This document shows, piece after piece, positions 1 to 64,000 of a DNA stretch of 64,000 nt. This stretch comes from Limosilactobacillus fermentum (GTDB lineage: Bacteria; Bacillota; Bacilli; Lactobacillales; Lactobacillaceae). The DNA lies in contig NZ_CP040910.1 in NCBI RefSeq assembly GCF_013394085.1, positions 1,722,767-1,786,766 of the forward strand. The letters are read 5' to 3'. The notes beneath the pieces were generated by a model, which saw only the letters and a list, made by a program, of their open reading frames with translations, was not told the origin of the DNA and ran no database searches. The first letter of the stretch is position 1. The number at the start of each line of letters is the position of its first letter. Position numbers and translations under genes: made by a program.

Positions 1-116
1 GGCCATTGAAACACTCCATTCTCTCAAAGTAAAACTTAAACATTTGGCGTTAAGATTTAAGCATGTGTCATATTGTACCCGTTTTGCGGGGTATGTCAAT
101 AAAGTTTAACATCTTA

Positions 117-130
117 GTTAAATATTTAAC
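117..130. promoter_or_regulatory. 14-bp perfect palindrome upstream of TetR gene
   Basis: GTTAAATATTTAAC is a perfect palindrome in a very AT-rich stretch. A -10-like TATAAT lies at 153-158. TetR-family regulators commonly bind such palindromes in their own promoter, so this is a candidate autoregulatory operator. That role is inference. Confidence 0.4.
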
Positions 131-191
131 TTTTAAATTTAAGCTTTTAGGGTATAATGGGATTCTAGATTCAACAAGTGGGGGTGAACTC

Positions 192-761
192 GTGAAGCGC
201 GAAGAACTCAAGGAACAAAACAGAACCCAGATCATCGAAGCGGCCAAGCGGCTCTTTTTGGCCCAGGGGATCCAAAAAACCAGCGTCCGCCAGATCAGCC
301 AGGAGTCGGGAATCTCTTACGTCACCATGTATAAGTACTTTGCCGACAAGGAGGCCCTGGTCCAAGAAGTTTTAACCGGCCTGATCGACACGTCCTTTGC
401 AGACGCCCAGGCGACGATCAAAAACTCCAGTCAGCCCTTTTTGCAACGTCTGCAGGCGATTCCCAACACCTCCTCGCTCGGCGCCATCACCAGTCAGGCT
501 TCCTACGAAGAGCTTTCTAAGACCATCGAGACTACCCCGAAATTGCGGGCCCACGTCCGGGCCAAGCTGGATGGGCTGTTTACCACCTTCATTCAGATTG
601 GGCGCCGTGATGGTTTCATCACCACCCCGGCCAGCGATGAAGCGATCATCACCATCCTAACCTCGCTAGTTTATTATGGCGATGCCAACGGCCACGAACC
701 CGACCCTAAGCAAGCCGAAGGGATCGTTAACGTCCTTTTGTATGGGCTGACGGGGAAGTAA
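192..761 (+). CDS. TetR/AcrR family transcriptional regulator
   Basis: Predicted DNA-binding repressor of 189 residues. The N-terminal helix-turn-helix is clear (IIEAAKRLFLAQG, then TSVRQISQESGIS, then TMYKYFADKEAL, about residues 12-55). The rest is a helical ligand-binding domain with no recognisable specificity. I chose the GTG start at 192 because GGGGG lies 7 nt before it; the frame stays open to 63, but that extension overlaps the promoter (TATAAT at 153-158) and does not look like protein. The target is unknown: the neighbour downstream (dxs) is on the other strand, and what lies upstream is outside the window. The stop codon is followed directly by a copy of the intergenic hairpin repeat. 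Confidence 0.85.
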   Translation: MKREELKEQNRTQIIEAAKRLFLAQGIQKTSVRQISQESGISYVTMYKYFADKEALVQEVLTGLIDTSFADAQATIKNSSQPFLQRLQAIPNTSSLGAITSQASYEELSKTIETTPKLRAHVRAKLDGLFTTFIQIGRRDGFITTPASDEAIITILTSLVYYGDANGHEPDPKQAEGIVNVLLYGLTGK

Positions 762-763
762 GC

Positions 764-883
764 AGTGAGTGCGACCCAACCAACTGGCAGGCCGTGGGCT
801 AAGGCCTAGACATAGGTTAGCGCGTCAGCGGTGTTCTATGGCTGGACTTAGCCACTAGGTCTGCGGTTGGGGAGCACGTTATC
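764..883 (+). repeat. Intergenic hairpin repeat, full copy 1
   Basis: Starts AGTGAGTGCGACCCAACC two bases after the tetR stop and ends GGTTGGGGAGCACGTTATC. The arms pair as CCCAACC/GGTTGGG, GCTAAG/CTTAGC and an inner CATAG/CTATG. Sense orientation relative to the preceding gene. Confidence 0.85.
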
Positions 884-1004
884 AGTGAGTGCGGACCAGC
901 CGTAAAGCAGGCCGTGGGCTAAGGATAGGCCACAGGTTAGCGCGGCACGCGGTGTTCTGTGGCCAGGCTTAGCCACTAGGCCTGCGGCTGGGGAGCACGT
1001 TATC
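884..1004 (+). repeat. Intergenic hairpin repeat, full copy 2 (tandem)
   Basis: Directly follows copy 1. The outer arm is changed on both sides (ACCAGCC / GGCTGGG), preserving pairing. The inner arm is GGCCACAG/CTGTGGCC. Confidence 0.85.
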
Positions 1005-1080
1005 AGTGAGTGGGAAATGACCTTCTCGACAGACCGTATGGCTAAGCTAGGACGAAGGTTAGTGCGCGATCTGTGTAACA
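1005..1080 (+). repeat. Intergenic hairpin repeat, 5' part of a third tandem copy
   Basis: Starts AGTGAGTGGGAAATGACC, the same outer-arm variant as the full copy at 27816. It breaks off at the dxs terminator, so the right arm is missing. Confidence 0.7.
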
Positions 1081-1082
1081 GC

Positions 1083-1125
1083 AAAAAAAGAGTCTCGGAG
1101 AAGTAGCTTCTCTGAGGCTCTTTTT
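1083..1125. terminator. Bidirectional intrinsic terminator (dxs and repeat cluster)
   Basis: A 14-bp stem, GAGTCTCGGAGAAG / CTTCTCTGAGGCTC with one internal mismatch, has a 3-nt loop. It is flanked by an A7 run on the left and a T run on the right, so it can terminate transcription from either side. Confidence 0.85.
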
Positions 1126-1128
1126 AGT

Positions 1129-2889
1129 TTAGTTAAGTGCTTTTAATGCTTGTTGGGCAATGTTGTCAGCCGTCAAGCCGTTTTGGGCCAACAGTTCGTT
1201 GACGTCGTAGCGGTCCGGGTAAGCCTTTTGCAGGCCGTAGTTTTGCACCCGCACGGCGCTGTCACCGAGGTAGGAGGCGATCGTTTGACCGTAACCGCCC
1301 TCTAGGATCCCGTCTTCTAGGGTCACCACCACTTGGTGATCGGCCTGGAGTTGGTCGAGCAATTCGGTGTCCAACCCGGTCAGGTAACGGGGGTTGATGA
1401 CCGTGGCGTCGACGCCCTCTTCGGCTAACTTAGCGGCGGCTTGCTTAGCTAAGCCGAGCAGGTTGCCGACCCCGAAGATGGCGACTTTGGAACCTTGGTG
1501 AACCACCTGGTTCTTGTTCAAGTCGCCGTAATCGGTGGTGTCAGCTTGGCCGGTTGTTTCCAACGCCACGGCCGGAACCCGAATGGCAACCGGGTGGTCT
1601 GGTTGATCAATCGCCCAGTTAGTCATTGCGACCAGCTCTTCCTTGTTGGTTGGGACCAAGTAAACGAAGTTCGGGATGTGGCTCAAGAACGGGATGTCGT
1701 AGAGGCCGAGGTGGCTTTCGTCGTTCATCCCGTAGGCGCCGGCCAGGTACACCAGGAGGGTCGCCGGGTCGTTGTTTAGGGCCACGTCATTCGACAGTTC
1801 GTCGTACGCCCGTTGTAAGAAGGTGGCGTAAACCGGGTAAACTGGCTTGGCGCCGTACTTGGCCAGGGCGGCCGACATCGTGGTGGCCTGTTCTTCGGCA
1901 ATCACCACGTCCATGAACTGAGCGCCAGCCGCTTGGCGTTGTTCCTGGTTAAAGATGATCATTGGCGTCCCCGAGGACAGCGCGATCACGGACCGGTCTT
2001 GCTTCAGCTTGTTGAAGACTAGGTCGGACAAGACGGCGTCGTAAGTTTCCCCCGCCGGTTGGCCAGCCCCCTTGTAGTCACCGGTCTTGAGGCCGATTGG
2101 GCCGCCGGCGTGGAACTTTTCGTGGTTGGCTTCGGCCGGAGCAAAGCCGTGCCCCTTTTCGGTTTGAACGTGCAAGAGAACCGGGTGATCGGTATCCTTG
2201 ACGCTCTTAAAGAGGGCGATCAGCTGGTCGAGGTCGTTCCCGTCGGCTAAGTAGTGGTACTCATACCCCAGGGCGGTGAAGAAGTTGTCTTCGGCCTGGC
2301 CGTTGCTTTCCCGCAGCTTGCGCAGGGCGGTGTAGATCCCGCCGGTCGGGTTCTTGGCGATCGATTGGTCGTTGTCGTTGACGATCACGATCGCATTGGA
2401 GTTTTCAGTCACCACGTTGTTCAAGCCTTCGTAGGCCAGGCCCCCGGAAAGGGAACCGTCCCCGATCACGGCGACGATGTTTTCGTGGTTACCCAAGACG
2501 TCGCGGGCCTTGATAAAGCCGCTGGCCAGGGCCAGGGACGTCGAGGTGTGACCGATCGAGAAGAAGTCGTCGTCACTTTCCTTGGGGTTGGTGTAACCAG
2601 ACACGTCATAGTAGTGGACCGGGTCCAAGAAAGCCTGGGCCCGTCCGGTCAACATCTTGTGGACGTAGGACTGGTGGGAAACGTCATAGATAATCTTGTC
2701 AGTTGGTGAATCAAAGACGGCGTGCAGGGCGACCGTCATTTCTACGACCCCGAGGTTCGGGCCGTTGTGGCCACCGTGAACGCTCAACTTTTGCAAGAGC
2801 GCCGCCCGGGCCTCATCAACCAGGGTGTGCAGTTGGTCATTAGTGAGTTGCTTAACGTCTTTTGACGAATGAATTTATTCGAGTAACAA
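1129..2889 (-). pseudogene. dxs: 1-deoxy-D-xylulose-5-phosphate synthase with stop at codon 5
   Basis: Thiamine-diphosphate enzyme that condenses pyruvate and glyceraldehyde 3-phosphate to DXP. The body is well conserved: SVHGGHNGPNLGVVE near the N-terminus, VIGDGSLSGGLAYEGLN for ThDP/Mg binding, and a transketolase-like C-terminal half. The best start is TTG at 2889-2887, 8 nt after AAAGGAG, giving MLLE and then TAA (2877-2875); the frame then continues IHSSKDVKQLTND into the conserved region. The expected protein is about 586 residues. A K5-to-stop change explains this. Reinitiation at TTG 2796 would give 555 residues lacking the first 31. Lactobacilli generally make isoprenoids by the mevalonate route, so loss may be tolerated (inference). 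Confidence 0.75.
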
Positions 2890-2961
2890 AAAAACCACTC
2901 CTTTGGTTTGGAATGGTCATAGCATACTACTTAAAGCTGACTTTAGGTCAAGGGGCGCACC

Positions 2962-3282
2962 CTAATTTTTTTCGATGAATTTAACGGCGGTCCCGTAGGC
3001 CACCACCGACTGCATGTCCGAAGCGATCGAACCGGAGTCAAACCGCATCATCACCACGGCGTCGGCGCCCATCGCCGCCGCCTCTTCTTTCAAACGGTCA
3101 ATCGCCTCCTGGCGCGAGGTGGTCAGCATCTTGGTGTAACCCTTGATCTCGCCGCCGACCAGGTTCTTAAGTCCGGCGCCGAAATTACTAATGATGTCCC
3201 GGCTTTGGGTGGTCACCCCAAAGCACTCGCCCAACACTTCGTATTCTTGGTCCGGAATCCGTTCGGTCGTTGTCACTAGCAT
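2962..3282 (-). CDS. UPF0145 (YbjQ-like) family protein
   Basis: A 106-residue soluble protein of the YbjQ/UPF0145 family. Family features are the N-terminal [19 protein letters not shown], the central [16 protein letters not shown] and the C-terminal [15 protein letters not shown] followed by VVAYGTAV. The length is typical. Members form small oligomers and have been called heavy-metal-binding-like, but no firm function is known. ATG is preceded by AAAGGAGGG at good spacing. It stands alone between dxs and the arginase-family pseudogene, all on the minus strand. Confidence 0.85.
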
Positions 3283-3367
3283 GGTGGTCCCTCCTTTGGT
3301 GGGTTGGCTACGGTTATTACCTTAATTATCGCATAATTACCAACTTAATGGTAGGGGCGCTGCTGCT

Positions 3368-4221
3368 TTACTCCAACAAGGACAACCCACTTAAAGACTG
3401 GCGTAAATTGAGCGCATCCCAGGCCATGTACTCGGCCACCGTTAAGCCGACCAGTTCGGCGCTTTGATCGAGCTGGGTCAACAGGTTCGCCACTTCTGGC
3501 AAGGTTAATTGGCCCACGGCGGCCGGGAAGTCCGCCGGGTCGGTCCCTGGTTCGGCCGGGTAAATTGAGCGAAAAGCCGTGGGCGACAAGGCGTCGAGGT
3601 CAAAGTGAACGGCCACCTGCTTGAAGCCGTGGCCGCGGACCCAATCACTAAGGGCGTTCGGAGGTTCGCGCAGCTGCTTTGGCGTCAGCCGTTGGACCTG
3701 GTAATCGAAAACGTTGTGGTCCATCGGACGCAGGTCCTCTTCAATCAACCCCGCCAAGATGACCTGGTCGCTTGCAAGGGGGTGGTGGGCGTTAAAGCCC
3801 GGTGCCCCCTTGCCCAGCAGGGAGCTGACCACCATTTCGTGGAGGTGGTGGGACTCCTCGGTCGTGGAGATGTCGGGGTGGGTATCCAGCCAAACGACCC
3901 CCAGGTCCCGACCGTAACGCCCACTCAAATAATCAAAGGGGGCCAGGCTGACGGCGCAGTCGCCCCCCACCATCAAAACCTTGTCCGGTTGCTTGGTGGC
4001 TAAGACTCCCTGGACCGCCGTTAGTTGACCTTGCAAGGCCTGGTAGGCATCGATGCCGTGTTGGCCTCCAACACCTCGGGGGCATTAACGTCGGCAACCG
4101 GGATCGTCACCGTTGGTAATTATTCAGCCGGCACGATCAAATCCATTAAGCAGGCCCCTAAGACGTAGTTGGGGTTCACCCCACCTTCCCACTGGGGCAA
4201 GATAATCTTTAAGCGCTTCAT
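3368..4221 (-). pseudogene. Arginase/agmatinase-family ureohydrolase, nonsense plus frameshift
   Basis: Ureohydrolase-superfamily protein. The intact part carries MVGGDCAVSLAPFDYL and VVWLDTHPDISTTEESH, containing the family metal-ligand motifs (GGDC, DTHPD) and a later HFDLDALSP. The start ATG (4221) overlaps the TGA of the upstream nitronate monooxygenase-like gene (ATGA), so the two were translationally coupled. Codon 34 is TAA (4122-4120), and near 4060 one base is missing: restoring a C would give EANHGIDAYQALQ. With both repaired the protein is about 284 residues. The 222-residue downstream piece lacks the N-terminus. Substrate unknown. Confidence 0.75.
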
Positions 4222-5168
4222 TTGATCCCCTCCATTAATTCTTCAACCAGCTCGGCAACCGTTCCACCGTGCTTGATCAAGTCCAGCCCGGTGTTGGTGG
4301 AAATAATGTTGTCGTCCACTTTCCCCAGGCGCAGGCCCGGCAACATCCCGCCGCGTTGGGCGATTATTTGGTCAATTGCCCGTCCGTCATTGGTTTCCTT
4401 AAACCGGGCCGCTAGTTGCTTAGCCCCCGGGGTCATTAACGAGCGCTGGTCGTGTGAGACCAAATCGACTTGATCGTAAGACCCCGCCAACAGGGTCTCC
4501 TTGGCAGCCGGGGCAACCGGGGCCTCATCAGTGACTAAGAAGCGGGTCCCCACGTAAACCCCTTGGGCGCCGAGGACCAGGGCCGCCTTAACCCCACGGG
4601 CGTCGTTGATCCCCCCGGCGGCTAGGACCGGGATCGAAACGGCATCGGCCATCGTCGGCACTACCGTGAAGGTCCCCTGGAAGTGCTGGGGCAAGATCCC
4701 CCCTTCGTCGTAGCCGGTCGCCACTAAGATGTCGGCGCCGTAGGCCTCGGCGGCTTTAGCATTAGCCACGGTTGGCGTTAGTGGCCGGGCCAAGATTACC
4801 CCACCGTGGTCCTTGATCCGCCGGTAAACCGCCTGGTCGGGTTCACCAACCACGGCAAAGTAGCGGAGCCCGTTGGCAAAGGCCACCTCAAGCGTGCTGT
4901 TCATGTGGGGCGCCGGGTCCGGTTCCAACACCACGTTGATACCGATTGGCTGGTCCGTCAGGGTGCGCACTTGGTCCAACTGGGCTTGCAACTGGCGCTC
5001 GTGGGCCGCTGAGCCGTGCACCATTTCGCTCAGGCCGGCGTTGGGGCCCAACACCCCGAGGGCACCGGCGTTGGCGACGGCGGCTACAAACCGGGCGTCG
5101 GTCGCCCAGTTCATCGGGGCCTGGACGAGCGGGTACTTGGTGTGCAAAAGTTCGGTAACGGATGACAT
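4218..5168 (-). CDS. Nitronate monooxygenase / FabK-like FMN-dependent dioxygenase family protein
   Basis: A 316-residue TIM-barrel flavoprotein of the NPD/FabK group. Visible features are the N-terminal YPLVQAPMNWATDARFVAAV, the FMN-phosphate region PVLAAGGINDARGVKAALVLGAQGVYVGTRF (read in two parts) and ILVATGYDEGG. Such enzymes oxidise nitronates or reduce enoyl-ACP; the sequence does not decide which. It has a good GGAGGAAA site before ATG. It forms an operon with the arginase-family pseudogene (ATGA overlap) and lies 68 bp downstream of an ArsR-type gene. A half-conserved copy of the likely ArsR operator sits in that gap. Confidence 0.8.
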   Translation of the reverse strand: MSSVTELLHTKYPLVQAPMNWATDARFVAAVANAGALGVLGPNAGLSEMVHGSAAHERQLQAQLDQVRTLTDQPIGINVVLEPDPAPHMNSTLEVAFANGLRYFAVVGEPDQAVYRRIKDHGGVILARPLTPTVANAKAAEAYGADILVATGYDEGGILPQHFQGTFTVVPTMADAVSIPVLAAGGINDARGVKAALVLGAQGVYVGTRFLVTDEAPVAPAAKETLLAGSYDQVDLVSHDQRSLMTPGAKQLAARFKETNDGRAIDQIIAQRGGMLPGLRLGKVDDNIISTNTGLDLIKHGGTVAELVEELMEGIK

Positions 5169-5189
5169 TGGTTTCCTCCTTAAATTTAC

Positions 5190-5209
5190 ATATCGCTAAT
5201 TAACGATCT
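5190..5209. promoter_or_regulatory. Candidate ArsR-type operator, copy 2
   Basis: ATATCG-N8-CGATCT between the regulator gene and the nitronate monooxygenase-like gene. The right half and the 8-bp spacing are identical to the site upstream of the regulator at 5569-5588; the left half differs by one base. Confidence 0.5.
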
Positions 5210-5236
5210 AACGGGGTGAAAATTAAGGAACCACCC

Positions 5237-5557
5237 TTACAGTGATTCCTCAATTAGCCGCCCCAGTGCTTGCACCTGGGCTTCATTACGCCGGTAGTAG
5301 GTCCACTTGCCGTGCCGGCTGGAGGTGAGTAACCCCACCTCTTCTAGCATGGCTAAGTACGACGAAATCGTTGATTGGGCCAGGCCAGCCTTACGGACGA
5401 TGTCGCCCACGCAGATGCCGCCGAAGTGGTCGAGTTCGTATTGAACCGTCTCACAGGTTACGACGTCGATATGGGTGAGCGGGTCTTTTAACCAGCGCAA
5501 GATATCGAGGCGGGTTTGGTTGGCCAGGGCCTTAAATAGCTTTTCATTTATTTCCAT
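5237..5557 (-). CDS. ArsR/SmtB family winged-helix regulator
   Basis: A 106-residue winged-helix protein: KALANQTRLDILRWL opens the domain, CVGDIVRKAGLAQSTISSYL is the recognition helix region and GLLTSSRHGKWTYYRRN is the wing. Two cysteines (in VVTCETV and GGICVGD) could sense metal or redox, but the classical ELCVCDL metal-box is not present, so the signal is unknown. Two matching inverted repeats, one before this gene (5569-5588) and one before the next (5190-5209), suggest that it represses itself and the downstream pair. Confidence 0.85.
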   Translation of the reverse strand: MEINEKLFKALANQTRLDILRWLKDPLTHIDVVTCETVQYELDHFGGICVGDIVRKAGLAQSTISSYLAMLEEVGLLTSSRHGKWTYYRRNEAQVQALGRLIEESL

Positions 5558-5568
5558 GGTCTGATTAT

Positions 5569-5588
5569 AGATCGGCTTTTATCGATCT
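5569..5588. promoter_or_regulatory. Candidate ArsR-type operator, copy 1
   Basis: Perfect inverted repeat AGATCG-N8-CGATCT just upstream of the ArsR-family start. The same arrangement recurs at 5190-5209 before the downstream operon, which is what a shared operator would look like. Confidence 0.6.
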
Positions 5589-5604
5589 GTCAATTCCCCA
5601 CCGC

Positions 5605-6177
5605 TCACTTTCCGTTAACGATCTCCACGAACCGGCTCTTGAGCGTCGTGTCCTTAGCGACCGTCCAGTTATCCGGCCCCTCCATGGTCTGGTTGATCAA
5701 GACCACCGGCTTGCCCTCGTGAAAGGCAAAGGCGTAAGTGGTCCGCCCCAGGTCCTTGGGCTGGTTGTAATTGTAGACGGCGACCACGTTGTAATCGTAA
5801 TTACCGCTCCCGGTGTCCGTCCACCCCATCGAGACGCTACGCATCCCCACGAAGGCGGCGCTAAAGCCGGTCGGGTAACTGGTTCCCGAGGCGGTTACCA
5901 GGTCGCTGTTACCGTTGTACTTGGCGTAGGTTTGCTTGTCCGCTGCCCCCCACTTAGCCATGAAGGCTGCCAGTTGGTTATCCTTGCCTTGGTTCCAGCG
6001 GGCCGTCGTTGACGAATTGGTGGTTGAACTTTGCGTCACCGTTTTAATTTGGTTGTTGCTACTCCCCGACTCCATTTCTGGGTGGTGCTTCGGCCCGCTT
6101 GGTAAGAATGCCCATAATGCCAAGAGGGCCACCACGGCCAGGGTAAAGCCCCCTAGGCCAAGCCATCTCTTCTTCAT
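5605..6177 (-). CDS. DUF4767-like membrane-anchored protein
   Basis: A 190-residue protein with an N-terminal membrane anchor (GLGGFTLAVVALLALWAFL, about residues 7-25), a Ser/Thr-rich linker and a DUF4767-type domain beginning WNQGKDNQLAAFMAKWG. The domain continues with YAKYNG, MGWTDTGSGNYDYNVVAVYNY and TYAFAFHEGKPVVLINQT. There is no lipobox cysteine, unlike the paralog next to it. It is probably extracellular and tethered. Function unknown; DUF4767 proteins are common in lactobacilli. The next gene upstream is a broken paralog, so this looks like a local duplication. Confidence 0.75.
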   Translation of the reverse strand: MKKRWLGLGGFTLAVVALLALWAFLPSGPKHHPEMESGSSNNQIKTVTQSSTTNSSTTARWNQGKDNQLAAFMAKWGAADKQTYAKYNGNSDLVTASGTSYPTGFSAAFVGMRSVSMGWTDTGSGNYDYNVVAVYNYNQPKDLGRTTYAFAFHEGKPVVLINQTMEGPDNWTVAKDTTLKSRFVEIVNGK

Positions 6178-6213
6178 TCCGATCGCCTCTCTCGCTCTCT
6201 TCTTAATTCGTGG

Positions 6214-7295
6214 TTATTGGTAATCTAGGTTATCAAACTTGGTGTCGACGTTATCCTTGGCCAGCTGTTCGGTCGGGTAACCGACTTCTTGTACCTGAAC
6301 GTGGCCCCCTTCGACTAGCAACAGCACCCGGGTGTCTTGGCCGTTCACCTTTTCGGTCGTCACGCCGTAGTAGTTGTGGGGTGCGGTTTATTGCAACCAA
6401 GAACGAACACTAAAGTACTGGATACCGTTATGGGTAAAGGCGTTCCCCTCCGACCAATCCATCGACTTAAACTGCAGGTCCTGGCTCGGGTTTTGCGGGA
6501 TTTGGTAGTCGGACTGACGATTGTAAAGGACCGTGGTGCTGGAGGAACCGTCCTCAATCGTCGTGGTTAGCTCGTGGTCGGTAATTGTGACCTTGGTGAC
6601 GGACTGGTTGTCGTTGACGAAGTACCAAGTCCCCCGGGTGGCGCTTGGCGTCGCAAAGTAACCGTTACGCCCATCGGAAGTCAGGTCGCTGGTCGCGCTA
6701 CTGGAGGCACTGCTACTGGAGTTGGCGCTAGTTGACGTACTACCATAGGTGGCACTCGTCCCGTTGGCAATCCGGTCGAAGGCGTCGCGGACGCTGGCGT
6801 TTTGGGTCGGATAAAAGTCCGGACCGCCGTTAGTTGCTTGGTCAACCAGGGCGACCGGCTGGCCGTCGTGGAAGGCAAAGGCGTAGGTGATGTACTTGGC
6901 GCCGGCGAAGTCGTCATCGTTGTAGATGGCGACCACGTTGTAATCGCACTTGCCCTTACCGCTTGGCGCCCAGCCAATCGAAGCGCTGGTGCTGCCGTTA
7001 ACCTTGGCCTGGGCAAAGTTCTTCGGGTACTTGACGTCCAACTTAGTCTTTAAAGCGGTTTTGCCGTTGTACTTGGTGTAGGCCTGGCTCATTGTCGGCG
7101 CCCACTGGTTAATGAAGCTTTCCAGCTGGTCGTCTTTTGACTGTTCCAGGGCGTAGTTTGCTTGTGGCTACTCGAAACCTTTTGACTGGTGCTCGAAGAC
7201 GACTGGCTGGCCTGCTTGGCCGTAGAGTTGCCGCCGCACCCGGCCAAGAGAATGGTCAGGTCTAACAGCCCGGCACCGATCCGTACTTTCTTCAT
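6214..7295 (-). pseudogene. DUF4767 lipoprotein, frameshifted and with internal stop
   Basis: The N-terminal frame (7295 down to 7089) has a lipoprotein signal with lipobox LLAGC and reaches WNSQK, the start of a DUF4767 domain. One A is missing from the run at 7135-7138; restoring it gives WNSQKDDQLESFINQW and joins the frame that runs to 6388 (YTKYNGKT, YAFAFHDGQPVALVDQAT). That frame hits TAA at 6390-6388 but stays open for another 57 codons (HNYYGVTTEKVNGQDTRVL...) to TAA at 6216-6214. The ancestral protein was therefore about 360 residues, with a second C-terminal domain. Two lesions make it a likely pseudogene. Confidence 0.75.
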
Positions 7296-7622
7296 TTGTT
7301 TACTCCCCTAACTGATGATCTTTACAGGAGATAATTATGAATCATTTATGAAGAATTCTCAAACTAAATTTTCGTTTTTATCAACCCTTTTAATGGCACA
7401 AACCGCTAATGCAAACGGTTGACATAGAATTTCGCCCTCCCAGCACCCATCAGATTAGCTTTAGTTTTTCTTTACCTTTGACTAATATTATGCACGAACA
7501 AGACTCCCGGTTGATCAGAACCACTAATCAGAACGGCGCCGCTTCGTTAATTAAAATTATTATTAAAACCGCTTTAAAATTTGCTAATTGCGCCTACAAT
7601 TAAGTCAAAGGGGGGATTAAAG
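7296..7622. other. Intergenic region between divergent lipoprotein and ATPase genes
   Basis: 327 bp, AT-rich. The RBS for the ATPase (AAAGGGGGGATT) is at its right end and a TACAAT that could be a -10 is at about 7595. A TTGACA at 7424-7429 has no convincing -10. I see no repeat, RNA gene or ORF. Confidence 0.4.
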
Positions 7623-10388
7623 ATGCCAACTAAATCGTTATCGTTAGAAGAAATTGCCCAAGAAGACGATCAAACCCGCCTCCTGACCGAACTACAAACC
7701 AGTCGCACCGGCCTGACCAAGGACGAAGTTACCCGCCGCCAGGCCCAAGACGGCCCCAACGTCCTCAAACAAATTAAGGGCGCCTCCTGGTTAACCAAAT
7801 TCACCCAAAACTTCACCTCGATGATGGCGATCCTGCTCTGGGTCGCCGGGGCGATTGCCTTTGTCGCCCAACTCAAGGAACTGGGGATTGCCATCTGGCT
7901 CGTCAACATCATCAACGGGCTCTTTTCCTTTTGGCAAGAATACCAGGCCGGCAAGGAAACCGACGCCCTGTCCAAGATGCTTCCTTCCTATTCAAGGGTC
8001 GTGCGCGACGGCCACGACCAAAAGGTACTCACCAGCAACCTGGTCGTTGGCGACATCGTCAAGCTCGAGGAGGGCGATAACGTGGCCGCCGACATCCGGA
8101 TCCTTGCGGCCACCCAGGTCCAAGTCGACCAGTCGGCCTTGACTGGCGAAGTCAACCCGGTCAACAAGGGGGCCCAGGCCATTGACCCAACCGGCAAGAA
8201 CCACTTTGAGTTCGGCGACATCGTCTTCTCCGGCACCTCGCTGGTCAAAGGTAACCTGGTGGGGGTGGTGGTCAAAATCGGGATGGCCACCGACTTCGGT
8301 AAGATCGCCGAACTGACCCAGCAGGTCAAGGAAGACATCAGTCCCCTGCAAAAAGAGCTCAACACCCTGACCAAGCAACTCTCCGTGCTGGCGGTTTCGA
8401 TCGGCCTGATCTTCTTTTTGGTGGCGACCCTCTTCGTCCACTACCCGCTGGTCAAATCCTTTATCTTCGCCCTCGGGATGATCGTCGCCTTTATCCCCGA
8501 GGGACTGTCGCCCACCGTGACCCTCTCCTTAGCCGGGGCGGTCAAGCGGATGGCGCGGCAAAACGCCCTGGTCAAAAAGCTGGCCAGCGTTGAAACTTTG
8601 GGAGCCGCTTCGGTGATCTGTTCGGATAAAACCGGGACCTTAACCCAAAACCAAATGACGGTGTCGAGCCTGTGGACGGTCGCCAAGCACTACCAGGTGA
8701 CCGGCGAGGGCTACGAGGCCAAGGGCAAGGTCGTCGATGGGCCCCGCCAGGTCAACGAAGAGACCGACGCCGATTTGTACGAGCTCCTGCGCGGCGGTTT
8801 GTTGGCCGATAACGCCCGGCTCGTTCCGCCCGATGACCACCACCCCCGCTACACCGTCTTGGGCGACCCGACCGAGGCCTGCCTGGAAGTGGTCGCCAAA
8901 AAGGCCGGCCTAAACGCCCACGACGAACGCCAAGTCAGCCCCCGGCAACGGGAGCTCCCCTTTGATTCCGAACGCAAGATGATGACCGTGATCGTCAAAG
9001 CAGACCCCACCCACCCCTTTAACACCTACACCAAGGGGGCGCCCAACCAGGTCCTCAAGCACTGCACCAGCTACCTTAACCACGGCCAGGTCCTGGCGCT
9101 CACCGACGAAGTTAGACAACAAATCGACGCCGCTAACGATGGTTACGCCCGCCGGGGGCTGCGGGTCCTAGCGGTGGCGGCCCGCACCTATCAGGGGGAC
9201 CCGAGTGACGCCACGATCGCTAACGTTGAAACGGGGCTGACCTTCATCGGCCTCTCCGTCATGTTGGACCCGCCCAGAAAGGAAGTCGCCGTGGCCGCCC
9301 AACTTTGCCACCGCGCCCACATAAAGATCATCATGATGACCGGTGACTACAGCCTGACCGCCGAGAGCATCGCCCGCCAAATCGGGATCGTCCTCCCCGA
9401 CCAACCAGTCACGGTCATCACCGGCGACCAGCTCAAAACAATGGCCAAGGCCGACCTCAAACAAGCGCTCGCCGGCCAGATAATCTTCGCCCGGATGGCT
9501 CCGGAACAAAAGTACGACGTCGTCACCACCCTGCAGGAGATGGGCGAGGTCGTCGCCGTCACCGGGGATGGGGTCAACGATGCCCCGGCCCTCAAGAAGG
9601 CCGACATCGGGGTCGCCATGGGTTTAACCGGGACCGATGTGGCCAAGCAAGCTGCCGACATGATTTTAACCGACGACAACTTCGCTTCGATCGTGGCGGC
9701 GATTAAGGAGGGGCGCGGGGTGTACCAAGACATCCGCAAGTTCTTGTTGTACATCCTCAACTCCAACACCCCCGAAGCCGTCCCGTCGCTACTCTTCTTG
9801 CTGTCCGGCGGGACGATCCCGCTCGCTTTGACCGTCATGCAGATCCTATCGATTGACCTGGGAACCGACCTGATTCCGGCCCTCGGGCTGGGGAAGGAGG
9901 TCGCCGAGGCCAGCGTTATGGACCGGCCGCCCCGCTCCAAACAAGAGCATTTGATCACCAAGAACCTCTTGCTCAAGGCCTTCACCTGGTACGGGCTGTT
10001 GAGTTCGCTCCTGTGCGTGGCCGGCTTCTTCTTTGCCAACGCCATTAACGGTCACGCCTTCCCGGCCCTGGCCACCAGCGGCTTTGACTACCGTCAGGCC
10101 ACCACGATGACCTTAGCGGTGATCATCTTCTGCCAGATCGCGGCCGTCTTAAACATCCGCTACGAAACCCAATCGGTCTTCAACCGCCACTTCTTCGACA
10201 ACTCAATGATCTTTCTCGGGATCATCTTTGAAGTCGTCCTCTTGTTATGCCTAACCTACGTCCCGGTGTTACAAGACGTCTTTGGCACGGTGCCACTAGG
10301 GCCCGCTCAGTGGCTGTTCTTACTGTGCATCCCGCTGCCCCTGATCCTGCTTGACGAAGGGCGCAAATGGTTGATTCGCCACCACTAA
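7623..10388 (+). CDS. Type IIC-like cation-transporting P-type ATPase
   Basis: A 921-residue cation pump. The phosphorylation motif ICSDKTGTLTQNQM has its aspartate at residue 335, followed by TGDGVNDAPALKKADIGVAMG in the P domain. The membrane segments resemble Na+/K+- and H+/K+-ATPases more than SERCA: IPEGLSPTVTLSLAGAVKRMA before the DKTGT site and ILSIDLGTDLIPALGLG in the M6 region, with SNTPEAVP in M5. The actuator motif reads SALTGEVNPV, with V where most pumps have S in TGES. I chose ATG 7623 because it follows AAAGGGGGG; the frame is open to 7581. Probably a Na+ or K+ pump; the ion is inference. Confidence 0.85.
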   Translation: MPTKSLSLEEIAQEDDQTRLLTELQTSRTGLTKDEVTRRQAQDGPNVLKQIKGASWLTKFTQNFTSMMAILLWVAGAIAFVAQLKELGIAIWLVNIINGLFSFWQEYQAGKETDALSKMLPSYSRVVRDGHDQKVLTSNLVVGDIVKLEEGDNVAADIRILAATQVQVDQSALTGEVNPVNKGAQAIDPTGKNHFEFGDIVFSGTSLVKGNLVGVVVKIGMATDFGKIAELTQQVKEDISPLQKELNTLTKQLSVLAVSIGLIFFLVATLFVHYPLVKSFIFALGMIVAFIPEGLSPTVTLSLAGAVKRMARQNALVKKLASVETLGAASVICSDKTGTLTQNQMTVSSLWTVAKHYQVTGEGYEAKGKVVDGPRQVNEETDADLYELLRGGLLADNARLVPPDDHHPRYTVLGDPTEACLEVVAKKAGLNAHDERQVSPRQRELPFDSERKMMTVIVKADPTHPFNTYTKGAPNQVLKHCTSYLNHGQVLALTDEVRQQIDAANDGYARRGLRVLAVAARTYQGDPSDATIANVETGLTFIGLSVMLDPPRKEVAVAAQLCHRAHIKIIMMTGDYSLTAESIARQIGIVLPDQPVTVITGDQLKTMAKADLKQALAGQIIFARMAPEQKYDVVTTLQEMGEVVAVTGDGVNDAPALKKADIGVAMGLTGTDVAKQAADMILTDDNFASIVAAIKEGRGVYQDIRKFLLYILNSNTPEAVPSLLFLLSGGTIPLALTVMQILSIDLGTDLIPALGLGKEVAEASVMDRPPRSKQEHLITKNLLLKAFTWYGLLSSLLCVAGFFFANAINGHAFPALATSGFDYRQATTMTLAVIIFCQIAAVLNIRYETQSVFNRHFFDNSMIFLGIIFEVVLLLCLTYVPVLQDVFGTVPLGPAQWLFLLCIPLPLILLDEGRKWLIRHH

Positions 10389-10399
10389 TTCTATGGAAA

Positions 10400-10437
10400 C
10401 AAAAACGGCCCCCACCACCTGGCGGGAGCCGTTATTT
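10400..10437. terminator. Bidirectional terminator between converging ATPase and nor genes
   Basis: Stem AACGGC.CCC.CC / GG.GGG.GCCGTT with loop ACCT, preceded by A5 and followed by a short T-rich stretch. It separates two converging genes. Confidence 0.7.
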
Positions 10438-10442
10438 AAATC

Positions 10443-12785
10443 TTATTCATCAATTTCGTTTGCCTGACTCTTCGTTTCGGCAGCGGCGAAGCGTTCGTAC
10501 TCAGCGGCCGCGGCCTGGTTGTCAGCCTTCTTCAAGTGGAAGAGGGCCTTCCAGCAGACCACGAGCAGGATGATGACCCCGGCCGTGAAGATCAGGTCCC
10601 ATGGCATCCGTCCCCATAAGATTAAAGAAATCAGCTTTTCGTGGTAAAAGGACATTTGCCGGGCGTGCCAGTAGCCGTACTTCAGGGCGTCGGCTAACTG
10701 GAGTTGCCCGACCGGCATTAGGGTGGCAAAGACCATCCCGGCTAAGCCGATGTTCAGCAACCAGGCGGACCAGCGAATCGCCTTTTCCATTTTAGCCGTC
10801 CAGAATTCCTTGACTGTCACGTTGCGTAACACGTACAGGATAATGGCGATCGAGAACATCCCGTAAACCCCGGCCATGGAACCGTGCGCGTGGGCGGCCG
10901 TCCACTGGGTCCCGTGTTCAAAGTAGTTGATGGCCGGTGCGTTGATCAAAAAGCCTAGCGCCCCGGCCCCCAGGGTGTTCCAGATCCCCGTCCACATCAA
11001 GAAGATGAAGGTCGTCTTATACGGGAAGTTGTGGTACGTGTCCTGGTAAACCCGGTAGTGGGTGTAGGCTTCCCACACTAACAGGGACAGTGGCACGATT
11101 TCAAGGGCAGAAAAAGATGCCCCGAGGGCCAACCATAGGGAGTGGTCCCCCATCCAGAAGTAGTGGTGACCGGTTCCGACCACCCCGGAACCAAGCAGCA
11201 GGATCAATTGGAAGTACAGGGCCCGAATCGTTGACTTAATCGTGGTCAGCTTCATATCAACTAACAGCCAACCCGTTAAAATAACGGCAAAGGCTTCAAA
11301 GATCCCTTCTACCCAGAGGTGGACGATCCACCAGCGCCAGTAATCGGCGAAGGTGACGTGTGAATCGGGCATGATAAAAATCGACGCGCAGTAAAAGGCT
11401 GGCACGGCGATCGCCCCTAAGAAGAGCATCGTGACCAGGCGGGTGCGGGTTTGGTTATCCTTACGTCGCATCGCCGGGACAAAGCCCCGCATTAACATAA
11501 CGATCCACAGGACCATGGCGGCGATCAGCAGGTACTGCCAGAACTTCCCGAGTTCCAGGTACTCCCAGCCCCCGTTACCAAAGAGCCACCAGTTCTTGTT
11601 TAAGACGCCCAGGTCGGTCAACCATTCCCCGAGCATGCTACCGCCCACCACAAAGATGAGCGCCCAAAAGAGGACGTCGACTAAGATCCCTTGACGAACC
11701 GGTTCCCGGCGCAGGACCCGGGGCACGATATAGATTCCGGCCCCTAGCCAGGTGGTGGCCACCCAGAAGATGACCAACTGGAGGTGCCAAGAGTGGGCCA
11801 GGTTAAACGGCCAGATGTTTTGAAGCGCAATCCCAAAGAAGGTGTTTTCGACGTAGTAGTGGGCCATCAATTCACCTAACAGGATTTGGACCAAGAAGAG
11901 CACCATTACCAGGGCGAAGTACTTAGCCGTCTTCCGCTGACTGGTGGTGATTGGTAAGGTATCCGGTTCAATGATCGGGACATCCTTTTGGTACTGGGCC
12001 TTGGATTCGAAGTTGTACTTCTTTTGAACCCAGATGGCGATCGCCACCCCCATTACCAAGAGGGCCACGGAGATCCCCGTCCAAGTCATTGCCTTTGGCG
12101 TCATGACGTTACCGGCTTCGAGGTCATACGGCCAATTATTGGTGTATGAGTAGGAACGTCCCGGCCGGTTGGTGGATGACAACCAAGCCCCCCAGAAGAA
12201 GAAGGCGGTCAGTTGGTCGACCTTGTTCCCCTTGACCATGTATTCGTTGGTGCGGTTCTTGATCATGTTATCCGGCAAGCCGACTTGCTTAGGATTGTTG
12301 ATAAAGGCCTTACGGTAGTACTTAAGCAGGTACTGGTACCCGGCCGTCTGGGCCTTGGTTAAGGTTAATTCCTTATCCTTAGCGTTATAGCGGTTAACCC
12401 GGATTTCCTCTTTAACCTTCCCCTTAATTCCCTCTTGTTGCAGGGTGGTCAACTTATTAAAGGACTTGCCGTACAGGGTTTTGGCGTAGTAACGGTACAT
12501 CCCCTGCAAGTAAACGTGTAGCGCCTGGGCCGTGTAATCCGGTCCCAAGTAAGCCCCGTTTCCCAGGTAGGTCCCGTAGTCAGCCAACTGGTACTTTTCG
12601 TAGGTCGCCTGACCAGAGATTAGCTGCTGTTTGGAAACCAGCGTGGTTCCCGCTTCGGTCACAATCTTTGCTGGACGGGGTGCCTCATTTTTAAAAATGA
12701 GCAAGCCCCCAGCAATTAAGATGGAAAAGACGACCACTAGCGTCACGATTAACGTTCGCGACAGCCGCCGATATTGATCTTGCAT
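10443..12785 (-). CDS. norB: Quinol-dependent nitric oxide reductase (qNor)
   Basis: A 780-residue membrane heme-copper-superfamily enzyme that reduces NO to N2O with quinol. An N-terminal helix (LIVTLVVVFSILIAGGLLIF) leads into a roughly 200-residue extracytoplasmic domain, then the NorB-like helical core. Core histidine motifs visible are NLAHSWHLQLVIFW, HLWVEGIFEAFAVIL, GTGHHYFWMG and AAHAHGSMAGVYGM. The single-chain length is typical of qNor. Lactobacilli do not synthesise heme, so activity would need external heme (established for the group). The promoter, an inverted repeat and a perfect FNR-type box lie upstream. Confidence 0.9.
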   Translation of the reverse strand: MQDQYRRLSRTLIVTLVVVFSILIAGGLLIFKNEAPRPAKIVTEAGTTLVSKQQLISGQATYEKYQLADYGTYLGNGAYLGPDYTAQALHVYLQGMYRYYAKTLYGKSFNKLTTLQQEGIKGKVKEEIRVNRYNAKDKELTLTKAQTAGYQYLLKYYRKAFINNPKQVGLPDNMIKNRTNEYMVKGNKVDQLTAFFFWGAWLSSTNRPGRSYSYTNNWPYDLEAGNVMTPKAMTWTGISVALLVMGVAIAIWVQKKYNFESKAQYQKDVPIIEPDTLPITTSQRKTAKYFALVMVLFLVQILLGELMAHYYVENTFFGIALQNIWPFNLAHSWHLQLVIFWVATTWLGAGIYIVPRVLRREPVRQGILVDVLFWALIFVVGGSMLGEWLTDLGVLNKNWWLFGNGGWEYLELGKFWQYLLIAAMVLWIVMLMRGFVPAMRRKDNQTRTRLVTMLFLGAIAVPAFYCASIFIMPDSHVTFADYWRWWIVHLWVEGIFEAFAVILTGWLLVDMKLTTIKSTIRALYFQLILLLGSGVVGTGHHYFWMGDHSLWLALGASFSALEIVPLSLLVWEAYTHYRVYQDTYHNFPYKTTFIFLMWTGIWNTLGAGALGFLINAPAINYFEHGTQWTAAHAHGSMAGVYGMFSIAIILYVLRNVTVKEFWTAKMEKAIRWSAWLLNIGLAGMVFATLMPVGQLQLADALKYGYWHARQMSFYHEKLISLILWGRMPWDLIFTAGVIILLVVCWKALFHLKKADNQAAAAEYERFAAAETKSQANEIDE

Positions 12786-12826
12786 CTCGCTTCCTCCCTA
12801 AAAATAAATCAATATTAATTCACTTA

Positions 12827-12855
12827 AGATTAGCTAAAGTGTGACGGTCTGTCAA
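12827..12855 (-). promoter_or_regulatory. nor promoter
   Basis: TTGACA (12855-12850) and TAATCT (12832-12827) with 17-bp spacing, about 40 bp before the nor ATG. Predicted transcription start near 12820. Confidence 0.7.
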
Positions 12856-12863
12856 CTAATTTT

Positions 12864-12881
12864 GGAATATTTTGATATTCC
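12864..12881. promoter_or_regulatory. 18-bp inverted repeat upstream of nor
   Basis: GGAATAT-TTTG-ATATTCC, a perfect 7-4-7 inverted repeat centred about 52 bp upstream of the predicted start site. A candidate regulator site; the binding protein is unknown. Confidence 0.5.
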
Positions 12882-12913
12882 TCAATTTTAGTTTTGTCTT
12901 ATTACTCCATAAC

Positions 12914-12927
12914 TTGATAATAATCAA
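12914..12927. promoter_or_regulatory. Perfect FNR/CRP-type box upstream of nor
   Basis: TTGAT-AATA-ATCAA matches the FNR consensus TTGATNNNNATCAA at all ten defined positions. It lies about 100 bp upstream of the predicted nor start site, farther than the usual -41.5, so it may act with the 12864 repeat or from another promoter. Confidence 0.55.
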
Positions 12928-12976
12928 TAAAGTTACGTCCGACAATTTTCGTTCCTTCTTACTTAACCACGGTAAT

Positions 12977-13018
12977 AAAAAGCGCCCCGCACCTTTATAA
13001 GAGTGCGAGACGCTTTTT
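12977..13018. terminator. Intrinsic terminator in the nor-guaA gap
   Basis: AAAAAGCG..CCGCAC / GTGCG.GACGCTTTTT hairpin with A and T runs on both sides. No gene ends next to it, so it may be left over from a lost gene. Confidence 0.7.
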
Positions 13019-13232
13019 AATTAGGCTATAACTATGGGGACGAATTTTGGGTCACACACTATTTGTCAACGACTTTACTTTCCACTCCCAGAAAACCACA
13101 CCCGACAAATCTAAAATTTGACGCAATAGACGCCGATTCGCTAAATACGGCCTGTTTGATCGATTGGGTCGCACTTCCGTTTTGCGCAAATCTAAATATT
13201 TGTCCTGTGTCTAGCTCTAAATGGGCATAATT
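13019..13232. other. Gene-free stretch with small palindromes
   Basis: No ORF of note. It contains CAAATCTAAAATTTG (13106-13120), CAAATCTAAATATTTG (13187-13202) and a fragment of the intergenic repeat. A third copy of the small palindrome follows another repeat copy at 43229-43244. Confidence 0.5.
13137..13181 (-). repeat. Intergenic hairpin repeat, left-end fragment
   Basis: On the minus strand it reads GGAAGTGCGACCCAATC ... ACAGGCCGTA, the conserved start of the repeat. The right half is absent. Confidence 0.6.
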
Positions 13233-13270
13233 AAAAAAGCGAGTCAGGAATCAAATCCTGGCTCGCTTTT
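13233..13270. terminator. Bidirectional intrinsic terminator
   Basis: AAAAAAGCGAGTCAGGA / TCCTGGCTCGCTTTT hairpin with a 6-nt loop and strong A/T flanks. On the minus strand it would terminate guaA read-through. Confidence 0.8.
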
Positions 13271-13289
13271 AATTTTGCAATGTTACTCA

Positions 13290-13323
13290 GATAACGTGCT
13301 CCCCAACCACGGGTCTAGTGGTT
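13290..13323 (-). repeat. Intergenic hairpin repeat, right-end fragment
   Basis: GATAACGTGCTCCCCAACC followed by a CTAGTGG block, the conserved end of the repeat in reverse orientation. It breaks into an unrelated hairpin at about 13340. Confidence 0.6.
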
Positions 13324-13344
13324 GTTCCGCACTCCGGCGCAGTA

Positions 13345-13399
13345 CACCAATGGGTTTCAGTCGCTTACCAAGGTAAGCATTCCTGAAACCCTATTGGTG
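13345..13399. repeat. 55-nt composite hairpin downstream of guaA
   Basis: Outer arms CACCAATGGGTTTCAG / CTGAAACCCTATTGGTG enclose a perfect inner stem GCTTACC-AA-GGTAAGC. It has no T tract, so it is not a standard terminator; possibly an RNA-stabilising 3' structure or another repeat family. Confidence 0.6.
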
Positions 13400-13408
13400 C
13401 TTGCGGGG

Positions 13409-13441
13409 GTGGGACGACGAAATTAGAAATTTCTGTCCCAC
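13409..13441. repeat. Hairpin immediately 3' of guaA
   Basis: GTGGGAC / GTCCCAC arms with an inner AAATT/AATTT pairing, starting 4 bp after the guaA stop on the minus strand. Confidence 0.55.
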
Positions 13442-13444
13442 TCC

Positions 13445-14998
13445 CTATTCCCACTCAATCGTGGAAGGCGGCTTGGAGGTCACATCGTAGAGGATCCGGT
13501 TAACGTGATCCACCTCATTGACAATCCGCACCGAGATCTTTTGCAAGACATCCCACGGAATTTGGGCGAAGTCGGCGGTCATCCCGTCGATTGAAGTAAC
13601 GGCCCGAATGCCGACCGCTTCGTCGTAGGTCCGGCCGTCACCCATCACCCCAACGGAGCGGATGCCCGGCAGGACGGTGAAGTATTGCCAGATGCTTTCT
13701 TGCAGGCCAGCCTTCTTGATTTCTTCGCGTAAGATAGCGTCACTTTCCCGGACGATTTCTAGCTTTTCGGGAGTGACTTCACCAAGCACCCGGATTCCCA
13801 GGCCCGGACCCGGGAATGGTTGGCGCCAGACCAGGTCGTGCGGAATCCCCAGCTTTTCACCCAGTTGACGGGTTTCATCCTTGAACAGGGAGCGGAGTGG
13901 TTCGATCAGCTTGAAGCCCATCTTTTCCGGCAGCCCCCCAACGTTGTGGTGCGACTTGATCGTCTGGGCAGTGTCGGTCCCGGATTCGATCACGTCGGTG
14001 TACAAGGTCCCCTGGGCTAAGAAATCGGCGTCCTTCATCTTCTTGGCTTCCTCGTCAAAGACGGCCACGAATTCCTTACCGATCGTCTTGCGCTTTTGTT
14101 CAGGGTCGCTGATCCCCTTAAGCTTGCCCAAGAAGCGGTCGGCGGCGTCAACCTTGATAATGTTAACCCCGAGGTCGGCGCTTAAGGCCTTCATCACGGA
14201 GTCGGCTTCGTTCTTACGCAACAGACCGTGGTCAACGAAGATACAAGTCAGTTGGTCGCCGATCGCCTTGTGGATCAAAACGGCGGTTACGGAAGAATCC
14301 ACCCCACCGGAAAGGCCCAGGATGACCTTCTTGTCACCAACGGTTTGGCGAATCTCGTCGACTTGCATGTCGATGAAGTCGTCCATTGACCAGTTGGCCT
14401 TGGCGCCACACACGTCAAAGGCGAACTTCTTTAAGATGTCCAGCCCGTATTCGGTGTTACGCACTTCGGTGTGGAATTGGAGCCCGTACAGCTTTTCGGC
14501 GTTGTTAGCCATGGCTGAAATCGGGCAGTTCTTGCTGGTGGCGACCACGTCAAAGCCGGCTGGTACGGCGGTGACCCGGTCCCCATGGCTCATCCAAACG
14601 TATTCCTTCTTTGGTAAGCCCGCAAACATTACGGCGTCGTCTTTAGTCACTTCAATGTCGGCACGTCCGTATTCGGAATCATCGGCGGCTTCCACCTTCC
14701 CGCCAAGGTCGTGAGCCATCAACTGCATCCCGTAGCAGATCCCCAAAATCGGAATCCCGAGCTTGTAGATTGCCGGGTCCACCGTGAAGGCCCCTTCGTC
14801 GTACACACTGTTCGGCCCCCCGGAGAAAATGATCCCCTTAGGGTTGATCTGCTTGATTTCTTCGGCCGTGATCTTGTGGGATAAAAGTTCGGAATAAATC
14901 CCAAAATCACGAATCCGGCGGGTGATCAATTGGTTGTATTGACTCCCGAAATCAAGCACTATGATCTTGTCGAAGGCGTCAAGATTAATGTTTGCCAA
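13445..14998 (-). CDS. guaA: GMP synthase (glutamine-hydrolysing)
   Basis: Converts XMP, ATP and glutamine to GMP. A class I glutamine amidotransferase domain ([20 protein letters not shown], catalytic cysteine in ILGICYGMQ, later GLQFHTEV) is followed by the ATP pyrophosphatase domain with P-loop [17 protein letters not shown]. The C-terminal dimerisation region ends [14 protein letters not shown] chose TTG at 14998 because AGGAG lies 8 nt upstream; the GTG at 15007 would overlap that site. The result is 517 residues, the usual size. Its own promoter gives a leader of only about 33 nt, too short for a purine riboswitch. Confidence 0.95.
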
Positions 14999-15037
14999 AT
15001 TTTCCACTCCTTTATATTATCTTCAAACGTCCTAACC

Positions 15038-15066
15038 ATTGTACGGGTTTCACCCGGGTGGGTCAA
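15038..15066 (-). promoter_or_regulatory. guaA promoter
   Basis: TTGACC (15066-15061) and TACAAT (15043-15038) with 17-bp spacing on the minus strand, about 40 bp before the TTG start. Confidence 0.75.
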
Positions 15067-15107
15067 TGGTGAAGGGACGGTTTCGCGGATTCTTTGGCAA
15101 ATTAACG

Positions 15108-15155
15108 AAGTGCTCCCTAGCCATACGGCCTGCCAAGGAGGTTAGGTCGCACTTC
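15108..15155 (-). repeat. Intergenic hairpin repeat, internally deleted copy
   Basis: Both termini are present (GAAGTGCGACCTAACC on the minus strand and AGCACTT at the other end) with GGCAGGCCGTATGGCTA between, but the central hairpin is missing, leaving a 48-bp remnant. Confidence 0.6.
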
Positions 15156-15162
15156 TTTCCTT

Positions 15163-15186
15163 TTATCCTTTCTTAAGGAAGGATAA
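15163..15186. promoter_or_regulatory. 24-bp near-palindrome in the guaA/alarmone synthetase gap
   Basis: TTATCCTT..CTTAAG..AAGGATAA, perfect except for one mismatched pair; GGATAA recurs again at 15192. It lies between two divergent genes and may be an operator. Role unknown. Confidence 0.35.
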
Positions 15187-15272
15187 CTTTTTGGATAAAG
15201 TTGGGGGGGTTCTCGCCCCTCCCCGGTTAAATCGCTACAATTAGTTGATACCTGAATCCTTTCTAAAAGCTT

Positions 15273-15280
15273 GCTATAAT
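15273..15280 (+). promoter_or_regulatory. Extended -10 promoter of the alarmone synthetase operon
   Basis: TGCTATAAT is a consensus extended -10, about 30 bp before the ATG at 15312. No good -35 at 17 bp is seen, consistent with an extended -10 promoter. Confidence 0.6.
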
Positions 15281-15311
15281 GAGAGTTAATTTACTAAAGG
15301 AATGATCAATA

Positions 15312-15923
15312 ATGGATATTTACGGGACGGCCACCCCTTACCTGCCCCAGCTGCTCGATTTTGTGATGGACCGGGTGCGCGACCTCTCCAACAAGGAGGT
15401 CGCCGCCGACCGTCCCAAGCTGTACGAGCACCTGATCGGGCGGGTCAAGGCCCAGGCTAGTATGGAAGAAAAATGCCGCCGCAAGGGCTACCCGGTCACG
15501 CCGGAATCGGCCCTGACGAAGTGTAAAGACGCGATTGGGATTCGGGTCGTCTGCAACTTTATCGACGACGTTTACCGTTCAATTGACCGGATCAAGGCCG
15601 CCGACTGGTGCACGGTCGTCGAAGAAAAAGACTACATCGAAAACGCCAAGCCCAACGGTTACCGGTCCTACCACTTAATTTTAGACGTGCCCACCGACCT
15701 CCCTAACTACACGGGCCACACCCCGAGCCACTACTTCGTCGAAATCCAGTTGCGCACGATTGCAATGGATTCGTGGGCGTCATTAGAACACGAAATGAAA
15801 TATAAACACCACATCAACGACCCGGAACGGATTGAAAAAGAACTCCGCCGTTGTGCCGACCAGCTGGCCTCTTGTGACGTGCAAATGCAAACGATCCGCC
15901 AGCTGATCAACGAAAGTAATTAA
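15312..15923 (+). CDS. Small alarmone synthetase (RelA/SpoT-domain GTP pyrophosphokinase)
   Basis: A 203-residue single-domain (p)ppGpp synthetase. RelA_SpoT motifs are in order: RVKAQASMEEK, KDAIGIRVVCNFIDDVY, DYIENAKPNGYRSYHL, then EIQLRTIAMDSWASLEHEMKYK. No HD hydrolase, TGS or ACT domain is present, so it resembles the RelQ/RelP-type small synthetases. ATG follows AAAGGA. It heads an operon with an OmpR-type regulator (13-bp gap with an AAGGAGG site on the stop codon) and a histidine kinase, which may tie alarmone synthesis to an envelope signal (inference). Confidence 0.9.
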   Translation: MDIYGTATPYLPQLLDFVMDRVRDLSNKEVAADRPKLYEHLIGRVKAQASMEEKCRRKGYPVTPESALTKCKDAIGIRVVCNFIDDVYRSIDRIKAADWCTVVEEKDYIENAKPNGYRSYHLILDVPTDLPNYTGHTPSHYFVEIQLRTIAMDSWASLEHEMKYKHHINDPERIEKELRRCADQLASCDVQMQTIRQLINESN

Positions 15924-15936
15924 GGAGGAACAGCCC

Positions 15937-16608
15937 TTGAACATCCTGCTTGCGGAAGACGAAAAGCAACTATCGCGCGCCCTAGTGACGGCCATGCAGG
16001 CGAACGGCTACCACGTCGACCCGGCTTATAACGGTCAAGAAGCCGTCGACTTAGCCGGGCAACGGGCCTACGACGTGATCATCTTAGACATCATGATGCC
16101 CAAGTTAAACGGGATCGAGGCCCTAAAGCAGCTTCGCCAAACCGGTAACAAAACCTACGTGATCATGTTAACGGCGATGGCCGAAATTGACGATAAGGTG
16201 ACTGGCCTAGACGCCGGGGCCGATGACTATCTGACTAAACCCTTCTCCTTAAAGGAACTCCTAGCCCGCTTACGATCCCTGGAACGGCGCAGCGAGGATT
16301 ATCAAGAAGACGTCTTAAACTTCGCCGACATCACCTTGGATAACGACGAACAACGCTTGGAAAGCCACAACTCGATTTCCCTATCAGGCAAAGAAACCAA
16401 GCTCTTGGCCTACCTGATGAAAAACCCGGGCAAAGCCATTGAAAGTTCAATCCTACTTGACCAGGGGTGGGATAAAGACGACGAGGCCGACGAAACCGAC
16501 CTTTGGATCTACATCTCCTACCTGCGTCAAAAACTCCAGGCCGTCAACGCCCACGTGACGATCGTCGGTGAAAAGGGCGGTCCCTTTACCCTTAGCCAGC
16601 TAGCTTAG
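15937..16608 (+). CDS. OmpR/PhoB-family response regulator
   Basis: A 223-residue two-domain regulator. The receiver has the acidic pair in AEDEKQL, the phosphoacceptor aspartate in VIILDIMMPKLNG, the T/S in IMLTAMAE and the lysine in DYLTKPF. The C-terminal winged helix has SGKETKLLAYLMKNPGKAIESS and DLWIYISYLRQKL. Start is TTG at 15937 with AAGGAGG 8 nt upstream; ATG does not occur nearby in frame. It is followed after 12 bp by its partner histidine kinase, which is damaged. Confidence 0.9.
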   Translation: MNILLAEDEKQLSRALVTAMQANGYHVDPAYNGQEAVDLAGQRAYDVIILDIMMPKLNGIEALKQLRQTGNKTYVIMLTAMAEIDDKVTGLDAGADDYLTKPFSLKELLARLRSLERRSEDYQEDVLNFADITLDNDEQRLESHNSISLSGKETKLLAYLMKNPGKAIESSILLDQGWDKDDEADETDLWIYISYLRQKLQAVNAHVTIVGEKGGPFTLSQLA

Positions 16609-16620
16609 GGGGTGGCGACG

Positions 16621-17409
16621 ATGATTCAAAAATTCCGGCGCCGCTTCATCGCCATTTCTACTTGCGCCCTCTTCGTGGTCCTCTTAACCATCCTGGGGGG
16701 CATGCTGGGGGTCTCTTATTACAAGGCTTCCCAACAAGTCACCAACGTTTTAAATGTCCTCGCTAGCCACGACGGCCACGAATTAAAGACCCCGCTGGCG
16801 ATCATCGAAACCAACACCGAGTTATCCGAAATGATCAGCGGTGAAACCGAGTGGACGACCAGCAATAAGCAACAGGTGGCCCGGTTGACCCGGTTAATCA
16901 ACAACCTGATCTCCTTAGCCCGCTTCGATGAGCAACCGGAAATGACGATCGCCACTATCGACGCCTCGGCCGCCGTTCAACGGGCCGCCGACAGCTTCGA
17001 GGCGATGATCACCCACGAAGGGAAGGGCTTTTCCACCAACATCGCCCCAGGCGTTAAGGTCCGCGCCGACGAAAACTACTTCTACGAGCTGTGTAACATC
17101 TTGCTCGATAACGCCAATAAGTACTGCGACGACGGGGGGAAGGTTTCGGTCTTACTACGGGAAAACAAAACCACCCGTGCCGTTACCCTAGAGGTCGGCA
17201 ACACCTATGCGGAGGGCAAAGCGATTGATTACACCAAGTTCTTTAACCGTTTCTACCGCGATGACACCTCCCACAATTCTAAGAAGAGGGGCTACGGGAT
17301 TGGCCTGTCGATGGCCCAAACCCTGGTTCACGCCTTTAAGGGCAAGATTAGCGCCCGCTACAAGAACCAGACCCTCTACTTCACGATTCGCTTGAAGATG
17401 ACGAAGTAG
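16621..17409 (+). CDS. Sensor histidine kinase lacking sensor domain (internal deletion)
   Basis: A 262-residue HPK. After one membrane helix (about residues 9-34, FIAISTCALFVVLL...) the sequence jumps from TNVLNVLAS straight into HDGHELKTPLAIIETNTEL, so phospho-acceptor His53 sits only about 19 residues past the membrane. The usual extracellular loop, second helix, HAMP-like linker and first part of the dimerisation helix are absent. The catalytic domain is intact: NILLDNANKY (N box) and KRGYGIGLSMAQTLV (G box). Frame is preserved, so this looks like an in-frame deletion. It may be signal-blind. I chose ATG 16621, preceded by AGGGGGTGG; GTG 16612 is an alternative. Confidence 0.8.
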   Translation: MIQKFRRRFIAISTCALFVVLLTILGGMLGVSYYKASQQVTNVLNVLASHDGHELKTPLAIIETNTELSEMISGETEWTTSNKQQVARLTRLINNLISLARFDEQPEMTIATIDASAAVQRAADSFEAMITHEGKGFSTNIAPGVKVRADENYFYELCNILLDNANKYCDDGGKVSVLLRENKTTRAVTLEVGNTYAEGKAIDYTKFFNRFYRDDTSHNSKKRGYGIGLSMAQTLVHAFKGKISARYKNQTLYFTIRLKMTK

Positions 17410-17410
17410 A

Positions 17411-17530
17411 AGTGAGTGCTCACCAACCTCCTCGACGGGCCGTATGTAAGATCGGGGGAAAGTTGATGCGGCACGCATCGTTCTTCACCCGTACTTAGCC
17501 ACTAGGCCTGTGATTGGTGAGCACGTTATC
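17411..17530 (+). repeat. Intergenic hairpin repeat, full copy
   Basis: Begins one base after the histidine kinase TAG. The outer arm is the variant GCTCACCAACC / GATTGGTGAGC, changed on both sides relative to other copies. A terminator follows at 17549. Confidence 0.85.
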
Positions 17531-17548
17531 AGTACTGCAGCATAGAAA

Positions 17549-17592
17549 TAAAAGACCGACCGGCGTTTTTAAACGCTAGGCGGTCTTTATTT
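17549..17592. terminator. Bidirectional intrinsic terminator
   Basis: AAAGACCG.C / G.CGGTCTTT with an inner GCGT/ACGC stem, A and T rich flanks. It lies between the converging kinase and coaA genes. Confidence 0.8.
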
Positions 17593-17602
17593 TCACGTGG
17601 AA

Positions 17603-18526
17603 CTAATCCTCACGTAGGTACACCCGATCAATGTAGTGGTGCTCCGTTTTATGCAAAATCACGTCGGCCCGGGTCCGAGTCGGCAAGATGTAGTCGTTTA
17701 AGTTCGGTAAGTCGACGTCTTTCCAAACCTGCTTGGCCATTTTAAAGGCCTCCGCCCGGTCGCCCTGGGCGTACGGGTAATAGTAGTTGGTCGGGTCCTG
17801 AAAGGCGGTGTCTAACAACATCCCGAACCGCTCTAGGTACCACTTCTCCACTAGGCTGGCGTCGGCGTCGACGTAGATGGAAAAGTCGAAGAAGTCCGAC
17901 ACAAACAGGCGCTGGGTGGTCGGTAGTTGCAAGACGTTGATCCCCTCGACGATTAAGATATCGGGCTTGTAAATCGTTTGGGGATGGTCCTCCATCACGT
18001 CGTAAACCGAGTGTGAATAGGTCGGCGCCGTTACCTGATCCTCGCCGGCGTTGACGTCGTTCATAAAGGTCAGGAGCCGGTCCATGTCATAGGATTCCGG
18101 GAACCCCTTGCGCGCCATGATCCCGCGCCGTTTTAACTCGGCGTTGGGGTACAAAAAACCGTCGGTGGTGATCATTTCGATCCGCCGGTCTGGCATTAAG
18201 CGCTTGAGCAAGATCTGAAGCAGCCGGGCCGTGGTGCTCTTGCCAACCGCTACCGAACCGGCGATCCCGATGATGTACGGGATCCGGCGCGAGGACTTGC
18301 GCAAGAAGGTCATCTTTTGCAACTGCATTTGCTGGTAGTTTTGGTACTGGAGTTGGATCAGCTTAATCAACGGCAAGTAAATGTCTTGGACGTCGCGCAG
18401 TGAAATCTGGTCATTTAAGGACTTAATCTCGTCCAGGTTTTCCTGGGTCAAGAAGGTGATTTCGCTGGGAAAGAAGCTATGCCAGGTTTGGCGGTCAAAC
18501 TGATCGTAATTAATCCATTCGTCCAT
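17603..18526 (-). CDS. coaA: Type I pantothenate kinase
   Basis: Phosphorylates pantothenate, the first step of coenzyme A synthesis. 307 residues, the normal length. P-loop [19 protein letters not shown], then [14 protein letters not shown] and [14 protein letters not shown], typical of bacterial PanK-I, and the Tyr/Asp-rich SHSVYDV and [11 protein letters not shown] chose ATG 18526 because GGAG is 8 nt before it; the frame extends six codons further to another ATG. Confidence 0.95.
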
Positions 18527-18636
18527 TATCATTTCTCCGTTCATTTGGATAGCCCTTACATTTTAACACACTCAAGTAATTACGTGCATTCTTGGCCAAT
18601 TCCCGGTAGGATAGACTGCCAAAAGGGGGAATTGAT

Positions 18637-19188
18637 TTGTCACTAACATCCATCGCCGTTACCAAACGCCTAGCCGACTACCCGGCCATCCGGGCCCTGT
18701 ACCAACAGGCCTTCCCGCGCGCCGAACAGGTTCCCTGGTTCTGGTTGATGTTTAAGGCTAAGCGCTCCCGGGCCCACTTCACCGCCTATTACGATGGTGA
18801 GGACCTGGTTGGCTTCACCTACTTGATCGTCGGCCACAACGTTAACTACTTAATGTACTTAGCCGTCAACGACCGGATCCGCTCTAAGGGCTACGGTACC
18901 CAGATTCTGACCCACTTAAAGGCCACCTACCCGGCCCAAACCCTCGTGCTTGAAATTGAGCACCCTGACCCCAAGGCAACTAACGCCAAGCAACGGTTCG
19001 CCCGGCTACAGTTTTACCTTAAAAATCACTTTCACCAAACGCCACACCTGGCCGCTGACGGGCCGATGACCTACCAACTGCTGGCCACCGATCCTAAGGT
19101 CGACCCCGCCGTGATTTACTGCCACCACTTCCGCTGGTTTGCCTGGCCGCTGGGGTGGTTGTACCCGGCGCCAAAACAGATTAAATAA
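18637..19188 (+). CDS. GNAT family N-acetyltransferase
   Basis: A 183-residue acetyltransferase-fold protein. The acetyl-CoA binding region is DRIRSKGYGTQILTHLKAT, after the beta strand NYLMYLAVN; LVLEIEHPD follows. The substrate cannot be deduced. Start is TTG at 18637 with a GGGGG site 9 nt upstream. It is a single gene between coaA and ltaS and ends at a strong terminator shared with ltaS. Confidence 0.8.
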   Translation: MSLTSIAVTKRLADYPAIRALYQQAFPRAEQVPWFWLMFKAKRSRAHFTAYYDGEDLVGFTYLIVGHNVNYLMYLAVNDRIRSKGYGTQILTHLKATYPAQTLVLEIEHPDPKATNAKQRFARLQFYLKNHFHQTPHLAADGPMTYQLLATDPKVDPAVIYCHHFRWFAWPLGWLYPAPKQIK

Positions 19189-19205
19189 ATTAAGAAGTGG
19201 AGAAC

Positions 19206-19256
19206 AAAATCCCGCAGCAGATCAACCAAGCTTGGTTAATTTGCTGCGGGATTTTT
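19206..19256. terminator. Bidirectional intrinsic terminator
   Basis: AAAATCCCGCAGCA / TGCTGCGGGATTTTT outer stem with an inner AACCAAG/CTTGGTT stem, between a converging GNAT gene and ltaS. Confidence 0.9.
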
Positions 19257-19266
19257 CACTTGAGGT

Positions 19267-19284
19267 TGGGTTGGGTCGCACTTC
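19267..19284 (-). repeat. Intergenic hairpin repeat, short left-end fragment after ltaS
   Basis: GAAGTGCGACCCAACC on the minus strand begins directly after the ltaS TAA. Only the left end of the repeat survives. Confidence 0.55.
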
Positions 19285-21378
19285 TTATTTCGTCGGGAAC
19301 TTCAGGGTCTTGTTGGCGATTTCTGGTGCGTCGGTCGTGTAATCATCGAACAACGACTTCCAAGCGTTTTCCGCCAGCAGACTCGTCTTCTTCTTTTGTT
19401 GGACCTTCTTTAAGTTGGCCAAACTCTTTTGGGCGTTGTAAGTGTAACTAGACTTGTTAACCTTGGTGAAGCCCGGTAGCTTGTAGAAGCGTAGGAGGTC
19501 ACCGTTGATTACCTTGTCGGATAAGGCGAGGTCGGTCGTGACGTACTTTTGGATCTTGTCGATCTGCTTCTTTTGGCTCGCCGTCATCTTAGTGATCGGC
19601 TTACCAGTAGCGGTGTAGTAGTAGTCACCACCGTACTTGGTGTAGGTCTTAGATACCCAGTCGCCATCCCTAAACGGCACGATCTGGTTGCGCTTGGTGC
19701 TCAACAGGTCCTGGCCGAACTGGATGTACTTGTCCGACGAGATCCCGAGGAGGTCTTCAATCGTTGGCAAGACGTCGATTTCACCCCCGTAGGTGTGGTC
19801 GATGCCCCCCTTGAGTCCTTCCATGTTGATCATAAACGGCACCTTTTGGAACATGGCCAAGTCGTAGTTAGTAACTGACTTCTTGCCCAAGATCTTGGCG
19901 ATCGCCGCCTTGTGGTTGTCGGAAATCCCGTAGTGGTCCCCGTACAAGATCAGGACGGAATTCTTACGCAAGCCGGTCTTGTCTAAGTAATTGAGTAGCT
20001 CCCCGATCGATTGGTCGAGGTAGTGGGCGGTTTGAACGTACGGGTCAACCGTGTCGTCACCCGTCGACAGCTTCGGGAAGTCGGTGTCTTCGCTGTGGAT
20101 GATGTACGGGTAGTGGTTCGTCACCGTAATCAACTTAGCGTAGAACGGTTGCGGCAGCTGTTGTAAGTATTCGGCCGTGTACTTCAAGAACAGCTTATCC
20201 TTGGTCCCGTAACCGACGTCGGAATCCTTAACGGTCGGGAAGAAGTCCTTAGAGAAGAAGTATTGGTAGCCAAATGACTTGTAGGCGTTGTCCCGGTTCC
20301 AGAAGGATGGCACGTCCCCGTGGAAGGCGGCCGTCGAGTAGCCGAGCTTTTGTTCCAGCAGGGCCGGGGCCGCTTGGAAGGTGTTGGTGGTCCCGTCAAT
20401 CGTCATGGCCGAACCTTCTGGCAGACCAAAGAGCGAGTTTTCCAACATCATTTCGGCGTCGGACGTTTTCCCCTGACCTACTTCGTGGAAGAAGTTGTCA
20501 AAGGCCAACGTGTCGCTAGAGTGGTAGAGCTTGTTTAAGTTGGGCGTTACTTCTTGGCCGTCCACCTTATAATCGATTACCCACTGCTGAAGGCTTTCCA
20601 GGTGGATGATGAAGATGTTTTTACCCTTCGCCACCCCTTCGTATTGAATGTTTGGTGACGCGTAGTTGGACTTCAAGAACTTCTCGACCGGGGCGAGGTC
20701 CTTGGCACTGGCCTTGGCCTTGATCGCACTGGTTTGGGTGGCCTTGATCCCATCGTAAATCGTGTAGGCTTCCAGCCCCAAGTACTTAACGATGTAGTTA
20801 GAGTCAAAAGTTCGGGTCAGAAGCTGGCTCCGGTCGCTTTCGGCCATCCCGAGATTGGCGCCAAACAGGACAAAGCCCAACGCCGTAAAGGTCGCGGCGT
20901 AGCGAATTTTAAAGTAGCGCATATCGACGCGAACAAAGTGGAAGAGCAAGATGACGATTAAAATCACCACGTCCAAGTAGACACAAAAGTCGCTTGGTTT
21001 CATGATTTCGGCCAGACTCTTCCCCAGGTTATTGGAGGTCGACCCCGACCCCTTGATCACGTTCATCGTGATGAAGTCGGAAAATTCACGGTAATAGAGG
21101 ATGTTGGCAAACAGCCAGGTGGACAAAAGCAGGTCCACGATTACCATCACCCAATAGGATAACCGCCCGCGAAAGTATAACCCAATCCCCAAGAAGACGA
21201 TTGCGCTGGGGATCGTGTTAAAGGCGAGCAGGAATTGCTGCACCGCCCCGGTCGCTCCCAGAGTGAACTTTGTTTGGTACGCCCAGTAACTCTTGATCGC
21301 AAACAAGAGCACCGTTAAAAGAAAGAACCTGAGCTTGGTATTGAAGACCGCCCGGACCTTTCGCAGCGCTGTTTTCAT
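19285..21378 (-). CDS. ltaS: Lipoteichoic acid synthase family sulfatase-fold protein
   Basis: A 697-residue polytopic enzyme that polymerises glycerol phosphate from phosphatidylglycerol onto a glycolipid anchor. Five N-terminal membrane helices (FFLLTVLLFAIKSYWAY onward) are followed by an extracellular sulfatase-fold domain. Catalytic features: IFIIHLESLQ (metal-binding Glu), GQGKTSDAEMM (catalytic Thr), VTNHYPYI and LILYGDHYGISDNH. I chose ATG 21378, which follows GGAGG; upstream codons to 21546 are out of character. Paralogs with related roles exist in lactobacilli, so the exact substrate is inferred. Confidence 0.85.
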   Translation of the reverse strand: MKTALRKVRAVFNTKLRFFLLTVLLFAIKSYWAYQTKFTLGATGAVQQFLLAFNTIPSAIVFLGIGLYFRGRLSYWVMVIVDLLLSTWLFANILYYREFSDFITMNVIKGSGSTSNNLGKSLAEIMKPSDFCVYLDVVILIVILLFHFVRVDMRYFKIRYAATFTALGFVLFGANLGMAESDRSQLLTRTFDSNYIVKYLGLEAYTIYDGIKATQTSAIKAKASAKDLAPVEKFLKSNYASPNIQYEGVAKGKNIFIIHLESLQQWVIDYKVDGQEVTPNLNKLYHSSDTLAFDNFFHEVGQGKTSDAEMMLENSLFGLPEGSAMTIDGTTNTFQAAPALLEQKLGYSTAAFHGDVPSFWNRDNAYKSFGYQYFFSKDFFPTVKDSDVGYGTKDKLFLKYTAEYLQQLPQPFYAKLITVTNHYPYIIHSEDTDFPKLSTGDDTVDPYVQTAHYLDQSIGELLNYLDKTGLRKNSVLILYGDHYGISDNHKAAIAKILGKKSVTNYDLAMFQKVPFMINMEGLKGGIDHTYGGEIDVLPTIEDLLGISSDKYIQFGQDLLSTKRNQIVPFRDGDWVSKTYTKYGGDYYYTATGKPITKMTASQKKQIDKIQKYVTTDLALSDKVINGDLLRFYKLPGFTKVNKSSYTYNAQKSLANLKKVQQKKKTSLLAENAWKSLFDDYTTDAPEIANKTLKFPTK

Positions 21379-21611
21379 AATTTGTGTTCCTCCATCAAAA
21401 ATATCAACATTCTCTATCATACAAGAATTCCGGGCATTGGCAATTACTTGACCATTTTTTTCGTAAATGCTTAAGAATTTCCTATTTCCTGGGAAATATT
21501 TGAAAATAGAGCGGTGCCCCGCCGTTGATCCCGGGAAATTAACCATTTACCAAGCCGCTGGCCGGGTGTATGATCATTGGCGGACTTTATAAGAGAAAGA
21601 AGAATATATAC

Positions 21612-22517
21612 ATGCAAATTTCCCAATCCCGGGCCAACCTGATGCTGGTCCTCGTTGCCATTTTGTGGGGCTCCTCCTACGTCTTTGCTAAGCAAGTTGT
21701 CGACGCCGGCATGCAGTCGGGGCTGATCAACGGTTGCCGGGGCACCTTTTGCGTTGCCGCCGGTTACCTACTCTTCCACGCCAAGATCAACCAGATGAGC
21801 CGCCGCGACCTCAAGATCGGGCTGACCGCCGGGTTGATTAACTTTTCCGGCTACTACCTGCAAACGGCCGCCCTGCGCTACACCACCCCGGCCAAGAACG
21901 CTTTTTTGACGACCATGTACGTGGTGATCGCCCCCTTCATCCTCTGGTTATTTTGGCACCAGGCCCCGCGGCGCAAGGATTACTTCGCCATCATCCTAGC
22001 CGTGATCGGCATGGCGTTGCTGTCCGGAATCTCCCCTGCTAACTTCACCCTCCAGTTGGGCGACCTCTTGACCTTAATCTCAGCGATCTTTTGGGCCCTG
22101 CAATTAATCTACTTTGCCAAGTTTGCCTCCACGGTCTCCTCGCCCTGGATCGTGATCTTTTTGATCGGACTAGTGCAGGGGAGCCTCGGTTGGGTTTGCG
22201 CCCTCTTGTTTGAGCGGCCAAGCTTTGCCCACGTCCACTGGCTCCAGGCCCTGGTTCCGTTAGCCATCCTCGCCATCGTGGTTACCTTCTTAGCCCAGGG
22301 GATGCAAATCACCGCCCAGCACTTCACCACCCCCACGGCGGCCGGGATCATCCTAATGCTAGAATCACTCTTTGCCTCTTTGATGTCGGTGGCGCTAGGC
22401 TTTGACCGTCTCACCCCACAATTAGTCATCGGCGGGGTAATCCTAATTTTGGCCAACCTGCTCATGCAACTCGACTTGGCGAAGATGCCGTTTGTCAAAA
22501 GAATTTCATCGAATTAA
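21612..22517 (+). CDS. EamA/DMT family transporter
   Basis: A 301-residue membrane protein with ten predicted helices in two EamA repeats: LMLVLVAILWGSSYVFAKQ opens the first, LLTLISAIFWALQLIYFAKF the second. Likely a metabolite or drug exporter; the substrate is unknown. ATG 21612 has only a weak purine-rich site (AGAAAGAAG); an in-frame ATG at 21570 has none. Confidence 0.8.
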   Translation: MQISQSRANLMLVLVAILWGSSYVFAKQVVDAGMQSGLINGCRGTFCVAAGYLLFHAKINQMSRRDLKIGLTAGLINFSGYYLQTAALRYTTPAKNAFLTTMYVVIAPFILWLFWHQAPRRKDYFAIILAVIGMALLSGISPANFTLQLGDLLTLISAIFWALQLIYFAKFASTVSSPWIVIFLIGLVQGSLGWVCALLFERPSFAHVHWLQALVPLAILAIVVTFLAQGMQITAQHFTTPTAAGIILMLESLFASLMSVALGFDRLTPQLVIGGVILILANLLMQLDLAKMPFVKRISSN

Positions 22518-22557
22518 AAAGGACCAGGAGAAATGGAAATTTCCCCTGGCCCTTTTT
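22516..22557. terminator. Bidirectional intrinsic terminator
   Basis: AAAAAGG.CCAGG / CCTGG.CCTTTTT with inner GAAAT/ATTTC pairing, between the converging EamA and helD genes. Confidence 0.9.
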
Positions 22558-22567
22558 GTTGTTGGCT

Positions 22568-22616
22568 GTCATGCATAACTTACGGCCTGCTGGACAGGCT
22601 GGGTCGCACTCACTTC
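22568..22616 (-). repeat. Intergenic hairpin repeat fragment overlapping helD stop
   Basis: On the minus strand GAAGTGAGTGCGACCCAGCC starts inside the helD gene: its TGA is the gene's stop codon. GCAGGCCGTA follows, then the copy ends before the terminator. Confidence 0.7.
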
Positions 22617-24904
22617 GTTTGGTACAATTCCCCCGGAATCTGGCCAATCAGGTCCGTAACCGGGCCCACACTGGTCACGGTCAGGGCGTGCATCGCCCGT
22701 GAACAAATCGTGTAGACCAACTGGCGTTCCGCGTCGCCTTGGTACTTAGCCTGGTTGGCATCCCAAACGATCACGGCGTCAAACTCCAGTCCCTTGGCTA
22801 AGTAAGACGGTACCACGATCGTCCCCTGGGCCAGCCGTTGATTTTCGGTCTGAATCAGGGTGACCGCTTGCCCGGCCTCCTTTAGAAGGGCGGTGATCTT
22901 TTCGGCGTCGGTCAGCGTCTTGGTGATGATGGCGGTGGTGTCGTGATCGGCTTGGTACTTCGCTAAGGTTGCCACAACTTGGTTAACGGCGTCCTCTTCA
23001 CTTGGCGCCGTCAGCACCCGCGGCAGTTCCCCTTCCCGTTCAAAGGCCTCAATAGCTTCCCCGTCCTTTAGGATCGCCTTAGTAAAGTTGGTGATCTGCT
23101 TGGTCGACCGGTAGGAACGGGTCAGCTGAATGACCTTGGTCTTTTCCGGCTCAAACATCGTGCCCAACTGTTGCAAGAGGCTCCGGGCGTTGTTGTGGGT
23201 GAAAATGGCTTGGTTTAAGTCACCTAGCAGGGTGAAGCGGGCCTTGGGGAAGCAGAACTTGAGGTAGGCCAGCTGGAAGGCGTCGTAATCTTGGACCTCG
23301 TCGACAAAGACGAAGCGGATCTCGCGTTGGCCCCGCTTACCGGTCAAGAGATCGTATAAGTACAGGTAGACGCTGATTCCGTTGGCGCTCATCCGCTTTT
23401 CCTTGAGGGCCGCTAACTGGTCGTCAACGTAGCCCGCCCATTCGTCTTCGGTCAGGCCAAAGTCGGCTAACTTCACTAGCTTCGGAGTCACCCGGAGTAG
23501 GTGGATGTATTGGGCGTTGATGTTCATCCAGCGGTTATGGTCGATCGCCTTTTTAATCGGCTTGAAGGCCTCCATTACGATCCGGCGGGCCAGGTATTTG
23601 TTTTCGGCCTCTTCGTCCTTAAACTCGCCACCGTACTCGTGGTAAATGACGTCGAGCTCTTCCTTGCTTAGGGTCTGGATCCGTTCTTCGACCCACTTGG
23701 AGCGCATCTCACCAGCAATGCGCCGGTTGAGCATCTTAAGCAGCTCCTGCTTGGTAGCGTCCAGCCGGTTCCCCAGGTTGTAGTTTTGGTTAAAGGAGTA
23801 GTAGAGCTCGGCGATCTTGTCCTTGCTAAAGAAGGCCTTCTTGTTAAACATCAGGTTCTTAAAGCGCAGGTGGCCATCGCGGCCTAACCGCTTGGCGTAG
23901 CGAGTAACGGCGTTAAAGTAGGTCAGGCTGGTTAACAGTTGGCTGGCCCGGGCGTTGACCCCCTCCTGGTCGGCGTCGAAGCGTTCCTGGATTGAGGCGA
24001 CTTGTAAGCGCGGCACCCGACGGTTAACGTACTGGTAGTAGGTCAGCTGCACCATGTTGTGTTCCCCCAGTTCCGGGAGCACCTGGTCGATGTAGTCGTT
24101 AAAGAGCTGGTTGGGGCTAAACAAGATAACCTGCGAGGAATTGAGGTTACCCCGGTAGCGGTACAAGAGCCAAGCGACCCGCTGCAAGACGGCCGCCGTC
24201 TTCCCACTCCCAGCCGCCCCCTGCACGAATAACAGGTCGGCGTCGGTGTTACGAATGATCCGGTTTTGGGTCCGCTGGATGGTGGTGACGATGCTCTTCA
24301 TCTTGGTCGACGAGTGGTTGTTTAAGGCCGCCAAGAGCATTTGGTCGGTCACCGTTTCGGCCGTATCGTAGAGGGTCACGATTACGCCGTCTTCAATTTG
24401 GAACTGGCGCTTTAACTTCACATTGACGGTCTGTTGGCCATCGGGGGTGTCGTAGGAAACCTCGCCCAGTTCGCCCTCGTAATAAATTGAAGAGATCGGC
24501 GCCCGCCAGTCGTACACCAAAAAGTGGTCCGGCGAGTCGGCAAAGGAGGCCAGGCCGATGTAAATCGTTTCCGGGGTCTGGCCAGCTTCTTCGGTGAAAT
24601 CAATCCGGGCAAAGTAGGGCTTGGCCTCGAGGCGCCGGAAGGTCCCTAGGCGGTCGGCGGCGTGTTGCCAGGAGTTTTCCCGCTCATCGAGGAGCTGCTG
24701 TTGGGCGCGCACCGACATCGCCGTGTCCATCATCCCCGAGTAGGTGGTGGTGTTCATGCGGATCTCGTTGAAGTCCCCGCTAATCGTATCGATGTCTTTT
24801 TTAGCGGACTGGATCTTTTGGCTTGCCTCTTGTTCGGCGGCCTTAATCCGGTCAATCACCTGGTCCAAGTGGGCCTGTTCACGTGCTTGGGTTGCGTCAG
24901 TCAA
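22610..24904 (-). CDS. helD: HelD-like superfamily 1 DNA/RNA polymerase-associated helicase
   Basis: A 764-residue UvrD-like ATPase. The long N-terminal arm (about residues 1-190) is coiled and includes YFARIDF and FLVYDWRAPISSIYY, as in HelD proteins that enter RNA polymerase and release it from DNA. The Walker A is VQGAAGSGKTAAVLQRVAWLLY, Walker B FVFVDEVQDYDAFQ, then LLGDLNQAIF and LTRSYRST. Role: recycling of stalled RNA polymerase (known for the family). The gene's last codons AAG TGA coincide with the left end of an intergenic repeat. Confidence 0.85.
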   Translation of the reverse strand: MTDATQAREQAHLDQVIDRIKAAEQEASQKIQSAKKDIDTISGDFNEIRMNTTTYSGMMDTAMSVRAQQQLLDERENSWQHAADRLGTFRRLEAKPYFARIDFTEEAGQTPETIYIGLASFADSPDHFLVYDWRAPISSIYYEGELGEVSYDTPDGQQTVNVKLKRQFQIEDGVIVTLYDTAETVTDQMLLAALNNHSSTKMKSIVTTIQRTQNRIIRNTDADLLFVQGAAGSGKTAAVLQRVAWLLYRYRGNLNSSQVILFSPNQLFNDYIDQVLPELGEHNMVQLTYYQYVNRRVPRLQVASIQERFDADQEGVNARASQLLTSLTYFNAVTRYAKRLGRDGHLRFKNLMFNKKAFFSKDKIAELYYSFNQNYNLGNRLDATKQELLKMLNRRIAGEMRSKWVEERIQTLSKEELDVIYHEYGGEFKDEEAENKYLARRIVMEAFKPIKKAIDHNRWMNINAQYIHLLRVTPKLVKLADFGLTEDEWAGYVDDQLAALKEKRMSANGISVYLYLYDLLTGKRGQREIRFVFVDEVQDYDAFQLAYLKFCFPKARFTLLGDLNQAIFTHNNARSLLQQLGTMFEPEKTKVIQLTRSYRSTKQITNFTKAILKDGEAIEAFEREGELPRVLTAPSEEDAVNQVVATLAKYQADHDTTAIITKTLTDAEKITALLKEAGQAVTLIQTENQRLAQGTIVVPSYLAKGLEFDAVIVWDANQAKYQGDAERQLVYTICSRAMHALTVTSVGPVTDLIGQIPGELYQTK

Positions 24905-25086
24905 ATCGATCGCTCCTTTTTGCGTAAAATCAATCTAATTATTATAGCACGATCAGCAATCCCTTTCCGCTCCAACGCTCTTCAATTTTGGTAAAGCTTT
25001 TGGTATTAATGATTAAATTATTCGCCCTAACCATCATTTCCCCCTAAAATAAGGGTATTAGAACTTTAGAAAGGAAGCCTTCCCTC

Positions 25087-25743
25087 ATGCTCAGCCAACT
25101 CACCTATGGGCTCACCCACATTCCGGAAGTCATCATTCCGCTCTTTCAATCCGTCGGTAACTGGGGGTACCTGTGTCTCTTTTTGATCACCTTTATGGAA
25201 ACTGGTTTGGTCGTTTTCCCCTGGCTGCCCGGCGAGTCCTTGATTTTTGTGGCGACCTCGCTATCGGCCGTTTCGACCAACCAAATCCACATTGAAATCT
25301 TGTTGCCGGGCTTTTTTATCGCCGCCTTGCTGGGTGATACGGTCAATTACTTGATCGGCACCCGGCTAATCAAGCTCCCCTGGCTCTTCAAACGCCTGGA
25401 TGGCCCTAACCTGGAGCGAGCGCGGATCTTCTTTCAACGCCACGGCATTAAATCGGTCATCTTCGGCCGCTTCGTCCCCCTGATTCGAACCTTTGTCCCC
25501 CTAATCGCCGGGTCCTCGGGCCTCAAAGCCCGCCGCTTTTTGATCGGTAACTTAATCGGCAGCGCCCTGTGGGTCTTGTTAGCCGGGGTGGCCGGCTACT
25601 ACTTCGGCACGATTAGTTTCGTCAAGGACCAATTCTCCCTGGTTTTACTAGGGCTAATCTGCGTCTCCTTTTTGCCGGCCGCCATCGTCTGGGGGATCAA
25701 TCGCTTACGCCGCCACATCATCATGAAAAAGGGCTCCTTTTAA
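25087..25743 (+). CDS. DedA family membrane protein
   Basis: A 218-residue polytopic protein of the DedA/SNARE-associated (VTT) family. The hallmark FGRFVPLIRTFVPLIAGSSG is present, with an upstream LLGDTVNYLIGTRLIKLPW and METGLVVFPWLPGESL. DedA proteins are linked to lipid (undecaprenyl phosphate, phospholipid) flipping and envelope homeostasis. ATG follows AAAGGAAG. No operon partner: the histidine phosphatase downstream has its own leader. Confidence 0.85.
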   Translation: MLSQLTYGLTHIPEVIIPLFQSVGNWGYLCLFLITFMETGLVVFPWLPGESLIFVATSLSAVSTNQIHIEILLPGFFIAALLGDTVNYLIGTRLIKLPWLFKRLDGPNLERARIFFQRHGIKSVIFGRFVPLIRTFVPLIAGSSGLKARRFLIGNLIGSALWVLLAGVAGYYFGTISFVKDQFSLVLLGLICVSFLPAAIVWGINRLRRHIIMKKGSF

Positions 25744-25798
25744 AACCCTCGGTTCCGCATTTCATAATGTTTTCTGGTATACTTACAATTAAATGTTA

Positions 25799-25829
25799 GG
25801 CACCCCAAGGCGCTCCGCCGGCGGGTGCC
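25799..25829 (+). other. 5'-leader hairpin before histidine phosphatase gene
   Basis: GGCACCC / GGGTGCC with an inner GGC/GCC pair, followed 30 nt later by the gene's GAGGGAG site. TGGTATACT at about 25771-25779 is a possible extended -10. There is no T tract, so it is not a terminator. Confidence 0.4.
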
Positions 25830-25867
25830 AACTGTTAATTCGTTACGATTGTGAGGGAGAAAAATTT

Positions 25868-26512
25868 ATGGCAATTAACGTCTACTTTGTTCGCCACGGC
25901 CAAACCTACTTGAACCTCTACCACCGGATGCAAGGGTGGTCCGATTCACCGCTGACCGAAAAGGGGCTGGCTGATGCCGCCCGGGCCGGTCAAGCCTTAG
26001 CCAAGGTTGACTTTGACTACGCCTTTTCTTCGGACCTGAAGCGGACGATGGAAACGGCGCACGAACTGTTAGCCAACCACCCGGGTAAGCTAACCGACGC
26101 CACCCCAGACCCGGCTTGGCGCGAAGAATTCTTTGGCTACTTTGAAGGGCTCAATTCCGATGCCACCTCCTACACGGTGTCACGGGAATTCCGGACCTTT
26201 GAAGAAATGATCGCCAACTACGGTGTCGAAGCTACCCGCAACAAGATTGCGGCCGCCGACCCGTTCGAACAAGCCGAAGACGACGACGCCTTTTGGAAGC
26301 GGTTGGAACCGGGCTTTGAAACCCTACGCCAACTACCGGACGGCTCCAACGTCCTCGTGGTTTCCCACGGGATGACGATCCGCTCCATCGGTAGTCACCT
26401 TGGCGGGGCAGAGTACACTGCCCAACCGCAAAACGGCGCGCTGGCCGAGCTGGTCTTGGACCAAGACGGCGCCCACTTCGCCTTTTACAATCAACTCCAA
26501 GTTCCTGAATAG
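25868..26512 (+). CDS. Histidine phosphatase (phosphoglycerate mutase-like) family protein
   Basis: A 214-residue member of histidine phosphatase branch 1. The catalytic RHG motif is YFVRHGQTYLNLYHRMQGW, followed by the second catalytic histidine in VLVVSHGMTIRSIGSHLGG; AFSSDLKRTMETAHELL is typical. Substrate not deducible; cofactor-dependent mutases are longer. ATG 25868 follows GAGGGAG; the frame extends to 25793, across the leader hairpin. It is 21 bp upstream of hflX and probably cotranscribed. Confidence 0.85.
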   Translation: MAINVYFVRHGQTYLNLYHRMQGWSDSPLTEKGLADAARAGQALAKVDFDYAFSSDLKRTMETAHELLANHPGKLTDATPDPAWREEFFGYFEGLNSDATSYTVSREFRTFEEMIANYGVEATRNKIAAADPFEQAEDDDAFWKRLEPGFETLRQLPDGSNVLVVSHGMTIRSIGSHLGGAEYTAQPQNGALAELVLDQDGAHFAFYNQLQVPE

Positions 26513-26533
26513 ATAGGGGGAAACTTCACCTCA

Positions 26534-27811
26534 ATGGATACCACCGTTCCCAGTGAAAAAGTGATTATCATTGGCTTAAACACCGGCCAGGCCAACTACG
26601 AGTACTCAATGTTAGAGCTGGCCGAACTGGCCCAAGCCAACCACATGGAAGTCATCGACCGCCTCGACCAGTCCCTCGACCGGCCCAACGCCGCTACCTA
26701 CTTTGGTAAGGGGAAGGTTGAGGAACTGACCCAGTTTGCTACGGCCGAGCAAGCCACCACGATCATCGCTAACGACGAGCTGACGCCCAGTCAGTTAGCC
26801 AACCTAACCGAAGCCACCAAAATCCGGGTGATCGACAGGACCGCCCTAATTTTGGAGATCTTTGCCCAACGTGCCCAGAGCCGGGAAGCCAAGATCCAGG
26901 TTCAAATTGCCCAGCTTCAGTACCGCCTGCCGCGCCTACACACGGCGGCCAACCAGTCCTTAGACCAACAAACCGGTGGGGGGGCTGGGTTTGCCAACCG
27001 GGGGTCCGGGGAAACCCAGATCGAAATGGACCGCCGGGTGATCCAAAAGCAAATCGCCCACCTACGCAACGAACTCAAGGAAATCGCCAAGTCCGAAGAA
27101 ACCAAGCGGGCCAAACGGGACCGGGATACGATCCCCACTGCGGCCTTAGTCGGCTACACCAACGCCGGTAAGTCGACGATCATGAACCAGCTGGTGGAAC
27201 GCTTCGGGGTCTCGTCCGAAAAGAAAGTCTTTGAAAAGGACATGCTCTTTGCCACCTTAGACACCTCGGTGCGCCAACTAACCCTGCCGGACCAAAAGCG
27301 CTTCTTGCTTTCCGACACGGTCGGTTTCGTTTCTAAACTGCCGACCCACCTGATCGAAGCCTTTAAATCAACCTTAGCCGAAGCTGCCAGCGCCGACCTC
27401 TTGATCCAGGTGATCGATTACTCTGATCCCCACCACGAGGAAATGATGGCGACGACCGATGAAACCCTGCGCCAAATTGGGATCGAAAACATCCCGATGG
27501 TCTACGTCTTTAACAAGGCCGACAAGACCGAGGTGTCCTTCCCGACCATGGAGGGTGAAGACCGGGTCATCGTTTCGGCTAAGCAGGACAGTTCCATCGA
27601 CCTGATCGTCAAGGTCATCCGCCAGCACCTCTTTAAGGACTACCAGGAGGCCACCCTGTTGGTGCCGTTTGCCGACGGTCACGTGGTTTCCTACCTCAAT
27701 GAACACACCACCATCTTGGACACCGACTACCTACCGGACGGTACCAAGCTACGGTTAGAGATCGCCCCTGAGGACCTGCACCGGTTCCAAAAGTACTTGC
27801 TGACGGAATAA
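26534..27811 (+). CDS. hflX: Ribosome-associated GTPase HflX
   Basis: A 425-residue TRAFAC GTPase that splits stalled 70S ribosomes. N-terminal HflX domain with DRPNAATYFGKGKVEEL and NDELTPSQLANL; the glycine-rich region GGGAGFANRGSGETQIEMDRR; the G domain has Walker A VGYTNAGKSTIMNQL, DTVGF and NKAD. Length is normal. A GGGGGG run 12 nt upstream of ATG is a slightly distant RBS. A hairpin repeat begins 4 bp after its stop. Confidence 0.92.
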   Translation: MDTTVPSEKVIIIGLNTGQANYEYSMLELAELAQANHMEVIDRLDQSLDRPNAATYFGKGKVEELTQFATAEQATTIIANDELTPSQLANLTEATKIRVIDRTALILEIFAQRAQSREAKIQVQIAQLQYRLPRLHTAANQSLDQQTGGGAGFANRGSGETQIEMDRRVIQKQIAHLRNELKEIAKSEETKRAKRDRDTIPTAALVGYTNAGKSTIMNQLVERFGVSSEKKVFEKDMLFATLDTSVRQLTLPDQKRFLLSDTVGFVSKLPTHLIEAFKSTLAEAASADLLIQVIDYSDPHHEEMMATTDETLRQIGIENIPMVYVFNKADKTEVSFPTMEGEDRVIVSAKQDSSIDLIVKVIRQHLFKDYQEATLLVPFADGHVVSYLNEHTTILDTDYLPDGTKLRLEIAPEDLHRFQKYLLTE

Positions 27812-27815
27812 AGGA

Positions 27816-27932
27816 CGTGGGAAATGACCTTCTCGACAGACCGTATGACTAAGCTAGGGAGAAGGTTGGTGCCTTGGCACCGTTCTTCGCCCGTACTTAG
27901 GCACTAGGTCTGTGGTCATTTTCCACGTTATC
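27816..27932 (+). repeat. Intergenic hairpin repeat, full copy (AAATGACC variant)
   Basis: Outer arms GTGGGAAATGACC / GGTCATTTTCCAC replace the common CCCAACC/GGTTGGG, with pairing kept. The core CTAAG / CTTAG and ACTAGG box are conserved. Confidence 0.85.
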
Positions 27933-27970
27933 AGTGAGTGTGACCCAGCCATTAAGCAGGTCGTTAGGGA
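27933..27970 (+). repeat. Intergenic hairpin repeat, left-end fragment (tandem)
   Basis: AGTGAGTGTGACCCAGCC and GCAGGTCGTTAGGG continue directly from the preceding copy, then stop before the terminator at 27990. Confidence 0.7.
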
Positions 27971-27989
27971 TAATATTAAATATAACCAG

Positions 27990-28019
27990 GGCCGGGAGAG
28001 CACGTCTCCCGGCCTTTTT
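27990..28019 (+). terminator. Intrinsic terminator after hflX and repeat
   Basis: Perfect 10-bp stem GGCCGGGAGA / TCTCCCGGCC, 5-nt loop, then TTTTT. Confidence 0.9.
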
Positions 28020-28032
28020 AGGAAGTGTTAAC

Positions 28033-29142
28033 ATGCAAATTGTTCAAGCCACCCTCTATCGCCTTTCTTTGCCCCTCAAACACCCCTTCACGACTAGCTT
28101 TGGACAGCTGGGCGCCAAGCAGTGTTTGATCTTAGAACTAGTTGACGAGTTAGGCCACCACGGCTTTGGCGAGGGGGCCGCCTTTGAGGTTCCCTTTTAC
28201 ACCCCGGAATTCTTAGACGGCGACTGGGCCCTGTTAGAGCGCCAACTCCTCCCCCGCCTCTTAAAGACGCCCCTGGCCCATCCCGATGACGGTGACGCCC
28301 TGTTTTCCTACGTCCGCCACAACGAAATGGCCCGCGCCGCCATCAACTGCGCCCTGTGGGACCTCTTTGCCCAGCGAACCGGCCAGTCTCTAGCCCAGGC
28401 GATCGGCGGTACCAAGACCCAAGTCGAGGCCGGCGTCAGCATCGGCATCCAACCCTCCCCAGCGGAACTGGTGACTAAGGTGGGCGACTACCTGGCGGCC
28501 GGCTACCGGCGGATCAAGATGAAGATCCAGCCGGGGCATGACTACGATTACCTGTGGGCGGTTAGGGAGGCCTACCCGAACGCGATGCTGATGGCCGACG
28601 CCAATTCGGCCTACCGGCTCAGCGACCTCCCCCTGCTAAAACGGCTTGACGACCTCCACTTAACCATGATCGAGCAACCCTTAGGCGCCGATGACCTAGT
28701 CGAACACGCCGCCCTCCAAGCCGAACTGGCGACCGCCCTGTGCCTAGACGAGAGTATCAACTCCTTAGCAGACGCCGCCACGATGGCTAAGCTGGGCAGC
28801 GGCCGGATCATTAACGTTAAGGTCGCCCGGGTGGGAGGACTGAGCGCCGCCAAACGGATCCAGGACTTTGCCCGCCAGCACGGCTTAGAATGCTGGTGCG
28901 GGGGAATGTTAGCCACCGGGATCGGGCGGGCCTTTGACCTGGCCGTTGCCACCCTCCCCGGCTTCACCCTCCCTAACGACATTTCAGCCGCCGCACGCTA
29001 CTTCGACCAAGACATCACCACCCCGCCGGTTACCCTAAATGGGGCCATGATTGACGTGCCGACCCAAGTTGGGCTGGGATTTGAAGTCGACCAGGCAGCC
29101 CTGGCCAAGTTCACCACCCAAACCGTTCAAGTTAACCGATAA
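28033..29142 (+). CDS. menC: Enolase-superfamily o-succinylbenzoate synthase / N-acylamino acid racemase
   Basis: A 369-residue enolase-superfamily enzyme. The capping domain (TLYRLSLPLKHPFTTSFG) is followed by the barrel with catalytic KxK in RRIKMKIQPG, metal ligands in LMADANSAY, MIEQPLG and LCLDES, and the second lysine in INVKVARVGGLS. This pattern fits low-GC Gram-positive MenC-like proteins, some of which act as N-acylamino acid racemases. No other menaquinone genes are in the window, so the physiological reaction is uncertain. I chose ATG 28033 after AGGAAG; the longer frame runs back through a terminator and a repeat. Confidence 0.75.
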   Translation: MQIVQATLYRLSLPLKHPFTTSFGQLGAKQCLILELVDELGHHGFGEGAAFEVPFYTPEFLDGDWALLERQLLPRLLKTPLAHPDDGDALFSYVRHNEMARAAINCALWDLFAQRTGQSLAQAIGGTKTQVEAGVSIGIQPSPAELVTKVGDYLAAGYRRIKMKIQPGHDYDYLWAVREAYPNAMLMADANSAYRLSDLPLLKRLDDLHLTMIEQPLGADDLVEHAALQAELATALCLDESINSLADAATMAKLGSGRIINVKVARVGGLSAAKRIQDFARQHGLECWCGGMLATGIGRAFDLAVATLPGFTLPNDISAAARYFDQDITTPPVTLNGAMIDVPTQVGLGFEVDQAALAKFTTQTVQVNR

Positions 29143-29146
29143 CGCT

Positions 29147-29193
29147 AAAAGGCGCCCGCCCGTTCGTAGTTCGAACTAGGCTGGCGCCTTTTT
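29147..29193. terminator. Bidirectional intrinsic terminator
   Basis: AAAAGGCGCC / GGCGCCTTTTT with inner GTTCG..CGAAC, between the converging menC-like and pnuC genes. Confidence 0.85.
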
Positions 29194-29203
29194 AGATCTG
29201 CAA

Positions 29204-29926
29204 TTACTTTCCGGCCCCACCTTCGTTATCGGCCTCCCCGCTCGACCACACCTTCGTGGCGTAGACCGAGTTGAACAGGAGGGCCGCTTGCAGGGCCACC
29301 TGCGATAAGTTGGCCCCCAAGGAACCAATGTGGGTCGCCCCAGTCATCACTTGGACGGCTAAGATCCCCCAGTAGATGATGTTCGCCAAGTTGACAACGA
29401 TCCATAGTGACCAATTTTCCTCAAACTTGAGGATGTAAAGAATTTGGGCGATGAAGGAAACGACGAAGTTAATCGAATCAAAGTAGGGTAGCTGGCCGTG
29501 AACGGTCGCTAAGATCCACCAACCGATCGCCCAGGCCACAAAGGCACCGCCAAAGATTAAGCCCCGGGTGCGGCTCGAGAAGCGCTTGGTTGCTTCGTCG
29601 TGGCCCCACATGAACCAGCCGATTGGTTGTGAGATAACGTAGAAGATGTCCATGGCAAAGGAACCGTAGGCGTGCGAGATCCAAGCGACGTAGGTCATCG
29701 CTAGGCACTGAATCACCCCGAAGATAAAGGAAATCTTGCGCCCCTTCATTCCGTAGACCAAACACAAGGTCCCAAAGACCCCCGACACCATCCCGATCAC
29801 GCTATCCGGTGCGATTAGATAAACGAGCACCTGTAGGGCGATGAGGACGCTAACGTAGATAACCTCAAACTTCTTCCAGTTGGTAAAGAGCTGGTTATAC
29901 CACCAGCCGTGGCGTGCGTTTTCCAT
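29204..29926 (-). CDS. pnuC: PnuC-family nicotinamide riboside transporter
   Basis: A 240-residue membrane protein of the PnuC family with about seven helices. Visible: a helix-rich first half, the conserved AIGWWILATVHGQLPYFDSINFVVSFIAQIL region read in parts, and ENWSLWIVVNLANIIYWGIL with the substrate-binding W/N residues. It imports nicotinamide riboside for NAD synthesis, coupled to intracellular phosphorylation. ATG 29926 follows GGAGGG. Its promoter is TTGTCA-N17-TATGAT at 29994-29966. No NAD riboswitch is evident in the short leader. Confidence 0.85.
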   Translation of the reverse strand: MENARHGWWYNQLFTNWKKFEVIYVSVLIALQVLVYLIAPDSVIGMVSGVFGTLCLVYGMKGRKISFIFGVIQCLAMTYVAWISHAYGSFAMDIFYVISQPIGWFMWGHDEATKRFSSRTRGLIFGGAFVAWAIGWWILATVHGQLPYFDSINFVVSFIAQILYILKFEENWSLWIVVNLANIIYWGILAVQVMTGATHIGSLGANLSQVALQAALLFNSVYATKVWSSGEADNEGGAGK

Positions 29927-29965
29927 GGTTTCCCTCCTCAAAATAACCATAATGATATTAAAACC

Positions 29966-29994
29966 ATCATAAGCGGGGTGCCGGAGGGTGACAA
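29966..29994 (-). promoter_or_regulatory. pnuC promoter
   Basis: TTGTCA (29994-29989) and TATGAT (29971-29966), 17-bp spacing, 40 bp before the ATG. Confidence 0.65.
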
Positions 29995-30002
29995 GCCCCA
30001 AT

Positions 30003-30035
30003 TAAAAATGGGATTGGAAAATTTTCCAATCCCAT
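30003..30035 (-). terminator. Terminator downstream of the APC permease and repeat
   Basis: Perfect 14-bp stem ATGGGATTGGAAAA / TTTTCCAATCCCAT, with a T5 tract on the minus strand. It terminates the permease transcript after its 3' repeat. Confidence 0.8.
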
Positions 30036-30151
30036 AACGTGCTCCTCAGCCGCAGGCCTAGTGTCTAAGTACGGGCAAAGAACGGTGCTGGCGCACCAAC
30101 CATTTGCCCTAGCTTAGCCCACGGCCTGCTTTAATGGCTGGGTCGCACTTC
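30034..30151 (-). repeat. Intergenic hairpin repeat, full copy after APC permease
   Basis: On the minus strand it starts GGAAGTGCGACCCAGCC immediately after the permease TAG and ends CTGAGGAGCACGTTAT at the terminator: stop codon, repeat, terminator with no spare sequence. Confidence 0.85.
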
Positions 30152-31750
30152 CTATTGCTCATCAATCACCACGTCTTCGTTGACCTTGGCGGCCTCCTTT
30201 AGGTCTGGCCCGTCAATCCGCGAGGCAATCGCCCAGCGGTAAACGATTAAGGACAAGATCGTGATCACCACGAAGTCATACGGGTACTCGATCAAACCGG
30301 TCCCGCCAAAGCCCTTGCTCCCGACGTAGGAAAGCACCGACAGGGTGACCAGGTAAAAGAGCATCCATAAGGACCCCTTCAGTTGCGTCCGGAGCGGCAC
30401 GTGGTCGTATTTAACTTGGTAGTAGGCGTAAATTGGTAACCCCAAAACAACCACGAAGATCACTTCGACGGTCGTTGGCCACATCGCCCAGTAAATGACC
30501 ATGCTGGTCAAGACAAAGGATAAGGGGGCGACCCAAGACAGGGCCTTGGAGTTGAAGGGCCGGGTGAAGTTAGGCCGCATCTTGCGCAGGGAAACGGCGG
30601 TTACCGGCCCGGTGGCGTAGGCCACGAAGGTTGAAACCGAAACGACCGTCGCCAGCTTGGACCAGTCGCGGAAGAAGAAGACCAGCACCATCGCCAAGAC
30701 CAAGTCGGCCACCATGGCAAAGCGCGGAATCATGTAGCGGCGGTTTAAACGTCCCAGCCAGGCTGGGATGTTGCCGTTGCGCGTCATCGCCGCTAACGTC
30801 CGCGCCGAGGTGGCCACGAAGGTCACCCCGGTCCCAAACGGCGAAACGAAGGCGTCCATGTACAAGAGGATTGACAGCCAGGTCAATCCTAACAGAATCG
30901 CCAAGTCGGCAAAGGGCGAGGAGAAATTAATCCCCTGCCAGCCCACCTTCGCCAAGGTGGTTGGGTCGACCGCCCCGATGAAGGCGACCTGCAGGGCGAT
31001 GTAAATCACCGCCGTAATCGTCAGGGAGATCCACACCCCGCGGAAGATATTTTTTTGCGGGTTCACCATTTCACCGGCCATGTTGATGACGGTTTGGAAG
31101 GCGTCGTAAGAGAGGATGATCCCAGAAACGGTCACCGCCTCAAAGATCCCGCGGGTCCCGTTTGGCATGAAGGTCGCGGTGCTGTGGCCGAAGTTCCCCG
31201 GGTGAAAGCCGACCACGATCAAGGTCACGATCGTCAAGGTCGGGATGACTAATTTAAAGACCCCGACTAAGGAGGTAAAGCGGGTCAACACCTTGACCGA
31301 CCAGAAGTTGATTAGGGTAAAGACCAGCATGAAGACGTACACGACCAAGAGCCCCTCGGTCGTGATTGCCCCATCGTGCATAAAGTTGGCCGTCCAGTTG
31401 GCCCACTTCCACGGCCAACCAGCCATGTATTGGACACAGGCAACTGCTTCGATCGGGATCAGGGTGATCAAAGAGACCCAGTTGGCCCAGGCAGCTAAGA
31501 ACCCCAGTAAGGGCCCGTGGCTGTACTGAGCAAAGCGGCTCATTCCCCCGCTTTCGGGAAACATGGTCCCCAATTCAACGTAGTTAAAGGCGATCAGGAT
31601 CATGATCGCCGCCCCTATTACCCAGGAAATAATGGCGGCCGGACCAGCAACCCTGGCGGCCGTCCCCGAACCAAACAGCCAGCCAGAGCCGATCAGAGAC
31701 GATAGCGCCAGCATCACCCCGGAAAAGAGGCTAATCTTATTTTTTGGCAT
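30152..31750 (-). CDS. APC superfamily amino acid permease
   Basis: A 532-residue permease with about 13 predicted helices. Helix 1 has SLFSGVMLALSSLIGSGWLFG, the APC substrate-binding G-S/T-G signature, and helix 6 has SGIILSYDAFQTVINMAGE. Substrate not deducible. I chose ATG 31750 with GGAG 5 nt upstream; the frame extends another 42 codons without an RBS. The promoter is a likely extended -10 (TGCTATACT). The stop is immediately followed by a repeat and terminator. Confidence 0.85.
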   Translation of the reverse strand: MPKNKISLFSGVMLALSSLIGSGWLFGSGTAARVAGPAAIISWVIGAAIMILIAFNYVELGTMFPESGGMSRFAQYSHGPLLGFLAAWANWVSLITLIPIEAVACVQYMAGWPWKWANWTANFMHDGAITTEGLLVVYVFMLVFTLINFWSVKVLTRFTSLVGVFKLVIPTLTIVTLIVVGFHPGNFGHSTATFMPNGTRGIFEAVTVSGIILSYDAFQTVINMAGEMVNPQKNIFRGVWISLTITAVIYIALQVAFIGAVDPTTLAKVGWQGINFSSPFADLAILLGLTWLSILLYMDAFVSPFGTGVTFVATSARTLAAMTRNGNIPAWLGRLNRRYMIPRFAMVADLVLAMVLVFFFRDWSKLATVVSVSTFVAYATGPVTAVSLRKMRPNFTRPFNSKALSWVAPLSFVLTSMVIYWAMWPTTVEVIFVVVLGLPIYAYYQVKYDHVPLRTQLKGSLWMLFYLVTLSVLSYVGSKGFGGTGLIEYPYDFVVITILSLIVYRWAIASRIDGPDLKEAAKVNEDVVIDEQ

Positions 31751-31885
31751 GATTACTCCATTCAAATGATTAGTGATAGAGAATAGTATAGCACAGCTCA
31801 GCGCAAGCAAACTTAAAAGCAAAAGGTGTGACGGAATTAGCGATTTATCAAAAAGGAAAGCGAATTGTGGTTCCATTACCAGTCT

Positions 31886-31925
31886 AAAAAAACGTCCTCA
31901 GCATCAAAAGTGAGGACGTTTTTTT
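31886..31925. terminator. Bidirectional terminator at edge of low-GC insert
   Basis: AAAAAAACGTCCTCA / TGAGGACGTTTTTTT with a 10-nt loop. It overlaps the stop of the acetyltransferase gene. Confidence 0.9.
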
Positions 31926-32421
31926 AGATTTCTTTTTCTAAAATCGGACAAATACGATCTTGTTTTCCTAAAGGAAAATGTTTGATCCCGATTTTTTTAA
32001 ATCCATGACGTTCATAAAAACGAATACCTGCATGATTTTTTTCATAAACAGCCAAACGTAAATAACGTTTTTGTTTCGTTTTAGCATAACGATTCGCTTC
32101 ATCGAGTAACCGTTGCCCTAACCCTTTGTTTTGATAATCTTTGAGCAGATAGATCCGTTGAATCTCTATAGCATCTTTTTCATCATTGACTTTCATATAA
32201 CCAATGAGTATTTGATGATCCTTAATACCAATAAATTTACTGGTTGACTGTGCCAATTCTACTGCCAATATTTCAGTTGTCAATTGTGTCTGTAAATATC
32301 CTTGCATATCAAGTGGATCTGCGCCATCGATAAACGATTCATAAAAACTGACAACACTTACAACTTGTAAAGCATCTAGATCATCATAATCTAAATACGC
32401 TAGTGTGATTTGATTGTTCAT
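31924..32421 (-). CDS. GNAT family N-acetyltransferase (low GC, likely acquired)
   Basis: A 165-residue GNAT protein with the acetyl-CoA motif YLLKDYQNKGLGQRLLDEANRYA and a C-terminal YEKNHAGIRFYERHGFKKIG, typical of the family. It is markedly AT-rich with AAA/TTA/ATT codons, unlike its C-rich neighbours, and lies next to an IS982-type element, so it was probably acquired by transfer. Substrate unknown. A weak purine-rich site precedes the ATG. Confidence 0.85.
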   Translation of the reverse strand: MNNQITLAYLDYDDLDALQVVSVVSFYESFIDGADPLDMQGYLQTQLTTEILAVELAQSTSKFIGIKDHQILIGYMKVNDEKDAIEIQRIYLLKDYQNKGLGQRLLDEANRYAKTKQKRYLRLAVYEKNHAGIRFYERHGFKKIGIKHFPLGKQDRICPILEKEI

Positions 32422-32476
32422 CTAACTTCTCCTTTTGACATAATATACTATAAATAACCCGTGGTGCTAGTTAATT

Positions 32477-33353
32477 TTAATATCCTAAAGAATATCTCAA
32501 AGTTCCTTCAAAACGTCGTTGTGCTCGACTTAATAGAACACTGTAAGCCAGTAATATGCTTTCAAATCTACTCTCTAGCCCTTTAACAGAACGTGAGTTG
32601 AAATTTTGACAACCTAATTTTTCTTTGTTTTCCAAGTAAGCTGTGGTCTAGTTTTTCTGATTTATCCATGTTTTTACGTGGCGGAACGGATATAGTAATG
32701 CCCTTAAGGGCAAGCTTTTCATGGATTTTATGGCTAATATATCCTTTGTCCCCTAGGATATTGGGAAGATTCGCTTCTTCCGATAAAGTCTCTAACACTT
32801 TCACGTCATGGACACCTGGATTAGTGATTGAGTAAGTAATCGGAAAGACAGTCTTAGTAACGATCATATGAATTTTAAGACCATAAAAATAAGATTTTTT
32901 TGTTGAGTTATAGCCAACTTTGGCTATTTGATTCAATAGTTTTGCTTGTCTATTTCTAACTGGTTTACATGATGGACTAGGAAAACTATCTATAATTCCG
33001 ACTAGTTCACCTTTGGTGAGCTTCTTGATGAAAAAGTATCGAATAATCTTGATAGTGTAAGCTAAGTTTGAACTTAAGCGAGTGAATCGACTCCTACTAG
33101 GAAAGTCACCATTAGGAAATAAGACGGAACAAACCGCTCTATACGTGGCTCTTTGGCTAGTATAGCCATTAATTATGCCCCATATAACACAAGCAATAAT
33201 CACTGTATCGCGTTGCTTCAGTTAATCAGTATTTCTTCGGTTTTTAATCTTATCTGGTACACAATTGTGGTATATGTTAGAAACAGTTCTCATAATTTCC
33301 TTGAATGTTATAAAAGTATCTGTATAATGTTCATTATATTTTGATGAACGCAT
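32477..33353 (-). pseudogene. IS982-type DDE transposase, interrupted
   Basis: Starts ATG 33353 (MRSSKYNEHYTDTFITFKEI) and meets TAA at codon 44 (33224-33222), after which the frame is open to 32583: TVIIACVIWGIINGYTS, VGIIDSFPSPSC (first catalytic Asp), YNSTKKSYFYGLKIHMIVT and ILGDKGYISHKIHEKLALKG (second Asp). That frame ends early at FQLTFC, but the +1 frame continues with SVKGLESRFESILLAYSVLL to TAA at 32479-32477, the expected family C-terminus. So it carries one nonsense codon and one frameshift and is probably inactive. Confidence 0.75.
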
Positions 33354-33396
33354 ATGTAGTCCTCATTTCTTGGGAGTTTTAAGACTACTATATGCG
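33349..33396. repeat. Subterminal hairpin in IS982-type element
   Basis: CGCATAT.TAGTC / GACTA..ATATGCG around the transposase start codon. Hairpins here in insertion sequences often block translation from outside transcripts. Confidence 0.5.
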
Positions 33397-33526
33397 TTTT
33401 TTTTGTTGATTTACCAACATGTTTAGACATTTTCCTCTAGGAAAAAATTAACTAGCACCACGGGTAAACACCTTTATTTTTTACGTCAAGATAACAATTT
33501 GGTAACGTTAAAATTTCACACAAAAG

Positions 33527-33557
33527 AATAAGCGCCGGGAGTGTCCCGACGCTTATT
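33527..33557 (-). terminator. Terminator after YhgE/Pip gene
   Basis: AATAAGCG.CGGGA / TCCCG.CGCTTATT with a 3-nt loop, 28 bp past the stop on the minus strand; the T tract is modest. Confidence 0.7.
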
Positions 33558-33585
33558 AATATTTATTATCTAATTATCAGACGCT

Positions 33586-36297
33586 TTACTGACGGTCCTT
33601 GAGGTGCATTCCGTCATCGTCTGCTTCCGGGCCGAGGAGCTCTTGATTATTGTCAAGCTCGGACTTGCCGGCGTAGTGATGGCGTTGTAGGTAGATCATC
33701 GAAACGAGCAATAATATTACAAAAACGATCGTGATCGCAAGTAAGACGCTGTTGCAAAAGGCCACGTAATGTGCTCCCAGGCCGCCGCTAATCCCGTTGC
33801 GCAGTCCCAGGATCGAGTAGGTCATCGGCAGGTACCAGTGGATGACGTTATAAAACTTCATCGTCACCTGCATCGGGAAGGTCCCCCCCGAGCCCCCGAG
33901 TTGGAGCATCAAGAGGACCATCGCCACAAACCGGCCCGGGTTATCGAAGGTCATCGATAAGAACATGACCACGGCCATCGAGGCCCAGCCAAACAGGATC
34001 AGGGTCCAGAAAAAGGACGGCACATGTAGGACTTGGAGGCCCAACAGCATCATAATGCCGCCTTCCGCCAGAGCCATCACGGTGACGCTGGTCATCCCGA
34101 CGGCTAACTTGCTGGCCCACCAGGCGCTGGCTTTACGACCAAACAAGGCGACCCGGCGAATTGGGTAGACGAAGTTAAAGATCAAGGTCCCCACGTATAG
34201 AGCCACCGACAAGACGTACGGCGCTAGGGCGTGGCCGTAGTTTGGTACGTAGCTGTAATTGGTGTGCTTAACGGTGGTCGGGGCCGCAAACATCTTGGCG
34301 GCCTTCTTGCTTGGTTGCACCGCATTAACCTTTTCGGCGCCACTAATCAACTTATCAGCTAGCTCACCGGCCCCGGCGTTTAACTTCGCCGTTCCGGCCA
34401 CCAGGGCTGGCGAATTATCGACCAACTTCTGGGTGCCGCTAGCCAGGGCGCTCACCCCACTGACCAAGCTTGGTACTTTGGCGTTGAGTTGAATCAGGGC
34501 GGTGGCTAATTGGTTGGCCCCACTAACCAGGGCCGCCGAATTAGCGGTTAACTGACCAGTCCCGGCGTTAGCTTGGTTAACCCCGGCCGTGTACTGGCTA
34601 ACCCCGCTTTGGAGTTGGTTAGCCCCGTTGGTCAGACTAGCTGAGTTGGCACTCAATTGACTGGCACCGCTAGCGGCCGTGTCCACCCCGGCCGTGTATT
34701 GGTTAATCCCAGCTTGGGCCGTGCTCATCCCGCTTTGCAGGCTGGCCGCCCCGCTGGCCAAGCTGTTAGTCGCCTGCTTGAGGGCCGCCAGTTGGCTTGG
34801 CATGGCAGACAACGCCCCTTGGTAGCCCTGCAGGGTCGTCAACAGTTGGTTGGCCTGATTCAAAGTTGTCTGGGCGCCGCTCAAGGTCGTCTGTAAGCTA
34901 GCCAGGTTGTTAAGTTGGCTTTGCAGGCCGCTCAGGCTGGTGCTCAAGCTGTTGACCTGACTTAAAGCCGTCCCCAAGCCCTGGATGGTCGTCACGTTGG
35001 ACTGGGCCTTTTGGGCAATCGTCTCTAGCTGGGCCTTGGTGGTGGCGTCGGTGGTCGACTGGGCCAAGGCGGCGGCCGACTGGGCGATCGCGGCGTCGTT
35101 TTGGGCCACCCCGCTCAGGGAGCTAGCCGCCGAGCTGACCCCACTTAAGGCACTCGAAGCCGTTTTTAACTGGTTCGCTTCGGTGCTGACCGCGGAAAGG
35201 GCGCTCTGGGCTTGGGTCAAGCCGGACTGGAGGCTGGCCAGGCTGCTCTTCATTTGGCTGGCCTGGTTCATGGCGGACATGATCCCGGTGAAGTCCAGGC
35301 TGCCCAGCGAGCTGTTAACGGTGGCGTTTAACTGGCTCGCCCCGTTGCTTAACTGACTAGCCCCCTGGTTCAGGCTGGCCGCCCCGCTGCGCAGGCTGGC
35401 CGAGTTGTTCTTTAAGGTCGTCAGGCCACTGCCGAGTTGGTCCACCCCGCTGGTGTACTGGTTGACCCCGCTGGCCAGGGTGGCCGTCCCCGCGTTTAAG
35501 GCCGCCGAATTGGCGCTCAACTTGGTTAAACCGGCCGCTAACAGGCCCACCCCGCTGGTGTATTGGTTAACCCCGCTGGCTAAGGTCGTACTTCCCGAAG
35601 CCAATTGACTGGCGCCACTAGCTAGGGGCGTCACGGCCGCTTGTAGGGTTTGGACCCCGTTGTTAACCGTTGAAACCCCGGCGACAAACTGGTTGGTCCC
35701 CGAATTTAAGGTCACCATCCCGGTGCTAATCTGCTTAGCCCCGCTGGCGGCCTGATTAAAGCCGGTCCCCACCTGTTTGACTAACTTGATCATCGTGGTG
35801 GCGTAGGACTGGGTCACCTGGGCGCGGATCTTTTGGTTGAGCTTGGTCATCGCCATTTCGCTAATGACTTGGCCGATGTAGTTCAAGGAGCCGTTAGTTT
35901 CGTACTTCAGCTCCATTTTCTTAGGGCTCTGATCCAAGACGGTGGCGGCGTTTTTAGAGAAGTCCTTTGGAATCGTCACCACCGTGTAGTACTTACGGTG
36001 GGCTAGCCCCTCCTTAGCCGTTTGCTTAGACACAATCTCCCACTTGAGCTGCTTATTCTTCCTTAATTCCTGAACCAGCTGGGCGCCGACCTTTAGGGTT
36101 TGCCCCTGGTACTTAACGGCGCGATCCTCGTTAACCACGGCGACCGGTAAGTTTTGGGTGCTCCCGTACGGGTCCCAGACCGACTTCAAGAAGAAAATGC
36201 TGTACAAGAAGGGGATAAAACAAATCACGATAAATGATAACAACAGGAGGCGATTACGCCGAATATGCCGAAATTCGGCCTTGATCATTTCCCACAT
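33586..36297 (-). CDS. YhgE/Pip family membrane protein with long helical repeat region
   Basis: A 903-residue protein. N-terminal YhgE/Pip domain: AEFRHIRRNRLLLLSFIVICFIPFLYSIFFL then LPVAVVNEDRAVKYQG. The long middle (roughly 34340-35760) is an Ala/Ser/Gly/Asn/Gln repeat with motifs such as LASGVNQYTSGV and LSANSAAL, probably an extended extracellular coil. The C-terminus is an ABC-2-like set of five or six helices (LAPYVLSVALYVGTLIFNFVYP onward). Homologs are phage receptors (Pip of Lactococcus) or ESX/type VII-linked proteins; here the role is unknown. ATG 36297 follows GAGAGGAAAA. Operon with a TetR gene 38 bp upstream. Confidence 0.85.
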   Translation of the reverse strand: MWEMIKAEFRHIRRNRLLLLSFIVICFIPFLYSIFFLKSVWDPYGSTQNLPVAVVNEDRAVKYQGQTLKVGAQLVQELRKNKQLKWEIVSKQTAKEGLAHRKYYTVVTIPKDFSKNAATVLDQSPKKMELKYETNGSLNYIGQVISEMAMTKLNQKIRAQVTQSYATTMIKLVKQVGTGFNQAASGAKQISTGMVTLNSGTNQFVAGVSTVNNGVQTLQAAVTPLASGASQLASGSTTLASGVNQYTSGVGLLAAGLTKLSANSAALNAGTATLASGVNQYTSGVDQLGSGLTTLKNNSASLRSGAASLNQGASQLSNGASQLNATVNSSLGSLDFTGIMSAMNQASQMKSSLASLQSGLTQAQSALSAVSTEANQLKTASSALSGVSSAASSLSGVAQNDAAIAQSAAALAQSTTDATTKAQLETIAQKAQSNVTTIQGLGTALSQVNSLSTSLSGLQSQLNNLASLQTTLSGAQTTLNQANQLLTTLQGYQGALSAMPSQLAALKQATNSLASGAASLQSGMSTAQAGINQYTAGVDTAASGASQLSANSASLTNGANQLQSGVSQYTAGVNQANAGTGQLTANSAALVSGANQLATALIQLNAKVPSLVSGVSALASGTQKLVDNSPALVAGTAKLNAGAGELADKLISGAEKVNAVQPSKKAAKMFAAPTTVKHTNYSYVPNYGHALAPYVLSVALYVGTLIFNFVYPIRRVALFGRKASAWWASKLAVGMTSVTVMALAEGGIMMLLGLQVLHVPSFFWTLILFGWASMAVVMFLSMTFDNPGRFVAMVLLMLQLGGSGGTFPMQVTMKFYNVIHWYLPMTYSILGLRNGISGGLGAHYVAFCNSVLLAITIVFVILLLVSMIYLQRHHYAGKSELDNNQELLGPEADDDGMHLKDRQ

Positions 36298-36335
36298 TGA
36301 TCTTTTCCTCTCTCTCAATTGATTTTGGTTTGAAA

Positions 36336-36872
36336 CTATTGGACCAGGGCGTGCACCGACCGCTTGATGAAGGTGACGACCTCTGCTTTCGGGACGTGGT
36401 AGTTGTTTTCTTGCCACCAGTAAAAGGCGCCCATGATTGCCCCGCTCAAGACGTAGGCCAGCATTTCCGGGTTCTCCGCCTTCTTGAGGGCGACCACGAT
36501 CGTATTTTGGCTCGGCGTCTGGCGCCGGGCCAGTAAGATCTCGGCAATCATCCGGATCAACTCGGCCGAAAAGGAACTCCGCATCCCCCCGTTGGCCAGG
36601 TTGGAAAACATAGCCCGGTTGGCTTCGATTTGGCTGACTAAGGCTTCGATCAGGTCGTCTTCGGTGGCGGTTTGGTCAACAATCCGCTCCACCCAGGCCC
36701 CTAAGGCTTGCTCGAGTAGGTCGTACTTATCATGAAAGTAGCGGTAAAAGCTGCTCCGGTGCAGGAGGGCCTCGTCGCAAATCTGATCGACGGTGATCCT
36801 TTCAAATGAGGTGGTCAGCAGTAGGTTCATCAAGGCGACTTCAAAGTCCCGCACGGTTCGGTTGGCTTTCAT
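36336..36872 (-). CDS. TetR family regulator of the YhgE/Pip gene
   Basis: A 178-residue TetR-type protein. The helix-turn-helix is VRDFEVALMNLLLTTSFERITVDQICDEALLHRSSFYRYFHDKYDLLEQ read across residues 8-55; the C-terminal domain (TetR_C type with AMFSNLANGG and YVLSGAIMGAFYWWQENNY) is like that of regulators paired with membrane proteins. ATG 36872 follows GGAGG at 8 nt. It precedes the YhgE/Pip gene by 38 bp on the same strand. An inverted repeat over its -10 (36901-36918) is a likely autoregulatory site. Confidence 0.88.
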   Translation of the reverse strand: MKANRTVRDFEVALMNLLLTTSFERITVDQICDEALLHRSSFYRYFHDKYDLLEQALGAWVERIVDQTATEDDLIEALVSQIEANRAMFSNLANGGMRSSFSAELIRMIAEILLARRQTPSQNTIVVALKKAENPEMLAYVLSGAIMGAFYWWQENNYHVPKAEVVTFIKRSVHALVQ

Positions 36873-36900
36873 TTCCCGGTCCTCCATTCCAAACTAACGC

Positions 36901-36918
36901 CCCACATTATAGAGTGGG
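36901..36918 (-). promoter_or_regulatory. TetR promoter -10 with overlapping inverted repeat
   Basis: CCCAC-N8-GTGGG surrounds TATAAT (36911-36906, minus strand), 30 bp before the regulator's ATG. A repressor bound here would block the -10. Confidence 0.5.
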
Positions 36919-37040
36919 ACACCGATCTCTAACAGGTTGATTTTAGGATTTTTGATTTATTATAAGACAAATGTCACAAATTGTTCCAAAGTTAGTTTTA
37001 GTAAAGTTTTACGAAAAACAGCCGCACGCGCCCTTAGCTA

Positions 37041-37072
37041 TGCTACAATAGGGAACGTGGAAAACGCTTACT
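37041..37072 (+). promoter_or_regulatory. galM promoter (extended -10) with cre-like site
   Basis: TGCTACAAT (37041-37049) is an extended -10. GGAAAACGCTTACT (37059-37072) matches the CcpA cre consensus except at its two ends and lies just downstream of the start site, as expected for catabolite repression. Confidence 0.55.
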
Positions 37073-37097
37073 AATTCATCAAGGAGATGTTTTTGAT

Positions 37098-38141
37098 ATG
37101 CAAATTACGACTTCAACCTTTGGTACTTGGCAGGGCCAAGACGTCATTAAGTACACGATGGAAAACGATAACGGCGTTCAAGTTAGCGTCTTGAACCTGG
37201 CCGCTTTGCTGCAGGCCTACGCCGTTCCAACGAAGGACGGCGGCCACAAGAACCTGGTGCTGTCCTCCGACACGGTGGCCGGCTTCATGGACAACGGTCT
37301 GTGCTTAAACAAGTCGATTGGCCGGGTGGCTAACCGAATCGGCGGCGGCCACTTCTTTATCGATGGCAAAGAGTACCAAGTTGAACAAAATGAGGGGAAC
37401 AACAACATCCACGGGGGTTCCCACGGGTTTAAGGACCAAATTTGGGACGCCGTGACCGACCAAGTCGACGACCAACTTCAAGTGATCTTCACCAAGACCT
37501 TCACCGAGGAAATGGACACCTTCCCGGGGACCGAAAACGCCAGGATCGTCTACACCCTCCACAAGGACAACAGTTTGACGATCGACTTCTTCGCTTCTAG
37601 CGATCAACCAACCCTGTTTAACCCGACCAACCACACCTACTGGAACATCAGCGACGACGACACGATCGAAAACATCAAGCTGACCTTAAACTCCAAACAC
37701 CACCTGGCCGTGGACGAAGGTAAGATCCCGACCGGCGAAAAGCTGGTTAACGAGGGCACCCCGTACGACTTCGCCACTGCTACCCGGATGGGCGACGCCT
37801 TGGCCCAAATGAAGGCCCAAACCGTTGAGGGCGGCTTTGACGACTACTTCGTGGTGGAACCAAGCAATACCCTGGACCACATGCCGGTCGCCATCATGAA
37901 CGACCCGGCTACCGGGCGTGAAGTTAAGATCTACTCCGACCGTAACGCCATGATCATGTACACGGCCAACGGCTTGGACAATGACGTCAAGGACCTCGAC
38001 CACCCCGCTCAACCGTGGATGGCCATGGCCCTGGAAGGTCAAACCCTCCCCGACGCCATTAACAACCCGGCCTTTGGCGACACGGTCCTGCGCCCGGGTA
38101 AGCCTCAACACTACCAACTGCAGTACGTGGTGAAGTACTAA
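37098..38141 (+). CDS. galM: Aldose 1-epimerase (galactose mutarotase)
   Basis: A 347-residue GalM. It interconverts alpha and beta anomers of galactose and other hexoses in the Leloir pathway. Family features: SIGRVANRIGGGHFFIDGKEYQ, NNIHGGSHGFKDQIWDA (substrate Asn/His), FNPTNHTYWNIS with the catalytic His, and the C-terminal WMAMALEGQTLPDAIN (catalytic Glu region). AAGGAGATG precedes the ATG. It stands alone, without gal neighbours, and has a cre-like site. A hairpin repeat begins 5 bp after the stop. Confidence 0.93.
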   Translation: MQITTSTFGTWQGQDVIKYTMENDNGVQVSVLNLAALLQAYAVPTKDGGHKNLVLSSDTVAGFMDNGLCLNKSIGRVANRIGGGHFFIDGKEYQVEQNEGNNNIHGGSHGFKDQIWDAVTDQVDDQLQVIFTKTFTEEMDTFPGTENARIVYTLHKDNSLTIDFFASSDQPTLFNPTNHTYWNISDDDTIENIKLTLNSKHHLAVDEGKIPTGEKLVNEGTPYDFATATRMGDALAQMKAQTVEGGFDDYFVVEPSNTLDHMPVAIMNDPATGREVKIYSDRNAMIMYTANGLDNDVKDLDHPAQPWMAMALEGQTLPDAINNPAFGDTVLRPGKPQHYQLQYVVKY

Positions 38142-38145
38142 GGTG

Positions 38146-38261
38146 GAAGTGCGACCAACCTTCTCGACGGGCCGTATGACTAAGCTTGGGTGAAGGTTGA
38201 TGCGGTACGCATCGTTCTTCAGCCTGCTTAGGCACTAGGCACGTGGTTGGAAGCACGTTAT
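38146..38261 (+). repeat. Intergenic hairpin repeat, full copy after galM
   Basis: GAAGTGCGACCAACC ... GTGGTTGGAAGCACGTTAT. Outer arms CCAACC / GGTTGG, inner hairpin with GATGCG / CGCATC. Confidence 0.85.
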
Positions 38262-38262
38262 G

Positions 38263-38352
38263 GAAGTGCGGACCAGCCATTGGCAGGCCGTGGGCTAAGC
38301 TAGGGCAAATGGTTGGCGCCCCAGGCGGCGTTCTTTGCCCGTACTTAGCCAC
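38263..38352 (+). repeat. Intergenic hairpin repeat, 3'-truncated tandem copy
   Basis: GAAGTGCGGACCAGCC start, inner arms GGGCAAA / TTTGCCC, and TTAGCCAC before it breaks into the terminator at 38354. Confidence 0.75.
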
Positions 38353-38353
38353 C

Positions 38354-38391
38354 AATCAAAAAAAGCACCCCGCGGGGTGCTTTTTTTGATT
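38354..38391. terminator. Perfectly palindromic bidirectional terminator
   Basis: AATCAAAAAAAGCACCCC and its exact complement, centred on GC, between the converging galM and membrane-protein genes. Confidence 0.95.
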
Positions 38392-38393
38392 GG

Positions 38394-39311
38394 TTAATGG
38401 CGGCGCCGGGCCCGTTCCCGGGCCCCCAGCGGCTGGGTTGGTGCGCCCGTCGTGGTTGAACTATCAGTTTGACCCTGGCGGTCCCGGTAGGCCACTTGGG
38501 CAACCAGGCCAAAGTCGCCATCGGTCAGGATCGTTGAACCCCGCCGACCCGGGATCTTGCGTGGCCCCCCGGTGACGTAGAGGCTGGCCAAGTAGAGGTC
38601 AAACTGGTCGTGGGCGGTGTGAACGTCGGTCAAGCCGACCCGCTTGATGTGGCCGACCGGCCGTTTTTCCATCTGGTTTAGCCCCATGTAAATCTCCAAG
38701 CGGTGGCCCAAAGGATCGTGAACCAGTTCAAAGTAAGGTGGCTGCTGGCCAACGTTTAAGGCGTCGACCGGCTGGCCGGTTTCTTGGTACTGGGTGATAA
38801 TCCCGTCGTCGTCCAGGCCGTTGTAGTCGGCGAGTAGGACCCCTTCTGCGACTAGGTGGTCGACCACCTTGCGGAGGTTTTCTTGCTCGCGGGAATCGAT
38901 TTCGACCTCGGCTTGGATCACGTCTTCACCAGTGAATAACCCGTTGGACGCCCCCATTGCTTGCTTTTGCAGGGCGGCCAGCTTTTCGAGCCGCTGACGC
39001 TCCTTTTCTTCGGGGGTCTCACGCGTCGTCCCGGTCAACTTAGATAGCCAAGGCGACAGGAAGTCAAAACGCGAGGTTTTTCCCAGGAAATAATAAACGG
39101 CGTTCAAGTAGAGGTAGTAAGTTACCCCCACCACGGCCAAGAAGTACAAAAAGCCCCGCAGCCAGGACTGGTTCTTTAGGAGCATGAAGGTGACGTAGAT
39201 CAGGTACAGGTCACCAAAAAAGGCCAGGCCCACGTAAATCCGGTTTTTAATCTTGACGCTGAGGTTAAAGTAACCCAGCGACCCATTGATCATGTCCAGT
39301 AATGAAAACAT
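38394..39311 (-). CDS. Conserved lactobacillar membrane protein of unknown function
   Basis: A 305-residue protein with two or three N-terminal helices (IYVGLAFFGDLYLIYVTFMLL, GFLYFLAVVGVTYYLYLNAVYYFL), a charged coil (ETPEEKERQRLEKLAALQKQ) and a soluble domain including YFELVHDPLGHRLEIYMGLN and a basic C-terminus ARERARRRH. I do not recognise a catalytic motif; it resembles uncharacterised proteins found across lactobacilli. RBS GGAGGGG is at good spacing. It is 11 bp downstream of a low-complexity gene and probably cotranscribed. Confidence 0.7.
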   Translation of the reverse strand: MFSLLDMINGSLGYFNLSVKIKNRIYVGLAFFGDLYLIYVTFMLLKNQSWLRGFLYFLAVVGVTYYLYLNAVYYFLGKTSRFDFLSPWLSKLTGTTRETPEEKERQRLEKLAALQKQAMGASNGLFTGEDVIQAEVEIDSREQENLRKVVDHLVAEGVLLADYNGLDDDGIITQYQETGQPVDALNVGQQPPYFELVHDPLGHRLEIYMGLNQMEKRPVGHIKRVGLTDVHTAHDQFDLYLASLYVTGGPRKIPGRRGSTILTDGDFGLVAQVAYRDRQGQTDSSTTTGAPTQPLGARERARRRH

Positions 39312-39322
39312 GGCGCCCCTCC

Positions 39323-39784
39323 TTAGTTAGTGGTTGTCGTGGTGGTTCCCGCCGTGTTATTGGTGGTCGCCCCCGTTGTGGTGTTATTGTTCTTGGTGTT
39401 GTTGGTTGACGACGAAGAATTGGGGGTGTTGGTGGTTCCCGTGCTCTTAGTGGACGAGCTAGTGGTGCTCCCGCCGTCATTAGCCGTCGTGTCGTTATTA
39501 TTGGTGGTCGTGTTGTTAGTCGTGTTGGTCTTGTTAGCCGACGAAGAATCGGTCGTGTTCCCCGGCGTTTGACTACTATCCTTATCACTGCCGTCATCGC
39601 TCGGCTTGCTTGCGCTATTGGCTGGCCCGGAGTTCGTTGACGTCGAGCGGGAACCCGAAGAAACTACCACCGCTCCGTTATTGGTGTTGGTCGTCTTGTT
39701 GACCACCACGTTGGTCGCCCCCAAGGCGAGGACCACCGACACCAGGGCAAACGGTGTAATAAATGGTGGTGTGTTTAATGGCAT
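39323..39784 (-). CDS. Secreted or membrane-anchored Asn/Thr/Ser-rich low-complexity protein
   Basis: A 153-residue protein: a single hydrophobic segment (PPFITPFALVSVVLALGATNVVV, about residues 5-27), then about 120 residues of Asn, Thr, Ser and Gly with little else. It is probably an extracellular, disordered, glycosylation-prone tail. Function unknown. I chose ATG 39784 (MPLNTPPF) preceded by AAGGGGG; the frame continues 13 codons upstream. The paired membrane gene begins 11 bp downstream. Confidence 0.6.
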   Translation of the reverse strand: MPLNTPPFITPFALVSVVLALGATNVVVNKTTNTNNGAVVVSSGSRSTSTNSGPANSASKPSDDGSDKDSSQTPGNTTDSSSANKTNTTNNTTTNNNDTTANDGGSTTSSSTKSTGTTNTPNSSSSTNNTKNNNTTTGATTNNTAGTTTTTTN

Positions 39785-39884
39785 TTCGTTCTCATCCCCC
39801 TTTTTAGCATTACAAATTAGCATTACAAATTATACACTAGCCGGCGATTCGTAACGTTTAAAAGATTCTTATATTCCCGTGAAT

Positions 39885-40334
39885 TTATTTTGACCCGGCT
39901 TCCTTAGCGCACTGGGCGCAAAGACCGTAGAGCTCAAAGGAGTGGCCGGTGATTTGGACCCCCGGCAACTGTTGTTCATAAAAATTGGTCGGCCACTTAG
40001 GCATCTGAATCTCTTGGACCCGGCCGCACTTTTGACAGATAAAGTGGTGGTGGTGCTGGTGGGCCCCGTCCTCACAAGAAAACTTCACCGCCTTGCAGTT
40101 GCTCCGCTGGGTGATTTCCACCAGGCCAATTTCCTCAAATTCCTCGAGGTTGCGGTAGATCGTGTTGTGGGAGATCCCGGGGTACATGTCCCGCATCAAG
40201 CGGTCCACCATTGTGATGTCTAGGTAGTGGTCCGGCTGGTGAACCAGCAAATCAATCAGGGAGCGGCGTTGCTTGGTTAAACGCAACTGGTGATTTTTGA
40301 TGATCGTTTCGGCTTGGGTAATGAGTTTATCCAC
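39885..40334 (-). CDS. Fur family transcriptional regulator
   Basis: A 149-residue metalloregulator. The N-terminal winged helix (RLTKQRRSLIDLLV, DRLMRDMYPGISHNTIYRNLEEFEEIGLVE) is followed by the Fur metal site: HQHHHHFICQKCGRV, with CxxC, and a second C-terminal pair GLCAQCAKEAG, so a structural zinc site is expected. Whether it senses iron, peroxide, zinc or manganese cannot be told. Start GTG 40334 follows AAAGGTGGG. An 11-bp palindrome with a Fur/PerR-like core lies 20 bp upstream. Confidence 0.9.
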   Translation of the reverse strand: MDKLITQAETIIKNHQLRLTKQRRSLIDLLVHQPDHYLDITMVDRLMRDMYPGISHNTIYRNLEEFEEIGLVEITQRSNCKAVKFSCEDGAHQHHHHFICQKCGRVQEIQMPKWPTNFYEQQLPGVQITGHSFELYGLCAQCAKEAGSK

Positions 40335-40353
40335 GGTTATCCCACCTTTTTTA

Positions 40354-40364
40354 GTAATGATTAC
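40354..40364. promoter_or_regulatory. Fur/PerR-type palindrome upstream of the fur-family gene
   Basis: GTAAT-G-ATTAC, a perfect palindrome containing the TAATNATTA core of Fur/Per boxes, just before the gene's RBS. Probably autoregulatory. Confidence 0.5.
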
Positions 40365-40374
40365 GTTTTTGAAA

Positions 40375-40959
40375 CTAGCTTGATTGTACCACCCCGGGGG
40401 CGACCTGGGCGACTAATGCGTCCAGGCTTTGCGTGGTCTGGGCCCAGTCGTCATTGACGATCACGTGGGCAATCCCCTTCAAGTAGTCCGGTAGCGATTG
40501 ATCGCGGCGGTACTCGTTAGACGTCAGGCGTGACTTCACGGCATCCAACTGGTCGCCCCGCTCCTTGATTCGCTTGGCTAGGGTTTGCGGATTGCTAACG
40601 GTCAAAAAGATCACCACCGCTTGGTCCCCCAGGGCCTGGTGGTAGGTCAAAGCGCCGGCGGTATCCAAGACGATCACGTCGGCCGGGTGCTTGGCCCAGC
40701 CGGCCTCTAGCCCCTCGTAAGAAGAGCCGTAGAGGTGGCCATCGTACTCGACCCGTTCCAGCAAGTGGCGGTCCTTAATTGACGTGGGGCTTTCAAAGTA
40801 GTAATCGACTCCATCAACTTCACCCGGCCGCGGGGCACGGGTGGTGTGGGTGATCACCTTAGCCATTTGGTAGGTATCCTTTAGGTACTTGGCCACGGTT
40901 GTCTTGCCGCTCCCGGCCGCCCCGGTGATCACAAAGACGGGCTTAGTTGTTCCCGCCAT
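40375..40959 (-). CDS. Guanylate kinase-like P-loop kinase
   Basis: A 194-residue guanylate-kinase-family protein. P-loop VITGAAGSGKTTVAKYLK, nucleotide-binding THTTRAPRPGEVDGVDYYF and YGSSYEGLEAGW match Gmk. The second half is diverged and a main gmk is likely elsewhere in the genome, so this may be a paralog with a different nucleotide preference. Its ATG overlaps the stop of the upstream Nudix gene (TAATG), indicating translational coupling. Confidence 0.8.
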   Translation of the reverse strand: MAGTTKPVFVITGAAGSGKTTVAKYLKDTYQMAKVITHTTRAPRPGEVDGVDYYFESPTSIKDRHLLERVEYDGHLYGSSYEGLEAGWAKHPADVIVLDTAGALTYHQALGDQAVVIFLTVSNPQTLAKRIKERGDQLDAVKSRLTSNEYRRDQSLPDYLKGIAHVIVNDDWAQTTQSLDALVAQVAPGVVQSS

Positions 40960-41384
40960 TATGCTTCCTCCAGGTGAGCGTTGACCTGGTCAAGCAGGTC
41001 CTTTAAGTTATCGTAGGTCAGCCTTTGCCGCGCCGTTTGGTAATCAAACCAGCCGGCGTTTTTAATTTCTTCGGCCTGCAAGTGGAGGCCGGCCGCTTGA
41101 TCAAAGTCGGCTAAGTACAGGGTCATCTGCTTGCGGTTACCGTTGGGCAGGTCGTATTCGGTGTAAACCGAAAAGCTGGTGTCGACGGCGACTTGGAGGC
41201 TGATTTCCTCCTTAATTTCGCGGGTCGTCGTTTCGACTAGGCTTTCGCCCGCTTCCACGTGTCCCTTGGGAAAACCCCAGAAGTTGCCCTTGTTCATGCT
41301 TTGTAAGAGAAGGTACTCGATTCCTGCTTGGCCATGCCGGTAAACGACGGCGCCGGCGGTTACTTCAATTGCCACAAAACTCAC
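40959..41384 (-). CDS. Nudix hydrolase (diadenosine tetraphosphatase-like)
   Basis: A 141-residue Nudix protein. The Nudix box GHVEAGESLVETTTREIKEE carries the expected glutamates; FWGFPKGHVE and the N-terminal TAGAVVYRHGQAGIEYLLLQ fit the Ap4A hydrolase group. It hydrolyses a nucleoside diphosphate-linked compound. It forms a tight operon with the guanylate-kinase-like gene. GGTGAG precedes the ATG. Confidence 0.85.
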   Translation of the reverse strand: MSFVAIEVTAGAVVYRHGQAGIEYLLLQSMNKGNFWGFPKGHVEAGESLVETTTREIKEEISLQVAVDTSFSVYTEYDLPNGNRKQMTLYLADFDQAAGLHLQAEEIKNAGWFDYQTARQRLTYDNLKDLLDQVNAHLEEA

Positions 41385-41399
41385 CTCATTAAAATTTAA

Positions 41400-41428
41400 T
41401 TGACTTTTAATAATATGTTCTCTATCAT
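41400..41428 (+). promoter_or_regulatory. Promoter of APC permease
   Basis: TTGACT and TATCAT with a 17-bp spacer, 47 bp before the ATG at 41476. Confidence 0.65.
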
Positions 41429-41475
41429 GTTTAAGTAGACTTTATCATAAATTATAGCAAAGGTGGTTAGCGATT

Positions 41476-42864
41476 ATGAGTCTGAAGATAATGCGAAAGG
41501 AGAGCCTTCAAACCTATTTGGGGGCCGACCAAAAGTTCGTGAAGTCACTGACTGCCTTCGACCTGATGACCCTCGGGATCGGGGCAGTGATCGGGACCGG
41601 GATCTTTATCCTTCCCGGCACGGTAGCAGCCAATGATGCCGGGCCGGGGGTGACCCTGTCCTTTTTAATGGCCGCCATCGTCTGTGCGTTGGCAGCCATG
41701 TGTTACGCCGAATTCTCCTCGGCCCTTCCGGTTGCCGGGAGTGCCTACTCTTACGGTAACGTTGTGTTTGGGGAGTTCATCGGTTGGGTTTTGGGCTGGG
41801 CCTTGATTTTGGAATACATGTTGGCGGTCGCCTCGGTATCAACCGGGTGGGCGGCCTACTTTAATTCCCTACTCGCCTCGTTTGGGATTAACATCCCGAC
41901 CGCCCTTTCTGGGCCCTTTGATCCGGCCCACGGTACCTACATCAACATCGTCGCCGTGGCCATCGTCTTGATCGTCACCCTGATCTTATCGCGGGGGATG
42001 CGGTCTTCGATGCGGATCAACAACGTCGCCGTGATGATCAAGATCTTGATTATCCTGGTCTTCATCGGGGTCGGGTTGTTCTTCATCAAGCCGGCCAACT
42101 ACCACCCCTTCTTACCATTTAAGATGGGTGGGGTGATGCACGGGGCGACGACCGTCTTCTTCGCCTTCCTGGGCTTTGACGCCATTTCTTCCTCGGCCGC
42201 CGAAGTTAAGAACCCTAAGAAGAACATGCCACTGGGGATCATCGGCACCTTGGTAATCGCCACGATCCTTTACATGGGGGTCTCCGTGGTCTTAACCGGG
42301 ATGGTTCCGTACACCAAGTTAGACGTTGCCAACCCGGTCGCCTTTGCCTTAAAGGCCGTTAACCAGGGTTGGATCGCCGACCTCTTATCGATTGGGGCCT
42401 TGGTCGGGATGTTCACCATGATGGTGACGATGACCTACTCCTCCTCACGACTGGTTTACTCCATCGGGCGTGACGGGCTCTTGCCAAAGTTCTTGAGCAA
42501 GCTTGATGAACACAGTTCCACGCCACAAGCCGCCCTTTGGATCGTGGCCGTCATCATCGCCGCCATGGGGGGACTGATTTCCTTAGACCAACTGACTAGC
42601 TTGGTTAACATTGGGACCCTGCTGGCCTTCACCTTCGTTTCCTTTGGGATCATCCCGCTGCGCAAGCGCAAGGACATCGGGAACAAGGGGGGCTTCCAAG
42701 TGCCGTGGTTCCCAGTCTTACCAATCCTGTCTGGGATCGCCTGCTTGGTTATGATCGCCCTCTTGTCGGTTCAAACCTTTATTGGCGCCGGCATCTGGTT
42801 TGTGATTGGGATTATTCTTTACTTTAGCTACGGTTACCGCCACAGCAAGTTGGCGCATGATTAA
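41476..42864 (+). CDS. APC superfamily amino acid permease (YfnA/CAT-like)
   Basis: A 462-residue permease with 12 predicted helices. Helix 1 has LMTLGIGAVIGTGIFILPGT, the GTG(I)F amino-acid binding signature; helix 6 FFAFLGFDAISSSAAEVKNPKKNMP is characteristic of the cationic amino acid transporter / YfnA group. Substrate is inferred to be an amino acid. AAAGGTGG precedes the ATG. A terminator follows, then two hairpin repeats in the opposite orientation. Confidence 0.88.
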   Translation: MSLKIMRKESLQTYLGADQKFVKSLTAFDLMTLGIGAVIGTGIFILPGTVAANDAGPGVTLSFLMAAIVCALAAMCYAEFSSALPVAGSAYSYGNVVFGEFIGWVLGWALILEYMLAVASVSTGWAAYFNSLLASFGINIPTALSGPFDPAHGTYINIVAVAIVLIVTLILSRGMRSSMRINNVAVMIKILIILVFIGVGLFFIKPANYHPFLPFKMGGVMHGATTVFFAFLGFDAISSSAAEVKNPKKNMPLGIIGTLVIATILYMGVSVVLTGMVPYTKLDVANPVAFALKAVNQGWIADLLSIGALVGMFTMMVTMTYSSSRLVYSIGRDGLLPKFLSKLDEHSSTPQAALWIVAVIIAAMGGLISLDQLTSLVNIGTLLAFTFVSFGIIPLRKRKDIGNKGGFQVPWFPVLPILSGIACLVMIALLSVQTFIGAGIWFVIGIILYFSYGYRHSKLAHD

Positions 42865-42916
42865 ATAGTTAAGTGCTCCCCATAATAGCTAGATAATACT
42901 AACGAACACAGCAAGA

Positions 42917-42958
42917 GAGCCTGAGAGGAAACGCGATTTTCTCTCAGGCTCTTGTTGT
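42917..42958 (+). terminator. Intrinsic terminator after APC permease
   Basis: GAGCCTGAGAG / CTCTCAGGCTC, 13-nt loop, then TTGTTGT. Confidence 0.8.
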
Positions 42959-42977
42959 ATCTTCAGAAGATTAGACA

Positions 42978-43096
42978 GATAACGTGCTCCCCAACCGCAG
43001 GCCTAGTGGCTAAGTCCGGGCAAAGAACACCACCTAGGCGGCAACCCTTGCCCTAGCTTAGTCATACGGCCTGTCAAGGAGGTTGGTCGCACTTCC
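42978..43096 (-). repeat. Intergenic hairpin repeat, full copy (reverse, before pepX)
   Basis: GATAACGTGCTCCCCAACC ... GGTTGGTCGCACTTCC. Unlike most copies, it is antisense to both neighbouring genes. Confidence 0.85.
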
Positions 43097-43099
43097 TAA

Positions 43100-43220
43100 G
43101 ATAACGTGCTCCCCAACCGCAGGCCTAGTGGCTAAGTCCGGCCACAGAACACCGCGTTCCGCGATAACCTGTGTCCTATCCTTAGCCCACGGCCTGCTTG
43201 ATAGGTTGGGTCGCACTTCC
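43100..43220 (-). repeat. Intergenic hairpin repeat, second reverse copy before pepX
   Basis: Same orientation as the previous copy, 3 bp apart. Inner arms GGCCACAG / CTGTG.CC. It is followed by CAAATCTAAACATTTG (43229-43244), a small palindrome also seen next to a repeat fragment at 13187. Confidence 0.85.
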
Positions 43221-43350
43221 ATATTACGCAAATCTAAACATTTGCCCTGTCTTGTTTTTGCTCCTCACCCGCTACACGGCTAACTTGCCACTTCTCGCTG
43301 TTGATTGCGTTATAATGATACAAATTGCCAATTTTGAAAGGGTGTTCATT

Positions 43351-45747
43351 GTGAAAGTCAACCAATTCTCACTGATTCAAACCGACGACGCCACCCGCCG
43401 TCACGAATTAAAGGCCCTCCACCTGCTAATGGACGGCGACGAAAACCTCTCGGCCAGCCAGCTCCTGTTGGCCCTCCTTTTGCGAACCCACCTGGAAACC
43501 ACCAGTGACGCCGGCCGGGCCGCCTGGTTAAAGAGCCTCCTGGCCACGCCAACCACCAACGCCTACGACTGGTTTAAAGAAGACGAGCAACCAACCGACG
43601 CCGTGTTCTACCTGCTGGCCCTCCAGCTGCTCGACTTTGAAGTCGCCGTCGACTTCCCGCTCGAATACCCCCTGCTGGGGATCAAGCGTAGCAACCTTCC
43701 CCACCACTACCACGAGGAATGGGACCAAGCAGCGGTGATCGATTCCTTCTACCTGCTCTTGTTGACCCGGACCAAAAACGGGATCAGCCTGCTCGACAAG
43801 CTGACCAGCCAGGGGATGCTCACCTGGACCTACCACCTGCCGGCCAGCCAAAAGCCGATCTTTTTCAACGGTAAACCAGTCGCCTCCTTTAACCCCCACC
43901 GCTTCATCCACGAGGTCGTTTACGTCCAAACCGACCTCGACACCGACTTCGATGGGAAGGCCGACCTAGTTAAGGCCGAGGTAATCCGCCCGGCTGATTC
44001 CAACCAGGGGCTCAAGGTCCCGGTTCTCTTTACCGCGAGTCCGTACAACCAGGGCACCAACGACGAGTGGGGCGAAAAGATCACCCACGACGTTAACGTG
44101 CCCCTCACCCACAAGGATCCTGACGCCGACAGCCCGGCCGAAGCAACCTTCCCGACTCCCGCCCAGCACCGCGACATCCAGGGAGTCGGGCCGGCGAGCG
44201 AAAGCTTTGCGGCCACCCCGTCATACACCTTAAACGACTACCTGGCCACCCGTGGCTACGCCGTCGTTTACTCGGCCGGAATCGGGACCAAGGACTCCGA
44301 CGGCCTGCAGACCTGTGGCTCGCCGGAACAAACCGAGGCGATGAAGGCGGTCGTCGAGTGGCTTCACGGCGACCGGGTGGCCTTTAGCGACCGAACCAGC
44401 AACCAGAGCGTGGTCGCCGACTGGTCCAACGGACACGTGGCGATGACCGGGCGTTCCTACCTGGGAACCTTGGCGACGGCGGTCGCCACCACCGGGGTCG
44501 CGGGGCTCGATGCGATCATTTCAGAAGCCGCCATCTCCTCTTGGTACGACTACTACCGCGAGGGCGGCCTGGTGGTGGCCCCGGGCGGCTTCCAGGGCGA
44601 AGACGCCGACGTCTTAGCGGCCGAAACCTTCAGCCGCACCAAGTCCGCCGCCGACTACCAACACATCGAAAGCACCAACCAAAAGTACCTCCAGCAAATG
44701 ACCGCCGCCCAAGACCGGGCAAGTGGTAACTACAACGACTTTTGGGCCCGGCGCAATTACCACCCCCACTTCTCCGGCATTAAGGCGGCCGTGATGATGG
44801 TCCACGGCCTAAACGACACCAACGTCAAGCCGGTCCACGTTAAGGCCTTAGACGACTACTTAAAGGCGGCCGACCACCCGGCCCACCTGATCCTTCACCA
44901 GGGTCAACACATCTACATCAATGCCTTTGCCTCCCTGGACTTTAGCGAAATGGTTAACCTGTGGCTGGCCGATAAGCTGTGGGGTGTCAAAAACGACGCC
45001 GATCAAGTCTTACCGCGGGTGCTCTTCGAAGACAACCGCCAAGAAGACAACTGGCAAGTCGCTCAGGCATGGGACGGCCGGATGAACTTTACCTACCACG
45101 TGGCCGACCACCAACTGGTGAAGGGCGCTGCTACTTCAGCCAGCCCCATCACCTTTAACGACCACCAAGCAGACGCCACCTACCAAGACTGGTGCGCCCA
45201 CCCGGCCAAGTGGCAAACCGCCCTGTTAAACGACGACGGCCAGTTTTCGGCCCACTTTGCCACCGAGGTAATGGCCGGCGACCTGGTTTTACGCGGTACC
45301 CCGCAGCTGACCGTTGACGTGGCCACCAACCTCGACCACGGCCTCTTATCGGCGTACCTAGTTGACCGCGGGACCGCTCGGCGCTTGACCAAGAACCCGG
45401 TCCTGTTGGGCAAAAACGCCATTCCGCTGGGCTACCAATGGAAGTACGATGACCTGCGCGAGTTCAAGTTGGAAAAGGAGCCGAGCGACTACCACGTCAT
45501 CTCCTACGGCCACCTTAACCTGCAAAACCGCCACAGCCTCGCCAAACCGGACGACTACCAACCAAACCAAACCGTCACCCTAACCCTGCCCTTACAGCCG
45601 GTCTACCACCACTTAGAGGACGGCCACCAGCTGGAGTTAATCCTCTTTGCCACCGACTACTTGATGACGGTGCGGGGCAACGAAAAGGCCACCTACACGA
45701 TCGACCCGGCCACGGTCGAACTCCGACTCCCAGCCGACTTTGCCTAG
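43351..45747 (+). CDS. pepX: Xaa-Pro dipeptidyl-peptidase
   Basis: A 798-residue S15 serine peptidase that removes X-Pro dipeptides from peptide N-termini, a key step in casein peptide use. Catalytic Ser369 is in MTGRSYLGTLATAVATTG; the late catalytic His is in LILHQGQHIYIN and the Asp lies in the HGLNDTNVKP segment. The N-terminal dimerisation domain and C-terminal jelly-roll domain are both present. I chose GTG 43351 (MKVNQFSLIQTD), preceded by AAAGGGTG; the longer frame runs into a repeat. An IS605-type element begins just after the stop, so any native terminator has been displaced. Confidence 0.95.
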   Translation: MKVNQFSLIQTDDATRRHELKALHLLMDGDENLSASQLLLALLLRTHLETTSDAGRAAWLKSLLATPTTNAYDWFKEDEQPTDAVFYLLALQLLDFEVAVDFPLEYPLLGIKRSNLPHHYHEEWDQAAVIDSFYLLLLTRTKNGISLLDKLTSQGMLTWTYHLPASQKPIFFNGKPVASFNPHRFIHEVVYVQTDLDTDFDGKADLVKAEVIRPADSNQGLKVPVLFTASPYNQGTNDEWGEKITHDVNVPLTHKDPDADSPAEATFPTPAQHRDIQGVGPASESFAATPSYTLNDYLATRGYAVVYSAGIGTKDSDGLQTCGSPEQTEAMKAVVEWLHGDRVAFSDRTSNQSVVADWSNGHVAMTGRSYLGTLATAVATTGVAGLDAIISEAAISSWYDYYREGGLVVAPGGFQGEDADVLAAETFSRTKSAADYQHIESTNQKYLQQMTAAQDRASGNYNDFWARRNYHPHFSGIKAAVMMVHGLNDTNVKPVHVKALDDYLKAADHPAHLILHQGQHIYINAFASLDFSEMVNLWLADKLWGVKNDADQVLPRVLFEDNRQEDNWQVAQAWDGRMNFTYHVADHQLVKGAATSASPITFNDHQADATYQDWCAHPAKWQTALLNDDGQFSAHFATEVMAGDLVLRGTPQLTVDVATNLDHGLLSAYLVDRGTARRLTKNPVLLGKNAIPLGYQWKYDDLREFKLEKEPSDYHVISYGHLNLQNRHSLAKPDDYQPNQTVTLTLPLQPVYHHLEDGHQLELILFATDYLMTVRGNEKATYTIDPATVELRLPADFA

Positions 45748-45792
45748 CGACCGTTTTCAACTGCGTCAACCACCACTGACTAAAGTCAGTGG

Positions 45793-45945
45793 CTTGTGAG
45801 CCGAATATCATCACGGATTTCGAACCACAATTTGCGTAGATAGGGACAACTTATTTGACCAACTGAAATTGTAATCAAACAGCGGTCGTCTAATTACCAA
45901 CGCCTTTTATGTCCCCAGGTTGCCATAGGGACAGATAAGCTAGGC
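45793..45945 (-). ncRNA. Candidate omega-RNA region at the tnpB 3' end
   Basis: By analogy with other IS605-type TnpB systems, the guide RNA derives from the 3' end of tnpB and the right-end hairpin. No sequence motif proves this; the region is noncoding, AT-rich and ends in the CCACTGAC / GTCAGTGG hairpin. Confidence 0.3.
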
Positions 45946-47190
45946 TAGTTTAGCTATTCCCTTATCAAGAATGTTTTTAGCTGCGTTCCAGTCACGAATA
46001 TGGTGAATACCACAGTTAGGACAAGTCCAGTTTCTATCATCTAATGTTAGTTTGTCCGTCCCATTAGTGCCCATTACAAAGCCACAATCGCGACATGTTT
46101 GGGTAGTATTTCTTGGGTTGATTGTGATAAATTGACGCCCATAAAGCTTTGCTTTATAAGCCAACATGCCAAGAAATGTTCGCCAGCCAACGTCAGAAAT
46201 ACTAAGTGCCAAAGCATGATTTTTAAGCAAATTCTTGCTACGCAACTCCTCGGCTACTACTAAATCGTGGTTCTTGATTAATGCGGTAGAAATTTGTTGG
46301 AGAAAATTATGCCTTTGGTTCATTACCTTGGCATGGAGTTTAGCGACTAACAAGCGCTGTTTTTGATAATTTTTACTATCTCGTAAAGAACGATGTTCTT
46401 TTTTTGCACGTTGTTGCCGTCTAGATAAAATGCGCTGTTCTTTGGCTAATTTGCCTTTAATAGTGCGGTAATATCGTGGATTAGGAACTATGTTGCCTTC
46501 ACTGTCGGTTAAGAAGTTATCAGTATTAAGATCAATTCCAACATGTCCATGAGTAGCTTTGGACACTTTAACAAAAGATTCATCTGAAGCTAACTGCATT
46601 GATAAAAAGAAGCGATCCGCTGAATCTTTAGTCAACGTCACGGTACCAATTCTAGTCTCGCATATTCTTTTCAAAAGCCGTGCTTGCGAACCGGCAACAC
46701 GTAACAGTCCTATTTTAGGTACTTTGACATGACTATTATCTAGAAAACAGACTGTACCGTTAGTTAGCAACGCAGTTTTTTGCCCCGGGTATTGACAATT
46801 GGTTTGATACCGCCAGTGATAACTCTTTCGATGAAATTTGGGAACGCCAGTGGCGTGAACCTTCCGAAAAGCATTCCAAGCTTTTCGATAGTTCTGAATG
46901 GCATTAGCTTTCGTCAAACTATCAATTCGTTTATCTTCTAAGAATTGATAGTGATTAGACATTTGCTTAGCGTTTTGGCGCATAGTTAGTTGCTTAATAC
47001 GATCCTGAACTATGTCAATCGGTAGCTTAACTCTGCGAAGCTGCATCAGTTCCTTATTGATCGCAACCATTTCGTTATAGATAAAGCGACTAGCGTCACT
47101 GTTGATTTTAATCAACTGCTTTTGTTGGTCACTAGGATAGCAGCGCATTTTTAGGCCATAATGATATTCCATTTTTGCCATTGACTTCAT
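45940..47190 (-). CDS. tnpB: TnpB RNA-guided endonuclease of IS605-type element
   Basis: A 416-residue TnpB. RuvC catalytic residues are visible: Asp in HVGIDLNTDNFL, Glu in DLVVAEELRSKNL, Asp in HHIRDWNAAKNIL. The zinc finger is TCRDCGF ... WTCPNCG. The N-terminal helical domain starts YHYGLKMRCYPSDQQKQL. It appears complete. ATG 47190 follows AAAGGAGG. TnpB nucleases promote retention of the element at its donor site. The 3' end abuts the element's end, where the guide RNA should be encoded. Confidence 0.9.
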   Translation of the reverse strand: MKSMAKMEYHYGLKMRCYPSDQQKQLIKINSDASRFIYNEMVAINKELMQLRRVKLPIDIVQDRIKQLTMRQNAKQMSNHYQFLEDKRIDSLTKANAIQNYRKAWNAFRKVHATGVPKFHRKSYHWRYQTNCQYPGQKTALLTNGTVCFLDNSHVKVPKIGLLRVAGSQARLLKRICETRIGTVTLTKDSADRFFLSMQLASDESFVKVSKATHGHVGIDLNTDNFLTDSEGNIVPNPRYYRTIKGKLAKEQRILSRRQQRAKKEHRSLRDSKNYQKQRLLVAKLHAKVMNQRHNFLQQISTALIKNHDLVVAEELRSKNLLKNHALALSISDVGWRTFLGMLAYKAKLYGRQFITINPRNTTQTCRDCGFVMGTNGTDKLTLDDRNWTCPNCGIHHIRDWNAAKNILDKGIAKLA

Positions 47191-47208
47191 TTGATTTCAC
47201 CTCCTTTA

Positions 47209-47239
47209 TTGACATGATAACATTATATCATGATGTCAA
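47209..47239. promoter_or_regulatory. Divergent tnpA/tnpB promoter region with inverted repeat
   Basis: TTGACATGATA and TATCATGATGTCAA form an imperfect inverted repeat whose arms each include a -35-like TTGACA facing opposite genes. Confidence 0.45.
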
Positions 47240-47263
47240 TGTATTAACAAAGGAGAGCATATT

Positions 47264-47719
47264 ATGACTAAAGAAAAAATCAAAGATGCCATTTATACTC
47301 GTCGTTATATCTATAATTTCCATTATCATTTGATCTGGGTAACTAAGTATCGCAATCAGACTTTTACAACCGAGGTCTTATCTAACGAAATGAAAGCTAT
47401 CTTGCAGCAAGTTGCAGATGACAATGACATCGTAATCGAAAAGATGGAAGTCATGCCGGATCACATTCATATGCTGATCAGTTTTCCGCCAAGCAAAGCT
47501 CCGGCTAGTGCCATTAAGGCGCTCAAAGGACGTAGTGCCTATATTTTTTTACAGAATCATCCAGAAATACGATGTAGCCAATATTGGGGCGGTCATCTTT
47601 GGTCGCCGAGTTACTATATGAGTACATTGGGCAATATGAGCAAAGAAGTTGTCGAGAAATATATCAATAACCAAAAATATACAGAAACAAACAAAAAGCC
47701 CCATAAAGGGGCTCAATAG
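47264..47719 (+). CDS. tnpA: IS200/IS605-family Y1 transposase TnpA
   Basis: A 151-residue HUH single-strand transposase. The HUH pair is in VMPDHIHMLISFPP and the catalytic tyrosine is likely in VVEKYINNQ. Length is typical of complete TnpA. AAAGGAG precedes the ATG. It moves the element as single-stranded DNA using the terminal hairpins. It is divergent from tnpB with a shared promoter region. Confidence 0.92.
   Translation: MTKEKIKDAIYTRRYIYNFHYHLIWVTKYRNQTFTTEVLSNEMKAILQQVADDNDIVIEKMEVMPDHIHMLISFPPSKAPASAIKALKGRSAYIFLQNHPEIRCSQYWGGHLWSPSYYMSTLGNMSKEVVEKYINNQKYTETNKKPHKGAQ
47697..47714 (+). terminator. Hairpin over tnpA stop
   Basis: AGCCCC-TAAA-GGGGCT hairpin overlapping the last codons of tnpA, preceded by A5 but without a T tract. 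Weak terminator candidate. Confidence 0.35.
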
Positions 47720-47833
47720 TGGCCTATCCATCCCATGACTAAAGTCACGGGATTTCCGGCTAATATTAATTAAAATTTGCGGTACAATGGAAACCGTTAG
47801 TTGATGACGCAAAGAGAATGGGAGTTGAAAATT

Positions 47834-48745
47834 TTGAAACAAGGCACAACGATTTTGACGCTTGATAACGGCTACCACCTGTGGACCAACACCCAAGGGG
47901 AAGGTACCATCCACCTCTTGGCCCTGCACGGTGGCCCCGGTGGTAACCACGAATACTGGGAAGACACGGCGGCCCAACTGCAAAAGCAGGGCTTAAATGT
48001 CCAGGTCCACATGTACGACCAACTGGGCTCCCTGTACTCCGACCAACCGGACTACCAAAACCCGGCGATCGCCGACAAGTACTTGACCTACGAATACTTC
48101 TTGGATGAAGTCGAAGAAGTCCGCCAAAAGCTAGGCATCGACAACTTCTACTTGATCGGCCAAAGCTGGGGTGGGCTCTTAGTCCAAGAGTACGCGGTTA
48201 AGTACGGCGACCACTTGAAGGGAGCCATCATCTCCTCCATGGTTGACGAAATCGACGAATACGTTGCCCACGTTAACCAATGCCGCGAAGAAGTCCTGCC
48301 GGCCGAAGAAGTCGTCTTCATGAAGAAGTGCGAAGAAAACAACGACTACGACAACGACCGCTACCAACAAGACGTCCAGGTCTTAAACGAAAACTTCGTT
48401 GACCGTAAGCAACCGTCCCGCCTGTACCACGTCAAGGATTTGGGCGGTACCGCCGTTTATAACGCCTTCCAAGGGGACAACGAATTCGTCATTACCGGTA
48501 AGCTCAAGGACTGGCACTTCCGCGACCAATTACCAAAGATCACCGTGCCAACCCTGTTAACCTTTGGGGAACACGAAACGATGCCACTGCAAACGGCCGA
48601 AACGATGGCCAGCCTGATTCCAAACTCCAAGCTGGTCACCACGCCAAACGGTGGCCACCACCACATGATCGACAACCCGGATGTCTACTACAAGCACCTG
48701 GCCGACTTCATTCGCCAGGTCGAAGCGGGCACCTTTAACAAGTAA
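47834..48745 (+). CDS. pepI: Proline iminopeptidase (alpha/beta hydrolase)
   Basis: A 303-residue S33 peptidase that releases N-terminal proline. Oxyanion region LALHGGPGGNHEYW, nucleophile Ser in LIGQSWGGLLVQEYA, and catalytic Asp/His around LLTFGEHETMP and NGGHHHMID. I chose TTG 47834 (MKQGTTIL), 9 nt after GGGAG; a frame-compatible ATG at 47801 has no RBS. Its upstream region is now partly the IS605-type end, so its promoter (TACAAT at about 47783) is close to the insertion. Followed by a HAD gene after 21 bp. Confidence 0.9.
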   Translation: MKQGTTILTLDNGYHLWTNTQGEGTIHLLALHGGPGGNHEYWEDTAAQLQKQGLNVQVHMYDQLGSLYSDQPDYQNPAIADKYLTYEYFLDEVEEVRQKLGIDNFYLIGQSWGGLLVQEYAVKYGDHLKGAIISSMVDEIDEYVAHVNQCREEVLPAEEVVFMKKCEENNDYDNDRYQQDVQVLNENFVDRKQPSRLYHVKDLGGTAVYNAFQGDNEFVITGKLKDWHFRDQLPKITVPTLLTFGEHETMPLQTAETMASLIPNSKLVTTPNGGHHHMIDNPDVYYKHLADFIRQVEAGTFNK

Positions 48746-48766
48746 ACACCATTTGGGGGAACAGCA

Positions 48767-49405
48767 ATGAAAAACTTCATCTTCGACGTTGACGGCACCC
48801 TGATCAACACCTACGAAATGTACATGCCGGCCATGATTGACGTCTTGGCCAAGTACGGTTACACCTACTCGCCAGAAGAGGCCGAACGCATGAAGCACGA
48901 CCTCTTTGGAATCACCGGTAAGGACGCCCTGGTCATCTCCCAGATCCCGGAAGACCAGCACGAGGCAATTTTAGCCGACTGGTTCAAGCTCTCTTACGAA
49001 CGCGAGGACCGGACGACGATCTTCCCGGGCGTAGAAGACACGCTGGCCAAGTTAGCCAACCGGCCGGGAACGTCCCTAGCCGTGGCGACTTCTAAGTTAG
49101 GCGCCGAATACCAAGAACACATCGCCGCTAAGTTTGCCTTTGCCAAGAACTTCAAGACGGCGGTCACCTTTGATGACGTCAAACACGGTAAGCCGGCCCC
49201 GGACATGATCCAAGTCGCCTTAAAGCGCCTGGGTAACACCGACTTAAGCGAAGCCGTTTACGTCGGTGACACGGTTAACGACCTGCTAGCCGCCCACGCC
49301 GCCGGGATCAAGTTTGCCGCCGCTTTGTACGGCTCCGGCGATAAGGATAAGCTGGCCGACGCCGACTTCATGCTGACTTCCCCTGAACAGTTGTTGGATT
49401 TATAA
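48767..49405 (+). CDS. HAD family hydrolase (phosphoglycolate phosphatase-like)
   Basis: A 212-residue HAD phosphatase. Motif I FIFDVDGTLINTYEMY (nucleophile Asp), motif II VATSK, motif III KPAPDM lysine and motif IV VYVGDTVNDLLAAHAAG. An alpha-helical cap lies after motif I. Substrate not deducible. A GGGG site precedes the ATG. It is likely cotranscribed with pepI. A hairpin repeat begins 4 bp after its stop. Confidence 0.87.
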   Translation: MKNFIFDVDGTLINTYEMYMPAMIDVLAKYGYTYSPEEAERMKHDLFGITGKDALVISQIPEDQHEAILADWFKLSYEREDRTTIFPGVEDTLAKLANRPGTSLAVATSKLGAEYQEHIAAKFAFAKNFKTAVTFDDVKHGKPAPDMIQVALKRLGNTDLSEAVYVGDTVNDLLAAHAAGIKFAAALYGSGDKDKLADADFMLTSPEQLLDL

Positions 49406-49409
49406 AAAG

Positions 49410-49530
49410 AAGTGCGACCCAACCGTAAAGCAGGCCGTAGGCTAAGGATAGGACGGGGGTTGACGCCCTCCCTGGCGTCGTTCTCCGGCCAGACTTAGCC
49501 ACTAGGCCTGCGGTTGGGGAGCACGTTATC
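49410..49530 (+). repeat. Intergenic hairpin repeat, full copy after HAD gene
   Basis: GAAGTGCGACCCAACC ... GCGGTTGGGGAGCACGTTATC; outer arms CCCAACC/GGTTGGG, GCAGGCC/GGCCTGC. A terminator follows 12 bp later. Confidence 0.88.
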
Positions 49531-49542
49531 TCTGTAACATTC

Positions 49543-49580
49543 AAAAAGGTTGAGAGCCGTTACCTGCTCCCAGCCTTTTT
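49543..49580 (+). terminator. Intrinsic terminator
   Basis: AAAAAGG.TG.GAGC / GCTC.CA.CCTTTTT hairpin with a T5 tract, 13 bp past the repeat. Confidence 0.75.
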
Positions 49581-49586
49581 GTTTTC

Positions 49587-49607
49587 ACTAGGTTGGGGAG
49601 CACTTCC
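49587..49607 (+). repeat. Intergenic hairpin repeat, right-end remnant
   Basis: CACTAGGTTGGGGAGCAC, the conserved end of the repeat without its core. Confidence 0.45.
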
Positions 49608-49727
49608 CTTTTCATCACCCCCAAAGTCCGGTAAGATAGAAGGTACGAAACTATTGATTAATTTTTCGTTTGATTAGCCGTGCATTGGGGATATACGCCG
49701 GTTAATCAAACCACGGGAGGATTTAAA

Positions 49728-51464
49728 ATGTACGATTACCGCCAGGACTTACAAACCGTCCTGAACAGCTTTGGGAGCCAAGCCCCCGAGCTAACCAACG
49801 GACCAGCCGCCTTGCGCGCGCTGGCGAACCTGATTGAACAAACACTCACGAAAACTACCGCAGACGCTAGTGCTCCGGCAACAGAAACGGTCGCCACGCC
49901 ACCGGAGGCTAACGTTACCCCAGTTGAGGAGGACCAGCCAGAAGCGGCGCCGGAACCAGTTGCCGTGACGCCGGAACCAGAGGCCACCCCAGCCCCATCG
50001 TTAAACCAACCCACGGGTCAAGACGACCTTGAACCAGTCAAATACAGTGGCGAACAGTTCAGCGCCCACCAAACCATCAAAAACCTGATCCTGGATTTTG
50101 ACGGCTGCCTAAACCAGCTGGTCAAAGATCCCCTGGCCACGGTGGACTTTGATCCGGTGGAAAAACGGCTCACCGCCCTAATTGACGACCTGAGCAAAGA
50201 AGACCAGGAAGCCCTGGCCGGCGAACTAGGCCTGGCTAAGAGCCATTTAAAGCGGCTCAAAAAGGTGACCGCCAGCCTGCACGGCGCCATCACCAACTTG
50301 GTCAAGGAGCAGGCACCAACGGCGGAGCCAACAGACGCGCCGGAAGTTAAGGAAGCCACCCCAGCTAAAACGGACAACACCGCAGTTAACGAGGCGCCGG
50401 TAAGCCCAGCGCCAGCCAAGCCTGCCTCAACGGCGCCAGCGACTCCTTCACCGGCCGCCAAGTCCGCCCCGGCAGAACCCAGCTTTGCGGAACTGTTTGC
50501 CGCTTCAGTCGCCAAAGAGGAACGCCAGGCGGCTAAGCGACCACGCTTAAAGGCCCACCACTACCTCGTACGGCGGCAACTGAATGGGGCCATGCTGATG
50601 GACGCCGATCACCAAGATATCGAACACATCACCGAACCGCTTGTCCGCCAGTTTGGCATTCAACACGGTGACGAAGTGGTCGCCACACCCGGCCACCGCG
50701 ACGGCACCCTACTAATCAAGAAGGTGGTGGGGCACGCTAAGGACGTGCCGGCTTCTACCATTGCCACCTTCGGGTACGGGAAGGTCGAAAAGCTGGGTCC
50801 GGGCCAACTGGTCGTCCGCCAAAACGTTAGCGGCGCTCCCCTCGTCATCAATGGCCAACAGACGAGTTACCAAGTGGAAACGCTTAGTATCGAACGGATG
50901 GAGATCAACGAAGGCTCCATCGTTGAACTAGCCTGGTACACGGGGCAACCCGCCGACGTTAACCCCTTTGAACCCCACATCCGTTGGCACTACCCGGTCG
51001 AAGCTAGTGCCAAGCCAACGATCGCCAGTCAAATCCGGCAGGCAAAACCGGCGCCAAAACAAGTTGCCAAGCCCAAACCAGCGGCCAAGCCGACTTACGA
51101 CCTGGACCTGAAGGGGAAAAAGGTCGCCATCATCGTGGGGCGCGGGCAAAACCACGTCCTCTTTGAACGGATCGTCAAGCGTTACAACGGTAAGCCACGG
51201 ATTGTGGATAGCTTTATTCCCAAAAAGCGCCTGATGGAACGCCAACTTAAGGGCGTCGACCTGATTGTGATGATCGCCGCCTACAGCAAGCACGCCACCT
51301 CCTGGTCGGCCGCCGAGATTGCCAAGAAGTACGACCTGCCGTTTACCAATACCTCCTCATTTTCCGTCCAGTCCTTTGAACGGGCCCTCTACCGGGCGGC
51401 GATGGGGATGCGGGCCTACGAACCGGGTGGTACCGATCAGGCAGACTACCGGTTAAGTAAATAA
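49728..51464 (+). CDS. DUF2325 domain protein with proline/alanine-rich linker
   Basis: A 578-residue protein. The N-terminus (YDYRQDLQTVLNSFG) leads into a long Ala/Pro/Glu/Thr-rich linker, a helical segment (SAHQTIKNLILDFDGCLNQLVKD), a second Pro/Ala linker and a basic middle domain (RLKAHHYLVRRQLNGAMLM). The C-terminal 100 residues are DUF2325: KKVAIIVGRGQNHVLFERIVKRY, then LIVMIAAYSKHATSWSAAEIAKKY. The function is unknown. I chose ATG 49728, preceded by GGGAGG. No operon partner. It is followed 0 bp later by a hairpin repeat and then a terminator. Confidence 0.75.
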   Translation: MYDYRQDLQTVLNSFGSQAPELTNGPAALRALANLIEQTLTKTTADASAPATETVATPPEANVTPVEEDQPEAAPEPVAVTPEPEATPAPSLNQPTGQDDLEPVKYSGEQFSAHQTIKNLILDFDGCLNQLVKDPLATVDFDPVEKRLTALIDDLSKEDQEALAGELGLAKSHLKRLKKVTASLHGAITNLVKEQAPTAEPTDAPEVKEATPAKTDNTAVNEAPVSPAPAKPASTAPATPSPAAKSAPAEPSFAELFAASVAKEERQAAKRPRLKAHHYLVRRQLNGAMLMDADHQDIEHITEPLVRQFGIQHGDEVVATPGHRDGTLLIKKVVGHAKDVPASTIATFGYGKVEKLGPGQLVVRQNVSGAPLVINGQQTSYQVETLSIERMEINEGSIVELAWYTGQPADVNPFEPHIRWHYPVEASAKPTIASQIRQAKPAPKQVAKPKPAAKPTYDLDLKGKKVAIIVGRGQNHVLFERIVKRYNGKPRIVDSFIPKKRLMERQLKGVDLIVMIAAYSKHATSWSAAEIAKKYDLPFTNTSSFSVQSFERALYRAAMGMRAYEPGGTDQADYRLSK

Positions 51465-51583
51465 GAAGTACGACCCAACCTCCTCGACAGGCTGTATGAC
51501 TAAGGATAGGACGCAGGTTAGCGCGTCAGCGATGTTCTGCGGCCAGACTTAGGTACTAGGCCTGTGGTTGGGAGCACGTTATC
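51465..51583 (+). repeat. Intergenic hairpin repeat, full copy after DUF2325 gene
   Basis: GAAGTACGACCCAACC ... GTGGTTGGGAGCACGTTATC, starting on the base after the stop. Inner arms CGCAG / CTGCG. Confidence 0.87.
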
Positions 51584-51640
51584 TGTGGAATAGGCAAAAA
51601 TCAAATTAGGGATTGGGAAGGATTTCTCAACCCCAGTAAC

Positions 51641-51668
51641 AAAAAAGCACCCCGTGGGGTGCTTTTTT
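51641..51668. terminator. Bidirectional intrinsic terminator
   Basis: AAAAAAGCACCCC / GGGGTGCTTTTTT with a 2-nt centre, between the converging DUF2325 and nrdF genes. Confidence 0.92.
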
Positions 51669-51673
51669 GTTTA

Positions 51674-51691
51674 TCGGTTGGGTCACACTTC
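51674..51691 (-). repeat. Intergenic hairpin repeat, left-end fragment after nrdF
   Basis: GGAAGTGTGACCCAACC on the minus strand begins on the base after the nrdF TAG; the rest is missing. Confidence 0.55.
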
Positions 51692-52642
51692 CTAAAAATC
51701 ATAATCCTCATCGGACATCGCCTCGGCGTTGCCCATCAAGTAGCCGGCCCCAACCTGGGAGAAGAAGTCATGGTTGGCCGTCTCCGTCGAGATCCCGTTC
51801 ATCACGATCGGGTTAATGTCTTCAATGGCGGCGTGGTTAAAGATGGCGGCAAAGCCCATGTTGTTCATCGCCTTATTGGCGTTGTAGCGGACGAACTGTT
51901 TGACATCCTCGACCATCTGAATGGGAGCGTAAACGACCTCGGTAAAGGCGAACTCGTTTTCCAACAGGTCAGCTAAGAGGTCATCCATCCAGGCCCGGAA
52001 GCGGGTTTGCTCATCCGGGGTCAGTTCGGCAAAGGCCTGTTGGAACTTGTAACCCAGGTAGGTACCGTGGACCGATTCGTCTCTGATCACCAACTTGATG
52101 ACCTCTGAAAGGTTGGCCAACTTGTTGTTACCCCGGTACCACAGCGGGGTGAAGAAGTTGGAATAATACAAGATCCCCTCCAAAAAGACCGAAGCAACCT
52201 TTTTTTCTAGGTTATTGCCATTTTGGTAAATCTCGTTAATGCGACGAACCTTGTATTGCATCCGCGGATCATTATTCATCCAGTGAAAGGTATCGTCAAT
52301 CGTCTTTTGATCGTTTAAAGTGCTCAGGATCGTCCCGTAACTCTTGGCGTGGATCGATTCCATCATCAAGAAATCGTTGATCACGCCAACTTCCTTGCGG
52401 GTCCGGGCGTCCTCTCGCATCACGTTGACCCCCTCTTCTGACTGCAGGGTATCAAGCAAGGCCAAGCCCCCGACGACCTTATTGATGACCCCCTTTTCAC
52501 TGTCGGTTAGGGTTCGCCAATCGCCGCGGTCGTTTGAAACCGGCACCCGGGTGTCCAGCCAGAACTGGGCGGTTGCCTTGTCCCAGACGTATTCGTCAAA
52601 TTCGTCTTCTTCGACGTTCCAATTTACGCTTGTATAAGCCAT
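51692..52642 (-). CDS. nrdF: Class Ib ribonucleotide reductase beta subunit (catalytic)
   Basis: A 316-residue radical-generating subunit. All expected residues are present by family alignment: Asp64 (ALLDTLQSEEG), Glu95 and His98 (MMESIHAKSYGTIL), radical Tyr102 in the same motif, Glu155 (FLEGILYYSNFF), Glu189 and His192 (IRDESVHGTYLGYKF). The C-terminal tail MSDEDYDF binds NrdE. It assembles a di-metal (Mn or Fe) cofactor with NrdI and passes the radical to NrdE. Last gene of nrdI-nrdE-nrdF'-nrdF, 9 bp after nrdF' with a TAGGAGGAG site. Confidence 0.95.
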   Translation of the reverse strand: MAYTSVNWNVEEDEFDEYVWDKATAQFWLDTRVPVSNDRGDWRTLTDSEKGVINKVVGGLALLDTLQSEEGVNVMREDARTRKEVGVINDFLMMESIHAKSYGTILSTLNDQKTIDDTFHWMNNDPRMQYKVRRINEIYQNGNNLEKKVASVFLEGILYYSNFFTPLWYRGNNKLANLSEVIKLVIRDESVHGTYLGYKFQQAFAELTPDEQTRFRAWMDDLLADLLENEFAFTEVVYAPIQMVEDVKQFVRYNANKAMNNMGFAAIFNHAAIEDINPIVMNGISTETANHDFFSQVGAGYLMGNAEAMSDEDYDF

Positions 52643-52651
52643 TGTCTCCTC

Positions 52652-53572
52652 CTAAAAATCGTAATCGTCATCGCTCATGAACTCGGTGGCGTCGGCGTCT
52701 TTGATCGTTTCAACCACCACCGTTTCCTGAGCTTGATTTGCCAGTTGATCGATTTGGTGGGCTACCGGGCCACTTTCGGCTGGTTGTTCACCCAGGCCAA
52801 GGGCCACTAAGAGCATCCGCCACTGGAAGTCAACCAAGTCGTTAGCCGCCCCGGCGTCTTCTAACAGGGCCTCGTTTTGCTGGTGGGCGAGCTTGATTAA
52901 CGATTGGGCACCCTTCGTTAGTTGCGCTACCAGGGCCTCTTGTTTCGCAAAGGGCAGCTCAGCTATCCCCTGGCGGAATTTGTAAGCCAGGTAATCACGA
53001 AAGATCAGGTTCCCGGTCAAAATATTTTTCAGCATTTGGTTAGTTTGGGCCAGGGCCGGCTGGGTCAGGACCGCCCAGTCAAAACCGGCACACAGGACCG
53101 TGTCGGCGATCAAAAAGAGGCCGCGGCGCATTAGGTCGTCTCCTTCAATTCCCTTCGTTAAGTCGATCAGCGCCGCTTGAAGAGGTGCCTGACCGTCAGC
53201 CCAAGCGTAATAAGCAGCGGTGGTTTCTTCATCGGTCAAGCGGCGGAAGATCGTCGTCACCGCCTTGGTGTGGACCGACTCCATGAAGGTGATCAAGTTT
53301 AAGACCGCCTCTTCTTGTTGGGTCCGCCGTCCCGCCCGTAGGCTCGGCGCCCCCAGTTCGGACTGGAAGGCGCTCAAGAGGGCCCGGCCGGCTAGGGCGT
53401 GCCCCACTTGGGCTTGTTGCTGCGCCGTCAGGGCGTGCCAGCTAGGTTGATCGTCGGTAATCGGCACCCGGGTGTCCAACCAGAAGTTATTGGTTAACTT
53501 TAACCAGGTGGCTTGGTCGACCTGGTCTTCTTGTTCGTCCCAGTTAATTGCCTTGTAGTACAAGTAATCCAT
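52652..53572 (-). CDS. Divergent NrdF-like subunit lacking radical Tyr and metal ligands
   Basis: A 306-residue paralog of the neighbouring NrdF. It aligns without gaps over WLDTRVP, then ALLSAFQSELG, MESVHTKAVTTIF, and with a short gap to RDYLAYKFRQG. Changes at catalytic positions: Asp64 to Ser67, radical Tyr102 to Val105, Glu189 to Asn188, His192 to Phe191. Glu98 and His101 remain; the third Glu may be Asp157, depending on gap placement. The tail MSDDDYDF is almost identical to NrdF's NrdE-binding tail. It cannot build the normal cofactor. By analogy with yeast Rnr4 it may form a beta-beta' dimer or regulate NrdE (inference). The frame is intact, with AAGGAGG on the nrdE stop. Confidence 0.85.
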   Translation of the reverse strand: MDYLYYKAINWDEQEDQVDQATWLKLTNNFWLDTRVPITDDQPSWHALTAQQQAQVGHALAGRALLSAFQSELGAPSLRAGRRTQQEEAVLNLITFMESVHTKAVTTIFRRLTDEETTAAYYAWADGQAPLQAALIDLTKGIEGDDLMRRGLFLIADTVLCAGFDWAVLTQPALAQTNQMLKNILTGNLIFRDYLAYKFRQGIAELPFAKQEALVAQLTKGAQSLIKLAHQQNEALLEDAGAANDLVDFQWRMLLVALGLGEQPAESGPVAHQIDQLANQAQETVVVETIKDADATEFMSDDDYDF

Positions 53573-53582
53573 TGCTTCCTCC

Positions 53583-55748
53583 TTAAATCATGCAGGATTC
53601 ACACTCGTTGGCGGTGTGAATTTCGTCGTCGGTGGTAAAGGTCCGAATGTAGTACAGCGACTTGATCCCCTTGGTCCAGGCATAGTTACGCAGCCGGTTT
53701 AGGTCGCGCGTCGTCATCTTGGGTTGGTCAGGCTTTTTCCACTCGTACAGGCCGGTCGGCAAGGTCGAGCGCATAAACAGGGTTAGGCTCATCCCCTGGT
53801 CGACGTGTTTTTGGGCCACGGCGTAGGTGTCAATGATCTTGCGCTGGTCGAGGTCGTAAGCCGGCGTGTAATAAGGCAAAGTCTCGTTGGAAAGATACGG
53901 GGCGGGATAAAAGAGTGCACCGACCTTGTTTTCCTGGCGCTGTTCCACCAGTTGGGTGATCGGCGTCAGCGAGGCTGAAGTTTCGTTAACGTAAGAAATC
54001 GAGCCATTCGGCGCCACCGCCAGCCGGTTACGGTGGTACAAGCCATCCGTTTGCACCGCTTCTTTTAAGGCTTGCCAGTCGGCCGTCGTCGGCAGGTGAA
54101 CGCCTGAAAAAGCAGCCCGGTTCTTTTCAAACTTAAGGGTGAAGGGCTTAGTCACGTAGTCGTCAAAGTAAGAACCATCGGCGTAACGCGAGTCTTTAAA
54201 ACCCGCGAAGGTCTCGCCCCGTTCCTTAGCAATCTGGTGGCTGGCCAGAAGCGAGTAGTAATTCAGGGCTAAGAAGTAGGCCTCGGTAAACTCGAGTGCC
54301 TCCGGGGAGCCGTACTCAATCTGCCGGCGGGCCAGGGCGGTGTGGAGGCCCATCGCCCCCAGGCCGATCGTGTGGTAGAGGCGGTTGCCCTTAGCAATGC
54401 TAGGGACCTCCTCAATGTTGGTGGTGTCAGTGACGTTGGTCAGCGCCCGCACCGCCACTTCAACGGCACGGCCAAAGTCCGGGGCCTGCAGCATGTTATC
54501 GATGTTGGTCGAGCCCAGGTTGCAAGAAATATCGGTGCCGACCGTTTCGTAAGACAGGTCGGACGTCAAAGTCGACGGTTCCTGGGGCTGGAGGATCTCG
54601 CTGCAGAGGTTGGACATGATGATCTTACCGGCGACCGGGTTGTCCCGATTGGCGTGATCGATGTTTAAGATGTAGGGGTAGCCCGATTCCTGTTGGAGGC
54701 GGGAAATCTTTTGCTCCAGCTCGCGGGCTGAAATCGCCGTCTTCTTGATCCGCGGGTTGGCCACCAGGCGGTCGTACTCCTTGGTCAAATCAACGTAGGA
54801 AAAGGGGGTCTTGAGTTCCCGCTCGACGTCGTAGGGGCTAAATAAATACATTGGGGCGTTGGACTTGAGCAACTGGTAGTACTTGTCTGGCACCACCAGG
54901 CCCAAGGAGAGGGTCTTGACCCGGATCTTTTCGTCGGCATTTTCCTTTTTGGTCTCCAAAAAGGCCATGATATCAGGGTGAAAGACGTTTAAATAAACCA
55001 CCCCGGCGCCGTTACGTTGCCCCAGCTGGTTGGAATAAGAAAAGGCGTCCTCTAACAACTTCATCACCGGCAGGACCCCAGACGAGGCGTTTTCGATCTT
55101 CTTAATCGGGTCACCAGCCGCCCGCAAGTTCGACAAGTTGACGCCAACGCCGCCACCAATCCGGGACAGCTGGAGAGCCGAATTGAGCGCCCGACCAATC
55201 GATAGCATCGAGTCCTGGACGTCAATCAAAAAGCACGACACCATCTGGCCGCGCCGCTTCTTACCGGCGTTTAAAAAGGTGGGCGTCGCCGGCTGGTAGC
55301 GCTGATTAATCAACTCGTCGGTCAGGTCCTTGGCTAACTGTTGGTCGCCGCGGGCCAAGTAGAGGGCGTTGGCCACCACCCGGTCGTTATAGTCCTCCAG
55401 GAATCGCTTACCGTCGTTGGTCTTCATCGCGTACTGGGCGTAAAACTTGTAAGCCCCCATGAAGCTCTTAAAGCGGAAGTGGTGGGCGCGCACCCGGGCC
55501 TCTAATTGGTCAATGAATTCCGCCGGGTACTGGTCGAGAACCGCCCCGTCCAAGTAGTCGTCAGCGACCAGCTTCGCCCGCCGTTTTGCGGGGCTTTGAA
55601 AGCGAACCGTTTGGGGAATGATGTGGTCTTTAAAGTAGGCCTTTAAGGCGTCCTGATCGTAATGGACGGCAATTGAGCCATTTTCCGGGATGTTAACTAG
55701 ATTGTTGTAGTAAAAATAGGATTGTGGATCCGTTCGTTCTTCCGTCAT
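53583..55748 (-). CDS. nrdE: Class Ib ribonucleotide reductase alpha subunit
   Basis: A 721-residue catalytic subunit that reduces ribonucleoside diphosphates. Visible: FLNAGKKRRGQMVSCFLIDVQDS and SRIGGGVGVNLSNLR, MSNLCSEILQPQEPS (active-site Cys pair partner and Cys/Glu), YNLxxxL-type IDIDNM region, VAPNGSISYVNETSASLTPI, and the C-terminal CESCMI shuttle cysteines. There is no long ATP-cone, as expected for NrdE. The ATG overlaps the nrdI stop (ATGA). No nrdH is seen in this operon; the redoxin must be encoded elsewhere. Confidence 0.95.
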   Translation of the reverse strand: MTEERTDPQSYFYYNNLVNIPENGSIAVHYDQDALKAYFKDHIIPQTVRFQSPAKRRAKLVADDYLDGAVLDQYPAEFIDQLEARVRAHHFRFKSFMGAYKFYAQYAMKTNDGKRFLEDYNDRVVANALYLARGDQQLAKDLTDELINQRYQPATPTFLNAGKKRRGQMVSCFLIDVQDSMLSIGRALNSALQLSRIGGGVGVNLSNLRAAGDPIKKIENASSGVLPVMKLLEDAFSYSNQLGQRNGAGVVYLNVFHPDIMAFLETKKENADEKIRVKTLSLGLVVPDKYYQLLKSNAPMYLFSPYDVERELKTPFSYVDLTKEYDRLVANPRIKKTAISARELEQKISRLQQESGYPYILNIDHANRDNPVAGKIIMSNLCSEILQPQEPSTLTSDLSYETVGTDISCNLGSTNIDNMLQAPDFGRAVEVAVRALTNVTDTTNIEEVPSIAKGNRLYHTIGLGAMGLHTALARRQIEYGSPEALEFTEAYFLALNYYSLLASHQIAKERGETFAGFKDSRYADGSYFDDYVTKPFTLKFEKNRAAFSGVHLPTTADWQALKEAVQTDGLYHRNRLAVAPNGSISYVNETSASLTPITQLVEQRQENKVGALFYPAPYLSNETLPYYTPAYDLDQRKIIDTYAVAQKHVDQGMSLTLFMRSTLPTGLYEWKKPDQPKMTTRDLNRLRNYAWTKGIKSLYYIRTFTTDDEIHTANECESCMI

Positions 55749-56206
55749 GCTTGTTCCTCCTCAAAGGCCTGGGACCGTTCCAGTAGCAGTTGGCCGATCC
55801 GGGTGATGTCGTTGTCGCTGCCCCGTAGTTCAAAGTCGGTCAGGTAGGGAAAACCGAACCGCTTGGCGTACTGCTTAGCCGTCAGGGCGAACTGGCGGTT
55901 AAAGTTACGGTTACCGCTGCCGATGATCCCGTAACAGCGGTGGTAGTTGCCTTCGTAGGCGAGGTAGTGGCCCAGCGCCGGTGATAGAATCTCGCTGTAG
56001 CCGTTATCGCGACCGTTGCCACCGTTTAAAAAGGCCGGCAAAATCGTCACGAAGGGCGCCGTCAGTTTTTGGCGGTCCGGTTTCTCACGGACGTTAATCG
56101 AATTCACCACCACCCCCAGGTCTTGGTAGTAGTCCGTTAAGCGCCGCACAAAATCTCGGGTGTTGCCACTCAACGAGATATACAAGATATTGATTTCTTT
56201 AGCCAT
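55745..56206 (-). CDS. nrdI: NrdI flavodoxin for class Ib RNR activation
   Basis: A 153-residue flavodoxin-like protein. It supplies the oxidant for the Mn2-tyrosyl cofactor of NrdF. The FMN phosphate loop is LYISLSGNTRDFVRRL, and YGIIGSGNRNFNRQFALTAKQYA is the second NrdI signature. It starts the operon and overlaps nrdE by 4 bp (ATGA). The promoter with a palindromic NrdR-like box is immediately upstream. Confidence 0.93.
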   Translation of the reverse strand: MAKEINILYISLSGNTRDFVRRLTDYYQDLGVVVNSINVREKPDRQKLTAPFVTILPAFLNGGNGRDNGYSEILSPALGHYLAYEGNYHRCYGIIGSGNRNFNRQFALTAKQYAKRFGFPYLTDFELRGSDNDITRIGQLLLERSQAFEEEQA

Positions 56207-56218
56207 TCATTGCACTCC

Positions 56219-56247
56219 AATCACAAGATGTTGTGGTTGTGATTGTA
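56219..56247 (-). promoter_or_regulatory. nrd operon -10 and NrdR-like nested palindromes
   Basis: TACAAT (56247-56242, minus strand) is followed by CACAA-GATG-TTGTG (56222-56235), resembling the NrdR box CACwATATwTwGTG. A wider repeat AATCACAA (56219-56226) / TTGTGATT (56237-56244) encloses it. The position over the start site suits a repressor. Confidence 0.5.
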
Positions 56248-56559
56248 CTAGATTTAGTTATTAATTAAAATTAGAATAATTTAATATTCTTCGTGATCAA
56301 CCACTTTGTTCCCCACCGCTATTTCTGATTAACGGGGCCTCCCCTCTGCCCTTTCTTGACCCCCGTCACGGATCCGATGAGAAAAATTTAATTTAATACC
56401 GAACTCATCACCGTTCAGATTGTCACTTCGTTAACTAAGTGATCGACCGGTCGGGATTACGACTTGGTTAAACTTTGGTTACCATTACCTGGAAGGTGGT
56501 CACCGCTCGTGAAAGTGTGCTACAATCCAGCTATTAGTGAAAATCAAAGGAGGATCAGA
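56248..56559. other. Intergenic region between nrdI and L,D-transpeptidase gene
   Basis: Contains TCACTT-N8-AAGTGA (56423-56442) and the transpeptidase promoter TGGTCA (56497-56502) / TACAAT (56521-56526), spacing 18 with TG before the -10. No ORF or hairpin repeat. Confidence 0.5.
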
Positions 56560-57159
56560 ATGCGGTCTTCATTAAAACGCGGCCTGCTCGCCGTTGCCCT
56601 CACCTTAGTCGTGGCGATCGGGTTTGCCAACCTCTTGGGTAACCACCGGGTCGATACCGCCAACGAAGCCAGCTCTTCAAGTACATCAGAAACTAGTTCG
56701 GTCATGCGGACACCAATTGACTGGCAAAAGTCATCGGAAACGGTCGCCTACCCGGACGTCAACGCCCACCCCGACCTATGGATCAAGGTTTCCAAGAAGA
56801 AACAGCGGGTTTACCTAATCGATAACGGCAAGATCTTATACACGATGTATTGCTCAACCGGGACCGGTAAAAACGATACGCCAACCGGGACTTATTACAT
56901 CCAGGCTGAGCGGGGGACTTACTTTTACAGTCAACAGAGTGGTGAAGGGGCCCATTACTGGGTTTCCTGGTTAAACCACGGTGAGTATCTCTTCCACTCC
57001 GTCCCAACCGATGAATCCGGTAATTACAAACTTTCTGAAGCAAAACAACTCGGTAAAAAGGCTGCCTCCCACGGTTGCGTCCGTTTATCCGTGCCGGACG
57101 CCAAGTGGTTCTACGAAAACATCAAGGAAGGCACCAAGGTTGTGATCACCAATGATTAA
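56560..57159 (+). CDS. L,D-transpeptidase (YkuD domain), membrane-anchored
   Basis: A 199-residue extracytoplasmic enzyme. The signal anchor GLLAVALTLVVAIGFANLL (about residues 9-27) is followed by a Ser/Thr-rich linker and the YkuD domain: WIKVSKKKQRVYLIDNGKI, STGTGKNDTPTGTYYI, LFHSVPTDE and the catalytic Cys in AASHGCVRLSVPDAKWFY. It cross-links or modifies peptidoglycan peptides. ATG 56560 follows AAAGGAGG; the longer frame to 56464 is not coding-like. The stop overlaps the ATG of a small membrane gene. Confidence 0.9.
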   Translation: MRSSLKRGLLAVALTLVVAIGFANLLGNHRVDTANEASSSSTSETSSVMRTPIDWQKSSETVAYPDVNAHPDLWIKVSKKKQRVYLIDNGKILYTMYCSTGTGKNDTPTGTYYIQAERGTYFYSQQSGEGAHYWVSWLNHGEYLFHSVPTDESGNYKLSEAKQLGKKAASHGCVRLSVPDAKWFYENIKEGTKVVITND

Positions 57160-57345
57160 AAAACTCGCCAAAGCCTTTGGCCTGCCCAGCTTGCTTTACT
57201 TACTGGGGGTGGGGCTTTATAACCTCTCCACCCACCAGACTGGTCTGGCCCCGATTTCTTGGGCGCTAGGCTGGCAGGTGTCTGGGTCGGGATGATCATT
57301 CTCTTGATTGGCTGGCCGTTGGTGCTATATTTTAGGCAAAAATAA
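57152..57345 (+). pseudogene. Small two-helix membrane protein, frameshifted
   Basis: ATG 57152 lies within the last codons of the transpeptidase gene. Frame 1 gives MIKKLAKAFGLPSLLYLLGVGLYN... and stops at TGA 57293. If one T is restored to the run at 57255-57257, the reading becomes PIFLGARLAGVWVGMIILLIGW and continues to TAA 57343-57345 (about 64 residues, two hydrophobic helices). Either a real frameshift or a sequencing error. Function unknown. Confidence 0.55.
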
Positions 57346-57383
57346 ATCCCCAGCTAAGGAAGAACTCCTTAACTGGGGATTTT
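57344..57383. terminator. Bidirectional intrinsic terminator
   Basis: AAATCCCCAG.TAAGGA / TCCTTA.CTGGGGATTTT, 5-nt loop. It serves the plus-strand transpeptidase operon and the minus-strand DHH gene after its repeat. Confidence 0.9.
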
Positions 57384-57398
57384 GACTTCTATTACACA

Positions 57399-57520
57399 GA
57401 TAACGTGTTCCCAACCACAGGCCTAGTGCCTAAGTACGGGCGGAGAACAGTGCGTGCCGCACTACCCCCCGTCCTAGCTTAGTCATACGACCTGTCGAGG
57501 AGGTTGGTCACACTCACTTC
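57399..57520 (-). repeat. Intergenic hairpin repeat, full copy overlapping the DHH gene stop
   Basis: On the minus strand GAAGTGAGTGTGACC begins inside the last codons: its TGA is the gene's stop. It ends GGGAACACGTTATC. Confidence 0.87.
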
Positions 57521-58587
57521 TTAAACAGTGCCGCCATCTTAGCCGCCAGCTCCGGGTCGAGGCTGTCGGCGAGGGTGGTTTCTTCTTCCTTGGCTTCTTC
57601 TGCTTGGTTGGCGATCTTTTCCTTGACGAAGTCGATCACCGCTTGCTCTCCGACTTGGATCAGGTTAACGTCCAAGCGGCCGCCTGCGGCATCGACGTGG
57701 CCACCACCGCGGAAGTACTGCTCGGCAAACTGAGCTACGTCGACCTTGCCGTTAGACCGCAGGGAAACACTGGTAGGGGCGACGACCATTGCCGCGTCGA
57801 CCTCCGGGTTTTCCTCCATCAGCCGGTGGGCAATCTCGGACTTGTAGTCGCTAGCGTAGACGATCCCCCACTTGTGACCGGCGATTTCTTCGATCATCAG
57901 GTCCTTTAAGTGCCCCTTTAAGTAGTGGTCTCGGCGGTCATTCAGCGTCTGGACCAGCAGGTCGTTTTGCTGGCGGTACTGCTCCCAGCCCTGGGCAAAG
58001 ACCTGCTCGACAAACTCGGCCGAGTGACTGAGCGGGTAGAACCAGAAGAGCTGGTCGAACTCGTCGGCGGCCACCCGGACCTCCTGGCTCATGTTCGGGT
58101 CGTTTTGCCAGTCCCAGGTATCGTAGGCCCGGATCAGCTCGATCAGGTAGGCCAAGTCGCGGCGCCGGTCAGCACTAAGCTGGTCAAACCGCGGCTGGGT
58201 GGTCAACCAGTCCCAAGCGAGGCTAGCCGCGCTCGGGTTAACGTCCGCATCTGCTTGGGTGACCACGTTAGCGGCGTGCTTCTGGCGGGCCTCGGCCTCG
58301 CTTTCGTGGTGGTCAAACATCAGCCAGTGATTGGCGAAGTTGGCGTTTAGTTCCTGGAAAGTGTGCTCGGAGTCCGGCGTCATGTCCATGATGTACACAT
58401 CGGTGAAGCTACCGGCTTCCGGGCTGTGCAACCAGTGGTCAAAGTACTCGTCGATCCGGCCGGCACCGATGTTATCAATGTCAAAGGTCGTGTCCGGAAA
58501 AACGGTCTCCTGAACGGCTTGGAGCAGGTACGGCGCCCCAAAGCCATCCAAGTCGTTGTGGGAAAAAATCTTAATTCGTTCAGTCAT
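57514..58587 (-). CDS. DHH-family phosphoesterase (NrnB-like)
   Basis: A 357-residue phosphoesterase. The metal site is FSHNDLDGFGAPYLL (near the N-terminus), VYIMDMTPD and the DHH motif WLMFDHHESEAEA; the DHHA1 substrate loop is YFRGGGHVDAAGGRLD. Similar to oligoribonuclease NrnB-type proteins that cleave short RNAs or dinucleotides. ATG 58587 (MTERIKIF) follows a GGGGGG run; nine more codons in frame lack an RBS. The last codons AAG AAG TGA coincide with the left end of a hairpin repeat. Confidence 0.85.
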   Translation of the reverse strand: MTERIKIFSHNDLDGFGAPYLLQAVQETVFPDTTFDIDNIGAGRIDEYFDHWLHSPEAGSFTDVYIMDMTPDSEHTFQELNANFANHWLMFDHHESEAEARQKHAANVVTQADADVNPSAASLAWDWLTTQPRFDQLSADRRRDLAYLIELIRAYDTWDWQNDPNMSQEVRVAADEFDQLFWFYPLSHSAEFVEQVFAQGWEQYRQQNDLLVQTLNDRRDHYLKGHLKDLMIEEIAGHKWGIVYASDYKSEIAHRLMEENPEVDAAMVVAPTSVSLRSNGKVDVAQFAEQYFRGGGHVDAAGGRLDVNLIQVGEQAVIDFVKEKIANQAEEAKEEETTLADSLDPELAAKMAALFKK

Positions 58588-58677
58588 CGTGGTCCCCCCC
58601 TTGTATAAGGCCATTATACCAAGGATTGGCGTGGCTGGTTCCTTGGCGGTTAAATTCTTGTTTAACAGTGCGCACCC

Positions 58678-60222
58678 CTATTTTTTAAGGCTTAATTTTT
58701 CGACGTTTAAGACCTTATCCAGCCAGCCGTTGGTAAAGGACTGCTCGTGGGAAACCAAAATTAAATTGCCCGGGAAATTTTGCAGGGCCCGCTTGAGCCC
58801 CTCCTTGGTTTCGTCGTCGAGGTGGTTAGTCGGCTCGTCTAGGATCAAGAAGTTGCTGGGCGTCAGCTCCAAGAGGGCCAGTTTGACCTTGGTCTGTTCC
58901 CCCCCGGACAAGAGGTTCATTGGCTTTTGGGCGTTGGCGGCGTTGATGCCGGCCTTGGCTAAGCGCTGGCGAATCGTCTTGGGTAACATGGTCGGGAACT
59001 GGTCTTGAATCGTTTGTAGGGGCGTCTTGGTTGGGTCATCCCAAATCAGGTCCTGGTCAAAGTAGCTAATCTTCGCCGACGGGGAGAAGGTACTGGTCCC
59101 TGATAGCGCCGGGATCTTACCCAAAATCGTCTTAATCAAGGTTGACTTACCGACCCCGTTAAAGCCGGAGAAGAGCAGCTTTTCGCCCCCGGTCATCGAA
59201 AAGGTAACCGGCGCCAAGAGTGGCTTGCCGTAACCAGCCTGGATGTTTTCGACCCGCAAGGCGTTGGCCGAACCGGTGTTTTCGTAAGGGAAGTTAAAGG
59301 AGGCCTTCAAGTTATCCTCCGGCGGGTCGATCCGGGTCATCCGGGCCAGCATCTTTTCACGCGACTTAGCCATCGTCGACTTGGAACCGGCCTTGTTCTT
59401 CCTGATGAAGTGTTCGGCCTTATCGATGACCTCCTGTTGTTTTTCGTACTCGCGCTCCTGGAGGGCCTTTTTCTCCTCTTTTTGGCGCATCGCCTGCTTA
59501 AAGCTGCCCCGGTACTTGGTAATCTTGCCAAAGGAGACGTCGACGATCGTGTTGGTGACCCGTTCCAAGAAGTCGTAGTCGTGGGAAATGATCATCGCCG
59601 CCCCGGCGAAGTCGTTTAAGTACTCGATCAACCACTCAATGTGGGCGGTATCTAGGTAGTTGGTCGGTTCGTCCAGAAGGATCACGTCCGGGTTTTCCAA
59701 GAGCATCTTGGCCAAAATAATCTTAGAGCGCTGCCCCCCGGACATCTCGGCAACCACGTGCTCCTTGCCCAGTTCGTTTAAGCCCAACCCGGCCATCACC
59801 CGCTCGATTTCGGTCTCCAGCCCGTAGAAATTATGGGCGTCGAGTTCTTCTTGCAAGCGCCCGGCCCGGGTCAAGAGCCGGTCGTCCATTTTCGTGGCGT
59901 AGTCTTGGTAGAGTTGGTTCATCTGGTCGTTGATGGCGTACAAGTCGGCAAAGGCGGTGTGCAAGAAGTCGATCAAGTTCATCCCGGCCGGAATGTCGAC
60001 GTACTGGTCTAAATAGCCGATCTTGGTGTTTTTTTGCCACTGGACCCGCCCGGCGACCGGTAAGAGCTGGCCGATCAAGATCTTAATTAGAGTCGACTTG
60101 CCGGCCCCGTTTTGTCCGACCACCCCCATGTGTTCGCCGCGTTCCAATTGGAAGTTGGCGTCATCGTAGAGCTTTTTATCGGCGAAGCTCATCGTCAAAC
60201 CGGACACGTCTAGTACTGCCAT
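58678..60222 (-). CDS. ABC-F family ATPase
   Basis: A 514-residue soluble protein with two ABC cassettes. Cassette 1: VGQNGAGKSTLIKILIG, signature EMSGGQRSKIILAKMLL, Walker B VILLDEPTNYLD. A charged linker (KEEKKALQEREYEKQQEVIDK) precedes cassette 2: FSGFNGVGKSTLIKTILG, signature LLSGGEQTKVKLALLEL, LILDEPTNHLD. ABC-F proteins act on the ribosomal E site, some giving antibiotic protection; this one resembles housekeeping members. I chose ATG 60222, with GGGGGA 10 nt upstream. Confidence 0.88.
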   Translation of the reverse strand: MAVLDVSGLTMSFADKKLYDDANFQLERGEHMGVVGQNGAGKSTLIKILIGQLLPVAGRVQWQKNTKIGYLDQYVDIPAGMNLIDFLHTAFADLYAINDQMNQLYQDYATKMDDRLLTRAGRLQEELDAHNFYGLETEIERVMAGLGLNELGKEHVVAEMSGGQRSKIILAKMLLENPDVILLDEPTNYLDTAHIEWLIEYLNDFAGAAMIISHDYDFLERVTNTIVDVSFGKITKYRGSFKQAMRQKEEKKALQEREYEKQQEVIDKAEHFIRKNKAGSKSTMAKSREKMLARMTRIDPPEDNLKASFNFPYENTGSANALRVENIQAGYGKPLLAPVTFSMTGGEKLLFSGFNGVGKSTLIKTILGKIPALSGTSTFSPSAKISYFDQDLIWDDPTKTPLQTIQDQFPTMLPKTIRQRLAKAGINAANAQKPMNLLSGGEQTKVKLALLELTPSNFLILDEPTNHLDDETKEGLKRALQNFPGNLILVSHEQSFTNGWLDKVLNVEKLSLKK

Positions 60223-60270
60223 GAAAATCAATCCCCCGTTTTCAGTCTAATAATTAATTGTAACACTAAT

Positions 60271-60289
60271 AGGAAGTGCGAACCAACCA
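60271..60289 (+). repeat. Intergenic hairpin repeat, left-end fragment
   Basis: AGGAAGTGCGAACCAACC, the first bases of the repeat, plus strand, then unrelated sequence. Confidence 0.5.
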
Positions 60290-60348
60290 GTCCAATAATC
60301 GTGCACATGGAAGAAATCTCCCCAGGCCCTATTCTCGCAGGTTACACA

Positions 60349-60470
60349 GATAACGTGCTCACCAACCACAGGCCTAGTGCCTAAGTAGGCCGGAGAACAA
60401 CACATTCTGCGTTAACCCCCGTCCTAGCTTAGCCATACGGCCTGTCGAGAAGGTTGGTTCGCACTCACTT
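60349..60470 (-). repeat. Intergenic hairpin repeat, full copy without an adjacent gene stop
   Basis: GATAACGTGCTCACCAACC ... GGTTGGTTCGCACTCACTT. It lies between two gene starts, the exception to the usual position after a stop codon. Confidence 0.85.
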
Positions 60471-60504
60471 TCTAACAAACAAATTAAATTATTCTCATTT
60501 TTGG

Positions 60505-60534
60505 TTGACAGGTTGAGCGCCACTCCGGTATAGT
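60505..60534 (+). promoter_or_regulatory. Promoter of the transporter leader
   Basis: TTGACA and TATAGT with an 18-bp spacer; the predicted transcript starts near 60541 and runs about 240 nt before the first structural gene. Confidence 0.75.
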
Positions 60535-60565
60535 GGTTACAAATCAAACGAGAGGAGCGGTCAAC

Positions 60566-60613
60566 ATGAGTAACCCATTTATCCAAGTGAATAACGCCTG
60601 GCAAAGCCGGTAA
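60566..60613 (+). CDS. 15-residue leader peptide (uORF)
   Basis: MSNPFIQVNNAWQSR, with a good AGAGGAG site 8 nt upstream. It contains one Trp codon at position 12 and ends inside helix B of the leader. The peptide may act by ribosome stalling in transport-gene attenuation. Amino-acid specificity (tryptophan or another) is inference. Confidence 0.55.
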   Translation: MSNPFIQVNNAWQSR

Positions 60614-60688
60614 CTCAGGTTGACCGTTTACGGATGCAACCTGGGATCTTTCAGATTGCATCTGTACCGGCTTCAAAGCATACTTTGG

Positions 60689-60724
60689 CGCTCGTACGGA
60701 TCCACGTACGGGCGTTTCTTTTTT
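60689..60724 (+). terminator. Leader terminator 1
   Basis: CGCTCGTACG / CGTACGGGCG stem, 6-nt loop, then TTTCTTTTTT. It lies between the uORF and the first transporter gene. Confidence 0.85.
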
Positions 60725-60727
60725 CCC

Positions 60728-60764
60728 AAAAGGGGCCCGTTAAACGCGGACCCCTTTTATTTTG
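60728..60764 (+). terminator. Leader terminator 2
   Basis: AAAAGGGG / CCCCTTTT stem with inner CCG/CGG, followed by ATTTT. It is directly behind terminator 1. Confidence 0.7.
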
Positions 60765-60780
60765 GAAAGGAGAAAAATCA

Positions 60781-61773
60781 ATGAAGCGGATGTACACACT
60801 GATCGTCTTGCTCGTGGCCTTTTTGGGGGTCGCCTTCTTTAAGGAGGGGGGCAGCCTCACCACCACCAGCAAGCCTAAAATCGGGGTCTTAACCCTGATG
60901 CACCACCCGGCCCTGGACCAAATCTACAAGGGCTTTGTCGACGAACTAGCTAAGGAGGGCTACAAGGACGGCAAAAACGTCACCATCGAATACCAAAACG
61001 CCCAGGGCGACCAGTCAAACTTAAAGACGATGGCCACCAAGCTGGTGAATGACCACTCCACGGTCCTGTTTGGGATCACCACCCCAGCCAGCCAGGCCCT
61101 AGCCAACGCCACCACGAAGATCCCGATCGTCTTGGGGGCGGTCACCGATCCGAAGGGCGCCGGCCTGATTAAAAATGATAAAAAGCCGGGCGGCAACATC
61201 ACCGGGATCTCCAACCAGGCCCCGGTCGCCGATCAACTGCACTTGGTCCACCAGTTCATGCCAAACGCCAAGACCCTCGGGATCATCTACACTTCTTCGG
61301 ACCCGTCAGCCGAATCGGAACACAAGCAATTCGTCGCCCAGGCTAAGAAGATGGGCTTAAACCTTAAGTCCTATTCGATCGCTAACTCCAACGACTTGGA
61401 CCAGGTTTCCCAGCAAATGCTGTCTGAAGTTGACGCCGTCATCGTGCCCACCGACAACACGATTGCCGGGGCGATGCAAACGCTAGTTAAAAACGCCGAC
61501 GCCGCTAATAAGCCGGTCTTCCCGGCGGCCGACACGATGGTCAAAGACGGCGGGGTTGCCACCTACAGTATCAACCAGTACAAGCTCGGGGTGGCAGGGG
61601 CCAAGGTGGTCGTCGCCATTCTAAAGGGCAAGGCCAAGCCGGAAACCACCGCCATTGAATACATTCGTCACGGGGAACCAGTCTTAAACCTCAAGCAGGC
61701 TAATAAGTTGGGCCTCAAGGTACCAAAGGCCTTCGAAAAGGCTGCCGAAGATCACGGGGAGGTATTTAAATAA
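60781..61773 (+). CDS. ABC transporter substrate-binding protein (COG2984/TrpX-like)
   Basis: A 330-residue binding protein of the ABC_sub_bind family. N-terminal signal/anchor (MYTLIVLLVAFLGVAFF) without a lipobox cysteine. Family features are IGVLTLMHHPALDQIYKGF, FGITTPASQALANATTKIPIV and VIVPTDNTIAGAMQTLVK. Such systems transport tryptophan or related compounds in streptococci (TrpXYZ); the substrate here is inferred. ATG 60781 follows GGAAAGGAG. First gene of an SBP-permease-ATPase operon; the next ATG overlaps its stop (TAATG). Confidence 0.88.
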   Translation: MKRMYTLIVLLVAFLGVAFFKEGGSLTTTSKPKIGVLTLMHHPALDQIYKGFVDELAKEGYKDGKNVTIEYQNAQGDQSNLKTMATKLVNDHSTVLFGITTPASQALANATTKIPIVLGAVTDPKGAGLIKNDKKPGGNITGISNQAPVADQLHLVHQFMPNAKTLGIIYTSSDPSAESEHKQFVAQAKKMGLNLKSYSIANSNDLDQVSQQMLSEVDAVIVPTDNTIAGAMQTLVKNADAANKPVFPAADTMVKDGGVATYSINQYKLGVAGAKVVVAILKGKAKPETTAIEYIRHGEPVLNLKQANKLGLKVPKAFEKAAEDHGEVFK

Positions 61774-62680
61774 TGACTCTAATCACATCCGCCATCGGCC
61801 AGGGGCTCTTATGGGCGCTACTTGGCCTCGGCCTTTACCTTAGTTTCCGCATTTTAAACATTACCGACATGACCGTAGAAGGGACCTTCCCGCTCGGGGC
61901 GGCCGTCGCCGTGACCCTGATCCCCTGATCGTCCACGGGGTCAACCCGCTCTTGGCTTCACTAGCCGCCACCGGGGCCGGAATGCTCGCCGGATTAGTCA
62001 CCGGGCTGTTAACCACCAAGGGAAAGATCCCCAGCCTCTTAGCCGGGATCCTCACCATGACCGCCGCTTACTCAATTAACCTGCGGATCATGGGCAAGTC
62101 CAACACCTCCCTGCTCGGCCAAACCACCCTCTTTTCCAACGGTTTCTTAAAGAGCCTGCCCCAGTACTTTGACTCGGTGGTGCTCGGTTTCACCGTGATT
62201 GTGATCGTGACGGTTTTAGTAATCTTCTTTTTAAACACCGATTACGGCCAGGCCTTCATCGCCACCGGGGATAACCCCACCATGGCCCGCTCGATGGGGA
62301 TCCGGACCGACCGGATGACGATCGTTGGCTTGATGATCTCTAACGGGATGGTTGGGCTGGGGGGTGCCTTAATCGCCCAGTCCAACGGTTACGCCGACAT
62401 CAACATGGGGATTGGGACCATCGTGATCGCCCTGGCCTCGATCATCATCGGTGAAGTAGCCTTTGGCGAACTGACGCTGGGCCAACGCCTGGTCGCCGTT
62501 ACCCTGGGGTCGATCCTCTACCGGTTGATCCTCCTAGCCGTTTTGCAACTCGGTTTTTCGGCCAACGACCTCAACTTACTCTCCGCAATCGTCCTCGCCT
62601 TATGCATGATGATCCCGCAAATTGACCGGATCTTAAATATCAAAAAGCCAATCTTAAAGGGGGTTGCCACCCATGACTAA
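61773..62680 (+). pseudogene. ABC transporter permease, one-base frameshift
   Basis: Starts MTLITSAIGQGLLWALLGLGLYLSFRILNITDMTVEG, the N-terminus of COG4120-type permeases. It stops at TGA 61926-61928, because a C4 run (61922-61925) lacks one C. With five C's, LIPLIVHGVNPLLA joins the downstream frame, which continues for 242 codons with helices and the DRMTIVGLMISNGMVGLGGAL loop. Both flanking operon genes are intact. Without repair the transporter lacks a full permease; sequencing error should be ruled out. Confidence 0.75.
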
Positions 62681-63434
62681 ACCAATTCTCGAACTAAAAA
62701 ACGTCACCACGGTTGTCAACCGCGGCACCGCCAGCCAAACCACGATCCTCAAGGGGATTAACCTGACGATCAACCCCGGTGACTTCATCACGATCGTCGG
62801 AACCAACGGGGCGGGGAAATCAACCCTCTTCAACGTAATTGGTGGCAACCTGACCGCGGACGGCGGCCAACTACTCCACAACGGCCAAGACATCACCCAC
62901 CTCTCCCAGGAGGGGCGGACCAAGTTCTTAGCCCGGGTCTTTCAAGACCCCAAACTAGGAACGGCGCCGCGGATGACGGTGGCCGAAAACCTCTTGTTAG
63001 CCGAAAAACGCGGTCAGGCCCGCCACCTGGTCTTCCGCCGCCTCAAGTCCCGGCTGACCGAATTTAAGACCCTGGTCGCCACGATGAATAACGGGCTGGA
63101 AAACCGCTTAATGACGGCCACCGGCGCCCTGTCTGGGGGTCAACGCCAAGCGCTCTCCTTTTTGATGGCGACCCTAAAGCGCCCCGACATCCTCTTGTTA
63201 GACGAACACACCGCCGCGCTCGACCCCCACACCAGTGCCACTTTAATGGCGGCGACCGACCAGCGGATCCGCGAAGACAAGTTGACCGCCCTGATGATCA
63301 CCCACCACATGGAAGACGCCATCCACTATGGCAACCGTCTCTTAGTCTTGAAGGACGGCCAGATCAAAGCCGACCTGACCGGTAAAGACAAGGCGACCCT
63401 GACGCCGGAGAAGTTGGCGGCGTACTTTGAATAG
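62673..63434 (+). CDS. ABC transporter ATPase (COG1101-like)
   Basis: A 253-residue ATPase. Walker A IVGTNGAGKSTLFNVIGG, Q-loop ARVFQDPKLGTAPRMTV, signature ALSGGQRQALSFLMAT, Walker B ILLLDEHTAALDP, and H-loop LMITHHMEDAIHYG. Partner of the SBP and permease upstream; its ATG lies 8 nt inside the permease gene. I chose ATG 62673 because AAAGGGGG lies upstream. The stop is followed within 3 bp by a hairpin repeat. Confidence 0.92.
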   Translation: MTKPILELKNVTTVVNRGTASQTTILKGINLTINPGDFITIVGTNGAGKSTLFNVIGGNLTADGGQLLHNGQDITHLSQEGRTKFLARVFQDPKLGTAPRMTVAENLLLAEKRGQARHLVFRRLKSRLTEFKTLVATMNNGLENRLMTATGALSGGQRQALSFLMATLKRPDILLLDEHTAALDPHTSATLMAATDQRIREDKLTALMITHHMEDAIHYGNRLLVLKDGQIKADLTGKDKATLTPEKLAAYFE

Positions 63435-63436
63435 TT

Positions 63437-63553
63437 GAGTGCGACCCAGCCATTAGGCAGGCCGTGGGCTAAGGATAGAACACAGGTTATCGCGGTACGC
63501 GGTGTTCTGTGGTCGGACTTAGCCACTAGGTCTGCGGCTGGGGAGCACGTTAT
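63437..63553 (+). repeat. Intergenic hairpin repeat, full copy after ATPase gene
   Basis: GAGTGCGACCCAGCC ... GCGGCTGGGGAGCACGTTATG; outer arms CCCAGCC/GGCTGGG, inner GAACACAG/CTGTGGTC. Confidence 0.87.
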
Positions 63554-63554
63554 G

Positions 63555-63598
63555 AGTGAGTGCGACCCAGCCATTAGGCAGGCCGTGGGCTAAGCTAG
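63555..63598 (+). repeat. Intergenic hairpin repeat, truncated tandem copy
   Basis: AGTGAGTGCGACCCAGCC and GGCAGGCCGTGGGCTAAG, then it breaks into the terminator. Confidence 0.7.
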
Positions 63599-63635
63599 GG
63601 TTGGGAGAAGAATTTCTCCTAGCCCTTTTCTTTGT
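63594..63635 (+). terminator. Intrinsic terminator after ABC operon and repeats
   Basis: GGG..GGGAGAA / TTCTCC..GCCC with TTTTCTTT tail. Confidence 0.75.
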
Positions 63636-63689
63636 CCTCCCCTATCATTTCGGGCACAATAACTTTAAAAACGGAGGGCTGAACAAACC

Positions 63690-64000
63690 ATGCAAACCAA
63701 CTTCACGAACCGCCTCGCTCTTGCCATGCAAATTGACCCCGCCGTCCTCTGGGAGCACTTTCCAAATGGCGTAACCATTAATGATCTCCAAAGGGTCAAC
63801 GAGATACTGTATCCTGACGCCCCTGCTAACTTTCACTACTGCTTACCAGAGGATGTTGCCTACCATTTAATTGACGCTCCCGGGGGTGAATTAGAGAGAT
63901 TTTGGTTAGGAATCACAATGCTTGGTTCACTAGATGGCCCCCATTTGGTACCAATCCCGGATGTATTTCCGCCTATCACCACTTCGTTGACCACCGCAAT
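63690..64000 (+). CDS. Hypothetical protein, 3' end outside window
   Basis: An open frame from ATG 63690 to the window end (103 codons, no stop). ACGGAGGGC precedes the ATG. The start is MQTNFTNRLALAMQIDP, then a hydrophilic region with FHYCLPEDVAYHLIDAP. I do not recognise a family. It is cut off, so only the N-terminal part can be described. Confidence 0.6.
   Translation, partial: MQTNFTNRLALAMQIDPAVLWEHFPNGVTINDLQRVNEILYPDAPANFHYCLPEDVAYHLIDAPGGELERFWLGITMLGSLDGPHLVPIPDVFPPITTSLTTA

Follow-up and report, generated by a model that had tools for sequence, protein, structure and literature searches.

A predicted non-catalytic NrdF-like subunit linked to a remodeled NrdF in an accessory, often plasmid-borne ribonucleotide reductase operon

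The window analyzed here is a 64,000-nt stretch of Limosilactobacillus fermentum DNA (contig NZ_CP040910.1, positions 1,722,767 to 1,786,766 of the forward strand). Its minus strand carries a ribonucleotide reductase (RNR) operon with the gene order nrdI-nrdE-nrdF′-nrdF, in which every start codon lies near or overlaps the preceding stop codon. The components of the operon are as follows:

51692–52642, minus strand: companion nrdF, with six metal ligands, radical Tyr, W28, D188 and C-terminal tail, and a remodeled second sphere (residue alignments)
52648–52653, minus strand: Shine-Dalgarno sequence AGGAGG of nrdF, overlapping the nrdF′ stop codon
52652–53572, minus strand: nrdF′, encoding a 306-aa NrdF-like β′ predicted to be non-catalytic (ORF, Pfam, NCBIfam, AlphaFold model)
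53578–53584, minus strand: Shine-Dalgarno sequence AAGGAGG of nrdF′, overlapping the nrdE stop codon
53583–55748, minus strand: nrdE, class Ib α subunit, 721 aa (TIGR04170, 1063 bits)
55745–56206, minus strand: nrdI, activating flavodoxin, 153 aa (PF07972, 4.4e-33)

The first-pass annotation of this locus described nrdF′ as a clean frame with a strong ribosome-binding site, situated between nrdE and nrdF, and the present analysis bears out each of these points: the minus-strand ORF 52652–53572 is open over 306 aa, AAGGAGG stands ahead of it, and its neighbors are as stated. Strong Shine-Dalgarno sequences precede nrdE and nrdF as well, and only 9 nt separate the nrdF′ stop from the nrdF start. 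A scan of the whole window for NrdR boxes with a consensus sequence gave no matches, and promoter and terminator scans stayed near shuffle level (4 versus 2.6 and 6 versus 6.6 expected, respectively).

The surroundings of the operon have some features of their own. An Ala/Pro-rich ORF whose C-terminal domain is DUF2325 (49728–51464) is convergent with it; L. gorillae lacks this ORF at the corresponding position. An IS200/IS605-type pair (45940–47719) is found some 4 kb away from the operon, and in it a TnpB-like ORF (OrfB_IS605, with a Cas12f1-like TNB domain) diverges from a Y1 transposase. An intergenic repeat of about 125 bp at 49405–49540 is predicted to form a long hairpin (−74.9 kcal/mol, z −6.7); it has at least 64 matches in the 1.89-Mb genome, some of them short or tandem (40 of the 137 candidates were scored), and none in Rfam. 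A by-eye lookalike at about 51465–51580 stands outside these 64 matches.

By profile searches, NrdF′ is an R2 homologue. It matches Pfam Ribonuc_red_sm at 1e-23, compared with 6.3e-80 for the neighboring NrdF, and the NCBIfam class Ib β models match it below their cut-offs; for TIGR04171, the class Ib NrdF model, the score is 137.6 bits against a cut-off of 355, the neighboring NrdF scoring 434.4. An AlphaFold model of NrdF′ computed from a 28-row alignment (mean pLDDT 87.7, pTM 0.83) matches R2 structures in the PDB, class Ib NrdF on top, with TMq of 0.77–0.82 and TMt of 0.73–0.88 among the 50 matches listed; this agreement is partly built in, because canonical NrdF rows sat in the input alignment. 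It should be noted that in three annotated records inspected the protein is called simply “ribonucleotide-diphosphate reductase subunit beta.”

The residues that distinguish NrdF′ from its neighbor in the window are encoded at the following sites, each identified in alignments:

53372–53374, minus strand: codon of S67, which replaces a metal-ligand Asp (D64 of the neighbor)
53258–53260, minus strand: codon of V105, which replaces the radical Tyr (Y102 of the neighbor)
53000–53014, minus strand: codons of G187–F191, with D188G, E189N and H192F relative to the neighbor (alignments including phmmer)
52655–52678, minus strand: C-terminal tail MSDDDYDF, a predicted NrdE-docking peptide whose Tyr is conserved in 20 of 20 representatives

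Several alignments, including a phmmer alignment to Streptococcus sanguinis NrdF, agree on the replacements D64 to S67, Y102 to V105, D188 to G187, E189 to N188 and H192 to F191. They include the four losses that had originally been read by eye, as well as the retained tail; the by-eye alignment had been described as gap-free, which was incorrect, since NrdF′ and its neighbor align with 12 gaps in 209 columns. E155 is conservatively replaced by D157, and E95 and H98 persist as E98 and H101. Three of the six metal ligands are thus lost in the window NrdF′, with one further conservative change. D188 is the radical-transfer Asp of this family, in which W28 and the tail Tyr also take part in radical transfer.

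These losses recur throughout the family. In 20 representative NrdF′–NrdF pairs, every NrdF′ is an open reading frame of 305–317 aa that has lost D64 and D188 and has retained W28 and the tail Tyr, whereas every companion NrdF has kept W28, the six ligands, the radical Tyr and D188. Seventeen of the 20 NrdF′ resemble that of the window in having lost E189 and H192, the latter being replaced by Phe in 16 and by Tyr in one. The other three, from Lactococcus and Enterococcus faecium plasmids (two of them near-identical), have lost H98 and retain E95, Y102, E155, E189 and H192. At positions D64-E95-H98-Y102-E155-E189-H192, the window protein reads S-E-H-V-D-N-F and a common plasmid type A-K-H-C-E-S-F (residues at 155–159 were taken from larger alignments, one small alignment being gapped there). 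Among 30 distinct NrdF′, the position of the radical Tyr is occupied by Cys in 11, Tyr in 11, Val in three, Ile in two, Phe in two and Thr in one; ligand position 95 is Lys in 18, and Asp188 is lost in all 30.

Residues of the NrdI channel are missing as well. In the R2b of Bacillus cereus, the available text describes Lys263 and Asn267 as lining a superoxide channel from NrdI (PMC9462851). The corresponding Lys257 and Asn261, mapped by numbering offset and motif, are found in 20 of 20 companion NrdFs and 10 of 10 other NrdFs, and in none of 20 NrdF′. Measured against an active class Ib NrdF, then, NrdF′ has neither the ligand and Tyr set nor the NrdI-channel residues, and shares with it the modeled R2 fold and the tail Tyr. 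Judged by its residues, NrdF′ would have neither a complete metal site nor a radical-competent set, which is less certain for the Lactococcus type. Complete loss of metal is not certain, because the window protein keeps three potential ligands and the Lactococcus type keeps four of six plus the Tyr.

The companion NrdF, which retains all catalytic residues, appears by sequence to have a rebuilt radical pocket. The 29 distinct companions are set apart from all 51 other distinct NrdFs (from Lactobacillaceae, Enterococcus, IMG/VR contigs and Mycobacteriaceae) at eight positions, given here with the residue of the others in parentheses: A61 (Thr), F91 (Ile), G103 (Ser), L106 (Phe), I157 (Phe), Y159 (Phe), N162 (Gly) and V185 (Ile), the exceptions among companions being one Val at 157 and one Ile at 185. 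Five solved NrdFs and four further Bacilli NrdFs match the 51 at positions 61, 103, 106, 159, 162 and 185, and have Ile or Met at 91 and Phe or Tyr at 157. The companion signature is given as A61, G103, L106, I157, Y159, N162 and V185, which is absent from the 51 other distinct NrdFs. Two candidate positions were dropped from it: 97, at which Ile also occurs in three of the four further Bacilli NrdFs, and 57, a less clear-cut position at which the same four NrdFs have Leu. One position of the signature is encoded at the following site:

52166–52168, minus strand: codon of Y159 of the companion NrdF, a position at which all 51 other distinct NrdFs compared have Phe

Position 159, four residues past ligand E155, we take to be Phe208 of E. 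coli R2, and V185 to be Ile234. In E. coli R2 both residues are part of the hydrophobic pocket around the radical Tyr; a variant engineered to carry F208Y reportedly self-hydroxylates to DOPA. NrdF′ keeps the ordinary residues at several of the positions compared (Val at 97 in 30 of 30, Ile at 185 in 28 of 30 and Phe at 106 in 26 of 30), and the two copies have thus diverged along separate lines.

The two genes travel together. NrdF′ was detected in 26 of 396 Lactobacillaceae genomes, spanning 11 of 40 genera (E ≤ 1e-45), and the companion NrdF (at least 75% identity) in the identical 26 genomes. The next NrdFs, at 59–61% identity, occur in five genomes, and in the four of these that were inspected no NrdF′ stands beside them. 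An NrdF′ ORF lies within 1.5 kb upstream and on the same strand in 73 of 74 companion-NrdF ORFs, and 0 of 61 other NrdF ORFs share a locus with an NrdF′ ORF; these are counts of ORFs in which overlapping loci recur, and hence not independent events. The exception, K259, has a truncated nrdF and neither nrdE nor nrdF′ in a 12.8-kb stretch.

Within the genus, close NrdF′ relatives were found in two of 50 genomes, that of the window and one other (G016, 81% identical); the remaining matches, at 31–37% identity, are at the level of ordinary NrdF. The nearest named relative by the nrd locus is L. gorillae, in which neighboring genes are largely those of the window, minus the downstream DUF2325 ORF; in these two species, which share the flanking genes, the operon is therefore a shared chromosomal locus. 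L. alvi has an NrdF′ at 46% identity in the same gene order. NrdF′ occurs in 8 of 395 genomes sampled at order level and in 1 of 299 at class level, where the carrier is the window genome itself; the class-level threshold (E ≤ 1e-85) could miss the Lactococcus type, so that the distribution is a lower bound.

Plasmids are the richer source. NrdF′ is present in 168 plasmid records (E ≤ 1e-42), with hosts in Lactiplantibacillus (113), Latilactobacillus (30), Pediococcus (14), Enterococcus (5), Levilactobacillus (4), Lacticaseibacillus (1) and Lactobacillus (1). A megablast search with one plasmid nrdF′–nrdF pair returned 167 records, 161 of which hold at least 80% of the pair in one place; the remaining six include K259 and a record in which the match crosses the record start. 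All three plasmids inspected for the divergent Lactococcus type, pGdh442, pGR17 and pGR0507-29, carry it (L126:5651–6604, L128:4120–5073 and L129:5041–5991), at 25–27% identity to the window NrdF′. In this type other ligands are broken (D64, H98), a Crp/Fnr-type regulator gene adjoins the operon, and the gap between nrdF′ and nrdF is wider (211 bases in pGdh442; 927 in pGR17, where a thiol peroxidase gene is annotated in the gap). A related NrdF is carried by 31 Lactococcus records; a 2010 survey, in the part available, lists pGdh442 with NrdE, NrdF and NrdI (PMC3019208). Among viral contigs, the full four-gene operon was present in one of three loci (L117, an 82-kb contig), the other two having ordinary NrdF. 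In a search for a phage origin of NrdF′, 342 phage records matched; the 30 of these listed are at 29–34% identity, and none of the 30 covers the C-terminal tail. NrdF′ is a member of a widespread, often plasmid-borne family, and its recurrence as the same gene in the same place across genera and plasmids makes it more than a chance occurrence.

The operon is moreover not the only RNR of its hosts. A second nrdE, 59–64% identical to that of the window, is present in 29 of 29 carrier genomes searched, and the nrdF′ operon is for this reason taken to be an accessory RNR. In the window genome the second set consists of nrdE-nrdF at 387–390 kb, preceded by an nrdH-like ORF (by eye), and its NrdF has a different, extended tail. 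These resident genes (387–391 kb, L125) have no adjoining nrdI; the second nrdI of the genome is found at a distance from them, at 1869 kb (L131). The plasmid-borne family, the second nrdE and the remodeled companion NrdF had all gone unseen in the first-pass annotation.

NrdF′ is under purifying selection. Pairwise dN/dS for nrdF′ is 0.07–0.21 by NG86 (nine pairs that share sequences and are thus non-independent) and 0.14–0.30 by YN00 (eight pairs, the Lactococcus pair being omitted), with dS close to saturation or beyond it in the most distant pairs; for nrdF the values are 0.02–0.11 and 0.03–0.16, respectively, so NrdF′ evolves faster than NrdF. A ratio near 1 or frequent disruption had been named at the outset as evidence that would count against a maintained partner. 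The ratios lie well below 1, and the one disrupted copy inspected also has a truncated nrdF; together with the fixed gene order and the co-occurrence with one NrdF clade, this upholds the suggestion that NrdF′ is maintained. A pseudogene is contradicted by the same ratios and by open frames, an open nrdF′ standing upstream of 73 of 74 companion ORFs.

In a maximum-likelihood tree of 50 rows, companion NrdFs form a single clade (100/99). The NrdF′ sequences sit on long branches and give weak support to a single origin (79/62; 83% of bootstrap trees). Most simply, the pair would go back to a single ancient duplication at the root of the companion clade, after which neither gene is seen alone except in the truncated K259. 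Two plasmid-type operons within one plasmid group (L082 and L063) differ at 118 nucleotides in nrdF′ and at nine in nrdF, from which it seems that some such operons exchanged nrdF′ independently of nrdF; fine matching of nrdF′ to nrdF is therefore not strict.

The reading that we favor, and consider rather probable, is that NrdF′ serves as an obligate β′ without catalytic activity in an accessory RNR that derives from class Ib and is often borne on plasmids, and that it most likely forms β-β′ with the companion NrdF. Its basis is a set of sequence-level features, namely lost catalytic residues, a conserved tail, a modeled R2 fold, linkage to one NrdF clade, purifying selection and the second nrdE. 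NrdF and NrdF′ would pair as a β-β′ dimer, in which the radical tyrosine, the NrdI channel and the metal site (dimanganese or diiron) would all reside in NrdF alone, the subunit that would pass the radical to NrdE. NrdF′ would give the other half of the dimer and a second tail presumably docking NrdE. NrdF would depend on NrdF′, which probably stabilizes it or aids its cofactor loading, as Rnr4 does for Rnr2. Pairing with NrdF′ instead of with itself or with the resident NrdF may also keep the accessory enzyme separate beside the resident class Ib RNR.

A bolder extension, which we regard as possible and put forward tentatively, concerns the chemistry of the companion. The enzyme would be an obligatorily asymmetric bacterial β-β′ RNR in which the companion pocket, with Tyr at the site of E. 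coli Phe208, uses altered radical chemistry only when paired with NrdF′; the alteration might consist of a second redox-active or hydroxylated Tyr, or of another metal or oxidant, and plasmids would spread the enzyme as a back-up RNR for aerobic conditions.

Two roles outside the β-β′ arrangement are each unlikely. As a maturation factor, NrdF′ would help NrdF in metal loading or radical formation, or would hold NrdI or NrdE in assembly, without being part of the working holoenzyme. The place of nrdF′ between nrdE and nrdF with overlapping or close signals is compatible with this, as are its linkage to one NrdF clade and the altered pocket of the companion, which might need help; yet a pure NrdF maturation factor would have no need of the NrdE-docking tail kept in all 20 representatives, and the NrdI-channel residues are lost from NrdF′. 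Slightly less likely again is a decoy or brake, namely a dead homodimer or subunit that fills the tail-binding site of NrdE and limits dNTP synthesis by the accessory or the resident RNR. A dead site together with an intact docking tail, in cells with a second nrdE, is what such a brake would look like. A brake would, however, be expected to vanish readily from plasmids, yet the 74 companion ORFs include no intact companion NrdF without NrdF′; moreover, linkage to a single NrdF clade suggests that the partner is NrdF and not NrdE alone, and in the window genome the resident NrdF ends in a different tail.

That NrdF′ has a chemistry of its own, resembling class Ie and based on a site with one metal or none, for example with Lys in place of a Glu ligand, is improbable. 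The frequent Lys at position 95 and the Tyr102 kept in 11 of 30 speak for it; nevertheless, with the Tyr position so variable there is no conserved radical residue, Asp188 and the NrdI-channel pair are lost throughout, and the pattern is unlike that of class Ie. Least probable of all is a decaying duplicate retained by hitch-hiking, as the long branches and the weakly conserved C-terminal third might suggest, against which stand the open frames of all 20 representatives, the low dN/dS, and the conserved blocks and tail.

If the β-β′ reading holds, a conserved bacterial β′ would be a small, easily expressed system in which to ask why a dead half helps the other, the question raised by yeast Rnr4, and would allow a direct test of half-of-sites behavior. 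The companion NrdF, with Tyr where 51 of 51 others have Phe, is a natural experiment in radical-pocket tuning. From the operon's spread among plasmids carried by food bacteria, it would appear that a second aerobic RNR has a role on which selection can act.

Searches, with most subscription journals outside their scope, returned no published bacterial description of such a dead/active NrdF pair. Class Ib RNRs are described, in the text available, as two homodimeric subunits (PMC3303829), and the accessible portion of a class I review mentions no bacterial β′ (PMC8463856). NrdF′ resembles class Ib NrdF (R2b) in its modeled fold, N-terminal half, W28 and C-terminal tail, and differs from it in having no complete metal site, no D188 and no NrdI-channel Lys/Asn, the radical Tyr being mostly gone as well; the companion NrdF differs in its rebuilt radical pocket despite having all catalytic residues.

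R2 proteins of classes Ic and Id need a complete metal-ligand set, and the lost ligands exclude NrdF′ from both. These classes use a metal-centered oxidant, according to the part of the review available (PMC8463856). Class Ie has in common with NrdF′ that metal ligands of an NrdF relative are replaced. As far as the accessible text goes, three Glu ligands are exchanged there (QSK or VPK), with Asp, both His and Tyr retained, and a 2025 survey of GTDB counts QSK and VPK NrdFs, the VPK form occurring in Lactobacillales (PMC11846895). The window NrdF′ has lost the Asp, one Glu, one His and the Tyr, a mismatch with the class Ie pattern so described (PMC11846895), and the distinction drawn from the outset between NrdF′ and class Ie is sound. 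Class Ie is moreover its own radical source, with Tyr as DOPA, whereas NrdF′ is partnered by a fully liganded NrdF.

The closest parallels are eukaryotic, and NrdF′ is likely a bacterial variant of the dead/active β pairing known there, with a heterodimer as the likely form. Apicomplexan R2_e2 (PfR4) is likewise a divergent R2 without key radical residues, reported, in the portion available, to form α2-β-β′ with PfR2 in Plasmodium; this eukaryotic class Ia protein keeps the six metal ligands with few exceptions (PMC3824934), whereas NrdF′ lacks several of them. Yeast Rnr2-Rnr4, described in the available text as a β-β′ RNR (PMC4245953), belongs to class Ia, and here too an R2 paralogue unable to assemble the cofactor is kept beside an active R2. 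In both respects NrdF′ appears, by sequence, to be Rnr4-like, less certainly so for the Lactococcus type. Unlike Rnr4, NrdF′ is closest to bacterial class Ib NrdF, resides in an nrdIEF operon that is often on plasmids, and belongs to an accessory RNR.
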